DNA of 47,400 bases from Chloroflexota bacterium (lineage in GTDB: Bacteria > Chloroflexota > Limnocylindria > Limnocylindrales > CSP1-4). The number at the start of each line of letters is the position of its first letter. The stretch's first letter is position 1. Below are positions 1 through 47,400 of this stretch, piece after piece. The stretch lies in NCBI GenBank assembly GCA_003157875.1, contig PMKV01000134.1, forward strand, positions 1,590 to 48,989, in the 5' to 3' direction. The notes under the pieces are model-generated. The model ran no database searches. It saw nothing but the letters and a program-made list of their open reading frames with translations, and had not been told where the DNA came from. Made by a program: the position numbers and the translations under genes.

Positions 1-945
1 GGCAACACCGCGATCCTCAAGCCGGCCAGCTACACGCCGCTGACCGCGATACGCATAGCGGAACTGGCCCTGGAGGCGGGCTTTCCCCCGGGAGTGCTCA
101 ATGTGGTAACGGGTCCGGGCGCAACGGCCGGGCAGGCCATCGCCGCGCACCCCGGCATCGGCAAGGTGGCCTTCACCGGCGAGACCGCCACCGGGCAGGC
201 GATCATGCGGGCGGCGGCGGGCAACATCAAGAAGGTCAGCCTGGAGCTGGGCGGCAAGAGCCCCAACGTGGTCTTTGCCGACGCGGACCTCGAGCGTTTC
301 GCCGCCGAGTCGCCGTACTCGGTCTTCGACAACTGCGGTCAGGACTGCTGTGCCCGGGCCCGCATCATCGTCGAGCGCTCCGTCCACGACCGCGTCGTGG
401 AGCTGTTCGCGCAGGCCACTCTCAGGATCAAGGTGGGCGACCCGGACGATCCGGACACCGAAGTCGGGACGATGGTCAGCTTCCGGCAGCGCGAGACGGT
501 GCTCGACTACATTCGGATTGGGCGGGAGGAAGGCGCGCGGGTGGTGGTCGGAGGCGGAATCCCGGCCGAACCGGCATACGCGCAGGGCGCCTACATCCAG
601 CCGACCGTCCTCGACGGAGTCGAGTCGCGCATGCGGATCGCGCAGGAGGAGGTCTTCGGGCCGGTCGTCGTCGTCATCCCCTTCGACACCGAGGAGGAGG
701 CGGTCAGGCTGGCGAACGACACGCCCTACGGCCTGTCGGGGTCGATCTGGACGCGCGACATCGGCAAGGCCATCCGGACGGCGCGGGCGATCCGGTCGGG
801 CGTGCTGTCGATCAACTGCAACTCGAGCGTCCACACCGAAGCGCCGTTCGGCGGCTACAAGATGTCGGGCGTGGGCCACGAGAACGGCATGCACGCCTTC
901 GAGGGCTATACCCAGGTAAAGAATGTCTATGTGGACCTGAGCTGA
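1..945 (+). CDS. Aldehyde dehydrogenase, NAD(P)+-dependent (5' end missing)
   Basis: The reading frame is open from the first base of the window, so the N-terminal part of the protein, with about the first third of the family length, lies outside. The visible part starts with GNTAILKPA, the cofactor-binding segment of the aldehyde dehydrogenase superfamily. It continues with FTGETATG, the general-base region LELGGKSPN and the active-site segment GQDCCARAR, whose Cys-Cys pair covers the nucleophile position. EEVFGPVV and PFGGYKMSG near the end are also typical. The enzyme oxidises an aldehyde to its acid with NAD(P)+ in the cytoplasm. The substrate cannot be read from the sequence, and the upstream genes are not visible. 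It could belong to the betaine-aldehyde or gamma-aminobutyraldehyde type or be a sugar-aldehyde enzyme. Confidence 0.93.
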   Translation, partial: GNTAILKPASYTPLTAIRIAELALEAGFPPGVLNVVTGPGATAGQAIAAHPGIGKVAFTGETATGQAIMRAAAGNIKKVSLELGGKSPNVVFADADLERFAAESPYSVFDNCGQDCCARARIIVERSVHDRVVELFAQATLRIKVGDPDDPDTEVGTMVSFRQRETVLDYIRIGREEGARVVVGGGIPAEPAYAQGAYIQPTVLDGVESRMRIAQEEVFGPVVVVIPFDTEEEAVRLANDTPYGLSGSIWTRDIGKAIRTARAIRSGVLSINCNSSVHTEAPFGGYKMSGVGHENGMHAFEGYTQVKNVYVDLS

Positions 946-1005
946 GCGGTACGGAACCGCCGATTCGCGCCAGATCACGCCTGCGCCCGCGCTCGGGCGA
1001 CGCCG

Positions 1006-1024
1006 AGCCTCGCTCTGCGAGGCT
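1006..1024 (+). terminator. Hairpin after the aldehyde dehydrogenase
   Basis: A 7-bp perfect stem (AGCCTCG / CGAGGCT) with a 5-base loop is followed by TTGGCTT, a weak T-rich tail. It lies 60 bases after the stop codon and could end the dehydrogenase transcript. It directly abuts the TTG proposed as the next start, which casts some doubt on that start. Confidence 0.45.
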
Positions 1025-3268
1025 TTGGCTTCGCGTCAGAGTCGCCTCGCTTCGGCGGCCGGCGCGTTCTGGCGCGGGGTCGGGCCGATCCTTCTGCCCA
1101 TCGGCGAGGTCATACTGGCGGGCAGCGCGCTCGTCGCGATGCAGCGCACGGATGAGAGGTTGAGGGAGATGCAGGGACAGGGAACGCAGAAGCCGACGTG
1201 CAAGTTCTGCGGTGCCAGTCTGATCTTCCGCGGACAGACCAGCTGCCAGGCGTGCGGGAGGGACCTGAGCGGTCGAACGCCGGCGAGTGAGACGGCCCCG
1301 ACACCCCCGAACAGCGCGTTTCCTGCGGCCGTCTGGGCGGCGGCATCGCCCGCGGCACCCATGGCGCCCGAGTCTCCAGCGGCGCCAGCGGCGCCCGAGT
1401 CTCCAGCGGCGCCCGAGTCTCCAGCGGCGCCAGCGGCGCCCGCGGCGCCGGCGGCGGAGCCGGGGCCGGCGGCGCCCGAGCCCGTGCGGCTCTTCGAGTC
1501 GTCGAGGATGCCGTCGCCGACGCCCCTTCCGCCTTCCGTCCGCTTGAACGACATGATGGCCCCCGAAGCCACGCAGGCTCCCCAGGCTCGGATCGTCACC
1601 CCCGCCGACGTCCCCACCGCCAACGCCGGCGCCGCGCCGCCATCGACGATCGCCCAGCACACGCCCGACCCGACCGGCGGGGGTCCGTCCGCGGCCGATA
1701 GCTCGGCGACGCAGCCACCGACGCAGCCACCGACGCAGCCGTTCGAATGGCGCCGGCGCGATGCGTCGCCCCGGCCGCCCCGTCGGACCGGCCCCTCGCA
1801 GCAGACGCGCAACTCGACGCCGCGGCGGCCGTACCAGCCGCCCCCCGGCGGGCCCAGGTGGAGCCCGATGCCGCCACCTGTTCAGTACGGGGGCAGCCGG
1901 TGGCAGAGCACACCATCCTCGGCCAGCACCAACTGGAGCGTCCTGATCGGGCTGGGCATCGTCGCGATCGCGATCGTGGCCATCGTCGCCAATGCGGGGA
2001 ACAGTCAAACCGCCAACTACCCGCTCGACACGTTCGACTACAACCAGGTCTACGCCACGGCCGCGCCCCAGGAGACCTACGTCCCGGTCGCGTTCCCGGC
2101 GGCCGATCCGCTGGTCGCGGTCGGGAAGCTGAACACGGCGCGGGCGAACCACACCGCGACATTGCTACCCGACGGTCGGGTTCTGGTCGTCGGCGGTCTC
2201 AACATCGTCTCGGGGTCGGATTCGGCACTGACCTCGATCGAGATCTACGACCCCAAGACTCGCTCGTTCACGGCGGCCGGCGACCTCAAGGACGCCCGCT
2301 ACGACCACACGGCGACGTTGCTCCGCGACGGCACGGTCTTGATTGCCGGGGGCCGAAATGGCGGCGGCGGTCCGCTCTACTCCGCCGAGATCTACGACCC
2401 GAAGGCGGGCACGACGCGATACACGGGCAACCTCAAGTCCGCGCGAGCGGCCGCTTCCGCTGTTCTTCTCAATAGCGGTCTTGTGCTGATCGTGGGCGGG
2501 GAGAGCTTCTCAGGAGACGTGACGTCGGCCGAGATCTACGACCCGAGCACAGGCGTCTTCAGCCGCACCGACACCCAGTCCGGCGGGTTCGTCACCGCGA
2601 CGAAGATGGCGGACGGCCGGGTGCTCATCGCGGGCGGCGGCAGTGATACCTCGTTGGCGGTGAGTTCGACCACCAGATACGACCCGACCGGCAACCTGTT
2701 CACGCAAACGGCGATGATGCAGGTCCCGCGCATGGCCGCCACGGCTTGCCTGCTGCCGAACGGCCTCGTGCTGATCGTAGGCGGCTACGACGATGGCAAG
2801 CAGGTCAACGCCACGGCCGAGGCCTACGACCCTGCCGGCGGAGACTTCAAGCTGATGACGCTGGCCGACGCTCGTGTTCACAACACGACGACCGTGCTCG
2901 GCGACGGCTCGGTCCTCATCGTGGGCGGCCAGGACAGCTACGGCGGCGACCCGATCGCGACCGTTGAGCGACTCGATCCGGTCAACGGAATTTCCAATCC
3001 GATCGGAACCATGTCTTTCGCCCGGATGGGCCACACGGCCACGCTCCTTGCGGACGGATCCGTCCTCATCGTCGGCGGCGAGGCAATCAACGAGACCATC
3101 CTGGGCGACGCGGCCGTCTACTGGCCAAATGGGGCGCCGGCAGCGGCGCCGTCGCCGAGCCCAAGCCCCCTGCCTTCCGTGTCGACCTCGGGCTCCCCAG
3201 CGGCCGGCGCGCCGTCCGGGTCGCCAGCGACGTCGCCTGTGCCGACCGTGTCACCGGCGGCCTCCTGA
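1025..3268 (+). CDS. Membrane protein with N-terminal zinc ribbon and kelch-repeat domain
   Basis: This is a 747-residue mosaic protein. A hydrophobic N-terminal helix (about 20-38) is followed by a four-cysteine zinc ribbon (Cys59, Cys62, Cys74, Cys77). A long Ala/Pro-rich linker follows, with three perfect 18-bp DNA repeats encoding AlaProGluSerProAla. A strong transmembrane helix (about 304-326) precedes roughly seven kelch-type repeats (about 365-695), each with the pattern HTATLLPDGRVLVVGG, and a Ser/Pro-rich tail. The kelch part should fold as a beta-propeller, probably outside the cell, with the zinc ribbon inside. The TTG start at 1025 sits right after a hairpin, so ATG at 1139 or 1169 are alternatives; the hydrophobic N-terminus favours the longer form. 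No specific function can be assigned; adhesion or ligand binding is a guess. Confidence 0.8.
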   Translation: MASRQSRLASAAGAFWRGVGPILLPIGEVILAGSALVAMQRTDERLREMQGQGTQKPTCKFCGASLIFRGQTSCQACGRDLSGRTPASETAPTPPNSAFPAAVWAAASPAAPMAPESPAAPAAPESPAAPESPAAPAAPAAPAAEPGPAAPEPVRLFESSRMPSPTPLPPSVRLNDMMAPEATQAPQARIVTPADVPTANAGAAPPSTIAQHTPDPTGGGPSAADSSATQPPTQPPTQPFEWRRRDASPRPPRRTGPSQQTRNSTPRRPYQPPPGGPRWSPMPPPVQYGGSRWQSTPSSASTNWSVLIGLGIVAIAIVAIVANAGNSQTANYPLDTFDYNQVYATAAPQETYVPVAFPAADPLVAVGKLNTARANHTATLLPDGRVLVVGGLNIVSGSDSALTSIEIYDPKTRSFTAAGDLKDARYDHTATLLRDGTVLIAGGRNGGGGPLYSAEIYDPKAGTTRYTGNLKSARAAASAVLLNSGLVLIVGGESFSGDVTSAEIYDPSTGVFSRTDTQSGGFVTATKMADGRVLIAGGGSDTSLAVSSTTRYDPTGNLFTQTAMMQVPRMAATACLLPNGLVLIVGGYDDGKQVNATAEAYDPAGGDFKLMTLADARVHNTTTVLGDGSVLIVGGQDSYGGDPIATVERLDPVNGISNPIGTMSFARMGHTATLLADGSVLIVGGEAINETILGDAAVYWPNGAPAAAPSPSPSPLPSVSTSGSPAAGAPSGSPATSPVPTVSPAAS
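1363..1425 (+). repeat. 18-bp repeats in the Ala/Pro linker
   Basis: Three identical copies of an 18-base unit (GGCGCCCGAGTCTCCAGC) lie at 1363-1380, 1390-1407 and 1408-1425, with a 9-base interruption after the first. They are in frame with the kelch protein and lengthen its AlaProGluSerPro linker. Their identity at the DNA level suggests slippage or unequal exchange rather than old duplication. Confidence 0.85.
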
Positions 3269-3469
3269 TACCGCGCGAAGCGAGTGCCCCAATCGTCGTG
3301 AGCGGTCTGTATCGGGACCGCATTGCATCGGCCCCAATCTAATCCTAACCAACCGTTACCGCACCGATCCAAACCAACACCTAGTCGCCCGGGTGACCAT
3401 CGTCCCATTGCGAGACGCCACCCGTGGCGGAGACTTTGGGGCGCATCCAAACACCAGAGGTGCGGCGCT

Positions 3470-5149
3470 ATGGCGAGCCGAAAGACTCCCCGTAGGCGGC
3501 AACCCGACCGCCCTGATGATCCGGCCACAGGTCCCTCGTCGGACGGCATGACCGCCTCCGAACCGAATACCGCACTTACCGACGGCGAGTCGACGGTCAG
3601 CCCGGTCGACCCGAGCGTGACCCAGGCCTCAGCGCCGGAGGTCGAACTTGCGGCGCCCGCGAGTGCCCCCGAAGGTTCGGCCTCTGCCGCCTCCGCCGCC
3701 GCCTCGGCCGCCGCTGCCGCCGCCGCGTCCGCCGCCGCCGCTGCCGCGGTGAGCGCCGCGATGGCCGCCTCCGCCGCGAGTCGTGCGGTTGTGGCTCCCG
3801 CGAGCGAGACTCACGCGGTCGAGACGGCCACGGCCCAGGCTGCCGAGCCCGCGATTCCTGCTCCGTCGGTTGCGCCGGCCGAGATTCCGCCCGCCCCTAT
3901 CCCGGCGGCCCCGCCGGCCTCGCCGCGCCCACCGGCATGGGCCACCGCACCGGTGCCGCGGGTCGCAATCGAGGACGCGCTGCCCTTCGACTTCCACGGC
4001 CGAGTCCGCACGCCGGCAGCCGACGTGCCCGGCTTCTCGGGCGCCCGAATCGAGGAAATCGAAGCCGCTCCGCCGTCGTCGCCCTCCGACGAGAGCGTCG
4101 TTCCGGGGGACGCGGGCGGGCGACGTGGCTGGAGGGCGCGCATCGTCGGCCCATTTGCCGGAGTAGCGGCTGCGCTTGTCGCCGCGGGCACGGCCCTGGG
4201 CCACGTCGGCAGGCATTCCCCAACCGCGCCGTCGAGCCTCGGCTCGGCCGGCTCGGCCGGCTCGGCCGGCTCGGCGGGAGTAGCGCCCGCGGCCGCAGGG
4301 GTCAAGGCCGGATTCGGGCTCGGCACCATCGGCTCGGCGGTAGTGTCCGTCCTGTTGGGCCTGGGCCTCATCGTCACGTGGCCGGTCAGGGCGGCCGATC
4401 GATGGCTGACCGGCGGCGGGCCCGCCTCGCCGGACTTCGATGAATACGGCAATCCGCGCAAGAAGCGCCGCGTGGCGCCCGTGTGGGTCTTCTTCACCGG
4501 CTTCTTCATCTTCATGGCCCTGCTCATCGGCGGCGCCTGGTTCACGACGATTCCCGCCTCGGCCGATCCCACCATCGCCCCGAGCTCATCCGCATCGCTG
4601 AATCTTGGATTGGTCGGCCGCCCCTCGCTCAGCCCGACAGCCACAGTGACGCCGACTCCAACTCCGACGGAGATGCCGGCCACTCCGGCCCCCACGCCGG
4701 TCCCAACACCGGTCCCGACCGTCGCCCCGACGCCCAAGCCGCCCACGCCCAAGCCGGCCACCCCGACACCCAAGCCGGCCACCCCGACGCCGCCACCGGC
4801 CACCCCGACTCCGAAGCCAACGGCGACGCCGACGCCGACACCGGTTAGGCCCGTGATCACCACGCTCCCACTGACATCGCCCCAGGCCAAAGGCACGAAC
4901 GTGACCTTCACCGTAACGTACCTGCCCAACTCCCCGTGCACGCTCACGAGAACGTACGTGTCTGGCGCGACACCACCAACGCCTACACCCGCGCCTGCGA
5001 CCTGGAATCTGACAACGAATGCCTCAGGAGTCGCAACTAATGCAAACCGCGGGGGCAATGTGGTCAGCACGTATGCGTTCGTCGCCACCTGTACACCGTC
5101 GGGCGGCTCGCCATCCACTTCAGCGCCGTTCAACTTCACCTGGAAATAG
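3470..5149 (+). CDS. Ala-rich membrane protein with Thr/Pro stalk and Ig-like C-terminus
   Basis: The 559-residue protein starts at the ATG preceded by AGAGG; an upstream ATG at 3323 would add a basic low-complexity stretch and is less likely. The N-terminal half is Ala/Pro/Ser-rich and probably disordered. Hydrophobic segments follow: one around the GVAAALVAAGTALG stretch, one in the GTIGSAVVSVLLGLGLIVTW region and one in VFFTGFFIFMALLIGGAWF. After them come a Thr/Pro-rich stalk made of TPTP/PKPAT units and a C-terminal domain of about 100 residues with beta-sandwich character and paired cysteines. This is the architecture of an anchored cell-surface protein with an Ig-like head. It lies 200 bases after the kelch protein on the same strand. 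No catalytic motif is visible and the function is unknown. Confidence 0.75.
   Translation: MASRKTPRRRQPDRPDDPATGPSSDGMTASEPNTALTDGESTVSPVDPSVTQASAPEVELAAPASAPEGSASAASAAASAAAAAAASAAAAAAVSAAMAASAASRAVVAPASETHAVETATAQAAEPAIPAPSVAPAEIPPAPIPAAPPASPRPPAWATAPVPRVAIEDALPFDFHGRVRTPAADVPGFSGARIEEIEAAPPSSPSDESVVPGDAGGRRGWRARIVGPFAGVAAALVAAGTALGHVGRHSPTAPSSLGSAGSAGSAGSAGVAPAAAGVKAGFGLGTIGSAVVSVLLGLGLIVTWPVRAADRWLTGGGPASPDFDEYGNPRKKRRVAPVWVFFTGFFIFMALLIGGAWFTTIPASADPTIAPSSSASLNLGLVGRPSLSPTATVTPTPTPTEMPATPAPTPVPTPVPTVAPTPKPPTPKPATPTPKPATPTPPPATPTPKPTATPTPTPVRPVITTLPLTSPQAKGTNVTFTVTYLPNSPCTLTRTYVSGATPPTPTPAPATWNLTTNASGVATNANRGGNVVSTYAFVATCTPSGGSPSTSAPFNFTWK
4241..4276 (+). repeat. 9-bp tandem repeat, Gly-Ser-Ala coding
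   Basis: Four consecutive copies of GGCTCGGCC (the last ending in G) encode a GlySerAla run between two hydrophobic segments of the Ala-rich membrane protein. It is a simple in-frame microsatellite. Confidence 0.85.
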
Positions 5150-5171
5150 CCCCCTCCCCTCGTCGCCACCT

Positions 5172-5197
5172 GGAGCCCCTCGTTCGCGAGGGGTTCC
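5172..5197 (+). terminator. Stem-loop terminator with TTCG tetraloop
   Basis: An 11-bp stem (GGAGCCCCTCG / CGAGGGGTTCC, one G-T pair) closes a TTCG tetraloop 22 bases after the stop of the Ala-rich membrane protein. No T-tract follows, as is common in high-GC genomes. Its position at the gene end makes a transcription terminator or 3'-end stabiliser likely. Confidence 0.65.
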
Positions 5198-5383
5198 GCG
5201 ATTCAGGGGACTCTCAGGTCGCGGCATCACCATTCCTACTGGCGGAATGATCGGATTCCGGAACGCGGCCTGCTGATCTGACACCTGCTTCCCGCGCGAA
5301 TCCATAAATGAGTGATGTCGCAGCCGAAACGTGTGAGCGATGTGGCAAGCCAGCACAAAGTTGGTCGGGTGGAGACGGTTCGA

Positions 5384-5812
5384 ATGCCGTGCTCCGACGC
5401 GGCCCTAACGCGGACGAGCGGTGCCGTCGCCGAGCCGTCACAGGCATACCGAGGCCGCGCCCCCGTCGCCCTTGTCGTAGACGACGAGGCCCTCGTGCGC
5501 AGATTCGTCTCGACCGTTCTTCGACACGAAGGCTGGTCGGTTGTGGAGGCCGGCAGCGCAGTCGCCGCCCTGGCCATGGCCGATGCCGGCCCGTTCGATC
5601 TGCTGGTCACGGACTACGAGATGCCCGGCGTCACCGGCGTGGCGCTGGCCCTGCTTCTTCGCAAGCGCGACGAAGATCTGCCGGTGCTCATGGTCTCCGG
5701 CCACCCGGATGCCGCTCGCCAAATCCTGGGCCTGGAGGGCCGGACGGCGTTCGCGCTCAAGCCGTTCGCCGCCCAAGAACTCGTCACCAGGGTCTGTTCG
5801 ATCGTCGGCTGA
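5384..5812 (+). CDS. Single-domain response regulator (CheY-like receiver)
   Basis: The receiver domain fills nearly the whole protein. It has the acidic pair VVDDE, the phospho-acceptor aspartate in VTDYEMPG, the conserved Ser in MVSGHPD and the Lys in LKPFA. There is no output domain, so the protein would signal by protein-protein contact like CheY or Spo0F. I chose the ATG at 5384 (142 residues) because GGAG lies 9 bases upstream; a GTG at 5312 would give a 166-residue protein with an unstructured extension. No histidine kinase gene is in the window, so its partner must be elsewhere. Confidence 0.85.
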   Translation: MPCSDAALTRTSGAVAEPSQAYRGRAPVALVVDDEALVRRFVSTVLRHEGWSVVEAGSAVAALAMADAGPFDLLVTDYEMPGVTGVALALLLRKRDEDLPVLMVSGHPDAARQILGLEGRTAFALKPFAAQELVTRVCSIVG

Positions 5813-6048
5813 CCTCGGACCTTGCGTCGGGTGGCAGACATCGGGAAAGTCCTCGGCCGGATAGTCGACGCGGGCGGAGCACAATAGCCTCGAGACTGGC
5901 CTCGCAGCGGCGCACACGCCAGGGGAATCTGCGGTTCCGGCGTCCTCAGCCGTGGAGCCCGTCACGACCCAGCCGCGGCAGGTCCTGTGTGACAAGGCGG
6001 CCGATGGAGAGTGCGGCCGCCGTCATCGACTGCGGAGGACCGTCGATC

Positions 6049-7140
6049 ATGAAACGTCGCGCGCTCGCGCTGTGCGCGGGCTTCCTGCTGCTGGGCCTGA
6101 TACCCGGGTCCACCATGGCCACCGTCGGCAATCTCGACCTATCGAACCCTGTCGACCTGACGCATCAGACTAACGCGTCCTCGGTCGATCTCGCCCAGAC
6201 CTTCACCGCCGACAAGACCGGGGATCTGAGCCGCGTCGATCTGTATGTCGGCGGGGGCTTGGCTACCGTCGCCATGAATATCAAACATGTGGACGCCAGC
6301 ACCGGAATGCCCACGGGCTCGCCCATCGAGTCTTCGACCGCTTCGACTACCACAACCCCCGGCTGGGTCCAGTTCTCATTCGCGCCGGCCCAGGGCATCT
6401 TCAATGGCTCGAAATACGCCATCGTCTTCAACCTCGTCACGGACGCCAACGCGGCCTACGGCTCCACCGGGACCGCCGGTGGCGGTCTGGCGCTCTGGAA
6501 CAACCCCTCGTGGGTCGCGCTGCCGGACCCCACGGAATTCGCCTTCAGAACGTTCGTGGACACGGTGGCGCCGACGCTCAGCTGGGACAAGACCACCATC
6601 CAGGCTGAGACCAGCACCACGCTGACCCTCACCGAGACGATGACCTTCCTCAACGGCGCCGAGGCATCGGTCTACGAGGCCGATCTCGACGCAAAGCCAG
6701 GTTGGTTCACCCCTACGGGCATCACCTGCTCAGCCGCGATCACCAACTGCACTCTCGGGAACTACGAGTCAACGGGAGTGGTTGCCCCTGCGGCCTTCGG
6801 CGGTGAGACTCTCACAATAGTGCTGACCGGCACGGCGCTGCCGCACAACGCCGATGTTGGAATAGCGGGAGTGGCGACCACTTTCGCCTGCCTCGAGTAC
6901 CCGCTCAAAATGACCCTCGTTCAGCCGAATGCCATCGACCCGGGTTGCCCGTCGATCTCGGCATCGATCGGCGTCGGGGTGCCCGCGCCTACGACTCCGC
7001 CCACGCCTCCGCCGACGAGCACCGCCGGCGCGACCGCGTCGGACGGCTCGGGCAGCGCGATCTGGTTCCTCCCGGTCGGCCTGATCGCCGCCTTCGGCGG
7101 CCTCTTCGTTGGCACGAAACGGCGCCGGCGGATCGCCTGA
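6049..7140 (+). CDS. Secreted, C-terminally anchored surface protein
   Basis: The ATG at 6049 has GGAGG 10 bases upstream and opens a clear signal peptide: MKRR, then a hydrophobic stretch ending near PGSTMA. The mature part has a domain of about 130 residues resembling the choice-of-anchor type beta-sandwich (TFTADKTGDLSRVDLYVGGG and GWVQFSFAP are visible). A second region with paired cysteines, a Thr/Pro linker and a C-terminal hydrophobic helix (FLPVGLIAAFGGLFVG) followed by KRRRR come next. Protein length is 363 residues. The layout means export by Sec and retention in the membrane by the C-terminal helix; no LPXTG-type sorting motif is seen. The function is unknown. The frame is open further upstream, but those codons lack protein-like composition. 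Confidence 0.8.
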   Translation: MKRRALALCAGFLLLGLIPGSTMATVGNLDLSNPVDLTHQTNASSVDLAQTFTADKTGDLSRVDLYVGGGLATVAMNIKHVDASTGMPTGSPIESSTASTTTTPGWVQFSFAPAQGIFNGSKYAIVFNLVTDANAAYGSTGTAGGGLALWNNPSWVALPDPTEFAFRTFVDTVAPTLSWDKTTIQAETSTTLTLTETMTFLNGAEASVYEADLDAKPGWFTPTGITCSAAITNCTLGNYESTGVVAPAAFGGETLTIVLTGTALPHNADVGIAGVATTFACLEYPLKMTLVQPNAIDPGCPSISASIGVGVPAPTTPPTPPPTSTAGATASDGSGSAIWFLPVGLIAAFGGLFVGTKRRRRIA

Positions 7141-7153
7141 ACCGGATTGCCTC

Positions 7154-7187
7154 GACGGGGTCGCGCGGCATCTCGCGCGGCCCCGTC
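7154..7187 (+). terminator. Long GC-rich hairpin
   Basis: A 14-bp stem (GACGGGGTCGCGCG with CGCGCGGCCCCGTC, one T-G pair) and a 6-base loop lie 13 bases after the stop of the anchored surface protein and before murT. Only a short TCGATT follows. It is probably the terminator separating the surface protein from the cell-wall genes. Confidence 0.7.
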
Positions 7188-7255
7188 TCGATTCCCGACG
7201 GACCCGAGGCCCGCGACGGGCGGGCGGGCCCTCCGACCAGTTACACTCGGGGGGA

Positions 7256-8686
7256 ATGACCAGCCTGCTGAGCCGGCGTCCCGTTGGCACCCCAACCTCG
7301 TTTCCATTACGCGGCCTGCTTGCCCTCGCCGCCGGAAAGAGCGCCGCTCGGGCCACTCGCCTCATCGGTCGTGGCGGCGGCACGGCGATAACCGGCATGG
7401 TCGCCCGCAAGGTCGACCCGCGCATACTCGACGAGCTGGTGCGAATCCCCGGCGTGCCCGTGGTGGCCATCACCGGCAGTAACGGCAAGACCACGACCGC
7501 TCGATTCACCGCCGCGTTACTCCGCGGCGAGGGCATAACCGTCTGCCACAACTCCGCCGGCGCGAACCTCATCCAGGGCGTCACGAGTCTGGCGGTCAGC
7601 TACGCCAACCTGCGCGGCCACCTGCCCCAGGGCGTGCTCGTGGCCGAGGTGGATGAAGGCGCGCTCCCCATGGTCGCCCCGGAGACGCTGCCGCGGGCGC
7701 TCCTCGTGACGGACCTCTTCCGCGACCAGCTGGACCGCTTCGGCGAGATCTACGCCGTGGCCGATGCTATCGAATCGGTGGCGGCGGCTCTGCCGGCCGA
7801 CGCGGCGCTGGTCGTCAACGCGGACGATCCCATGGTCGCGACGCTGGCCGAGAAGCGCGAAGGTCGGCGCGTCACGTTCGGCCTGGCGATCAAGAGATCC
7901 ACCGACCAGATCACTCGCGCCGCCGACACGATCCGCTGCCCGCGCTGCCAGGCGGACCTCAAGTACCGCCATGTCTACCTCTCGCACATGGGCGATTACA
8001 GCTGCCCGTCCTGCGGCTTCGCGCGGCCCAAGCTGGACGTCGCCGTGACTTCGCTGGAGGTGGTCGGCCTCGATCGAACGCGAGTCGGGCTCCAGACTCC
8101 TTCGGGCAAGCTGACCCTGGAGATCCCGCAGTCGGGCGTGCACATCGCCTATGACGCCGCCGGCGCGGTGGCGATTCTGGTTGGACTCGGCGTTTCGCTC
8201 GATCACGCGGCCGAGTCTCTGGCCTCGGTCGGACCGGCCTTCGGTCGACTCGAGAAGATCGAGGCGGACGGTCGGACGATCGTTCTGGCCTTTGCCAAGA
8301 ACCCGACCTCGTACAACACCACGCTCCGGGCGCTCGCGACCGAAGGCGAGCCGCGCCAGCTCCTGATCGCCGCCTCGAACACGCTCGTCGACGGCGAGGA
8401 CTTCGGCTGGCTGTGGGACGTCGACTTCGAGACGATGGCGCCACGGGTCGAGCGAGCGGTCATCTCCGGCACACGCGCCGATGAGCTGGCCAACCGGCTC
8501 CACTACGCCGGCGTCTCGGCGAGCAAGCTCAAGGTCATCGAGGATCGGCCGGAAGCGCTCACGGAAGCGCTCTCGCTGCTGCCGCCCGGGTCGCGGCTGG
8601 TCGTGCTGTCGGGCTACACGCCGCTGATCGAACTGCGAGACGAGATGCGGCGGCGTGGCTGGACTGGGAGATACTGGGCCGTATGA
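7256..8686 (+). CDS. murT: Lipid II isoglutaminyl synthase, Mur-ligase-like subunit MurT
   Basis: MurT with GatD amidates the alpha-carboxyl of the D-glutamate in lipid II, using glutamine-derived ammonia and ATP. The 476-residue protein has the Mur ligase P-loop ITGSNGKTT (about 72-80). The MurT-specific four-cysteine zinc ribbon is present (Cys228, Cys231, Cys250, Cys253). The C-terminal DUF1727 region contains DGEDFGWLWD, where the aspartate that completes the GatD catalytic triad is expected. The ATG at 7256 follows a GGGGG run at close spacing. The gene overlaps gatD by four bases (ATGA), so the two subunits are translationally coupled. The protein should act at the inner face of the membrane on lipid-linked precursor. 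Confidence 0.95.
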   Translation: MTSLLSRRPVGTPTSFPLRGLLALAAGKSAARATRLIGRGGGTAITGMVARKVDPRILDELVRIPGVPVVAITGSNGKTTTARFTAALLRGEGITVCHNSAGANLIQGVTSLAVSYANLRGHLPQGVLVAEVDEGALPMVAPETLPRALLVTDLFRDQLDRFGEIYAVADAIESVAAALPADAALVVNADDPMVATLAEKREGRRVTFGLAIKRSTDQITRAADTIRCPRCQADLKYRHVYLSHMGDYSCPSCGFARPKLDVAVTSLEVVGLDRTRVGLQTPSGKLTLEIPQSGVHIAYDAAGAVAILVGLGVSLDHAAESLASVGPAFGRLEKIEADGRTIVLAFAKNPTSYNTTLRALATEGEPRQLLIAASNTLVDGEDFGWLWDVDFETMAPRVERAVISGTRADELANRLHYAGVSASKLKVIEDRPEALTEALSLLPPGSRLVVLSGYTPLIELRDEMRRRGWTGRYWAV

Positions 8687-9783
8687 CCGAGCGCAAGCCA
8701 CCGGAGCCGGCGACCCCGCACAAGCCCGTGCCGAAGACCGTCGCCGTCCGGCCCGTCACGAACGACTACCAGGCCGACCCCGTCGATCCCTATCCGCTCA
8801 TCCCGCAGGTGCCGCAGCCGGCGTCGAAGCGGTCGAAGGCCGGGCCATCCGCATCGACCGCCGGCCAGTCGGCCACGCCGACCGCGCCGCCGGCCGATGC
8901 CGACCGGTCGCCCGAAAGCATCCCGCCGTCCGCGCCGGTCCCCATGGTCCATTCGGCCGGATCGCGCCATTCACGCGACCACAGGCCGCTTCGCATCGCC
9001 CACCTCTACCCGTCGCTGCTGAACGTGGCCGGCGACGGCGGCAATCTCATCGCGTTGCAGCGCCGGGCCCAGTGGCGGGGCATCCCCGTCGAGGTCGTGG
9101 CGGTGGAGAAGGGCGAGACGCCGGACTTCCGCAAGTTCGACATCGTCCTGTTCCACGGCGGCCAGGACGTGGAGATGGCCGTCGCGGCCGAAGACTTCGC
9201 CCGCAAGTCCCCGTCGCTGCGCGAGGCCGTGGCGGAGGGCGTGGTCGTCTTCGCCGTGTGCGCCGGCCTCCAGCTGCTCGGCCATCGCTACGTTTCGAAC
9301 GACGGTCAGGAGATGCTTGGCGCCGGCATCCTGGATCTCGAGACGCGCGGCGGACAGCAACGATTCATGCAGCATGCCGCCTGCGAGGTCACGATCGACG
9401 GCACGACCGAGACGGTCGTCGGTTTCGAGAACCACTCCGGCCTGACCGAGCTTGGGCCCGGTTGCGTCGAGTTCGGGCGGGTGGTTGCCGGGGCGGGCAA
9501 CAACGGCCGCGACGGCCTGGAAGGGGCGCGGTCCGGCAACGTCTTCGCCACGTACCTGCACGGCCCGTGCCTGCCAAAGAACCCGTGGCTGACCGACCAG
9601 CTCATCAGAATCGCGGTCGGCCGCGCCGAGGGCGTTCGACCGGCCAAGGTGGTCCTCGCGCCACTCAACGACGAGTTGGAGGTCCGCGCCCACGCCGTGG
9701 CGCTGGCCAAGGCGATGGCCAACCGCGGCCGGCGCACGGCGCTGGAGCCGGCCAGACTGGTGCGTGGCCAGAGGCAAGGCTAG
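8683..9783 (+). CDS. gatD: Lipid II isoglutaminyl synthase, glutaminase subunit GatD
   Basis: This is a class I glutamine amidotransferase of the CobB/CobQ type that supplies ammonia to MurT. The nucleophile is Cys193 in FAVCAGLQLLG and the catalytic histidine is His293 in YLHGPCLPKNPWL. The LYP..GDGGN N-terminal motif of GatD proteins starts only at about residue 100. Before it lies a Pro/Ala-rich, probably disordered extension of about 87-100 residues that GatD proteins of about 240-270 residues lack. An internal ATG at 8944 would give normal length. The ATGA overlap with murT supports the longer start, so the extension may be real. Confidence 0.93.
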   Translation: MTERKPPEPATPHKPVPKTVAVRPVTNDYQADPVDPYPLIPQVPQPASKRSKAGPSASTAGQSATPTAPPADADRSPESIPPSAPVPMVHSAGSRHSRDHRPLRIAHLYPSLLNVAGDGGNLIALQRRAQWRGIPVEVVAVEKGETPDFRKFDIVLFHGGQDVEMAVAAEDFARKSPSLREAVAEGVVVFAVCAGLQLLGHRYVSNDGQEMLGAGILDLETRGGQQRFMQHAACEVTIDGTTETVVGFENHSGLTELGPGCVEFGRVVAGAGNNGRDGLEGARSGNVFATYLHGPCLPKNPWLTDQLIRIAVGRAEGVRPAKVVLAPLNDELEVRAHAVALAKAMANRGRRTALEPARLVRGQRQG

Positions 9784-9851
9784 GAGCGGGCCGCGCATCA
9801 CGACGCATCGGCCCTAGCTCCTGGTTCGAGAGTCGCAGTCGAGGGAGATCC

Positions 9852-11507
9852 GTGGTCGAGCCGACCAGCACCGGACATTCCGAAGACGGTCCGCGAGAGG
9901 CGCCGTCAAGGCGACCGTCGTGGCGAGCCCTGAGACTGAGCGCGCTTCTCGCCGGCGCCGCAATCGTCGTGGCGATCACCGTGCTGCCGCGGCTCGGCCA
10001 GATCGTGGAGCCCAACCTGCCCACCCCTTCCCCTGGGCCCACGTTCAACCTGCCGGCTGCCCTCGACGCCCGGGTCGATCAGGCGGGACTGATGCGAAGC
10101 GGCGGCATCTGGGCCGTCCAGGGCTCCTATCTCCTGACTTCCGCCGACAACGGCACCACCTGGCGGGCCGGAACGGTTCCGACGCCGCTCAAGTCGATCT
10201 TCGTCCTCGATCGGGACCGGGCCTGGACGGTAACCGCCGACGCCGTCGCGGGCGCCGCCGTCGCGGGCGCCGCGGCCGCCAGCCCGACACCCCCAGATGT
10301 GCTCTTCTTCGTCGACAGAACCAAAGACGGCGGCCGGACGTGGCAGTCGGCCCCGGTCGCCGGCGCCTTCAAGTGCGACACGACCACCTTCTCGTTGGTG
10401 AACGCCGATCGAGGCTACCTGCTGTGCACCGACTCGGGCACGGTCCTGGGAACCGACGATGGCGGGGCGAACTGGTTGGTGGCGGGCACGGCGGCCGGTC
10501 TCGGCTCGAAGTTCACGGCCTCCGACGCGGACACGCTGTGGTCGATGGGCGACTCGGCCTCGGGGGCGGGTGGCGTCGCCGTGCAGGTCAGCCGGGATGC
10601 CGGCCGAACCTGGTCGACGGTCGATCTGCCCGGCCTGGGATCCGTCCCGGCCGGCGCCCGTTCTAGCGTCGCCGCCGGCCCGATGTTCTGGGACTCGATT
10701 GATGGCGCCCTCGCGGTGAGCATCTCGCCGGTCGGCTCATCGGTGCAGCCCGCGGTCTGGTTCTATCGAACCTCAGATGCCGGGCAATCCTGGACCATGA
10801 TCAGAGAGCCGGCGCCGGAACCCGTCAACCCACTGGAATTGAACGCCCTGGTCGGCCGGCAGTGGGCGGTCGTGGGAACCGATCAGCGTCTCTTCGGCCT
10901 CACCGTGAGCACCGATTTCGGCGCCAGCTGGGTGGACGTGCCCGGTTTCGGGATGCCGGCCCACACGGCCTTCGACTGGGTCGATTTCGCCGATCAGACC
11001 CATGCCGCGGCTACCATCTTCGCGTCAGCGGGCTCCACGGCATTGATGCTGTCGTCGGACGGTGGCCGGACGTGGCACGCGGCCGACTTCGGGGGGGCCC
11101 GGGCGCAGGTACCGGCCGACCCGGTTCGGGATCCGGTGGCGGCCGGGAACGTCGCCGTCGATTTCGCCTCGACGGCCGGAAAGGACCCGCCGAACGCCTG
11201 GAACCTGCTGTCGTCTTACTCGCAGCGGGCGTTCGGAAACGAAGCGGCGTTCGAAGCCACGGAGGGAGCCCTATACGTGCGGGCCAACTACGTGACTCGC
11301 GTCGGGCAGCCGACGGCAAGCCCGAGCCGGCTCAACCGCCTCAGCCTCGGGTCTGCCGTATGGGCCGACCTCCTCGAGTTCGCCGACCTCAACCGAGCAT
11401 ACGTCGTGGACCTAACCTTCGCGGGCATCCCGGCACCCGAGACGCTCGTCGTGGCGCCGCTCTCGGTGACCGGGGACTGGCGCATCTGGGTAGTGACCAC
11501 CCCGTAG
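9852..11507 (+). CDS. Membrane-anchored BNR-repeat (sialidase/sortilin-like fold) protein
   Basis: The GTG at 9852 has GGGAG upstream. A short basic N-terminus leads into one transmembrane helix (LLAGAAIVVAITVLP) and a Pro linker, so the bulk of the 551 residues is outside. At least six copies of the Asp-box/BNR pattern S-x-D-x-G-x-T-W are visible: DNGTTW, KDGGRTW, DDGGANW, RDAGRTW, SDAGQSW, SDGGRTW. This indicates a beta-propeller such as those of sialidases, Ycf48-like and photosynthesis-assembly-like proteins. The catalytic residues of true sialidases are not recognisable, so I do not call an enzyme. It follows gatD by 68 bases and its link to the cell-wall genes is uncertain. Confidence 0.8.
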   Translation: MVEPTSTGHSEDGPREAPSRRPSWRALRLSALLAGAAIVVAITVLPRLGQIVEPNLPTPSPGPTFNLPAALDARVDQAGLMRSGGIWAVQGSYLLTSADNGTTWRAGTVPTPLKSIFVLDRDRAWTVTADAVAGAAVAGAAAASPTPPDVLFFVDRTKDGGRTWQSAPVAGAFKCDTTTFSLVNADRGYLLCTDSGTVLGTDDGGANWLVAGTAAGLGSKFTASDADTLWSMGDSASGAGGVAVQVSRDAGRTWSTVDLPGLGSVPAGARSSVAAGPMFWDSIDGALAVSISPVGSSVQPAVWFYRTSDAGQSWTMIREPAPEPVNPLELNALVGRQWAVVGTDQRLFGLTVSTDFGASWVDVPGFGMPAHTAFDWVDFADQTHAAATIFASAGSTALMLSSDGGRTWHAADFGGARAQVPADPVRDPVAAGNVAVDFASTAGKDPPNAWNLLSSYSQRAFGNEAAFEATEGALYVRANYVTRVGQPTASPSRLNRLSLGSAVWADLLEFADLNRAYVVDLTFAGIPAPETLVVAPLSVTGDWRIWVVTTP

Positions 11508-11521
11508 CGCGAGGCCCGACT

Positions 11522-11974
11522 CTACTTCTGGGCAGACAGCGCGGTTTCGAGCTTCAGGATCTTGTCGAGAAGGGTGTTGATCGCCGCGTCCTGCTCGAGA
11601 AGGTGAGCCTGGATCTGCTCGGACTCATGGAACGTGGCGTCGGCATCCTGGTAGGTCATGTCGGCCCGCTTGTCCGATGCGCGGCCCAGGATGTTCTGGC
11701 CGACCATGATCACCGACAGCATGACCAGCTGGATGAACGTCTGGCTGATCCACTGAATGAGGTCGAGGAGCCTGCCCCCGGAGAGCGCCGACGGCAGCGC
11801 GACCAACGCGAGGGCGGCGAAGGCGTAGGCACACCACATCGTGCCCACTACAGTCGTGAGAACCAGTGCGATCCTGCCGTTGGGCCCGACGTGCTCATCG
11901 GTCGTCTTCGGCGCCCCCGTCTTCTTACGGGCGGCGATGTGCGGATGCGGGACGTGCTTGAAGGTGATGGCCAC
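11522..11974 (-). CDS. Small two-helix membrane protein, DUF1003-like
   Basis: The GTG start has AGGAGG six bases upstream. The 150-residue protein has two membrane helices (about 36-60 and 78-96) followed by a charged, coiled-coil-like cytoplasmic tail. The segment FIQLVMLSVIMVGQNI followed by a helical region resembles small actinobacterial and Chloroflexota membrane proteins and the general layout of DUF1003. No enzymatic motif is present. It faces the BNR gene tail to tail with only 14 bases between the stops. Confidence 0.7.
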   Translation of the reverse strand: MAITFKHVPHPHIAARKKTGAPKTTDEHVGPNGRIALVLTTVVGTMWCAYAFAALALVALPSALSGGRLLDLIQWISQTFIQLVMLSVIMVGQNILGRASDKRADMTYQDADATFHESEQIQAHLLEQDAAINTLLDKILKLETALSAQK

Positions 11975-12098
11975 GGTTCCCTCCTATGGAGTGGATACCC
12001 GCATCATGGCGCAAACGATTGCCCGGCGAACGGTTCTCGCCCTCCGTCTCCCCCGCCGCTACTCGGTGTCGCACGCCGCGCCGCACCAAACCTGCGGG

Positions 12099-12869
12099 CT
12101 ACAGCTCCTGGCGTCGGAAGACCAGCCAGCTGATGACGAACAGGGCCGGCACCAGGGCCAGGTTGAAGAGAACCGGGCCCAGGATCCAACCCGGATCCTG
12201 GCCCATGGCCAGCGCCCGCGCCGGCTCCCCCAAGGACGACGGCATGTAGGGCCCGATCACCGGCAGGGCACCCACGATTCCCATGATGAGCAGCGCCACC
12301 AGGCCGACGCCCGCCGCCGCGATGGCCGACCGGGTGAGGGTGCTGCCGAGCAGGGTGATAGCGGTGAAGGCGACGAGGATCCACCACATCAGCGCCGCCA
12401 TGGCCGCGTAGCCGGCAAGCGAGAAGGCCGTCGGGTACAGAAGCAAGGTGTAGATGTAGGCGACGCCGGTCCCCAGGATGGTGGCGACACCCAACGTCGC
12501 CGAGATCGCGATCAGCTTGGCCGCCAGGAAGGCCGCCCGCGATGCGGGCTTGGTCAGGATCATGCCCGCGGTGCCGCGCTCCTTCTCCCAGGCCACGGAG
12601 CCCATCGCCAGGAGCAGGGCGCAGATGATCCCGAACTGCGAGAGGTTCTTGTCGATCTGGACCAGGTCGCCTGCCAGCGACGGCGGCGGGACCGCGATTG
12701 AGAAGCCACCGCTCTGGCTGCCGATGGCGTCCACCAGCTCTTTCATATACCGGTCGGTCAGCGGGCCGAGGATCCCGAAGAGCACGAAGACGGCCACGAC
12801 CGCGATGAACCTGTTGGTACGCAGCTGCTCGCGCAGCTCCTTGCGCAGCAGTATGCCGAGCCCCATCAT
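12099..12869 (-). CDS. ABC-2 type transporter permease
   Basis: This 256-residue protein starts with the cytoplasmic segment LRKELREQLRTNRF typical of ABC-2 permeases. It has six hydrophobic helices, among them FIAVVAVFVLFGILGPL, TLGVATILGTGVAYIY and AAAGVGLVALLIMGIVG. Between helices 1 and 2 lies an extracytoplasmic loop. Its start overlaps the stop of the ATPase gene by four bases, so they form one transporter. ABC-2 systems export drugs, lipids or polymers, or respond to peptide antibiotics. By synteny with the Bacillus yxlEFG arrangement it corresponds to YxlG. Confidence 0.88.
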   Translation of the reverse strand: MMGLGILLRKELREQLRTNRFIAVVAVFVLFGILGPLTDRYMKELVDAIGSQSGGFSIAVPPPSLAGDLVQIDKNLSQFGIICALLLAMGSVAWEKERGTAGMILTKPASRAAFLAAKLIAISATLGVATILGTGVAYIYTLLLYPTAFSLAGYAAMAALMWWILVAFTAITLLGSTLTRSAIAAAGVGLVALLIMGIVGALPVIGPYMPSSLGEPARALAMGQDPGWILGPVLFNLALVPALFVISWLVFRRQEL

Positions 12870-14194
12870 CGCCGGCCCCTCCCATCCAGGCCCCAGACGG
12901 GCACGGGAGCCGGGGCCGCGACCGGCGGGCCGCTCTCGGCCACGAGGCGGAGGAAGACGTCCTCGAGGCTCGGCCGGGCCCGCTCGTAGCGGACCAGGTT
13001 GACCCCGCTGGCAACCACGAGAGGCAGGATGGCGGCGCCGGCCACCTTGGGGTCGTTGACGAAGACCCGGACCACGTCGGGTTCCGTCTTGATCTCTCCG
13101 ACCCAGGCCTGGCCGCGCATGGCTGCCGCCAGTCGATCGACGGCACCGGGTTGCCGCGGCTCCGGCTCGAGCTCGTAGACGGGCTGGGCGTAGCGGTCCA
13201 GCAGCTCGTCGATCGGTCCCTCCACCACCAGGTGGCCGTAGTTGAGGATCGCGACCCGATCGCAGACACGCTCGACATCGTTGAGGATGTGGGTGCTCAT
13301 GAAGACCGTGGCCGTGCCGCGTAGCTTGGAGATGATCTCGAGGATGTCGCGCCGGCCCTCCGGATCGAGCGAGCTCACGGGCTCGTCCAGGAAGAGGACG
13401 CGGGGCTGGTTGATGAGGGCCTGGCCGATGCCGAGGCGCTGACGCATGCCGCCCGAGTAGCCGCCGATGCGCCTGTGCGCCGCGTCCGTCAGGCCTACGA
13501 TCTCCAGTACCTCGCCGACGCGTCCCCGCAACTCCGCCCCGTGAAGACCGTGGAGCTGGCCCACCATCGTGAGCAGCTCGCGGCCCCGCATCCAGCCGTA
13601 GAAGCGTGGGTCCTGGTCCAGGTAGCCGATGTTGCGGGCCAGCTCGCCGCCGGAGCCGCCGATGGCGACGCCGGCCACAGAGCCCGTCCCCTCGGTCGCC
13701 ATGGCGAGACCGGTGAGAAGCCGCAGCGTGGTGGTCTTGCCGGCCCCGTTGGGGCCCAGGAAGCCGAAGATGCTGCCGCTCGGAACCGTCAGGTTCAGGT
13801 GATCCAGGGCCAATACGCCGCCGCCGTATCGCTTCGTCAGTCCCGTCGTGACGACGGCCGCATCCGTTGTTTGGGGCAGGGACGGCCAGGTGGCAAGGAC
13901 GCGCGCTATCGAATCCGCGGAGGCCTTCTCGGCGGACGCCGGAAGAGCATCCCCGATCTCCGCGCCGCGCGAGTCGTCACGGCCGACGAAGAAGTACAGC
14001 AGCGGGCCGAAGAGGTTGACCAAGGCAATGATCAAGGCCCACATGATCTTGCTGTCGCCCCGAACGCGCCGGTCTTCCTGGAAGAGGTCGTACAAGGCGA
14101 AGAGCATCAACCCGAGCTGGAGAACCAGGATCGGGATCAGGACCAGGGCGATGGTCGTGGCGTCGAGTGTGTGCATCCAGGCCGATTCTGCCAT
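12866..14194 (-). CDS. ABC transporter ATPase with N-terminal PLDc_N membrane domain
   Basis: Two modules are joined in one 442-residue protein. Residues about 12-72 form a two-helix PLDc_N (phospholipase-D-nuclease N-terminal) domain. It carries the family's WALIIALVNLFGPLLYFFVGR stretch in its second helix, shown here only by its WALI and GRDD edges. From about residue 115 there is an ABC-2 type ATPase with Walker A GPNGAGKT (about 146-153), signature YSGGMRQ, Walker B VLFLDEP and the H-loop STH. In Bacillus yxlEFG, a small PLDc_N protein is a separate gene next to such an ATPase and permease; here they appear fused. The fusion would tether the ATPase to the membrane independently of the permease. 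The start at 14194 has only a weak ribosome binding site. Confidence 0.9.
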   Translation of the reverse strand: MAESAWMHTLDATTIALVLIPILVLQLGLMLFALYDLFQEDRRVRGDSKIMWALIIALVNLFGPLLYFFVGRDDSRGAEIGDALPASAEKASADSIARVLATWPSLPQTTDAAVVTTGLTKRYGGGVLALDHLNLTVPSGSIFGFLGPNGAGKTTTLRLLTGLAMATEGTGSVAGVAIGGSGGELARNIGYLDQDPRFYGWMRGRELLTMVGQLHGLHGAELRGRVGEVLEIVGLTDAAHRRIGGYSGGMRQRLGIGQALINQPRVLFLDEPVSSLDPEGRRDILEIISKLRGTATVFMSTHILNDVERVCDRVAILNYGHLVVEGPIDELLDRYAQPVYELEPEPRQPGAVDRLAAAMRGQAWVGEIKTEPDVVRVFVNDPKVAGAAILPLVVASGVNLVRYERARPSLEDVFLRLVAESGPPVAAPAPVPVWGLDGRGRR

Positions 14195-14236
14195 CCCGGC
14201 GAACCGGCGGCATCCCGCTTACGGCGGATGCGGGAT

Positions 14237-14866
14237 TCAGGCCCCGTAGTCGCGGTGAAAGGTCGACGGATCGGGCAGGGCCAGATCGGGTCGGGCCAGT
14301 CTCACCCAGTCATGCAGCGCCTGGACGCTCGTCTCGAAGGCGATGTCGAGCCACGGGATCTTGTCCGGAGCGAAGGGTCTCGTCTCCAGCGACTCGCGGG
14401 TCACGAGCGGCACGCCGCCTACGATCCGGGCTTCGTAGGCCACCACGACGACGGCAGCCTGTACTCGCGAATACAGACCGACGATCCGCCCCGGCTCGAT
14501 GGCCAACCCCGTTTCCTCGAGGGTCTCGCGGATGGCCGCGTCGCGCACCGTCTCGTCGATCTCGAGGAAGCCGCCCGGCTGGGCCCACAGGTTGAAGCCC
14601 GGTTCGATGCCGCGGCGGATGAGCATGACCTCGCCGCGGTCGGTGATCGGCAGCGTCGTGACTACGAGACGCGGATTGACGTAGAAGACGAAGCCGCAGA
14701 CGGGGCAGGCCAGTCGATCTCGTTCTTCGCCCTCGACCGGCCCGAAGCCAAGCTCCCGACCGCACCGCGAGCAGTGGCGGATCATCGGCTCGAGCCAGTC
14801 CGGAACGCCGCCCCTGCCGAATCGGACCTCGCTCATGCGGACGTTCTTCATGCCGCCGGTCTTCAT
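14237..14866 (-). CDS. NUDIX hydrolase with N-terminal zinc ribbon
   Basis: Residues 32-57 hold two CxxC pairs (Cys32, Cys35, Cys54, Cys57), a zinc ribbon like that of NudC-type and ADP-ribose-type NUDIX enzymes. The NUDIX box follows (GGFLEIDETV...RETLEETG), with the REtxEExG metal-binding core intact. Such enzymes hydrolyse nucleoside diphosphates linked to another moiety. The substrate, for example NADH, ADP-ribose or a sugar nucleotide, is not determined by what is visible. Three in-frame ATG codons (14866, 14851, 14836) compete as start; the first two lie in a short direct repeat. It begins 8 bases after the purE stop and is likely co-transcribed with it. Confidence 0.9.
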   Translation of the reverse strand: MKTGGMKNVRMSEVRFGRGGVPDWLEPMIRHCSRCGRELGFGPVEGEERDRLACPVCGFVFYVNPRLVVTTLPITDRGEVMLIRRGIEPGFNLWAQPGGFLEIDETVRDAAIRETLEETGLAIEPGRIVGLYSRVQAAVVVVAYEARIVGGVPLVTRESLETRPFAPDKIPWLDIAFETSVQALHDWVRLARPDLALPDPSTFHRDYGA

Positions 14867-14874
14867 GCCGCCGG

Positions 14875-15387
14875 TTAGGGCTCAGCCCGCAGGTTCGCGT
14901 TGGACTCGTCGTCCTCGATACCGTGCGTCTGGGCTTCCCGGAAGGCCCGCAGCCGGTCCCGAAGCGCCGGATCGGAGAGGGCCAGTATCTCGGCCGCAAG
15001 CAGGGCCGCATTCTCGGCGCCGCCTATGGCCACGGTCGCGACGGGAATACCTTTGGGCATCTGCACGATCGACAGGAGCGAGTCGAGGCCGCCGCTCACT
15101 CCGGTCGGGATCGGCACGCCGATCACCGGCAGGATCGTCTTCGCCGCGACAACTCCGGGCAGATGGGCCGCCCCACCCGCGCCGGCAATGAAGATCCGGA
15201 TGCCGCGACCCTCCGCCCCGGCAACGAATCGGAACAGCAGGTCAGGCGCCCGATGGGCCGAGATGGCGTGCAGCTCGCACGGCACTTCGAGCCTGCCGAG
15301 CATCTCGACGGCCTTCTCCATCACCGAGAAGTCCGAGCGACTGCCGCACACGATCCCGACCCGCGCGGCTCCAGTTCGTTCGGCCAT
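14875..15387 (-). CDS. purE: N5-carboxyaminoimidazole ribonucleotide mutase PurE
   Basis: PurE converts N5-CAIR to CAIR in de novo purine synthesis. The 170-residue protein has the class I PurE motifs GSRSDFSVM, ISAHRAP and AGGAAHLPGVVAA, as well as GLDSLLSIVQMPKGIPVATV. I place the start at 15387, where GGAGGAGA precedes the ATG by about six bases; the longer frame upstream is not protein-like. No purK is visible in the window. It heads a leftward group with the NUDIX hydrolase and the ABC exporter. Confidence 0.95.
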   Translation of the reverse strand: MAERTGAARVGIVCGSRSDFSVMEKAVEMLGRLEVPCELHAISAHRAPDLLFRFVAGAEGRGIRIFIAGAGGAAHLPGVVAAKTILPVIGVPIPTGVSGGLDSLLSIVQMPKGIPVATVAIGGAENAALLAAEILALSDPALRDRLRAFREAQTHGIEDDESNANLRAEP

Positions 15388-15560
15388 GTCGATCTCCTCC
15401 GGTGGATGGCTACTCCGGTCGATTATGGACACCGCGGGATACCCGCGCATCGACTCCCCGGCCGTAGCCGGACCCGTGCCGGCCGCAGAGACGGCGACGA
15501 GCCGTCATCATTGCGCGACCACGTCCAGTCGGCGCCATCCGATGCAACTGAGGAGAGGGA

Positions 15561-16199
15561 TTGCCCTCCGCCAGGCCAACCGAATCCAAGACTCGCCACG
15601 CGGTTCTTGGGCCGGGAACCGCGATCTACGACAACCGCGCCAGGACGGGCCTGAGACTCATGCTGTGGATCCTGTGCGTCCCGCTTGGCTTCTACGGGGT
15701 GTGGAGAGGAGGGGCCGACGTGGCGTCCGGCAACACCGTGTTCGGGGTGGCGCAGGCGCTCGGCGGCGTGATCCTGTCCGCGTACTCGGTCTTCGCAGCC
15801 GTCCTCGACGCCAGACGCCTGGCCAGCCCGATTCGCCTGGTGATAGCCAGGGACGGCTTCGCGCTGCTCCCCGGGACCGGCACCGTCTCCTGGAACGAGG
15901 TCGAGTCGGTGGGCGATCCCCGGTCTCCCTACGGGCAACCCAGGACCCTCAGAGTCCAGCTCGCGGACCCCGACGAGTTCCGGGACCGGCACGGCCTCTC
16001 GCCGGTGGCCCGCCTGAAGCTCATGTTCGACCGAGGCGATCTGGTCCTGGGGAGCGGGCTGGCGATCCCCATCCCCAGGGCAGAAGCCCTGATGCGAAAG
16101 GCGCTGGCCGACTTCGGGGGCACGGAATCGGGTCGGGCGGCGGTGCCGGTGCGTGCGCGCGAATCGAAGGCCCGTCGCTCGAGGCGCAGGTCGGGCTAG
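15561..16199 (+). CDS. Two-helix membrane protein with PH-like cytoplasmic domain
   Basis: The TTG start is preceded by AGGAGAGGGA. The 212-residue protein has two transmembrane helices (about 31-48 and 60-80). A domain of about 90 residues follows, with the pattern LVIARDGF.LLPGTGTVSWNEV that is typical of bacterial PH-like (STM3941-type) domains. A strongly basic tail rich in Arg and Ser ends the protein. Function is unknown. It is divergent from purE and convergent with the sugar transporter. Confidence 0.7.
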   Translation: MPSARPTESKTRHAVLGPGTAIYDNRARTGLRLMLWILCVPLGFYGVWRGGADVASGNTVFGVAQALGGVILSAYSVFAAVLDARRLASPIRLVIARDGFALLPGTGTVSWNEVESVGDPRSPYGQPRTLRVQLADPDEFRDRHGLSPVARLKLMFDRGDLVLGSGLAIPIPRAEALMRKALADFGGTESGRAAVPVRARESKARRSRRRSG

Positions 16200-16221
16200 G
16201 ACCGGGGACGGTTCGGCAGCC

Positions 16222-17784
16222 TCAGGCGGCGCCGCCCACGGCCGCGGCGGCTCCGGCGGAGTGGTCGGCAGCGTTCATCTCGCCGATCGCCTCGCGCAGG
16301 ATGTCGGACTCCGTCGCCTCGCCTCGCGCGAATTCGCGGCAGATGGCGCCTCGACGCATCACGACCACCCGGTGGCTCATCTCGAGGGCCTCCGTGTAGT
16401 CCGATGTCAGCATCAGGATGCCGACTCCGCGCTCGAGCAGCTCCTCCATGATGCCGTAGATCTCGCGCTTGCCGTTGATGTCGATGCCGCGGGTGGGCTC
16501 ATCGAAGATCAGGACCTGGCATTGCGCGCCCAGCCACTTGGCTACGACGACCTTCTGCTGGTTACCGCCCGAAAGCTGCATGGCGAAGGTGAGCGAATCG
16601 GGTGCCTTGACCGACAGCCGGGCCATGATGTCGGCGACCTCACGGTCGAGTCGTCGCTGGTTCACGACGCCCAACGTGCTGAGTCGGTACAGACTCGGGT
16701 AGGCATAGTTCTCTCGGATGGAGTGATTCTGGATCAGCCCCAGGCTCTTGCGGTCCTCCGGCAAGTAGGCGATCCCCTCGCGAATCCCATCCTGCGGAGA
16801 GTGGAGGCGAATGCGCTTCTCCTGGACGTAGACTTGGCCGCTGTCAAAGCGATCCACCCCGGCGATGGCGCGACCGAGCTCGGTCTTACCGGCGCCCATG
16901 AGACCCGTCACGCCGACGATCTCGCCCCTCTTCACGACGAGGCTGATGCCGTTGAGGATCCTGCCACGGACGAGGCCGTCTACCCGCAGGGCGTTTTCCT
17001 CCGACGGAGTCCGGAGGTCCGGGTACTGCTTCTTGATCTCCCCGCCGATCATCAGCTCGATCATCTTGTTGAATTCGAGGTCCTTGATGTCGTATGTGCC
17101 GACGTTTGTGCCGTCCCTCAGGATCGTGACGCGATCACCGATCTCGGCGACTTCGGCGTAGCGATGTGAGATGTACACGAATGCGACGCCTTGTTCCTGT
17201 TTCAGTTGCCGGATGACGGCGAACAGGTCCTTGCGCGAGCGGTCTTCCAGCACGTCCGTAGGTTCATCCAGGACGATGACCTTGGCCCGAGTCGTGAGAG
17301 CGCGAGCGATCTCCACCATCTTCTGCTCGGTGACGCTCAGCTTGGAGACCATCTCCGCGGGATTGAGGTCGATGTGGAATCGAGTCAGGTATTCGGATGC
17401 TCGCGCGTAGAGCGTCTTCTCATCTACGATCCCGCCGCGCCGCATCGGTTCCATGCCCAGGAACATGTTGCGCGCGATGTCGAGATTCTTGGCCAGGCTC
17501 AGCTCCTGATAGATGAAGCGCAATCCCTGGTCCAGCGCATCCTGCGGAGATGCGATTGGAGTTCTCACCCCGTCGACAAGGATGTCTCCCGCGTCGGCCT
17601 TGTAGGCGCCGCTCAGGACCTTGATGAGGGTGCTCTTGCCGGCTCCGTTCTCGCCCAGCAACACGTGGACTTCGCCCGGACGAAGCTGGAAGTTCACACG
17701 ATTCAACGCCAGCACTCCGGGAAATCCTTTGACGATGGCCCGCATTTCTACGACGAATTCTGGCGAGTCCGGAGCGCTCGGCAT
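16222..17784 (-). CDS. Sugar ABC transporter ATPase, RbsA/MglA type (two ABC domains)
   Basis: The 520-residue protein has two ABC domains in tandem, as in CUT2 monosaccharide importers. Domain 1 has Walker A GENGAGKST, the degenerate signature LSVTEQKMVEIARAL usual for this family, and Walker B VIVLDEPTD. Domain 2 has the family's shortened loop GLMGAGKTE, signature LSGGNQQKVVVAKWL and Walker B LIFDEPTRGID. It energises uptake of a sugar bound by the neighbouring binding protein; the fucose isomerase locus across the divergent promoter suggests L-fucose or a related 6-deoxy sugar or pentose. It is the last gene of the leftward operon and is set apart from the binding-protein gene by a strong stem-loop. 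Confidence 0.95.
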   Translation of the reverse strand: MPSAPDSPEFVVEMRAIVKGFPGVLALNRVNFQLRPGEVHVLLGENGAGKSTLIKVLSGAYKADAGDILVDGVRTPIASPQDALDQGLRFIYQELSLAKNLDIARNMFLGMEPMRRGGIVDEKTLYARASEYLTRFHIDLNPAEMVSKLSVTEQKMVEIARALTTRAKVIVLDEPTDVLEDRSRKDLFAVIRQLKQEQGVAFVYISHRYAEVAEIGDRVTILRDGTNVGTYDIKDLEFNKMIELMIGGEIKKQYPDLRTPSEENALRVDGLVRGRILNGISLVVKRGEIVGVTGLMGAGKTELGRAIAGVDRFDSGQVYVQEKRIRLHSPQDGIREGIAYLPEDRKSLGLIQNHSIRENYAYPSLYRLSTLGVVNQRRLDREVADIMARLSVKAPDSLTFAMQLSGGNQQKVVVAKWLGAQCQVLIFDEPTRGIDINGKREIYGIMEELLERGVGILMLTSDYTEALEMSHRVVVMRRGAICREFARGEATESDILREAIGEMNAADHSAGAAAAVGGAA

Positions 17785-17802
17785 TTGGTTCTCCTGCTCG
17801 GG

Positions 17803-17843
17803 TGACCTGCGAGGCTCGGGAGGATTCGAAGCCTCGCAGGTCA
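17803..17843 (-). terminator. Intercistronic stem-loop between binding protein and ATPase genes
   Basis: A perfect 14-bp stem (TGACCTGCGAGGCT / AGCCTCGCAGGTCA) with a 13-base loop stands in the 119-base gap between the two genes and just upstream of the ATPase ribosome binding site (CAGGAG). It lacks a T-tract. It is probably a partial terminator or a 3' stabiliser that lets the binding protein be made in excess over the ATPase. Confidence 0.7.
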
Positions 17844-17903
17844 GATCCGATAAAGAAACTGTTGGTAGCTCCAGCAGTCTGAGGACGCTGGTCGCCCGTC
17901 GGT

Positions 17904-18875
17904 CTACTGGAAAGTAGCCGCGTTGGCCTTAGTGATGAGGACCGGCGGGATGAGGACGGTCTTGTCAACCGTGCCACCCGTCAGGATGGTGATGGCATCG
18001 TCGACGATGGTCTGACCCATCTTGACGTTGTCCTGATGGATGCTGGCGGTCTCGGTGCCGTTCAGGATGGCGGTCAGCTCGGCGGCGGAGCCGTCGAAGC
18101 CATAGACGCCGATCTTGCTCGAGAGACCCTTGTCCGATACTGCCTTGGCCACGGCGGCCGCACCGTCAGAGTGCGGGACGAAGATGGCGGTCAGGTCGGG
18201 GGTGGAGGCAATGGCGGCGGTGGCAATGCTGACGTCCGTGGCGGAGTCCCAGTTGCCGTACTGGCCGTCGTCTTTCATTCCGCAGGCCTTGATCTTGTCC
18301 TCGACACCCTTCTTGCGAGCGTCACCGCTCTGGGCGCCGACGGTGCCACCGAGGACGAGGGCAGTGCCCTTGCCGCTGGTGTTCGTGCAGATGAGGGCAC
18401 CGATCTGATTGCCGGCGCCTTCGTTGTCGGTCTGGATCAGGGCGGAGATGTACGGATCATCGATGCCGGTGTCGACGGCAAGGATCGGGATCCCGGCAGC
18501 CTTGGCCTTGGCGATCGTGTCGCCCCAGACGCGGTTGTCGACGGACCCAATGATGATGGCCGACGGCTTCTGCGAAAGCTCGGAGTTGACGGCCTGCAGC
18601 TGGATGCCGGAGTCGTTTGTGGTGGCGGTCACGTCGACGAACTTGACGCCCTTGGCGGTGGCTTCGGCGGCCGCGGCCTTACCCAGGATGTTCCAGTAGG
18701 TGTTGCTCGTTGAATAGCCGGAATAGGCGATCGTGATCTTCGAGAGATCGACGCTGCCTGCCGACGCGGCGGTTGACGCGCCCGGCGCCTGTGTCGCCGC
18801 CGGGGCCGTCGTCGCTGACGATGTGGAACATGCCGCCACTATCAGGGCGACGCCCACGAGAAGAACTCGCTTCAT
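17904..18875 (-). CDS. Sugar ABC transporter substrate-binding lipoprotein (RbsB family)
   Basis: The ATG at 18875 opens a lipoprotein signal peptide (MKRVLLVGVALIVAAC, acylated Cys16) followed by a Ser/Thr/Ala/Pro linker. The mature protein is a periplasmic-binding-protein type 1 fold. Typical features are ITIAYSGYSTSNTYW, the stretch PSAIIIGSVDN in lobe 1, and the hinge region IGVYGFDGSAAELTAI. The total length is 323 residues. It should deliver a monosaccharide to the permease encoded just upstream. The longer frame starting at 18938 is rejected because it overlaps the intergenic space and lacks a ribosome binding site. The sugar is inferred from neighbours, not from residues. Confidence 0.93.
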   Translation of the reverse strand: MKRVLLVGVALIVAACSTSSATTAPAATQAPGASTAASAGSVDLSKITIAYSGYSTSNTYWNILGKAAAAEATAKGVKFVDVTATTNDSGIQLQAVNSELSQKPSAIIIGSVDNRVWGDTIAKAKAAGIPILAVDTGIDDPYISALIQTDNEGAGNQIGALICTNTSGKGTALVLGGTVGAQSGDARKKGVEDKIKACGMKDDGQYGNWDSATDVSIATAAIASTPDLTAIFVPHSDGAAAVAKAVSDKGLSSKIGVYGFDGSAAELTAILNGTETASIHQDNVKMGQTIVDDAITILTGGTVDKTVLIPPVLITKANAATFQ

Positions 18876-18938
18876 TACTCCATCCTCACTCTTGGTCGGT
18901 TTGGTCAGTCTTCGGTGTTTCGTTTGCTCTGTGTCCAC

Positions 18939-19931
18939 TCAACATGCGAGGCGCAACCTACTCCATAGACTCCTCTTGCTATCGTTGATGACACCAGTCC
19001 TCCGCGACGCACTGGCCCGCCTCTGGTAGAAATCCATCCAGACGGCGACGATCAGCACGACACCGGTCGCGACCTGCTGCCAGAACGCGTCGTAATGCAG
19101 ATAGATCAGACCGGCGAAGATGGATTCGTAAATCATCACGCCAAGGACGGTCTTCCCCACACCGCCGATGCCGCCAAACATGCTGGTTCCGCCGATAACT
19201 ACGCCGGCGATTGCCAGCAGTTCCATGCCCTGGCCTCTGTCCACATATGCGAAGTCCACACGTGCCGTATAGACGATCGAGGCGAGGCCGGCCATGATTC
19301 CGCAGATCATGTAGATGAGCACGATGTTGCGTTTCACCGGGATACCGGCAAGACGAGCAACTTCTTCGTTGCCACCCTGGGCGTAGGTCTGGAAGCCAAA
19401 CCTGGTCTTGGAGAGGATGAACCAGAGGATCCCAAAGGCGATGACCGAACAGAACAGAGGCCCGGGCAGACCGGTGCCGAACCAGTCGAACGACTTGCCG
19501 AACTGCTCCATGTCCACGCCGGCGCCCCACATGTCGGCGACGCCACGGAACGCCATCTGGGTTCCGAGCGTGGCGATTAGCGTGGGGATGCCGGTGACGA
19601 CCACGATCGTGCCGTTGATGATTCCGCAGATCGCGCCGGCTCCAAGCGCGATTGCGATCGCGAGAGGGAACGGCACGTGCGCAACGAGCAGCTGGCCGAC
19701 GACGACCGATACCAGCGCGTAGATGGAGCCCACGGACAGGTCAAGGCAGTTGCCGATCAGGGCGATCGTCATGCCGCAGCACATGATGAAGAGCCCGGAG
19801 CCGGTGGCGTTCTCGAGGACGTTGTCGAACGCCTCCCAGTCCCGCGCGATGGGCGCAAGGGCCAGAATCACGACCCAGATGAGAACCAGTCCCATCAGCG
19901 GTCCCGCGATCTCTCGTAATTGCCGTTGCAA
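18939..19931 (-). CDS. Sugar ABC transporter permease (RbsC family)
   Basis: The 330-residue protein has the eight to ten hydrophobic helices of CUT2 permeases. The family pattern GMTIALIGNCLDLSVGS near the N-terminus, GAICGIINGTIV and VTGIPTLIATLGT in the middle, and the coupling region GGNEEVARLAGI are all visible. A homodimer would form the channel for the RbsA-type ATPase. It lies between the alcohol dehydrogenase and binding-protein genes in the same direction. The C-terminal tail (about 25 residues) is basic and slightly long for the family. Confidence 0.93.
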   Translation of the reverse strand: MQRQLREIAGPLMGLVLIWVVILALAPIARDWEAFDNVLENATGSGLFIMCCGMTIALIGNCLDLSVGSIYALVSVVVGQLLVAHVPFPLAIAIALGAGAICGIINGTIVVVTGIPTLIATLGTQMAFRGVADMWGAGVDMEQFGKSFDWFGTGLPGPLFCSVIAFGILWFILSKTRFGFQTYAQGGNEEVARLAGIPVKRNIVLIYMICGIMAGLASIVYTARVDFAYVDRGQGMELLAIAGVVIGGTSMFGGIGGVGKTVLGVMIYESIFAGLIYLHYDAFWQQVATGVVLIVAVWMDFYQRRASASRRTGVINDSKRSLWSRLRLAC

Positions 19932-20022
19932 CTTCGTACTCCTTGATTAGTCGATTGCCGCTCGATCCGCCGACCCGATGGTTGTCGCGCATCCGGTGCG
20001 CGTGGGCTGGGCTGCGGGACGC

Positions 20023-21075
20023 TCAGTCATCGAAAACGATCGCGACCTTGCCGGACTTCCCGCCGTCCATCGTTCGGTAGGCTTCGCCGGCCTTCTCGAG
20101 GGGGAACTTGTGCGTGCAGGTCACGTCTGGATGCATGTCCCAGCGCGGCATGCGCTCAACGAGGTCCTCGACGTTCCCCAGGCTCGTTACCCAGGAGCCG
20201 TAGACCGTCTTCTGGTCGTGGATCAGATCCGGGCTCGGGTTCAGCTCGACCGTGCCGCCCTCGCCCACGAAGGCGATCCGGCCCCAGCGTCGGGCACCCC
20301 GAACCGCGAGCTGCCGGCCGGCGGAGACTCCGGAGCAGTCGATCGAGACTTCGCAGCCGAGGCCGTTGGTGGCGTCGCGGATGCGTCCCAGGGCGTTATC
20401 GTCGGCGACGACCACCAGGTCGGCGAGACCAAGCTTCTCGGCCAGAGCGATCCGGTCCGGGACGATATCGGCGCCGATCACCTTGGTGGCGCCTCGAGCG
20501 CGGGCGAGCATCAACGAAGCGAGGCCCATCGGTCCGAGCCCCACGACGAGCGCGGTGTCGTCGCCTGAGACGTCGATCCGGCGGATCGCTTCGTAGCACG
20601 TGCCGAAGCCGCAGGCGACGCAGGCCCCGTCGATGTAGCTCATCGAGTCCGGCATCAGCACGCAGTCGGCCTCTTCGGCCAGGCAGTACTCGGCGTTGCC
20701 GCCGTCGCGCTGCCAGCCATAAGCCGCCCGCCTGGAGTTCGTGCAGCTGATCTGGTATCCGGTCCGGCAATCGTGGCAGCGGCCGCAGCCGCTGATGTGG
20801 TACAGGAGGACGCGGTCCCCTTCGCGGAAGCGCCGCATGTCGGGCCCGGTGGCGACGATCTGGCCTGCGGGCTCATGGCCGCAGATCACGCCGAGATAGC
20901 CTTCCGGGCCCTTCCCGAGATGCTCGCGGTAGATGGCTCGGATGTCGCTGCCGCAGATCGTGGAGGCCTTCATCTTGATGAGGACCTGACCCGCGGCCGG
21001 CCGCGGAACCGGGAATTCCCGCAGCTCCACGGTGCTGTTACCCGGAAGCACGGCTCCGAGCATCGCCTCCGCCAT
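20023..21075 (-). CDS. Zinc-dependent alcohol/polyol dehydrogenase (MDR family)
   Basis: The 350-residue medium-chain dehydrogenase has catalytic zinc ligand Cys41 (TICGSD) and His67-Glu68 (CGHE). The structural zinc site is Cys97, Cys100, Cys103 and Cys111. The Rossmann motif is [10 protein letters not shown]. It oxidises a secondary alcohol or sugar with NAD(P)+ in the cytoplasm. It is the first gene of the leftward arm, with AAGGAG before its start and four LacI-type operators upstream, so it belongs to the fucose-type regulon. It may be an L-fucose or polyol dehydrogenase or handle the 1,2-propanediol/lactaldehyde end product; the substrate is not decided by sequence. It resembles the threonine dehydrogenase and sorbitol dehydrogenase branches. 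Confidence 0.9.
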
Positions 21076-21114
21076 GTGTGCGCTCCTTGTGAGTGGGTTT
21101 ACGAAGACTGAGCA

Positions 21115-21128
21115 TGTTAGCGATACCA
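21115..21128. promoter_or_regulatory. LacI-type operator O1
   Basis: TGTTAGCGATACCA fits the 14-bp palindrome TGKTAnCGnTAMCA with a central CG, as used by LacI-family regulators. It is 40 bases upstream of the alcohol dehydrogenase start. Confidence 0.65.
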
Positions 21129-21136
21129 GACCTGGA

Positions 21137-21150
21137 TGGTACCGTTACCA
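21137..21150. promoter_or_regulatory. LacI-type operator O2
   Basis: TGGTACCGTTACCA is a near-perfect 14-bp palindrome. Its centre is 22 bases from that of O1, about two helical turns. Confidence 0.8.
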
Positions 21151-21169
21151 CATCCCCCGGGCCGCAGCA

Positions 21170-21183
21170 TGTTATCGTTAACA
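21170..21183. promoter_or_regulatory. LacI-type operator O3
   Basis: TGTTATCGTTAACA matches the same consensus. Its centre is 33 bases from O2, about three helical turns. Confidence 0.8.
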
Positions 21184-21200
21184 GGCCGTCGATGCGCGGA

Positions 21201-21214
21201 TGGTAACGTTAACA
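21201..21214. promoter_or_regulatory. LacI-type operator O4
   Basis: TGGTAACGTTAACA matches the same consensus. Its centre is 31 bases from O3. It is the operator nearest to the lacI-type gene, whose start codon is about 60 bases away. Confidence 0.8.
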
Positions 21215-21272
21215 GGCCGCCCGCGCTAGCCCCTTATCGCAACCCTCCCACGAAGGCTACGATTACCAAACC

Positions 21273-22328
21273 GTGAGCACCCTCAACGACGTCGCCAAGC
21301 TTGCCGGAGTCTCCACGATGACCGTGTCCCGGGTCATCAACGGCTCCGGTTACACCAGTCCGGAATCGCGCGCTCGCGTGAACCGCGCCATCGCCGAACT
21401 CGGCTACATGCCCAACGTCCTCGCCCGGCAGCTGCGCTCGAGGCGGACGAAGACCCTGGCGCTGGTGATGACAGACATTGCCAACCCGTTCTTCACCACG
21501 ATCGCCCGAGGCGTGGAGGATGCCGCCCGTCCCAAGGGCTACGCGGTCATGTTCTGCAACACGGACGAATCGGTGGACGAGGAGCTCGACTACGTGCGCG
21601 TCCTCATCCAGCGCCGCGTCGACGGCGTCCTGCTCGTGCCGGCCTCGGATTCGAGCGGGTCGCTCGAGCTGCTCAAGGCCCACGGCCTGCCGGCCGTGGT
21701 GCTGGACCGGCGTCTGCGCTCCGGAGAGGTCGACGCGGTCCGCGCGGACTCCGAGGGCGGAGCGTACCTCGCAGCACGCCATCTGCTCGATCTAGGTCAC
21801 CGGGAGATCGCCGTCCTGGTCGGACCGGAGTCGGTCTCAACGTCCGCCGACCGAGTCAGCGGCTACAGGCGCGCCATGCTGGAGGCCGGAATCGACCCCG
21901 GCACCCAGCAGATCCTCTTCGGTCAGTACACCGAGGCCAGCGGGTACGAGATGACCGGCCGCCTGCTGGCGGCTCAGTCGCGGCCCACCGCGATCTTCGC
22001 CGGCAACAACTTCATCGCCTTTGGCGCCATCCAGGGTCTCCGGGAGGCTGGGAAGGAGATCCCGGACGACATCTCGATCGTGGTCTTCGACGACCTGCCG
22101 CAAGGATGGGTCATGCCTTTCCTGACCGTCATCGCCCAGCCGGCCTACGAGATCGGGAGGCTGGCCGCGGAGATGATGATCGAGCGTCTGGGGGCCGACC
22201 AGCCGCTCGAGCCGCGGACGATCGTCCTGCCGTGCGAGCTGATCACGCGTCGGTCGTCGGCACCGCCCCGCCTGCGGTCCGCGAAACCCACTCCGGCCAC
22301 CCTCAACCCAACGGAGAGTCCTGCATGA
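21273..22328 (+). CDS. LacI-family transcriptional regulator of the fucose-type regulon
   Basis: The 351-residue protein starts at GTG and begins directly with the LacI DNA-binding domain: LNDVAKLAGVSTMTVSRVIN (helix-turn-helix), then the hinge region VLARQLRSRRTKT. The effector domain has the periplasmic-binding-like fold (LALVMTDIANPFFTTIARGVE, VVLDRRL, HREIAVLVGPE). It probably binds a sugar or sugar phosphate and represses both arms through the four operators lying between it and the divergent dehydrogenase gene, including its own promoter. No good ribosome binding site precedes the GTG, so the mRNA may be nearly leaderless. It overlaps the next gene by four bases. Confidence 0.93.
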   Translation: MSTLNDVAKLAGVSTMTVSRVINGSGYTSPESRARVNRAIAELGYMPNVLARQLRSRRTKTLALVMTDIANPFFTTIARGVEDAARPKGYAVMFCNTDESVDEELDYVRVLIQRRVDGVLLVPASDSSGSLELLKAHGLPAVVLDRRLRSGEVDAVRADSEGGAYLAARHLLDLGHREIAVLVGPESVSTSADRVSGYRRAMLEAGIDPGTQQILFGQYTEASGYEMTGRLLAAQSRPTAIFAGNNFIAFGAIQGLREAGKEIPDDISIVVFDDLPQGWVMPFLTVIAQPAYEIGRLAAEMMIERLGADQPLEPRTIVLPCELITRRSSAPPRLRSAKPTPATLNPTESPA

Positions 22329-23374
22329 GCATCAGCGAGCAGCGGCCAGGATCGTTCGCCATCGCCGAAGACGGCGTCGACCCCGCCCTGGTGCCCAATC
22401 GGGTGCTCTGGACGGGCGCTCGGATGCCCGCCATCGGGTTGGGGACGTTCGGCTCCGATCGCTTCTCCGGCGAGCAGATCGCCGAAGCCGTGCTGGGCGC
22501 TGCGGCCGTCGGCTACCGCCATTTCGACTGCGCCAGGGTCTACGGCAACGAGCGCCTGATCGGCGCCTCGCTCGAAACGATCCAGGCCGGCGGGATCCGC
22601 CGCGAAGACGTGTGGGTGACCTCCAAGCTCTGGAACGACAAGCACGCTCCCGCCGACGTGATCCCCACGTTCAAGGAGTCGCTGGCGGACCTGCGCCTCG
22701 AGTATCTGGACCTGTACCTGATCCACTGGCCGTTCCCGAACCATCACGCGCCGGGCGTGGACGTCACCTCGCGAGCCCCCAACGCGCGGCCGTACATCCA
22801 CGAGGAGTTCATGGCCACCTGGCGTGAGATGGAGAAGCTCGTCGACGTGGGCCTGGTTCGGCATATCGGTACCTCCAACATGTCCGTCGCCAAGCTAAAG
22901 CTTCTCCTGCGCGACGCCCGCATCAAGCCGGCCTGCAACGAGATGGAGCTGCATCCGTGCTTCCAGCAGCCGGAGATGTTCAAGTTCGTCATGGACGCCG
23001 GCATCGTGCCGATCGGATTTGCCCCGATCGGCTCGCCGACGCGACCGGACCGCGACAAGACCCCGGATGACGCCGTGGACATCGAGGACCCGGCCATCGT
23101 CGCCATCGCCAAGCGCCTCGGCGTTCACCCGGCCACGGTATGCGTGAAATGGGCCGTCCAGCGTGGCCAGGTCCCGATCCCCTTCTCGATCTACCGCAAC
23201 GAGTACCTCTCCAACCTTCGCTCCACGGTCATGGCACCCCTCACCGACGAGGAAATGGCCGCGGTCGCAGCAGCCGATCGAAACAGTCGCCTGATCAAGG
23301 GCCAGGTCTTCCTGTGGAAGGAAGGCCAGACCTGGGAAGACCTCTGGGACCTGGACGGCGTCATCGCCCGGTAG
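22325..23374 (+). CDS. Aldo/keto reductase
   Basis: The 349-residue enzyme has the AKR motifs: GLGTFGS, the Asp and Tyr in [11 protein letters not shown], Lys in VTSKLWNDK and His in YLIHWPF. A C-terminal NADP-binding region with the Ile-Pro-Phe-Ser variation ([13 protein letters not shown]) is also present. It reduces aldehydes or ketoses with NAD(P)H. Its ATG overlaps the stop of the regulator (ATGA), so they are co-translated. In a 6-deoxy-sugar pathway it could reduce lactaldehyde to propanediol or act on the sugar itself; this is inference from context. Confidence 0.92.
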
Positions 23375-23432
23375 GGCCACGGTGACACGGCGTTCTGAGC
23401 TCCGAGTATTGGGTCCGCAAAGGAGGAGCATC

Positions 23433-25238
23433 GTGTCCACTCCTACCGTCTCGACCGGCCGGTATGTCGGCGGCTGGCCCAAGATCGGCATCCGCCCGGC
23501 CATCGACGGCCGGCGGAACGGCATTCGTGAGTCGCTCGAGGGCCAGACCATGGGCCTGGCACGCATCGCGGCCGAGCACCTGAGCGCCAACCTGCGCTAC
23601 CCCGACGGCAAGCCCGTCGAATGCGTCATCCCCGAGGACTGCATCGGCGGCGTCGTCGAGGCCGCGCGCGCCGCGGAGCTCTTCAGCCGCGAAGGCGTGG
23701 GCGTCTCGATCACCGTGACCCCATGCTGGTGCTACGGCTCCGAAACGATGGACATGGATCCGCTCACCCCCAAGGCGGTCTGGGGATTCAACGGCACCGA
23801 GCGCCCCGGCGCGGTCTACCTGGCGGCCGTGCTCGCCGGCCACGCCCAGAAGGGGCTGCCGGCCTACGGCATCTACGGCCGCGACGTACAGGATGCCGGC
23901 GAGGGCACCATCCCGGCCGACGTGGCGGAGAAGCTGCTGCGCTTCGCCCGCGCCGCGCTGGCCGCCGCGATCATGCGCGGCAAGTCGTACCTGTCGCTGG
24001 GCGGCGTCTCAATGGGCATCGCCGGCTCGATCGTCGATCAGGGTTTCTTCGAGCGCTACCTCGGCATGCGTGTCGAGGCCGTCGACATGTCGGAGCTGAC
24101 GCGGCGCATCGACCGCAAAATCTACGACCCGGCCGAATTCGAGCGAGCCCACACGTGGGTCCGAGCCAACTGCCACGAAGGCGACGACAGAAACGCGCCG
24201 GAAGGGACGCGGAGCCGCGAGCAGAAGGACCGCGACTGGCAGACGGTCGTGAAGATGACCCTCATCGCCCGAGACCTGCTGGTCGGCAATCCGAGGCTGG
24301 GCGAGCTGGGATTCGGAGAGGAGGCGATGGGCCACAACGCCATCGTCGGCGGCTTCCAGGGGCAGCGCCACTGGACCGACCACTCGCCCAACGGCGACTT
24401 CATGGAGGCCTTCCTCAACTCCTCGTTCGACTGGGACGGGGTCAGGGCACCGTACGTCTTCGCGACCGAGAACGACAGCCTCAACGGCGCCGCGATGCTC
24501 TTCGGCTACCTGCTGACGAACACCGCTCAGGTCTTCGCCGACGTGAGGACCTACTGGAGCCCCGACGCGGTCAAGCGCGTGACCGGCCACACGCTGGCGG
24601 GTCCCGCCGCCGGAGGCGTAATCCATCTGATCAACTCGGGAGCGGCCAGCATGGACGCCGCCGGCGGAACCCGGCGCGACGGCAAGCCGGCCATGAAGCC
24701 CTTCTGGGAGATCGGCGAGGACGAAGCGAAGGCCTGCCTCGACGCGGTCAAATGGATGCCGGCCGTGACCGGCTACTTCCGAGGCGGCGGCTTCTCGTCG
24801 CTATTCCTCTCGCCCGGCGGGATGCCGGTGACGATGAGCCGCATCAACCTCGTGCACGGAGTCGGTCCCGTCCTTCAGCTCGCCGAGGGCTACACGGTGG
24901 ACCTGCCGCCCGAGGCGAACGCCAGGCTCGATGCCCGAACCGACCCGACGTGGCCGACCCAGTGGTTCGCGCCGCGGCTCACCGGGGCCGGCCCGTTCCG
25001 CGACGTCTACGGCGTCATGGCCAACTGGGGCGCCAACCACTGCGCCATGAGCTACGGGCACATCGGCGAAGACCTCATAAGCCTCGCCTCTCTGCTCCGA
25101 ATACCGGTTAGCATGCACAACGTGCCGGCCGAGAAGCTGTTCCGACCCAGCGTCTGGAACTCTCTCGGAACGGCCGATCCGGAGGGCGCCGACTATCGGG
25201 CCTGCGCCAACTTCGGGCCTCTGTACGGCAAGAGCTAG
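23433..25238 (+). CDS. fucI: L-fucose isomerase
   Basis: This enzyme isomerises L-fucose to L-fuculose (and D-arabinose to D-ribulose) with Mn2+. The 601-residue protein matches the family over its whole length: [67 protein letters not shown] and [10 protein letters not shown] are visible. Metal and catalytic residues are Glu346 (ATENDSLNG), Asp370 (VFADVRTYW) and His536 (NWGANH), with nearly the same spacing as Glu337, Asp361 and His528 in E. coli FucI. The GTG start at 23433 has AGGAGG seven to nine bases upstream. Next to it lies a sugar kinase. No fuculose-phosphate aldolase gene is in the window. Confidence 0.97.
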
Positions 25239-25287
25239 GGCGCGTTCTCTCGATCGAACGGGGGGCGCCGTTCGAGCAGGAGGGCCA

Positions 25288-26787
25288 ATGGACCACCCGC
25301 GCAAGTTCGTGGCGATCGACCTCGGAGCCTCGAGCGGCCGCCTGCTCCTGGGCCGCTGGGACGGGTCCCGCTTCGACGTCAGCGAGGTTCATCGGTTCAT
25401 CAACGGGCCGGTGACGACGCTCGGCCACCTGCACTGGGACGTTCTGTCCATCTTCGCCGAGATCAAGTCGGGCCTGGCCTGCTGCATCTCCGGCGAGGCG
25501 CGAGCCGACGGCATCGCCGGACTCGGTCTGGACACCTGGGGCGTGGACTACGCCCTCCTGGACCGGCAAGGGAGGATGCTCGGCAACCCGTATCACTACC
25601 GCGACAAGCGCAACGACGGGACCATGGAACTGGCCTTCGGGCGAGTGCCGCGGCATGCCATCTACGACGCGACCGGCATCCAGATGATGCAGATCAACAC
25701 CGTCTTCCAGCTGCTGAGCATGGTCCGCGACGGCGATCCACAGCTCGAGCTGGCCAAGACGCTGCTGCCGATGCCAAACCTGTTCGGCTACTGGCTCTCC
25801 GGGCAGAAGGCCGCCGAATACACCTTCGCCACGACGACTCAGTGCCTCGAAGCCCGCGACCGCCGCTGGGCGGTGGATTTGCTGGCGAAGCTCGACATCC
25901 CGACGGCCTTCCTCCCGCCGATCGTGGAGCCGGCCACCGTCCTGGGCACTTTGCTGCCGGATGTGGCGGCCGACACGGGATTGCCCGAGTCCGTGCCTGT
26001 GATCAACGTCGGCAGCCACGACACCGCCAGCGCCGTTGCGGCAATTCCCGGGCTGGATGCGCGCAGCGCCTACATCAGCAGTGGCACCTGGAGCCTGATG
26101 GGCGTTGAGGCCCCGGGCGCGGTCATCAACGACCTCTCTCTGGCGGGCAATTTCACCAACGAGGGCGGCGTCGGCGGCACGATCCGGCTGCTGCGGAACA
26201 TCCCCGGCCTGTGGCTCATCCAGGAGTGCCGGCGCCAGTGGCAGAAAGAGGGCAGCGAGTACACCTGGGAGGCCTTGCTGGATAGAGCGGAGCGCGAGGA
26301 GCCTTTCCGCCACCTCATCGACCCCGACGCGCCCGAGCTGCTCAACCCGCAGGACATGCCGGCGGCCATCCGCGGCCTGTGCCGCCGGACCGGGCAGGAG
26401 CCGCCCGAGACGGTCGGCGCCGTGGTGCGGTGCTGCCTCGAAAGCCTGGCCCTGCGCTACCGCCAGACACTCGAGGACCTGGAGCAACTCGTCGGCCACA
26501 AGCTGGAAGTGGTCAGGATCGTCGGCGGCGGCAGTCAGAATCGCCTGCTCTGCCAGATGGCCGCCGACGCGTGCGGCGTACCGGTGGTGGCAGGCCCGAT
26601 CGAGGCGACGGCGCTCGGCAATCTCATGGTGCAGGCCATCGCCACCGGCGATCTGGACGGCATCGAGGCCGGGCGAGCGGCAGTGGCGGCTTCGGTGACG
26701 CTGGACACGTACGAGCCCCATTCCGATGCCGCGTGGCAAGACATGCTCGGCCGGCTTCAAGGCTTCGTCGCCCACGACGCGGGGTGA
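25288..26787 (+). CDS. Rhamnulokinase-family sugar kinase (FGGY)
   Basis: The 499-residue FGGY kinase is closest in pattern to RhaB: AIDLGASSGRLLLG, EVHRFINGP, LGLDTWGVDYALLD, TTTQCLEARD, GSHDTASAVAAIP, SSGTWSLMGVE, NITNEGG-like NFTNEGGVGG, and the C-terminal RIVGGGSQNRLLCQM. It phosphorylates a ketose at O1 with ATP. Coming after L-fucose isomerase it most likely phosphorylates L-fuculose, though L-rhamnulose is the typical RhaB substrate. The ATG has AGGAGG upstream (CAGGAGGGCCA). The stop overlaps the start of the next gene. Confidence 0.93.
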   Translation: MDHPRKFVAIDLGASSGRLLLGRWDGSRFDVSEVHRFINGPVTTLGHLHWDVLSIFAEIKSGLACCISGEARADGIAGLGLDTWGVDYALLDRQGRMLGNPYHYRDKRNDGTMELAFGRVPRHAIYDATGIQMMQINTVFQLLSMVRDGDPQLELAKTLLPMPNLFGYWLSGQKAAEYTFATTTQCLEARDRRWAVDLLAKLDIPTAFLPPIVEPATVLGTLLPDVAADTGLPESVPVINVGSHDTASAVAAIPGLDARSAYISSGTWSLMGVEAPGAVINDLSLAGNFTNEGGVGGTIRLLRNIPGLWLIQECRRQWQKEGSEYTWEALLDRAEREEPFRHLIDPDAPELLNPQDMPAAIRGLCRRTGQEPPETVGAVVRCCLESLALRYRQTLEDLEQLVGHKLEVVRIVGGGSQNRLLCQMAADACGVPVVAGPIEATALGNLMVQAIATGDLDGIEAGRAAVAASVTLDTYEPHSDAAWQDMLGRLQGFVAHDAG

Positions 26788-27572
26788 CCAGTTTGTCGGC
26801 GCCGCCGCCGGATGACCCAACCTTCCTGACCGCAGGCGGCCTCCGCGTTCGGTACGTCTCGGTGGGGCAGGGCAAACCGCTGCTCCTCATGCACGGCTGG
26901 GGCACTTCTCTCGACACGTTCGCGGGCTTGATCGAGGACCTGCGGCGCCTCTACCGCGTCATCGCCTTCGACTTCCCGGGCCACGGCGGCTCGGACCTGC
27001 CACCGGCCACCTGGACGGTCGACGACTTCGTCCGCCTGACGCTCGACGTGATGGCGGGGCTGGGAGTGGAGCGCGCCTCGATGCTGGGCCATTCGTTCGG
27101 CGGGCGCGTTGCCATCAAGCTGGCGGCCGCCTACCCGGATCGAGTCGACCATCTGGTGCTCGTGGACTCGGCCGGCGTGCCGCCCCGGCGCACCGTTCGG
27201 CGGATCCTGAAGCGGACAGCGTCGCGCCTCGCCAACGCCGCCGGGCGCCACCTCGGACCTCCCGGGCGGGCCGTCCGCCGCAGGATCGTGGCCCGAATCG
27301 CGTCCACGGATTACGTCAACGCCGGGCCGCTGCGCGATACCTTCCTCGCGATCGTCAAGGAGGATCTCCGGCCGGCGATGGTCCGGATCGCGGCCCCGAC
27401 GCTGCTGGTATGGGGCGAATCGGACGCGGACACGCCGCCCGCCGACGGCCGCGAAATGGAGCGGCTGATCCCCAACGCCAGCCTGCTCGTGCTCAAGTCG
27501 GCCGGCCACTTCGCGTACCTGGATCAGCACGGGCGGTTCCGCCTGGCCGTGCTGGCGTTCCTCGATGACTGA
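26784..27572 (+). CDS. Alpha/beta hydrolase
   Basis: The 262-residue protein has the oxyanion region LLLMHGWGTS, the nucleophile elbow LGHSFGGRVA, the acid in WGESDADTP and the histidine in SAGHFAYLD, so the Ser-Asp-His triad is complete. The GTG start overlaps the kinase stop by four bases (GTGA) and the C-terminus overlaps the MurF-like gene by eight. A TTG at 26793 is an alternative start. It is a soluble esterase/lipase-like protein with a basic cap region (about 130-160); the substrate is unknown. Its place between sugar and cell-wall genes gives no clear role. Confidence 0.88.
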   Translation: MTSLSAPPPDDPTFLTAGGLRVRYVSVGQGKPLLLMHGWGTSLDTFAGLIEDLRRLYRVIAFDFPGHGGSDLPPATWTVDDFVRLTLDVMAGLGVERASMLGHSFGGRVAIKLAAAYPDRVDHLVLVDSAGVPPRRTVRRILKRTASRLANAAGRHLGPPGRAVRRRIVARIASTDYVNAGPLRDTFLAIVKEDLRPAMVRIAAPTLLVWGESDADTPPADGREMERLIPNASLLVLKSAGHFAYLDQHGRFRLAVLAFLDD

Positions 27573-29265
27573 TCAGATTCAGCTGGACCTGGTCCAGTCG
27601 CCGGATCCCCTCGTTCTCGCCGTCCTGGCCTTCGCCGCCGCCACCGGGCTGGTGCTGACGCTGCTGGGCCTGATCTCGAGTCTCCACGCCCTCCAGCAGG
27701 ACGACTACTCCAACCTGCGCTTCGCCCGCTGGCTGTGGTCGTCGAAGGGCCGCCTGGTCCATCCCTGGATCGCGCTCATCTACGCCGTCGGAGTCGTCGC
27801 GCAGCTGAACCTCGGGACGAGTTCGGCCCGGCCGGCCGAACTGGCCGCCCCGCTGCTCGCCTCGGTCGCGGCGATCCTCGCCACGGTGCGGTCGCCCAGG
27901 CGGGCGCCGCGGAAGAAACCGCTCGTCTACACCGGCCGGGCGAGACGCCTCCTGGCCGTGTCGGTCGCGCTGGCAGCGATCTTGTTCGTCGCCGGCGGTG
28001 GGTTCGCCGCGCGGTTCGTCGATCCGCACCTTACGGTCACGTCCTCGTACCTGCCAGGCCTGGCGATCCTCATCATGGCCCCCGTCACCATCCACGCCGC
28101 GCCGTTCCTGGCCATGGCCGCCAACCTGTGCCTCGTTCCGGTCCAGGCCACGATCAACTGGAGCTACCGCGTCAGAGCCGGCCGCAAGCTGGCCCGCCTG
28201 GGGCCGATGGTGATCGGCATCACCGGCAGCTACGGCAAGACCTCCACCAAGTACTTCACCGAGGCGCTGATGGGGTCGCGGTTCCGCGTCCTCAAGACCC
28301 GGGCCAGCTTCAACACGATCCTCGGCGTCTGCCGCGCCATCAACGAGGAGCTTGGTCCGGAGCACGAGGTCCTGATCGTGGAGATGGGCGCCTACCGGCG
28401 CGGCGAGATCCGCGACATGGCCCGCCTCTGCAAGCCCCACATCGGCGTTCTGACGGCCATCGGCCCGCAGCATCTCGAGCGCTTCGGCAGCATCGAGACG
28501 ATCGAGCGGGCCAAGTTCGAGCTGCTCGAGGCCCTGCCGGCCGACGGGATCGCGGTCGTCAACAACGACGATCCGCGCGTCCGCCGCCTGGCCGACGGCC
28601 TGACGCTGCCGCAGGTCCGGCGCTACGGCATCGACTTCTCGGCCGGCGAGCTCGACCTCCGCGCCGACTCGATCGAGCACGGGCCGGACGGCCTGGCCTT
28701 CAACCTTGTCGACCGCGAGGGCAAGCGAGTGACCGTCCAGACTCGGCTGATCGGCCTTCACAACGTCTCGAACATCCTGGCCGCCGCCACCGTGGCCCGG
28801 GCCGCGAACGTGAGTCTGCGCGAGATTGCCGGCGCGATCAGCGGTCTGCAGCCCGTTCCCCACCGCCTGGAGACCCACACCGGCGCCGACGGCGTGACGA
28901 TCATCGACGACGCCTACAACTCCAACCCGGTCGGCGCCTTCAACGCCCTCGACACGCTGGCGGAGTTCAAGACGGGGCGCAAGATCCTGGTGACGCCGGG
29001 AATGGTGGAGCTGGGCGGGGAGCAGGAGGTCTGGAACGAGAAGCTGGGCAGGAAGGCGGCCGCGATCTGCGATTACGTCATCCTGGTCGGCACTCGCCAG
29101 ACCGCCCCGACCCGCCGCGGGCTCGAGGCGGAGGGCTTCGCGCCCGACCGGCTGCTCGCGGTCAAGAACCTCACCGACGGCCTCGAGGCGCTGAGGGGTA
29201 TCGTTCGTGCCGGCGATGTCGTGTTGTTCGAGAATGATCTGCCCGACCTGTACGACGAGGAGTAA
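27565..29265 (+). CDS. MurF-like Mur ligase with N-terminal membrane domain
   Basis: The C-terminal part (from about residue 210) is a Mur ligase of the MurF type. It has P-loop GITGSYGKTSTK (Gly221 onward), IVEMGAYRRGEI, the central LTAIGPQHLERFGS and C-terminal ligase motifs HRLETHTGADGV and IDDAYNSNPVGA. It should join D-Ala-D-Ala to UDP-MurNAc-tripeptide. The usual N-terminal MurF substrate domain is missing. In its place are about five hydrophobic helices (residues 1-180), so the enzyme would be an integral membrane protein. The next gene encodes the D-Ala-D-Ala ligase that makes its substrate. Total length is 566 residues. Confidence 0.9.
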   Translation: MTDQIQLDLVQSPDPLVLAVLAFAAATGLVLTLLGLISSLHALQQDDYSNLRFARWLWSSKGRLVHPWIALIYAVGVVAQLNLGTSSARPAELAAPLLASVAAILATVRSPRRAPRKKPLVYTGRARRLLAVSVALAAILFVAGGGFAARFVDPHLTVTSSYLPGLAILIMAPVTIHAAPFLAMAANLCLVPVQATINWSYRVRAGRKLARLGPMVIGITGSYGKTSTKYFTEALMGSRFRVLKTRASFNTILGVCRAINEELGPEHEVLIVEMGAYRRGEIRDMARLCKPHIGVLTAIGPQHLERFGSIETIERAKFELLEALPADGIAVVNNDDPRVRRLADGLTLPQVRRYGIDFSAGELDLRADSIEHGPDGLAFNLVDREGKRVTVQTRLIGLHNVSNILAAATVARAANVSLREIAGAISGLQPVPHRLETHTGADGVTIIDDAYNSNPVGAFNALDTLAEFKTGRKILVTPGMVELGGEQEVWNEKLGRKAAAICDYVILVGTRQTAPTRRGLEAEGFAPDRLLAVKNLTDGLEALRGIVRAGDVVLFENDLPDLYDEE

Positions 29266-29273
29266 GGCGCTTC

Positions 29274-30467
29274 ATGCCCAACAAGACCGTGGCCGTCCTG
29301 TTCGGCGGCCGATCAGTCGAGCACGAGGTCTCGGTGATCTCGGCCCATCAGGTCATGGACGCCCTCGATCAGGCGGGATTCCCGATCCTGCCGATCTACA
29401 TCACCAAACTGGGTGACTGGTATGCCGGCGAGGGGCTCCACAACCTGGAGCTGTATCGCGAGCAGACCTTCCACGCGGCCGGGCTCAAGAACGTCTTCCG
29501 CGTCGGCCTGAGCCCGGACCGATCCGTCCGGCAGCTGGTCGTTCACCCGGTGGCCGGCGGCGGCCTCCTATCGAAAGGGCCGAAGCTCTGGGCGGATGTC
29601 TTCTTTCCGGTTCTGCACGGCACCCACGGCGAGGACGGGTCGATCCAGGGGCTCTTCGAGCTCGCGGACGTGCCGTATGTAGGCTCGGGGATACTCGCCT
29701 CCGCGATCGGCATGGACAAGGTCCGGACCAAGCGGATCCTCGAAGAAGCCGGCATCCCCACCCTCGATTGCCTGGAGGTTTCGCGGGCCGAATGGACCGC
29801 CGATCCGGACGCCTTCGCGGCCGAGGTCGAGAAGAAGTACCCATATCCGGTCATCGTCAAGCCCGTCTGCCTCGGCAGCAGCGTCGGCGTCACGCGCGCC
29901 GCCGACCGCGCCGCCCTCACCGACGCTCTCGACCTGGCGTTGGAGATCGACGTCCGCGCCCTGGTCGAAGAGGCCCTGACCGATTTCATCGAGCTCAACT
30001 GCGCCGTAATGGGCCCGCCCGAGCGCGCCTCCGCCTGCGAGCAGCCGATCGGGTACGAAGCCGTGCTCTCGTTCGACGACAAGTACAAGCACGGCGGCAA
30101 GAAGCTCGGCGGCGCCAAGACCGGGACCGGGGCGGGGAGCGCCGGCATGGCCGGCCTGCGCCGCGAGATTCCGGCGCCGATCGGCGACGCACTCACGGCC
30201 CAGGTCCAGGAGCTCGCCGTCAAGGCGTTCCGCGCCATCGGGGCCGCCGGCGTCGCCCGCGTCGACTTCCTGTACCAAGCCGCGGGGAAGCGGCTGCTCC
30301 TCAACGAGATCAACACCCTGCCGGGCTCGCTGGCCTACTACCTCTGGGAAGTGGATGGGCTGCGCTTCGACCAGCTGGTTTCGATGCTCGTTCAGTCCGC
30401 CCTGGACCGCCACGAGGCCAAGCGCGCCACGACCTACTCGTTCACGGCGAATCTGCTGACGCGCTGA
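29274..30467 (+). CDS. ddl: D-alanine--D-alanine ligase
   Basis: The 397-residue ATP-grasp enzyme has the N-terminal Ddl signature VLFGGRSVEHEVSVIS, GEDGSIQGLFELADVPYVGSG (partly shown), the DKVRTKRIL segment, the ATP-binding VIVKPVCLGSSVGV, and Mg2+ ligands in RVDFLY and LLNEINTLPG. It condenses two D-alanines for peptidoglycan. It follows the MurF-like gene after 8 bases. A segment with GGKKLGGAKTGTGAGSAG (about 277-294) is a Gly/Lys-rich stretch in the omega-loop region and makes the protein a little longer than usual. Confidence 0.96.
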   Translation: MPNKTVAVLFGGRSVEHEVSVISAHQVMDALDQAGFPILPIYITKLGDWYAGEGLHNLELYREQTFHAAGLKNVFRVGLSPDRSVRQLVVHPVAGGGLLSKGPKLWADVFFPVLHGTHGEDGSIQGLFELADVPYVGSGILASAIGMDKVRTKRILEEAGIPTLDCLEVSRAEWTADPDAFAAEVEKKYPYPVIVKPVCLGSSVGVTRAADRAALTDALDLALEIDVRALVEEALTDFIELNCAVMGPPERASACEQPIGYEAVLSFDDKYKHGGKKLGGAKTGTGAGSAGMAGLRREIPAPIGDALTAQVQELAVKAFRAIGAAGVARVDFLYQAAGKRLLLNEINTLPGSLAYYLWEVDGLRFDQLVSMLVQSALDRHEAKRATTYSFTANLLTR

Positions 30468-30613
30468 TCGCCCAACCTCCGATGACCCCGACCTCTTCCC
30501 CGACCGCCGGACCCGGGGCCAGGCCGCCGCCGGAGCAGCCCTCCATCTTCTCCGGGCTCCGTCGTCGACTGATGAGCCGACGGGAAGAGTTGTTTCAGGC
30601 GCGCGAAGTCGCC

Positions 30614-31264
30614 TTAAGACGCGCCGCGGACCCCCCGAACGATCTCGACCGCGCGTGCGGCAAGGGCTCGCACCGTTGCCCAATCGGCCGCCTCGATCAG
30701 CTCCTTGGTGACCATCCAGCTGCCGCCGACCGACACGACTATGGGCTCGCGCAGGTATGAGGCCAGGTTTTCGGGGCTGATGCCGCCGGACGGCATGAAG
30801 CGGACCTGCGGGAACGGCCCGGACAGGGCTCGCAGTGTGGCGATGCCGCCGGCCGCCTCGGACGGGAAGAACTTGAGGTTCGTGAGGCCGGCGTCGAGCG
30901 CCATACCGATTTCCGTCGGCGTCATGACGCCCGGAAAGATGGGCACCTGCCGCTCCAGGCAGACGGCGGTTACGCGAGGCATGAACCCGGGAGTCACGAC
31001 GAACTGCGCCCCGGCGTCGAGCGCCTCCTCGGCCTGGGCCGCGGTCAAGACGGTGCCTGCGCCGACGAGAACGCCCGGCAGCGCCTTGCGGGCCCGGCGA
31101 ATCGCGTCAACCCCGGCCGCGGTCCGGAGCGTGATCTCGGCGCAGTCGAGGCCCGCGGCGGCCAGCGCCTCCAGGAGAGGCACCGCCACCTCCACCCGGG
31201 GAAGCGCGATGACCGGCAGCACGCCGGCACGGTGGATCCGATCCAGTGGCGTCGCGTCCGGCAT
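30614..31264 (-). CDS. eda: KDPG/KHG aldolase (2-dehydro-3-deoxy-phosphogluconate aldolase)
   Basis: The 216-residue class I aldolase has VLPVIALP, the catalytic Glu in CAEITLRT, VGAGTVLT, VVTPGF, PGVMTPTEI and the Schiff-base Lys in LTNLKFFPSEAAGG. The phosphate-binding MPSGGISPEN also is present. It splits KDPG to pyruvate and glyceraldehyde-3-phosphate, the last step for hexuronates and aldonates. It starts 5 bases after the LarA-family gene, with GGAG overlapping that gene's end, so the two are co-translated. The ATG at 31264 is chosen; the frame is open far upstream but only as a shadow of the neighbour. Confidence 0.96.
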   Translation of the reverse strand: MPDATPLDRIHRAGVLPVIALPRVEVAVPLLEALAAAGLDCAEITLRTAAGVDAIRRARKALPGVLVGAGTVLTAAQAEEALDAGAQFVVTPGFMPRVTAVCLERQVPIFPGVMTPTEIGMALDAGLTNLKFFPSEAAGGIATLRALSGPFPQVRFMPSGGISPENLASYLREPIVVSVGGSWMVTKELIEAADWATVRALAARAVEIVRGVRGAS

Positions 31265-31269
31265 CTGGC

Positions 31270-32643
31270 CTACTCCAGCGGCGCGGTGAACATGCCGCCG
31301 CGGTCGAACTCGATCGGCTCGAGCGGTCGCACGATCTCGCATCGCCCGGTCGCCAGCAGATCCGCCAGGGCGGGTTCGCTGACGTACATCAGCTCGAGGT
31401 GCTTGGTGTCGCGGATCCGCACGATCCGGGCGTTCGGCGCCTCGACCTTGAGGCTGGCGGCGATGGCCACGAAGAGCGCCTGCCGGTCCGTGTCGACCGT
31501 CAGCGCGACCCGGGCGCCCTCGGGCGTCTTGGCCGTGATGCAGTTCATGTAGGTCTTGCCGGTGTCCATCTTCCCGACCGCGCGCCGCAGCACCACGTCC
31601 GCCATGCCGATGCCGACGGCATTGCCCTCGGTCTCCTCGGTCAGGTCGCGGACGACGATGCGCTGGATGCTCGGAGGCGTGCCGGTCGGTCCCTTGTAGT
31701 AGCGACCGACGACGTTGGAATCCATGCCCAGGCCGCTGATGTCCTTGCCGATGTAGTCGAGGATCAGGACGTCGATCACATCGACCGGCAGGCGGGCCAT
31801 CCGATCGCGGGCCATCACCAGCAGCTCGCGCTCGCGACCCCAGATCCGATCTTTCGGCACCGCCTCGATCTGCCACAGCCTGGCGTACCCGTTCTCCACC
31901 AGCGCCAGGCCGAAGGGGATGTTCGCCTTCGAGACCGTGAACTGGGCGACTTCCGGGATCAGCTCGTGGAAGGTGTCGAAGCCCTGGCGATGGAAGGTGT
32001 CGGCGCCCTTCTGCTTCCCGAGCCCGATGGCGATCATCTTCATGAGACCGCTCTCGATCTCGCCGGCGAAGTCCGTGTGCGGCTTGACGCGGTTGATCGG
32101 AACGATCGCGTCGGCATCTTCGAAGGCAATACGATCGACGAAGACGGGGACGCCGGGGCGGACCTCGCCGAGCTCCACGGTCTCCATGCTCGACCGAATC
32201 TCGCACCCGATCGACTCGGGAGTCATGCCGTAGGAGGCCAGGACCTCGAGCTGGCCCTCCGGCGTCGCTCCGCCGTGGCTGCCCATCGCCGGCACGGCGA
32301 AGACCTCGGCGCCGGCGGCGCGTAACCAGGCCACCGCGGCGCGGACCACTTCGTCGATCCTGTCGATGCCGCGGCTGCCGATCGCCAGGCAAACCCTGGT
32401 TCCGGGCTTGATCGCGGCCGCGACCGGCGTCAAAGCGGCGCCCACGGCCGCCGGCACGTCGGTGACCTCGGCCGGGTCCATGCGGTGGCGGACCAGGGCC
32501 CAGCGCGGCAGCTCGCCGCGGATGAACTCCTCGAACGGCTGATGATGAGCGGCCCGGGACGTGGAGCCGGCGACCGCCGTTTCGGGCGGATCTGCAAGCG
32601 CATCGGGCCGCAACGCGGCATGCGGGTCGGTCTCGTGGTGCAT
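31270..32643 (-). CDS. LarA-family nickel-pincer-dependent racemase/epimerase (DUF2088)
   Basis: The 457-residue protein belongs to the LarA superfamily, which uses the nickel-pincer nucleotide cofactor for hydride-transfer racemisation of 2-hydroxy acids. Visible residues are His123 (MGSHGGAT), His189 (RVKPHTDF), Lys202 (GLMKMIAIG) and His218. The spacings His123-His189 (66) and Lys202-His218 (16) are the same as those of the catalytic His108/His174 and the cofactor-binding Lys184/His200 in Lactobacillus plantarum LarA. It differs from that LarA elsewhere and is a separate branch, so lactate is unlikely. Next to KDPG aldolase and uronate genes, a sugar acid such as mannonate/gluconate is a reasonable substrate, as for the described gluconate 2-epimerase branch. 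LarE and LarB are divergent neighbours. Confidence 0.88.
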   Translation of the reverse strand: MHHETDPHAALRPDALADPPETAVAGSTSRAAHHQPFEEFIRGELPRWALVRHRMDPAEVTDVPAAVGAALTPVAAAIKPGTRVCLAIGSRGIDRIDEVVRAAVAWLRAAGAEVFAVPAMGSHGGATPEGQLEVLASYGMTPESIGCEIRSSMETVELGEVRPGVPVFVDRIAFEDADAIVPINRVKPHTDFAGEIESGLMKMIAIGLGKQKGADTFHRQGFDTFHELIPEVAQFTVSKANIPFGLALVENGYARLWQIEAVPKDRIWGRERELLVMARDRMARLPVDVIDVLILDYIGKDISGLGMDSNVVGRYYKGPTGTPPSIQRIVVRDLTEETEGNAVGIGMADVVLRRAVGKMDTGKTYMNCITAKTPEGARVALTVDTDRQALFVAIAASLKVEAPNARIVRIRDTKHLELMYVSEPALADLLATGRCEIVRPLEPIEFDRGGMFTAPLE

Positions 32644-32811
32644 CGGCGGGCTCGCCTCCCGGGGGTTCTGCGGTCGGCGCCGGGGGCTCTTCGTAGGGGC
32701 GGCGCATCGGCGGACGGCCCGTCAAGTCTACACCGAGCCGGCCCGCTCCCCGGGTCCGGGCGGCGGCGCCGGGGGCGCGGTCGCGGGTAAGGATGTATCG
32801 TCACCTGACAG

Positions 32812-33765
32812 ATGCGCTACCGCGAATCCCCACCCGAAAGCCTTCGGCCGGGGTCGGCCGCGACCGCTCCCGCGGTGATCGCGGCGGCGGCCGGCTCGCC
32901 GCGCCGGACCCTCATGGAGATGGCTCGCAGCGGCCCGGCAGCCGCCGACCCCGTGGCCATCGAACGCTTCGAGCGACTGATCGAGATCATCGAAGGCCTG
33001 GGCTCGTGCGTCGTCGCGCTCTCGGGCGGGATCGACTCGAGCTTCCTGCTCGCCGTGGCCTCGCCGCTCCTGGGCGAGCGCTGCCTCGCGCTCACCGCCG
33101 AGTCCGCGGCCGTCCCGGCCTGGGATCGCGCCGACGCCGCAGTCGCCGCCGGCGAGGCCAGCCGCAACGGCACCCGCTGGCGGACGATTTCCACCAAGGA
33201 GCTCGACGATCCTCGGTACTCCCACAACCCGCAGTCCCGCTGCTACTTCTGCAAGCTCGAGGTGTACGGCGCCGCTTCGGCGATGGCCGGGGCGGAGGGC
33301 TACGCCTGCGTCGTCGACGGCACGAACGCCTCGGACACGGCCCGTCACGACCGCCCCGGCATGACGGCGGCCTCGGAGCTGGGCATCCGCTCGCCCCTCG
33401 CCGAAGCCGGCATAACCAAGGAGCAGCTGCGGGTCCTGGCGCGGTCGATCGGCATCGCCGACTGGGACCGGCCGGCGTCGGCGTGCCTGGCCAGTCGGAT
33501 CCCGTTCGGTGAGTTGATCACCGCCGATCGCCTGCGGCGGGTCGAGGCGGCCGAACTCGCGCTGCGAGGGCTCGGCTTCCGCCAGGTTCGCGTCCGCGAC
33601 TTCGGCAGCCACGCCCGCGTCGAAGTGGAAGAGGTCGATCTGCCGGCTCTCGAGAGCCGCTCGGAAGAGGTCCGGAGCCGCCTCGTCGAACTCGGCTTCG
33701 AGAGCTGGTCGCCGGCGGCATACACCGGCTACGGCGCCGGGGAAGGACCGAATGCGCACCGATGA
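32812..33765 (+). CDS. larE: LarE, pyridinium-3,5-biscarboxylate mononucleotide sulfurtransferase
   Basis: LarE adds sulfur to the biscarboxylated nicotinic mononucleotide precursor of the nickel-pincer cofactor. The PP-loop ALSGGIDSS (about 69-77) binds ATP for adenylation. Three cysteines are placed as in the [4Fe-4S]-type LarE: Cys144 and Cys147 in SRCYFCK, and Cys225 in ASACLASR. The single-cysteine LarE of L. plantarum is consumed in each turnover, while the cluster type can be catalytic. From the ATG at 32812 the protein has 317 residues, about 40 more than usual; the ATG at 32914 gives normal length. It overlaps larB by 14 bases. Confidence 0.94.
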   Translation: MRYRESPPESLRPGSAATAPAVIAAAAGSPRRTLMEMARSGPAAADPVAIERFERLIEIIEGLGSCVVALSGGIDSSFLLAVASPLLGERCLALTAESAAVPAWDRADAAVAAGEASRNGTRWRTISTKELDDPRYSHNPQSRCYFCKLEVYGAASAMAGAEGYACVVDGTNASDTARHDRPGMTAASELGIRSPLAEAGITKEQLRVLARSIGIADWDRPASACLASRIPFGELITADRLRRVEAAELALRGLGFRQVRVRDFGSHARVEVEEVDLPALESRSEEVRSRLVELGFESWSPAAYTGYGAGEGPNAHR

Positions 33766-34582
33766 CGCGGCGTCCCCCGCCGTCGGCTCGCCGGCCGCCG
33801 GGACGAGGGCCGATTCCTACTCCGCGGGCGTGGAAGAGTTGCTGCGCGGCGTGGCCGAAGGAAGAATGTCGATCGAGGCCGCTCTAGAGTCCCTGCGCCG
33901 GCTGCCGTTCAGCAACCTCGGCTTCGCTCGTGTCGACCATCACCGTGGCCTCCGCCAGGGCGTGGTCGAGTTCATCTACGGGCCCGGCAAGACGCGCGAG
34001 CAGCTTCTGGCCATCGTCGAAACCCAGCTCGACCACGACGAGTCCAGCGTCGTGGTGACCCGAGTGGCTGAGGCGGACGCCGCCGCCGTCCGATCCCTGG
34101 CCGAGTCCCGCGGCCTGGAGACGATCTGGCGCGAGCGGCCCGGGCTGCTGGCCATCCCGCGCGCGGTTCCCGAGGCTCGCGGGCGGCTGCTGGTGCTGAC
34201 GGCCGGCACCTCCGACCTCCCGGTCGCGCAGGAAGCCGAGACCGTCGCCTCGCTCCTGGGGGCGGGCGTCCACGTCGTCGCCGACGTCGGCGTCGCCGGG
34301 CTCCACCGCCTGCTGGACGAGCTCGCGGAGATCGAGAGCGCCGACGCCATCGTCGTGGTGGCCGGCATGGACGCCGCCCTGGCAAGCGTCGTCGGTGGCC
34401 TGGCCCGCGTTCCCGTCATCGCCTGTCCAACCAGCGTCGGCTACGGCTCGACGTTCGGCGGCTTGAGCGCGCTGCTGGCGATGCTCTCGTCGTGCGCACC
34501 CGGGGTTGCGGTCGTGGGCGTAGATGACGGAGTCGGCGCCGGGACTATCGGAGCGCTGATCGCCCGGGGACGGCCGGTCTGA
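33752..34582 (+). CDS. larB: LarB, nickel-pincer cofactor biosynthesis (NaAD carboxylase/hydrolase)
   Basis: LarB carboxylates nicotinic acid adenine dinucleotide at C5 and releases AMP, the first step to the nickel-pincer cofactor. The 276-residue protein has an N-terminal helical domain and a PurE-like C-terminal domain with VLTAGTSDLPVAQEAE, ADVGVAGLHRL, VVAGMDAALASVVGGL and CPTSVGYGSTFGGL. Cys248 in MLSSCAPG is at the place of the cysteine that forms the covalent pyridine adduct in L. plantarum LarB. GGAAGGA precedes the ATG, inside the end of larE, so the pair is co-translated. It ends 30 bases before the convergent reductase gene. Confidence 0.95.
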   Translation: MRTDDAASPAVGSPAAGTRADSYSAGVEELLRGVAEGRMSIEAALESLRRLPFSNLGFARVDHHRGLRQGVVEFIYGPGKTREQLLAIVETQLDHDESSVVVTRVAEADAAAVRSLAESRGLETIWRERPGLLAIPRAVPEARGRLLVLTAGTSDLPVAQEAETVASLLGAGVHVVADVGVAGLHRLLDELAEIESADAIVVVAGMDAALASVVGGLARVPVIACPTSVGYGSTFGGLSALLAMLSSCAPGVAVVGVDDGVGAGTIGALIARGRPV

Positions 34583-34612
34583 CGCCGGACCGCCGGCGCC
34601 GGTTGCCGGAAC

Positions 34613-35416
34613 CTAGATCGTCATCGCGGCGAACCCGCCGTCTACGCGGATCAGGGCTCCGGTCACGAAACCCGAGGCTCGCTCCGACGCCAGCCAGATC
34701 ATCGTCCCGACAAGCTCGTCGGCCTCGCCCAGCCGACCGGCCGGCGTGTGGCGGAGGATCGACTCGATGCGGGCGTCGTCGAGCAGCTTGCGGTTCTGTT
34801 CGGCCGGGAAGAACCCCGGCACGATGGCATTGACGCGGATCTTGTACGGCGCGAGCTCGCGGGCCAGGTAGCGGGTCAGGATGTTTACCCCGGCCTTGGA
34901 TACCGAGTAGGTGAGGACGCGGGAGAGCGGTATCTCCGACGAGGTCGACGAGAAGTTGATGATCGTCCCGCCGGCGCCGCGGTCGACCATCGCCCGGCCG
35001 AAGATCTGGCAGGCCAGCAGGCACGACGTCAGGTTGACCTGGAGAACACGGTTCCATTCCTCGAGCTCGAGCTCGAAGAACGGCGTCCCGCTGTTGATGC
35101 CGACGGCATTGACGAGGATGTCGACCGGACCGAGATTCGCCTCGACTGCCTTCTGAGCGGCCTCCACCGACGCCTTGTCAGAGGCGTCCAGCACGAAGGC
35201 CGCGGCCTTGACCCCCTTCGCGGCAAGAGCCGCCACGAGCTCGTCGGCGCGCTCCTGGGAGCGATCCAGAACCGCGATGGCCGCGCCGGCATCGGCGAAG
35301 CCGTGACAGACAGAACCGCCGAGGACACCGGCGCCACCGACCACCGCGGCAACCTTGCCGGTCAGGTCGAAGAGGCCCGTGCCCGCCGCCGGGCCGGCAG
35401 CTGGGACGCCGCTCAT
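34613..35416 (-). CDS. SDR oxidoreductase, probable D-fructuronate reductase (mannonate-forming)
   Basis: The 267-residue short-chain dehydrogenase has the Rossmann motif VVGGAGVLGGSV, ILVNAVGINSG, the catalytic Ser in IINFSSTSS, the YSVSK Tyr-Lys pair and VNAIVPGFFPAEQNR. This last segment and the cluster context match the Bacillus/Thermotoga-type SDR fructuronate reductases (UxuB-like) that make D-mannonate with NAD(P)H. It overlaps the uxaE stop by four bases, which means one operon. Other SDR roles, such as gluconate 5-dehydrogenase, cannot be excluded by motif alone. Confidence 0.85.
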   Translation of the reverse strand: MSGVPAAGPAAGTGLFDLTGKVAAVVGGAGVLGGSVCHGFADAGAAIAVLDRSQERADELVAALAAKGVKAAAFVLDASDKASVEAAQKAVEANLGPVDILVNAVGINSGTPFFELELEEWNRVLQVNLTSCLLACQIFGRAMVDRGAGGTIINFSSTSSEIPLSRVLTYSVSKAGVNILTRYLARELAPYKIRVNAIVPGFFPAEQNRKLLDDARIESILRHTPAGRLGEADELVGTMIWLASERASGFVTGALIRVDGGFAAMTI

Positions 35417-36984
35417 CGAGTTGCTCCTTTCGTGACCGGCCCTCCGCCGGCCCCTGAGAACGGCCGCAGGTGGCGGCCGATGTGGACCTCGAGGGCCGCC
35501 CAGTACGCCTCGCGGCGAGTCCAGACCGCGGCCCGCAGGTCGTCGCCGAGCCGGGGATCGCCGGCGCCGCTTGCCCCGTCGCCGTGCAGGACCGCTCCGT
35601 ATGTGACGTGAAGGATCTCGCGGGTATGCGGGTCGTCGAGGAGACCCGCCAGCACCTGGGGCGATGCCTCTTCCGGCGACGGCGCGCCGGCTGCGGTCGC
35701 CGAGACGTGGTAACTCGCCCGGGCCGTGGTGTAGGCATCGAGAGCCACCCGCCAGATCCGGCGCATGAGCTCCGGATCGGCCGCGGCTATCGTCTGGAGC
35801 GCGACCAGATAGCTCGTGCCCGAGGTCTTGAGGTGGACCCTGCCGCGCGTCGCCTTCGCCACGGCATCGTAGATCGAGAACTTGTCCGAGCCGGAGTGGA
35901 CGCTCAGCTTGTAGTCGCCCAGGTGTCGGGCGATGGCCGCGTGGATTTCGACGTCGGCGGCGAACTCGGCCTTGTCTCCCACGTAGTCGATGCCCTTCTC
36001 GAAGTCGCCGACGAAGCGCGGGGCGAAGCTCTCCCAGCGCGCGCCGAGGCGGTGCAGCTCGGTGGCGAGGTAGACGTGGTCGATGGGCGTCGTACGGTGC
36101 TCGATCTCGTCGACGGCAACCTCGAACTCGAAAGAGCCCGCGGGCCGGGCCGCCGCCAGATGGCGGTACATCTTCGCCACCTGGACGACCGCCGCTCCAA
36201 AGCGCGCCGCGGCGGCGTGCAGGGCGGCCGGCGGTAGCTCGAGCGGGCCGCAGTCGAGATCGAGTCGCGCCGGATAGCGCGTCATGAAGGCGGCCGGGTC
36301 ATCCTCTAGAGCGGCCCAGGGGACCGCGGCGAAGGCGCCGTCGATCGCGGCCTGCGGCGCGTCGGCCGGCAGGTGCGGCACCAGTTCGACCGGATCGGCG
36401 GTGAACATCGTGCAACCCGCGTCGATCCCGGCGTCGATGTCCGCGATGGTCTTGAGGTGGTCGGCATCGGCCCCGAAGCCTTCCCGCCAGCCGGCGGCAA
36501 GCGCCCCAAAGGTGGCGGCGTCGACTACGTCACGGAACGTTCTGCCGGTCCGCGCCAGCTCGCGAGCTGACTGCTGGGCCAGCACCGGGACGATGCCCGG
36601 ATTGGCCCGAAACGCGGCGACGTGGCCCGGCGTTGCGATTCCCAGGCGGTCGCCGACGCCGGCGGAGGTAGCGCCGCCGAGCAGGCGCGGCCGGAGTGAG
36701 GGAATCAGCGCACGCAAAGCGACCGCGTTGGCGTGGTCCGCCGGACCGGTGATCAGCGTCCCTCCGGCCTTTTCCGACGAAGCGCCGGTGATTCCTTTCG
36801 GCGACGCCGCGCCGCGGGGAGTCCAGGCCAGCACCTCCCAGCGCTTGCCCGCTCTGATCCCAACCGCCCCGCCGCCGATCTCGGTGATCGATCCCTCGGC
36901 CGCTCCCGCCTGCCGAAGTGCCGTGGCCGCCTCGCCGGAGCCGGCCTCGCCGACGCCCGGACCCACAGGTTCCTCTGCGGCCAT
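35413..36984 (-). CDS. uxaE: Tagaturonate/fructuronate epimerase UxaE
   Basis: UxaE epimerises D-tagaturonate to D-fructuronate, joining the galacturonate branch to the glucuronate branch. The 523-residue protein carries the family's hallmark YKLSVHSGSDKFSIY followed by LKTSGTSYLVAL, and the central region with ADADHLKTI and MFTADPVEL. The start at 36984 is chosen because it sits 3 bases after the iolB stop; the frame is open further upstream only as overlap with iolB. The order iolB-uxaE-SDR puts consecutive enzymes of one route in one operon. No UxaC-type uronate isomerase is seen in the window. Confidence 0.92.
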   Translation of the reverse strand: MAAEEPVGPGVGEAGSGEAATALRQAGAAEGSITEIGGGAVGIRAGKRWEVLAWTPRGAASPKGITGASSEKAGGTLITGPADHANAVALRALIPSLRPRLLGGATSAGVGDRLGIATPGHVAAFRANPGIVPVLAQQSARELARTGRTFRDVVDAATFGALAAGWREGFGADADHLKTIADIDAGIDAGCTMFTADPVELVPHLPADAPQAAIDGAFAAVPWAALEDDPAAFMTRYPARLDLDCGPLELPPAALHAAAARFGAAVVQVAKMYRHLAAARPAGSFEFEVAVDEIEHRTTPIDHVYLATELHRLGARWESFAPRFVGDFEKGIDYVGDKAEFAADVEIHAAIARHLGDYKLSVHSGSDKFSIYDAVAKATRGRVHLKTSGTSYLVALQTIAAADPELMRRIWRVALDAYTTARASYHVSATAAGAPSPEEASPQVLAGLLDDPHTREILHVTYGAVLHGDGASGAGDPRLGDDLRAAVWTRREAYWAALEVHIGRHLRPFSGAGGGPVTKGATR

Positions 36985-36986
36985 GT

Positions 36987-37742
36987 CTACGACCCCTGGA
37001 CCCAGGCGTGGGCCGGATCGAAATAGGGGATCATCTTGCGCCCGTCCCCGGCCATGACCCACAGGTAGTAGAGCGAGTAGCCGGGGGCTGCCACGACCGG
37101 GTGGTAGCCGGTCCTGATGACGGCCGCGTCGCCGTCGCGAACCGTGAACGCCTCGCTGGTGCCGGCGTCGTCGTATCGGACCTGGACACCGAAGCCCTCG
37201 GGCGGGTCGACCTTGAAGAGATAGACCTCCTCGAGCCTGACCTCCTCGGGCGGAGCCTCGCGGTCGTGCTTGTGGGGCGGATACGAGGACCAGTTGCCGG
37301 GGGGATTGATCGTCTCGCCGATGAGGAGCCGGCCTGCTTCGTGCTCGGGGCCGAGCATCGTTCGGACGTTGCGGGTCCAGTTGCCCTTGCCCACTTCGGC
37401 CAGACGCTGGTCCGCGGGCCCGATGATGCGCGCCTTCGCCGGCGCCACTCCACCGGCCGGCGCGGTCGCGATGGCGAGCTGCGAGGGTCGGGTGGCGGTC
37501 AAGCGGAGAGCGGTACCGGGCGGCGCGTAGATGGCGTAGCCCGGACCCTCGAAGACCGACGATCGGCCGCCGGCGGACCCGAGCGATTCGCCGTTTGCCT
37601 GCACGTCGACGACACCGCCGAGGACGACGACCACCGTCTCGAGCGCGCCCGGCGACTCGTAGGACTGGCCGGTGGCCAGGTCGGTTAGGGCTAGTCCGAT
37701 GAGGTCGCCGGCTTGTTCGGGGGCGACGACAGTACGGGTCAT
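36987..37742 (-). CDS. IolB/KduI-family isomerase
   Basis: The 251-residue bicupin matches 5-deoxy-glucuronate isomerase IolB: GKGNWTRNVRTML, RLLIGETINPPGNWSSYPPH, the metal-ligand set HKHD...E (LEEVYLFK), RTGYHPVVAAPGYSLYY and LWVMAGDGRKM. IolB converts the aldose acid 5-deoxyglucuronate to a keto acid in inositol breakdown. No other inositol gene (iolC, iolD, iolE, iolG) is visible here. Its place directly before uxaE suggests that it carries out the uronate isomerase step (galacturonate to tagaturonate), similar to what has been reported for KduI in E. coli. That role is inference. AAAGGA precedes the ATG at 37742. Confidence 0.88.
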   Translation of the reverse strand: MTRTVVAPEQAGDLIGLALTDLATGQSYESPGALETVVVVLGGVVDVQANGESLGSAGGRSSVFEGPGYAIYAPPGTALRLTATRPSQLAIATAPAGGVAPAKARIIGPADQRLAEVGKGNWTRNVRTMLGPEHEAGRLLIGETINPPGNWSSYPPHKHDREAPPEEVRLEEVYLFKVDPPEGFGVQVRYDDAGTSEAFTVRDGDAAVIRTGYHPVVAAPGYSLYYLWVMAGDGRKMIPYFDPAHAWVQGS

Positions 37743-37761
37743 GACGATCCTTTCTTTGATA

Positions 37762-37800
37762 CCTCCGGCCGCGACCGACCGAATCAGTGGCCGCCGGAGG
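37762..37800 (-). terminator. Stem-loop between transporter and catabolic genes
   Basis: An 8-bp stem (CCTCCGGC / GCCGGAGG) with a 23-base loop occupies the 85-base gap between the last permease gene and the iolB-type gene. There is no T-tract. It could protect or attenuate the mRNA between the transporter and enzyme parts of the operon. Confidence 0.5.
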
Positions 37801-37827
37801 ATGGTTCGGCGGCCACGGAAACTCGAC

Positions 37828-38703
37828 TCAGCGGTCACCCACGCGGGTCACCAGCTGTGTTGGATTGACGAATCGCAGGGCGATTATGAGGAGCACGAGC
37901 ATCGAGGCCGTGTAGACAACGGCCATGGCATCGACCTCCTGCGGAGCGCGGATCCCGGCCCCAAAGACCGCGTCGTACAGGACGACGACGATCGTCTGGC
38001 TGGTGGGTCCCGACGTCAGGAAGGTCAACTCGAACATACCGACCGTTCGGACCAGCACCAGGATCGCCGCCGCCAGCATGCCCGGAATCATCAGCGGTCC
38101 CAGGATGCGGAGGAAGATGGTCACGGTGCTGGCGCCGCACATCCGGGCGGCCGATTCGATCTTGGGGTCGATCTGCTCGATGAATGGAATCATGATCAGC
38201 ACGACGAAGGGCACGGTCGGGACCAGGTTGGCCAGAATCACGCCCGTGATGCTGCCGGCCAGCTGAACCTTGTAGAGCACAGTCGCCAGCGGGATGCCGT
38301 AGGTGATCGGCGGGATCAAGATCGGCAGCAAGAAGAGAACCGTGATGATCGACTTGCCGGGGAAGTTCCGTCGGGCAAGGGCGTATGCGGCCGGGACGCC
38401 GATGAGGACCGACAGCACGACAACGATCACCGCAACCTGGGCAGTCACGACCAGGATGTCCGACAGATTGAACTCGGCCCAGGCGTCTCCATACCAGTGG
38501 TTCGTGAAGTCGTCGGGCAGCCAGGACCCGAACCAGGTGGTCGCGATCGAGTCGAGGACGACGGTCGCGATCAGCGCGAAGAGGTTGAGGAAGAAGAAGG
38601 CAACCAGGCCCCAGACCACCCATCCGGCGATCCCAGACGGTCGAAATCGACGCCTCGGCGCGGCGGGAGCCATGTCGGCGGGGACGTTTGCGGCGGCGGC
38701 CAT
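37828..38703 (-). CDS. ABC transporter permease (PotC/FbpB-like)
   Basis: The 291-residue protein has six membrane helices and the binding-protein-dependent transport EAA-like loop (KIESAARMCGASTVTIFLRI). The first helix, WVVWGLVAFFFLNLFALIAT, is preceded by an Ala/Pro-rich cytoplasmic end. It pairs with the upstream permease and overlaps it by one base (TGATG). By type it belongs to the spermidine/putrescine, iron and phosphonate importer class. Confidence 0.92.
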   Translation of the reverse strand: MAAAANVPADMAPAAPRRRFRPSGIAGWVVWGLVAFFFLNLFALIATVVLDSIATTWFGSWLPDDFTNHWYGDAWAEFNLSDILVVTAQVAVIVVVLSVLIGVPAAYALARRNFPGKSIITVLFLLPILIPPITYGIPLATVLYKVQLAGSITGVILANLVPTVPFVVLIMIPFIEQIDPKIESAARMCGASTVTIFLRILGPLMIPGMLAAAILVLVRTVGMFELTFLTSGPTSQTIVVVLYDAVFGAGIRAPQEVDAMAVVYTASMLVLLIIALRFVNPTQLVTRVGDR

Positions 38704-39656
38704 CAGCCCTTACCTCCAGCGGGTCCGCGGAACATCGTGTTGCGCCAGCCAAGAACGAGGGCAATGATCGCCAGCATGACGGCGCCCATGATCATCGAGG
38801 TGGCGGAGCCCAACGAGTAGTCGAACTGCTCGAACGCGGCATGGTAGGCGGCAATCGATATGACGCGCGTGGTCCCGGACGGATCACCGACCAGGTTGGC
38901 CGATGGGAAGACCGAGAAGGCCAGCACGAACGACATGCAGAAGGTGATCGCCAGGCCGGGCACGAGCAGCGGCAGGGTCACGCGGCGGAACCGCTCCCAC
39001 CACCCCGCGCCCATGACCGATGCCGCACGTTCCAGGTTCGGGTCGATGCCCGAGAGGTACGACAGCACCAGCAGGAAGGCGAACGGGAAGCCCGTGATGA
39101 CCAGTGAGAAGAAGACGCCCCAGTAGTTGTGGACCAGCGTCAGGGGCTCATTGATCACGTGGAAGTCAACCAGGGCTTTGTTGAGCCAGCCGGCCGGGCC
39201 CAGGTACTCGATGAGGCCGTCTGCCGTGAGAACCGTGCCCAGGGCGATCGGCACGACCAGCAGGGTCGTAAGTGTTCGCTTGAAGCGGAATCTGCCGCGC
39301 ATTCGGTAGGCGATCGGCACCGATACCAGCACGTTCACGAGAGCGGCCGGCAGGCCGATGACGAGCGTCGTCCAGATGGTGTCGCGTTGGTACGAATCCC
39401 CGAAAAAGTACAGGTAGTTGGCCAGCGGTCCCTGGTAGCCATTCATCAGCGCCTGCCCGCCGTCGATCTGAGGCGAGAAAGACAGCTGGAGCCCGTACAG
39501 GAACGGATATACGAATAGAAGGAGGAGGAAGAGGATGCCGGGCACGAGCAGCAATAGAACGCGGTCGATACCACGGTCGGCCAGGCGGTGCCTCAGCGAT
39601 GGGGTGCCGCTGCCCGCGGTCAACCGGCTGGCGGCAGACGGCGAGGCGGCAGTCAT
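38703..39656 (-). CDS. ABC transporter permease (PotB-like)
   Basis: The 317-residue protein has six helices, starting with VLLLLVPGILFLLLLFVYPF, typical for the first permease of PotABCD-type systems. Its EAA-like loop is LERAASVMGAGWWERFRRVTLPLL. The N-terminal 25 residues are Ser/Ala/Gly-rich. It overlaps the ATPase gene by four bases (ATGA) and the next permease by one. Confidence 0.92.
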   Translation of the reverse strand: MTAASPSAASRLTAGSGTPSLRHRLADRGIDRVLLLLVPGILFLLLLFVYPFLYGLQLSFSPQIDGGQALMNGYQGPLANYLYFFGDSYQRDTIWTTLVIGLPAALVNVLVSVPIAYRMRGRFRFKRTLTTLLVVPIALGTVLTADGLIEYLGPAGWLNKALVDFHVINEPLTLVHNYWGVFFSLVITGFPFAFLLVLSYLSGIDPNLERAASVMGAGWWERFRRVTLPLLVPGLAITFCMSFVLAFSVFPSANLVGDPSGTTRVISIAAYHAAFEQFDYSLGSATSMIMGAVMLAIIALVLGWRNTMFRGPAGGKG

Positions 39657-40744
39657 ACGGCCACCTCCTGCGGCGCCGCGGGGGCGTCCGCCGGGTAGAT
39701 GAGAACGCGTTCCTGGGGCACGGAGACGGTCGTCTTGTCGCCGACCGCGAGCCTCTTCTCAGTCCGGAAATAGAGCGCCTCGCCACCGGTCATTCGAGCT
39801 TCCACCAGCATCTCGCGGCCGTGGTACTCGACGACCTCGGCGGTAACGTCGATCCGATTGGGCGGCGGGCCTTCGACGACGATGTCCTCGGGCCGGATGG
39901 CCGCCACCGCGCGCTTTGCCGTGAGCGGAGTGAATGTTCTGCCCTGGAGCCGAACGCCCTCCTCTTCGAGTACGGCATGTCCGGTGGAAACGCTGGCCAC
40001 GTCGAACGAGAGCATGTTCCGGTAGCCCATGAACCCCGCGACGTAGCGGTTGGCGGGCTGGGAGTAGACCTCGTCGGGTGTGCCGACCTGCTGCACGACT
40101 CCCTCGCGCAACAGCACCAGGCGGTCGGCCATCGAGAGGGCTTCCTCCTGGTCGTGCGTCACGTAGATAGTGGTCAGGCCCAGCGCCTGATGAAGGTGCT
40201 TGATCTCGATTCTCATTGCCTGACGCAATTGGGCGTCGAGGTTGGAGAGCGGTTCGTCCATGAGAACGAGCGGCGGCTCATAGACGATGGCACGGGCGAT
40301 CGCGACACGTTGCTGCTGTCCGCCCGATAGCTGGGACGGAAGCTTCTCGGCCTGATCCTCTAGTCGAACAAGGCGCATGACCTCGTCCGCCCGTGAGCGA
40401 ATGTCCGCCCGAGGCGTCTTGCGCATCTTCAGCCCGAAGGCGATGTTTTCACGCACCGTCATGTGCGGGAAGAGCGCGTAGTTCTGGAAGACCATGCCGA
40501 AGCCCCGTTGCTCCGGGGGCAGCCCGTCGATCCTCTTGTCGTCGAGCCAGATGGTGCCGGTGGTGAGCGGCAATAGCCCCGCGAGGCAGTTGAGGGCCGT
40601 CGACTTGCCACAGCCCGACGGCCCGAGGAGGGCGATGAACTCGCCCCCTCGGATCGTCAAGCTGAGCTCGTGGAGTGCGGCCAGCTCGCCGAAGTTGCGA
40701 CCGATGCGGTCTAGCCGCAATTCGGAAAAGCGATGATCGCGCAC
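39653..40744 (-). CDS. ABC transporter ATPase (PotA/UgpC-like, with TOBE domain)
   Basis: The 363-residue ATPase has Walker A LGPSGCGKST (about 40-49), signature LSGGQQQRVAIARA, Walker B LVLMDEPLSNLD and the H-loop THDQEEA. A C-terminal TOBE domain (about 275-355, with AAIRPEDIVV) follows. It starts at GTG with only a weak ribosome binding site. It drives uptake by the two permeases next to it. Confidence 0.94.
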   Translation of the reverse strand: MRDHRFSELRLDRIGRNFGELAALHELSLTIRGGEFIALLGPSGCGKSTALNCLAGLLPLTTGTIWLDDKRIDGLPPEQRGFGMVFQNYALFPHMTVRENIAFGLKMRKTPRADIRSRADEVMRLVRLEDQAEKLPSQLSGGQQQRVAIARAIVYEPPLVLMDEPLSNLDAQLRQAMRIEIKHLHQALGLTTIYVTHDQEEALSMADRLVLLREGVVQQVGTPDEVYSQPANRYVAGFMGYRNMLSFDVASVSTGHAVLEEEGVRLQGRTFTPLTAKRAVAAIRPEDIVVEGPPPNRIDVTAEVVEYHGREMLVEARMTGGEALYFRTEKRLAVGDKTTVSVPQERVLIYPADAPAAPQEVAV

Positions 40745-40795
40745 GGCTCAGATCCCTTTACTCACATGGTCCAGCGATCGTCACTCGACGACCGA

Positions 40796-42070
40796 CTATT
40801 TCTTGCCGATGTTCCGATCCCAAAGATCGAACGCGATTACCTGCGTTGCCGCCGGCAGTGACGTCTTCTTGGGGTACTGGTCGATCCACGTCGCGAACGA
40901 CGCGGGAAGGACGGCCTTGATGGCGGCCTGGTTGGCCGCGGGGGCCATGTCGAGCGTGACGCCCTTCACGGCCGGGCCCGGATAGAAGTAGCCACTGTCG
41001 AATGAGAATGCCTGCTGATCCGGATGGAGCATCCAGGCGATGAGGTCCAGGTCGGCGATCAGGGTGTCGGAGTCGACGCCCTTCGGGACGACGGCGAACT
41101 GGGCGTCGGTCACCCAGGTCATGTTGGTGTAGTGACCAACGGCGGTCGTCTTCGGCACGGTGCCGAGGATGATCGGGTTGATGTACCAACCGGTTGTTGA
41201 AGCCAGCATATCAACGGTACCGTTGGCAAGATCCTTCATAGTGGCGGTCGTGCCAGTCTGGTACACCTTGATGTATTGGCCGAGGTCTTTCAAGTAGGCC
41301 CACGTCTTATCCCAACCGTTTGTGGGGTCCGTGGGGTCCTTGTCGCCGAGCATGTACGGCAGCGCCATGAGGAAGGTCCGACCGGGGCCGGAGTTGGCCG
41401 GGCGTGCGTACTCGAACTTGCCGGGGTTCGCCTTCGCCCACGCGAGGAGCTCCTCGGGGGTGGTCGGCGGGGTAGTGACCTTGGAGGGGTTGTACTCATA
41501 GAGCGGGCCGGACGGGTAGTAAACGACTTCGACGCCGTAGCCCTGTGCCAGACCCTGCATGTCCGCGGCCGGAGCGAGGTAGTTGTCCATGAGGCCGGGG
41601 AACATGTCCTGGCGGTCGGGCAGGAGCTTGACGAGAAGGTTGTTGGTGATGCCGGCGGACAGGCCGTCGGTTCCGGTCATCACGAGGCTGATCTGGGCGT
41701 TGCCGCCGGCCTGCTGGGCCTCCAGCTTGCCGGCCAGCTCGGGCGCCGTCGAGGTGGAGTACGTGATGTTGGCCACGATCTTGGGATTCGCGGCCTTGAA
41801 GTTCTCCATCATCTGCTTGGTGAGCTGAAGGTTGCCCGCCACGTCGAGGACGTTGATCGTCACCGGCTTGGTCGGCATCACCATCGCGGCCGGGGTCGCC
41901 GCTGCGGCCGAGCCGGCTGCTGCGCTGCCGGACACCGCGGCGGTGGCGGGAACCGGCGTGGCCGGCACGGCCGTCGGGCTGGGCGTGGCACTGGCCGAGC
42001 TACAAGCCGACGCCACTATTCCTGCGACCAGGGCCATCCCCAGCCATTGAGTCCACGAACGAAGTCTCAT
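40796..42070 (-). CDS. ABC transporter substrate-binding lipoprotein (PotD/type 2 fold)
   Basis: AGGAGGA precedes the ATG. A lipoprotein signal (MRLRSWTQWLGMALVAGIVASAC, acylated Cys23 after VASA) is followed by an Ala/Pro/Thr/Ser linker. The mature 424-residue protein is a type 2 periplasmic-binding fold of the PotD/iron/thiamine class, with INVLDVAGNLQLTKQMMENF and VVYYPSGPLYEYNP. It lies in an operon with uronate enzymes, so the likely ligand is a hexuronate or uronate oligomer, though relatives usually bind polyamines, iron, thiamine or phosphonates. The ligand is inference from context. Confidence 0.9.
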   Translation of the reverse strand: MRLRSWTQWLGMALVAGIVASACSSASATPSPTAVPATPVPATAAVSGSAAAGSAAAATPAAMVMPTKPVTINVLDVAGNLQLTKQMMENFKAANPKIVANITYSTSTAPELAGKLEAQQAGGNAQISLVMTGTDGLSAGITNNLLVKLLPDRQDMFPGLMDNYLAPAADMQGLAQGYGVEVVYYPSGPLYEYNPSKVTTPPTTPEELLAWAKANPGKFEYARPANSGPGRTFLMALPYMLGDKDPTDPTNGWDKTWAYLKDLGQYIKVYQTGTTATMKDLANGTVDMLASTTGWYINPIILGTVPKTTAVGHYTNMTWVTDAQFAVVPKGVDSDTLIADLDLIAWMLHPDQQAFSFDSGYFYPGPAVKGVTLDMAPAANQAAIKAVLPASFATWIDQYPKKTSLPAATQVIAFDLWDRNIGKK

Positions 42071-42088
42071 GTGTGACTTTTCCTCCTG

Positions 42089-43165
42089 CTAACTCTCCGA
42101 GATTGCCGTTGTCTCCTCCGGCGCCTGTGTTGCCCGGCCCACGCGCGAACCCGACAAGACGCCGTTTCTAGGCGGCGCCGTAGAGGCTCGCACGATCAGC
42201 TGGGCTGCTAGGCCTTGCTCATGGGTGCCTGATCCAGGCTGGGCAAGCTGCTCAAGCAGCAGCTCAATAGCGACACGTCCGGACTGCTCGAGCGGCAGCG
42301 CAACGGTCGTCAGGTGTGGAGTGGCCATGCCGGCCATTGGGATGTTGTCGAAGCCGACAACGCTGATGTCGTCCGGGACGCCGATACCTCGGTCGGCGAG
42401 TCGGCTCAGAACGCCGAGCGCCATCAGATCGTTGAAAGCGACCACGGCGGTAACCTCGGCCGCGACGGCCAGGTCCGCGGCATGCTGTCCGCCTTCGAAA
42501 TGGGGTGCGAACGGCCCGAACTCGACGATGTCGAGCGATCTGGCGCGCGCCTCAGCCCTGAGGCCCCGCCGGCGCTCGCGATTCGACCACGAGTCGGCCG
42601 GGCCGCCGATGAAGCCGATCCGCAGGTGGCCGAGCGCGACCAGGTGCTCGATCGCCTGGCGCATGCCGCCGGCGCTGTCGAGCAGAACGGCCGATACGCC
42701 GTGCACGCGGCGGTTCAGCAGGACCAGGGTCGTCTCCCTGTGAAGCTGCTGAAGCTGGGCCTCGGAAAGCCGCGACGAGCAGATGATCACGCCGTCGACC
42801 TGTGGAGCCATGGCTCGCACGAGTTCGAGCTCGAGCCGTGAGTTCTCCTCCGAGTCCGCGAGGAAGACGGAGTAATCGGCCTCGCGCGCCCGCGCCTGAC
42901 CGCCCTTGAGGATCGCGGAGAAGAAAGGGTTGCCGAGGTCCGGCACGACGAGTCCGATGTTGCCCGTCTTGCCCGTCGTCAGGCTGCGTGCGGCGCGGCT
43001 CGGACGGTAGTGCAGTTCCTCGGCCACGGCCAAGACGCGCTCCAGAGTCTCGGCACGAACGAGCCCGGGTTCCGCGAAGGCGCGCGAGACGGTGGCCAAC
43101 GAGACATTCGCGCGGCGGGCAACGTCGCGAATCGAGGTTGTGGAACTGGCGTTCCGCGAATCCAT
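42089..43165 (-). CDS. LacI-family regulator of the uronate locus
   Basis: The 358-residue protein has the LacI DNA-binding region (SIRDVARRANVSLATVSRAF, hinge HYRPSRAARSLTTGKTG) and a sugar-binding effector domain (GLVVPDLGNPFFSAILKGG, VLLNRRV, HLRIGFIGGPA). I choose ATG at 43165 because the longer frame to 43201 runs through the operator and a TTGACA promoter element. The C-terminal tail is 25 residues longer than typical. It is the first gene of the leftward operon, 18 bases before the binding-protein gene, and probably represses that operon and the divergent larC operon through the operator at 43177-43190. Confidence 0.93.
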   Translation of the reverse strand: MDSRNASSTTSIRDVARRANVSLATVSRAFAEPGLVRAETLERVLAVAEELHYRPSRAARSLTTGKTGNIGLVVPDLGNPFFSAILKGGQARAREADYSVFLADSEENSRLELELVRAMAPQVDGVIICSSRLSEAQLQQLHRETTLVLLNRRVHGVSAVLLDSAGGMRQAIEHLVALGHLRIGFIGGPADSWSNRERRRGLRAEARARSLDIVEFGPFAPHFEGGQHAADLAVAAEVTAVVAFNDLMALGVLSRLADRGIGVPDDISVVGFDNIPMAGMATPHLTTVALPLEQSGRVAIELLLEQLAQPGSGTHEQGLAAQLIVRASTAPPRNGVLSGSRVGRATQAPEETTAISES

Positions 43166-43176
43166 GCGGCACAGAA

Positions 43177-43190
43177 TGTAACCGGTTGCA
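43177..43190. promoter_or_regulatory. LacI-type operator in the divergent promoter region
   Basis: TGTAACCGGTTGCA is a near-perfect LacI/PurR-type palindrome with the core AACCGGTT. It lies between the regulator gene and larC and would overlap promoters in both directions. Confidence 0.8.
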
Positions 43191-43195
43191 GAAAC

Positions 43196-43201
43196 TGTCA
43201 A
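43196..43201 (-). promoter_or_regulatory. Putative -35 element of the regulator operon
   Basis: On the minus strand this is a perfect TTGACA. At 15 to 17 bases downstream weak -10 candidates (TACATT, CATTCT) occur, overlapping the operator. A start of transcription near 43168 would put the ATG at 43165 almost at the RNA 5' end. Confidence 0.5.
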
Positions 43202-43304
43202 TAGTTTTCATGATAGTCGACGTTCGCCGGGCGCCCACGCTCGGAAGCCTGTGCGATGCTCGGTCAGTTGCCGGACAGTCGCCGCACACAGAAGGAGATG
43301 CGCA

Positions 43305-44570
43305 GTGGCGCAACGCGGCCGTTGCATGTGGATCGACGCCTCCGCCGGAGCGTCGGGCGACATGCTGCTGGGCGCGCTGCTCGACGCCGGCGCGCCGCTC
43401 GAGGCGGTAACGGCGGCCATTGCGGCGCTCGGGGTGGAACCGATCGAGATCCGGCCGCATGCCGTCCGGCGCCACGGGCTGCGAGCGACTAAGGCCGACG
43501 TGCACGTCCACGACACGATCGTCTCACGGACGCTCGGCGATGTGCTCGGTCTGGTATCCGCGGCCGCGCTCCCAACCGCCGCAGGCACGTTCGCCCGAGA
43601 CGTCTTCGAGCTCCTCGGCACCGCGGAGGCGGCGGTCCACGGCGAGGGCCGGGCGCGGATCCATCTCCATGAAGTCGGTGCGCTCGACTCGCTGGCGGAC
43701 GTCGTCGGCTGCGCCGCGGCCCTCGACGCGTTGGGGTTGCTGGAGCCACGTGCCCTGGTTGTGGTCGGCCCGATCGCCCTAGGGTCGGGCAGCGTCGAGG
43801 CCGCCCACGGCCGGCTGCCCGTTCCGGTGCCGGGCGTCCTGGCCATCCTGGCGGGGCGTGGCGCACCCGTCCTGGCCGGCGGCGACGGGGAGTTGTGCAC
43901 GCCGACCGGGGCCGCGCTGCTTGCGGCGCTGGTCGGGGAATGGGGCAACGTGCCGGCCATGCGCATCGACGCCGTCGGCATCGGCGCCGGCACGGCTGAC
44001 CCCGAGGAACGCGCCAACGTCCTTCGAGTCGTGCTCGGCACAGCGCCGGACCGGGTCTCGGTTCCGTGGCGCCGTGACGACCTGATCGAGCTCGAGGCGA
44101 CCGTCGACGACCTCGATCCGCGGCTATGGCCGGCGGTTCTGGACGCGCTCGTTGGGGCGGGCGCGGCCGACGCCTGGCTGACGCCGGTGGTCATGCGCAA
44201 GGGCCGGCCCGGAAGCGTAGTCACCGCGCTGGTCGCCGAGGAGGCGGTCGACGCCGCCACTCGGGCGCTCTTCGCGCAGTCGACCACGCTGGGCGTGCGC
44301 CTGCGGCCGGTGGTCCGCCGGGCGCTGCCGCGCGACCAGGTCGTCGTCCGAGTCGATGGCTGCGAAGTCCGGGTCAAGCGCGGCCTCCTCGACGGTGAGG
44401 TCGTCACCGTTCAGGCCGAGTATTCGGATGCGGCGGCCGCGGCCGAACACCTCGGTATGCCGGTGCGGGCCGTTCTGGAGCGTGCGGCCTCCCTCGCCCG
44501 CGATGCACATCACCCTGAACACGAGACTCCAAAGTCGGAGCCCGAATCGGAGAGAGGAGCGCCGCGATGA
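43305..44570 (+). CDS. larC: LarC, nickel chelatase/insertase of the nickel-pincer cofactor
   Basis: LarC inserts nickel into the bis-thiocarboxylated pyridinium mononucleotide, using CTP, to finish the cofactor for LarA-family enzymes. The 421-residue protein has the N-terminal [54 protein letters not shown]-like and [11 protein letters not shown] segments. Its C-terminal LarC2 part has [14 protein letters not shown] and [13 protein letters not shown]. The gene is one uninterrupted frame, whereas L. plantarum makes full LarC through a programmed frameshift between larC1 and larC2. The GTG at 43305 has AAGGAG upstream. It overlaps the next gene by four bases and lies 8.7 kb from larB/larE. 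Confidence 0.95.
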
Positions 44571-45937
44571 GCGCATCTGTTCGCGCCACGGGGAAGCCGC
44601 CCCGCGGATCGAGGATCGCCGACGTTCGGGCGACCACGGTCAGCGTCCCGCTCGAGGCTCCGCTGCGACACGCGGCGGGAGCCCATTGGGGCCGCTTCGT
44701 GCGCACCATCGTCGAGCTTGAGACCGAGAGCGGCGTGGTCGGGCTCGGCGAGATGGGCGGCGGCGGCCAGAGCGCGCAGATGACCGTCCAGTCGCTGCGC
44801 GAGAAGCTGCTCGGCCACGACGTCTTCGACACCACGGCTCTCTGGTTCAAGATCCTCAACCCCACCGCGGCGCTGTACGACAACCGGACGCAGATCCACG
44901 CCGCGCTCGAATTCGCCTGCCTCGACGCGATGGGTCGGATGCTCGACCTGCCCGTGTACGACCTCCTGGGGGGCAAGGTCCGCGACGCGGTGCCTTTCGC
45001 GAGCTATCTATTCTTCCGCTACCAGGGCGAGGTCCCGGGCGCGGGCGAGGTCCCGGGCGCGGGCGAGGTCCCGGGCGCGGGCGAGGTCCCGGGCGCGGGC
45101 GAGGTCCCGGGCGCGGGCGAGGCGACCGGTTCGGGGGAGGTTCGCACGATCGATCAGCTCGTGGCGCACGCACTGGCGCTGAAAGCCCGCCACGGTTTCC
45201 GCTCTCACAAGCTCAAGGCGGGCGTCTTCCCGCCGGCCTACGAGCTGCGCTGCTTCCAGGCGCTGGCCGAGGCGCTGCCCGACGACAACCTGCGCATCGA
45301 CCCCAACGCCTCGTGGAGCATCCCCGACGCGATCAGGGTGGGTAAAGCCATCGCCGGGCTGCGCAACGACTACTTCGAGGATCCAACCTGGGGCATGAAC
45401 GGGCTGCGCCAGGTGCGGGCGGCGGTGGGACTGCCGATCGCGACGAACACGGTCGTCACCAACCTCGAGCAGCTCGCGGCCAACGTCCGCGACCCGGCGG
45501 TGGACGTAGTGCTCCTCGACACCACGTTTTGGGGTGGCATCCGCCCCGTGCTCAAGGCCGCCGCCGTGTGCGAGACATTCCAGCTCGGCATCGGCGTCCA
45601 TTCGTCGGGCGAGCTCGGCATCCAGCTGGCAACGATGCTCCACTTCGGCGCGGTCCTGCCGGCGATGCCGTACGCGGCCGACGCGCACTACCACCAGCTC
45701 ACCGACGACGTCATCGACGGCGGCAAGCTCGCCTATCGGGACGGCGCGATCGCCGTCCCCGACGGGCCTGGGCTCGGCGTTCGGCTGGACCCGGAGCGAG
45801 TAGCCCGCTACAAGCGGCTGTACGACGAGCTCGGTGACTATCCATACGACCGCGATCCCGGCCGGCCCGGCTGGTACGCGCGGGTCCCCAACGAGGATTG
45901 GGCGGACCCGGAAGACACGCGACAGGAGAAACAATGA
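44567..45937 (+). CDS. Enolase-superfamily sugar-acid dehydratase, glucarate dehydratase-like
   Basis: The 456-residue protein has the enolase capping domain ([34 protein letters not shown]), then the barrel with KxK (Lys215, Lys217 in SHKLKAGV), metal ligands in RIDPNASW and [17 protein letters not shown] and the general-base His345 in [15 protein letters not shown] and the KxK/His pair place it in the glucarate dehydratase subgroup, which dehydrates acid sugars to 2-keto-3-deoxy acids. The exact substrate (glucarate, mannonate, gluconate, other) is open. Five perfect 18-bp repeats inserted after YLFFRYQ add a Gly-Glu-Val-Pro-Gly-Ala run (residues about 154-190). ATGA overlaps link it to larC and to the kinase. 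Confidence 0.9.
45026..45133 (+). repeat. 18-bp tandem repeat inside the dehydratase gene
   Basis: Five identical head-to-tail copies of GGCGAGGTCCCGGGCGCG (45026-45115) and one diverged copy (45116-45133) lie in frame. They encode GEVPGA five times and GEATGS once. Perfect identity of five units points to recent expansion, so copy number may vary between strains. Confidence 0.95.
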
Positions 45938-47013
45938 CCAAACTGACCATCCCCGCGACAGGCGCCCTGGACCTGGTCTCGCTGGGCGCGCTGGTGCACC
46001 GCCTCGATCCCGGGATCATTCCGTTCCGCAAGGCGACCGAGTGCAGCATCCACGTCAGCGGCGGCGAGTTCAACGTCGCGGCGAACCTGTCCGATTGCTT
46101 CAGGCTGAACACCGCCATCGTCTCGGCCATGGTCGACTACCCGATCGGCGATCTGATCGCCGAGCGTGTCCGGGCCGCCGGCGTCCGGCCGTTCTACAAG
46201 CGCTTCGCCCACAACGGTGTCACGGGCCCCAACATGGCAACGGTCTATAGCGATCGCGGCCTAGGCGTTCGGGCTCCCGTCGTCTTCTACAACCGCGCCA
46301 ACGAGGCCGCCGGGCGCCTGGCCCCCGGAGATTTCGACTGGGAAGCCATCTTCTCCGGCGGCGTGCGCTGGTTCCACTCCGGCGGCATCTTCGCGTCTCT
46401 CTCAGAGACCACCGGGCCGCTCATCATCCAAGCCATGCAGGCCGCGAAGAAGGCCGGGGCCGTCACCAGCTTCGATCTCAACTACCGGGAAAAGCTCTGG
46501 GGCATCTGGGGCGGCTCGGACAAGGCCCGCGAGATCCTCGGCCAGATCGTCTCGTACGCCGACGTCCTGGTCGGCAACGAAGAGGATCTGCAGAAGGGCC
46601 TCGGCATCCAGGGTCCCGAAGTGAAGGCCGCCTCGGCCCTTGATCCGGCCGTCTTCCTGGGGATGATCGACGATGTGCGGGCCAAGTTCCCGTCGGTGAA
46701 GGTGGTCGCCACGACGCTGCGCGAAGTCAACTCCACCAACCGCCACAGATGGAGCGCCGTCGCCTGGGTCGACGGCCAGGCCGTTCAGGCGCCCACATGC
46801 GACCTGGAGGTATTCGATCGCGTCGGCGGTGGGGACGGCTTCGCGTCGGGCTTCTTCTACGGACTGCTCAGCGGCGCGACGCCTCAGGAAGCCGTCACTC
46901 TCGGGTGGGCTCATGGCGCCCTGCTCACCACAACGCCCGGCGACACGAGCATGGTCACGCTGGAGCAGGTCCGGGCATTTGCGAGTGGAGGGTCTGCCAG
47001 GATCCAGCGCTGA
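45934..47013 (+). CDS. PfkB-family sugar kinase, probable 2-keto-3-deoxygluconate kinase
   Basis: The 359-residue ribokinase-like protein has the N-terminal [16 protein letters not shown] substrate region and the C-terminal [19 protein letters not shown] with the catalytic Asp and anion hole. [10 protein letters not shown] is typical of KdgK-type kinases. It would phosphorylate KDG to KDPG with ATP, giving the substrate of the KDPG aldolase in this locus. Its ATG overlaps the dehydratase stop by four bases. Related PfkB enzymes use fructose or 5-dehydro-2-deoxygluconate (IolC), so the assignment relies partly on the dehydratase next to it. Confidence 0.88.
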
Positions 47014-47055
47014 CTGTTGCGAGGACCACTCGCTGGCGATAGCCGCAAGACAAAC

Positions 47056-47074
47056 GCGGATCCGTCGGGTCCGC
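47056..47074 (+). terminator. Small hairpin between the kinase and dehydrogenase genes
   Basis: An 8-bp stem (GCGGATCC / GGGTCCGC, one T-G pair) with a 3-base loop lies in the 105-base gap. It has no T-tract and the next gene continues in the same direction, so attenuation rather than full termination is likely. Confidence 0.35.
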
Positions 47075-47118
47075 ATTCGACTCTGGCCACACCAGGATCT
47101 CCAGGAGGAACTACTACC

Positions 47119-47400
47119 GTGCAAGTCGGACTCGTTGGACTCGGGCGCATGGGCGCCAACATGTCACGGCGCTGGCTGCGTAACGGCCACAGCGTCTTCG
47201 GGTATGCCCGAACCAAGGCGACCGTCGATGGTTTCGTCGCCGACGGCACCCTCTCGGGCGGCGCCTACTCGCTCCAGGATCTCGTCGCCAAGCTCGAACA
47301 GCCGCGCGTGCTGTGGCTGATGGTTCCGGCCGCCTCGGTTGACGCAACCCTCGAACAGCTCTGCCCGCTTCTGGCCAAGGGCGACATGGTCATCGACGGC
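47119..47400 (+). CDS. 6-phosphogluconate dehydrogenase-like protein (3' end missing)
   Basis: The first 94 codons are in the window; the rest lies beyond its end. The GTG start has AGGAGG upstream. The N-terminus is the NAD(P)-binding fold VGLVGLGRMGANMSRRWL followed by YARTKATVDGF and LWLMVPAASVD. This pattern is that of the short, NAD-preferring decarboxylating 6-phosphogluconate dehydrogenases (GndA/YqeC-type) rather than of 3-hydroxyisobutyrate dehydrogenases, though the distinction needs the C-terminal half. In this locus it suggests that gluconate is also a metabolite. Confidence 0.85.
   Translation, partial: MQVGLVGLGRMGANMSRRWLRNGHSVFGYARTKATVDGFVADGTLSGGAYSLQDLVAKLEQPRVLWLMVPAASVDATLEQLCPLLAKGDMVIDG

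Follow-up and report, generated by a model that had tools for sequence, protein, structure and literature searches.

The window, the 47,400-nt stretch of Chloroflexota DNA analysed here, encodes a MurF-like protein with a predicted membrane domain (TM-MurF). We hold with high confidence that this protein serves as the working MurF in its host: as an ATP-dependent ligase on the cytosolic side of the cytoplasmic membrane, it would attach D-Ala-D-Ala to the stem tripeptide of peptidoglycan. This is the most likely reading because TM-MurF and ordinary stand-alone MurF exclude each other in samples from the genus, Lachnospiraceae and Bacteroidales and because the dcw cluster is without murF and ddl in the six TM-MurF genomes examined. 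The architecture, single copy, displacement and Ddl linkage of TM-MurF come from sequence and genome distribution, from which we infer the ligase activity.

MurF, an essential cell-wall enzyme, has been described as a soluble enzyme with a UDP-linked precursor as its substrate, and in the textbook order the pentapeptide is finished before the lipid carrier comes in. In cells with TM-MurF, this textbook step of wall building may take place at the membrane. The hosts, bacteria of wetlands and guts, are scattered over at least three phyla; judging by record titles, many are gut Clostridia and Bacteroidales. With a membrane-embedded stand-in for the soluble enzyme, precursor pools would differ from those expected, as would the effect of MraY and MurF inhibitors, and the sequence of the final cytoplasmic steps becomes directly testable.

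Table 1 Features of the TM-MurF cassette, in window coordinates
Feature	Position	Strand	Details
Alpha/beta hydrolase, first cassette gene	26784..27572	+	Abhydrolase_1, E 8.2e-34; GTG start
TM-MurF ORF	27565..29265	+	566 aa, ATG start; membrane domain followed by the central and C-terminal domains of MurF
N-terminal membrane domain, residues 1-205	27565..28179	+	Five predicted spans; without Pfam family
Motif H41xxQ44xxxY48...W56, TM1-TM2 loop, predicted cytosolic	27685..27732	+	Q44 73/74, Y48 73/74, W56 70/74, H41 55/74
Motif K117K118PLVYT123xR125xxR128 ahead of TM4, predicted cytosolic	27913..27948	+	Conserved, 74 rows
P-loop GITGSYGKTS, residues 218-227, ATP site	28216..28245	+	T220, G221, S222, G224, K225, T226 invariant, 74 rows
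DDAYNSNP, residues 448-455	28906..28929	+	Ordinary MurF of the genus has DDTYNASP at the aligned positions
ENDLPD, family C-terminal motif, residues 556-561	29230..29247	+	KASR at this place in the genus's ordinary MurF
Ddl, D-alanine--D-alanine ligase, 397 aa	29274..30467	+	NF002528, 309.1 bits vs cut-off 262
Ddl omega-loop	30081..30149	+	K270-Y271 retained, then Gly/Lys/Ala/Ser-rich insert of variable length

Membrane domain and ligase core of TM-MurF

The original prediction placed about five hydrophobic helices at the N-terminus instead of the substrate domain, and the AlphaFold2 model, the Kyte-Doolittle scan and the distribution of Lys and Arg residues all bear this out. The model (pLDDT 92.5, pTM 0.89, from a 74-row alignment) places five spans at residues 15-45, 67-85, 90-109, 124-152 and 160-189, with additional helices at 50-59 and 191-212. 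The predicted membrane domain is slightly longer than the ~180 residues first proposed, extending over residues ~15-189 with a linker helix to ~212. Four segments of the window protein exceed 1.6 in the Kyte-Doolittle scan, as do four or five in most relatives. Lys and Arg are concentrated in the loop at 46-66 (four), the loop at 110-123 (five) and the stretch past TM5 (five); the N-terminus and the loop at 153-159 contain none and the loop at 86-89 contains one, a pattern that fits an N-out, C-in topology with five spans. Relatives from other phyla retain the same membrane-domain and ligase layout, which rules out an assembly artefact.

Residues 1-205 gave nothing better than E 1.2 in a BLAST comparison with the ordinary MurF of the genus, and a PDB sequence search with residues 1-214 gave one match (E 8.5). 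Structure searches gave no match below E 0.1 (PDB, Foldseek) or E 0.4 (viral library), and the top VIA score was Z 5.5. Pfam gave no match, PF01225 included, upstream of residue 219 in the window protein, and its membrane-domain matches among the 73 members were scattered, with no more than 4 members each. The UDP-binding N-terminal domain of ordinary MurF is absent from the predicted protein, and membrane helices stand in its place.

The remainder of the protein is an intact central and C-terminal Mur ligase, as had been proposed: Mur_ligase_M (PF08245, residues 219-411, E 9e-43) and Mur_ligase_C (PF02875, residues 433-555, E 2.7e-14) both exceed their Pfam cut-offs. The TM-MurF alignment (A1) comprises the window protein and 73 relatives, eight of the 81 candidates having been dropped by eye and without a rule, and the P-loop, H303, K317, D448, D449 and N452 are invariant across its 74 rows. 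MurF structures were the top matches in a structure search (3zl8, Z 41.5, rmsd 3.8 over 369 aligned residues; 4qf5_A, Z 38.5). From the sequence, the MurF catalytic part is complete.

Compared with MurF (3zl8, 4qf5, 4cvk), TM-MurF shares the central ATP-binding and C-terminal domains, the P-loop, a D.YN.NP-type motif and, apparently, the genetic role of sole working MurF. It lacks the N-terminal UDP-binding domain, contains five predicted membrane helices instead, carries ENDLPD in place of KGSR and is encoded outside dcw, in the cassette between the hydrolase and Ddl genes. END[LI]P occurs in 70 of the 74 rows and K[GA]SR in none.

The top NCBIfam model is murF TIGR01143, which the window protein matches with 244.1 bits (cut-off 288.6). 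The alignment to this 418-position profile begins at position 64 for the window protein and at positions 59-74 for the TM-MurFs of cassette genomes. No genome reached the cut-off among the eight TM-MurF genomes of the genus or the 21 cassette genomes, and it is a weak test that was passed in just 9 of 14 control genomes. Since TM-MurF scores below the cut-off, genomes that encode it may be annotated as murF-less.

Distribution of TM-MurF and ordinary MurF

In the window genome (G000), the Mur ligase central domain is found in six proteins: MurC, MurD, MurE, FolC, MurT and TM-MurF. The original prediction held that a second MurF elsewhere would favour another substrate. None was found in G000, which is 75% complete so that one could be missing, and the question is answered by the relatives. 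Among 21 genomes of the genus, eight have TM-MurF, 13 have ordinary MurF and none has both. Likewise, among the matches listed, 60 Lachnospiraceae genomes comprise five with TM-MurF, 50 with ordinary MurF, none with both and five with neither clear; for 80 Bacteroidales genomes the numbers are 6, 68, 0 and 6. A separate MurF doing the normal job in G000 was thus rejected, as none was found in the genome and none beside TM-MurF in the genus.

With kinship ignored, the chance of zero overlap under independent placement is 4.9e-6 in the genus, 4.6e-5 in Lachnospiraceae and 3.1e-6 in Bacteroidales. The counts in the genus are not independent events because its TM-MurF genomes form a near-clade. 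In Chloroflexota, ten genomes have TM-MurF and 95 others have a match of at least 160 bits without the membrane part among the matches listed, stand-alone and fused MurF being pooled; with one genome (G281) scored as both, the chance of at most one overlap is 1.6e-6. The Lachnospiraceae, Bacteroidales and Chloroflexota tallies were read by hand, with matches listed down to ~78, ~74 and ~81 bits, respectively. The best second matches of G134 and G096 are MurD-like in sequence, judged by eye.

The dcw cluster, where a canonical murF was to be sought, gave a consistent picture. In all six TM-MurF genomes examined, murF and ddl are the queried dcw proteins without a match, and both are present in all three ordinary-MurF genomes. 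Ddl is split in the same way across the genus: seven TM-MurF genomes have only the cassette Ddl, 12 ordinary-MurF genomes have only the dcw Ddl, and two of the 21 gave no match. By this distribution, the cassette has displaced the dcw murF and ddl in the genus. Among the matches listed, TM-MurF is the sole MurF found in its hosts of the genus and Lachnospiraceae.

Recent spread between phyla was rejected as the main history of the family, as the TM-MurF tree mostly follows the phyla; 18 of 19 Bacteroidota rows lie within one clade.

Genomes with additional MurF-related proteins

In the genomes sampled, TM-MurF is the only stand-alone candidate for a D-Ala-D-Ala-adding ligase, with two exceptions found, both outside the genus, Lachnospiraceae and Bacteroidales samples: G074, with an intact-looking ordinary MurF, and G281, with a decayed copy and a fusion. 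We compared these proteins at 42 residues common to 14 ordinary MurFs and at least 95% of the 74 TM-MurFs. Besides TM-MurF, G074 (Bacilli, locus L072) encodes two Ddl and an ordinary MurF of 405 aa that retains 30 of the 42 residues, including T226, H303, K317 and N452. The stand-alone MurF of G281 (Chloroflexota) retains 23 of the 42 and has lost T226, K317 and N452; its orthologue in G247, a genome without a TM-MurF match, is 56.5% identical and intact. Judged by these residues, the G281 protein is a decayed relic, and for this reason it scores low against the TM-MurF alignment (123.7 bits).

MurF-Alr fusions (NF008897) co-occur with TM-MurF in Bacteroidales and in three of the ten Chloroflexota TM-MurF genomes (G281, G294 and G306). 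Their N-terminal half is MurF-related, as is TM-MurF, but they have a UDP-binding domain, and their other half is an alanine racemase. The MurF half in G281 scores 316.6 bits, above the murF cut-off, and retains 36 of the 42 residues, indicating that it could be active. The working-MurF reading is backed by the G281 relic and weakened by the G281 fusion. The MurF half in G294 also exceeds the cut-off (306.9 bits), yet it lacks H303 and K317, and that in G306 stays below it (209.7 bits; 21 of 42 residues).

In Bacteroidales, the fusion scores above the cut-off in 71 of 80 genomes, with or without TM-MurF. We rejected, with less force, the fusion as the working MurF of the cassette Bacteroidales because it is present regardless of TM-MurF, because 68 of the 80 genomes have a separate stand-alone MurF and because the MurF half of seven inspected fusions retains 18-24 of the 42 residues. 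All seven come from cassette genomes, a sample that does not link the decay to the cassette.

The exceptions bear on whether TM-MurF is an accessory enzyme that attaches D-Ala-D-Ala or another dipeptide to a non-peptidoglycan polymer or lipid. The coexistence of the cassette with ordinary MurF in G074, the largely intact MurF half of the G281 fusion and the family-specific ENDLPD in place of KGSR/KASR speak for such an enzyme. It is nevertheless very unlikely, given that stand-alone MurF is excluded in the samples of 21, 60 and 80 genomes (in the last two, among the matches listed), that the stand-alone MurF of G281 is decayed and murF and ddl are gone from dcw, and that hosts in the genus and Lachnospiraceae would be left with no MurF found if TM-MurF were discounted. 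The original prediction offered two options, a membrane-bound MurF or an enzyme whose substrate is lipid-linked or of another kind; these results support a working MurF bound to the membrane and do not support a non-peptidoglycan substrate.

The substrate and the gene cassette

The either/or of the original prediction was also too sharp in that a working MurF could use a lipid-linked form of the same precursor, an option favoured by the missing UDP-binding domain. By analogy with MurT, we slightly favour a lipid-linked tripeptide (lipid I or II) over UDP-MurNAc-tripeptide, because the domain that holds UDP is lost and MurT, likewise without it, acts on lipid I/II. MurT of the MurT/GatD lipid II isoglutaminyl synthase shares with TM-MurF a Mur-ligase core without the UDP-binding N-terminal domain, and it is reported to amidate lipid I and II and no UDP precursor (PMC6085368; lipid I/II as substrate also in PMC6113224). 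PMC6113224 places the substrate pyrophosphate at the boundary of the N-terminal and middle domains, where a UDP domain would collide with the membrane if the substrate were a lipid. In TM-MurF, the predicted membrane domain occupies the place of the UDP domain, with the invariant T123 and R125 on the predicted cytosolic side. Unlike TM-MurF, MurT amidates D-Glu, is partnered by GatD and has a MurT_C domain and a short N-terminus; a Pfam search found no PF08353 (MurT_C) in the 566-aa TM-MurF, whose neighbours are a hydrolase and Ddl rather than GatD. A separate MurT/GatD pair is encoded in G000 (window 7109-9783).

Alternatively, the substrate could still be cytosolic UDP-MurNAc-tripeptide, with the membrane domain merely positioning the enzyme beside MraY for hand-over of the pentapeptide. 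This is possible, if somewhat short of an even chance. It needs no change in the rest of the pathway, and no MraY column is fixed differently between seven TM-MurF and 13 ordinary-MurF genomes (G004, with an MraY fragment, was left out), so there is no sign of a change in MraY substrate. The TM2-TM3 hairpin is missing in three relatives (L080, L098 and L112), as expected if the domain serves in part as a mere anchor. However, both cytosolic motifs persist in these proteins, and the UDP-binding domain is gone rather than merely extended, as the late start of the TIGR01143 match indicates. A pure tether would also need neither the invariant T123 and R125 (74/74 each) nor the near-invariant Q44, Y48, W56, K117 (73/74), K118 (71/74) and R128 (73/74).

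With a lipid-linked substrate, the order of steps could be altered, a scheme that we put forward tentatively, at close to even chances: MraY would make lipid I from UDP-MurNAc-tripeptide, TM-MurF would complete the pentapeptide on lipid I/II, and the dedicated Ddl would hand over D-Ala-D-Ala, its basic Gly-rich loop docking to the membrane or to TM-MurF. The five-helix domain that took the place of the UDP-holding domain would present the two conserved motifs at the membrane surface. If this order is true, UDP-MurNAc-pentapeptide is not an intermediate in these bacteria. Among the matches listed in our literature search, we found no description of TM-MurF ligation onto a lipid-linked tripeptide.

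The cassette's own Ddl would supply D-Ala-D-Ala to TM-MurF. Relatives of the cassette occur in Chloroflexota, Clostridia and Bacteroidales, and in 70 of 80 related loci (tblastn; best 80 of 496 stretches) alpha/beta hydrolase, TM-MurF and Ddl are adjacent in this order; by gene clustering of the best 80, the three genes are present in 73, 70 and 67 loci. Both Ddl domains were matched by Pfam (PF01820 and PF07478), and the cassette Ddl is the sole PF01820 (N-domain) match in G000. With PRK01966-type Ddl (NF002528) it shares a score above the cut-off, the ATP-grasp fold and the omega-loop Lys-Tyr, which we take to be typical of D-Ala-D-Ala ligases; unlike them, the cassette Ddls inspected have in common the Gly/Lys/Ala/Ser-rich insert. 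One locus with a long insert (L058) was left out of alignment A2. Among 21 cassette genomes, a hand-picked subset of the 80 loci, the sole Ddl found adjoins TM-MurF in 17; the single Ddl of G062 and G064 lies on a different contig from TM-MurF, and G071 and G074 have two.

Sets of Ddl, MurF and hydrolase are reminiscent of van-type gene clusters, in which case Ddl would make D-Ala-D-X, TM-MurF would attach it and the hydrolase would remove the normal dipeptide. The unusual omega-loop is compatible with such a resistance module, which we consider very unlikely: in the 17 cassette genomes and in seven of the genus, the cassette Ddl is the sole one found, so there is no normal dipeptide to remove. 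In addition, the omega-loop Lys-Tyr is kept and the top NCBIfam model is a D-Ala-D-Ala ligase.

The hydrolase gene overlaps the stop of the preceding kinase gene with its GTG start and the TM-MurF start with its 3' end. Family searches gave generic esterase-type matches. Ser103, Asp213 and His241 (numbered from base 26787) are conserved in a 72-row alignment and likely form the catalytic triad, and we guess that the enzyme might cleave a side product or a membrane-derived ester or peptide within the same step.

Architecture and gene neighbourhood of TM-MurF

The MurF-like ligase in the window, here called TM-MurF, is a real MurF variant and apparently an undescribed one. Its best named model is murF (TIGR01143), which scores 244.1 bits against a cut-off of 288.6 and aligns only from profile position 64 of 418 onward, and no Pfam family matched residues 1-205. 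For these residues the predicted structure shows, with good confidence, five membrane helices in addition to shorter helices, and the loop charges fit a topology with the N-terminus outside and the ligase in the cytosol. The original prediction of about five hydrophobic N-terminal helices followed by an intact central and C-terminal Mur ligase is therefore borne out. In the predicted model, the closest structural matches to the ligase part are MurF enzymes (3zl8, Z 41.5; 4qf5_A, Z 38.5), with MurT (9sqj, Z 27.8) below them. Among the open-access titles and abstract openings listed in literature searches, none described a membrane MurF or its cassette.

TM-MurF is flanked by an α/β-hydrolase gene and a D-alanine--D-alanine ligase (Ddl) gene. 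Related loci were compared in named genomes (the best 80 of 496 confirmed stretches). Hydrolase, TM-MurF and Ddl adjoin each other in this order in 70 of the 80; the hydrolase follows Ddl in four, and six have another arrangement or reach a contig end. The next commonest gene cluster around TM-MurF, one example of which is ABC-transporter-like, occurs in 18 of the 80. A likely serine-hydrolase triad is conserved in the cassette hydrolase, and the cassette Ddl retains the omega-loop Lys-Tyr and has an insert of variable length, which ends in a conserved GM with an IPA stretch shortly afterwards.

Features of the TM-MurF cassette and of a related decayed gene
Feature	Position	Strand	Remarks
α/β-hydrolase	26784-27572		upstream of TM-MurF, overlapping its start
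TM-MurF ORF	27565-29265	+	566 residues
Mur ligase central domain of TM-MurF	residues 219-411		Pfam match
Mur ligase C-terminal domain of TM-MurF	residues 433-555		Pfam match
Ddl	29274-30467		downstream of TM-MurF, 8-base gap
Ddl omega-loop insert	30081-30149		low-complexity Gly/Lys/Ala/Ser, also in cassette Ddls of the alignment
Decayed stand-alone MurF gene	L285:1189-2652		open frame; genome G281, Chloroflexota

The cassette comes directly after two genes (23382-26787), one isomerase-like and the other encoding an FGGY kinase, and the stop of the kinase gene overlaps the hydrolase start; a relative of the isomerase-like ORF also precedes the cassette in L044 and L045, and different genes do so in L042 and L046. 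Locus L030 (genome G029; same family, different genus) has a distant TM-MurF (31% identity), hydrolase (35%) and Ddl (33%) in cassette order, an older branch of the cassette within the family.

MurF and Ddl complement of TM-MurF genomes

In the host genome (75% complete), the central domain of Mur ligases occurs in six proteins, namely MurE, MurD, MurC, FolC, MurT and TM-MurF; a second MurF, which in the original prediction would favour a lipid-linked or other substrate, is not among them. The murE gene of this genome is not in the dcw cluster but beside a FemAB-type gene (G000:C10; L007 5316-8191), and murC is on a different contig from murE. Across 21 genomes of the genus, 13 have an ordinary MurF above the cut-off (383-401 bits) and the remaining eight have TM-MurF (the G014 copy is truncated at a contig end), while none has both. 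Ddl parallels this split, with a cassette Ddl in seven, a dcw Ddl in 12 and no Ddl match in two (G005 and G014).

The dcw cluster reads ftsL-ftsI-mraY-murD-ftsW-murG-murB-ftsQ-ftsA (the ftsQ label is tentative) in all six TM-MurF genomes read, with murB below the overlap filter in one genome of the comparison, and ftsZ is present in five, the sixth contig stopping before it. Neither ddl nor the canonical murF that the original prediction proposed to look for had a match in these six clusters. In all three ordinary genomes read, murF sits between ftsI and mraY and ddl lies beyond murG, adjoining ftsQ in two and at a contig end in the third.

The two types also exclude each other in Lachnospiraceae (n = 60; TM-MurF 5, ordinary MurF 50, neither clear 5, both 0) and Bacteroidales (n = 80; TM-MurF 6, stand-alone ordinary MurF 68, neither clear 6, both 0). 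If the types were placed independently, the chance of zero overlap would be 4.9e-6 in the genus, 4.6e-5 in Lachnospiraceae and 3.1e-6 in Bacteroidales, values that are too small as the genomes are related by kinship. Among 121 Chloroflexota genomes (G000 and G019 are also counted in the genus set), TM-MurF occurs in 10, spread over eight families; 95 have a MurF-type match of at least 160 bits without a membrane part, 14 have no match among those listed, and two are ambiguous. There is strong genetic evidence that TM-MurF is the housekeeping MurF in the genus and in Lachnospiraceae.

Displacement, a likely relic and fusions

In a hand-picked set of 21 cassette genomes, one (G074, Bacilli) carries TM-MurF together with an intact-looking ordinary MurF and two Ddl. 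The Ddl beside TM-MurF is the only one in 17; two genomes have a single Ddl on a different contig, and two have two Ddl.

G281 carries TM-MurF as well as the decayed stand-alone MurF. Of 42 residues shared by ordinary MurF and TM-MurF, the decayed protein retains 23; the P-loop threonine (T226) is missing, as are K317 and N452. Its orthologue in G247, of the same family and with no TM-MurF among the matches listed, is 56.5% identical, intact and above the murF cut-off. The G281 gene is likely a relic of displacement by TM-MurF.

MurF-Alr fusions also occur in the TM-MurF genomes G281, G294 and G306. Of the 42 shared residues, their MurF halves retain 36, 32 and 21, respectively; the half in G294 lacks H303 and K317, and the one in G281 could be active. 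These Chloroflexota fusions (L281, L283 and L286, with L282 from G247; ~850-890 residues) stand beside ordinary MurF or TM-MurF, and three of the four have a MurF half above the cut-off. In seven Bacteroidales cassette-genome fusions (L205-L211) the MurF half keeps 18-24 of the 42 residues; in five of them the last position of the P-loop GKT-x is V, I or K, and the YNSD of L207 is missing in six. Because 68 of the 80 Bacteroidales own a separate stand-alone MurF, the Bacteroidales MurF half may be inactive in general, whereas the Chloroflexota fusions may retain MurF activity.

In the MraY tree of the genus, the TM-MurF genomes form a near-clade that requires two changes, so ordinary MurF was displaced there once or a few times. 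The TM-MurF tree mostly follows phyla. The scattered occurrence of TM-MurF inside Lachnospiraceae, Bacteroidales and Chloroflexota points to displacement or loss having happened repeatedly.

The membrane domain and the substrate

As described in excerpts of two papers (PMC6085368, PMC6113224), the N-terminal domain of Mur ligases holds the UDP part of the substrate, with the pyrophosphate at the border with the middle domain. MurT is described there as lacking this domain and acting on lipid I and lipid II, with no UDP precursor as substrate; a UDP domain in the vacant position would collide with the membrane. TM-MurF has likewise lost the UDP-binding domain, and a membrane domain occupies its place. 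The cytosolic loops carry two strongly conserved motifs, HxxQxxxY...W and KKPLVYTxRxxR, and T123 and R125 are invariant in all 74 aligned proteins. Three relatives (L080, L098 and L112) have lost the TM2-TM3 hairpin and retain both motifs, as does L064, in which unread bases at the start obscure the first helix. This pattern looks more like that of a surface site on the membrane that binds a ligand than that of a simple anchor.

Because the UDP domain is lost as in MurT and the membrane-surface motifs are conserved, we lean slightly, by analogy, toward TM-MurF adding D-Ala-D-Ala to a lipid-linked tripeptide. MraY gave no sign of an altered substrate in TM-MurF versus ordinary genomes of the genus. 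In the window, genes for MurT and GatD, together lipid II isoglutaminyl synthase, lie side by side (7109-9783), and the host therefore probably amidates lipid II.
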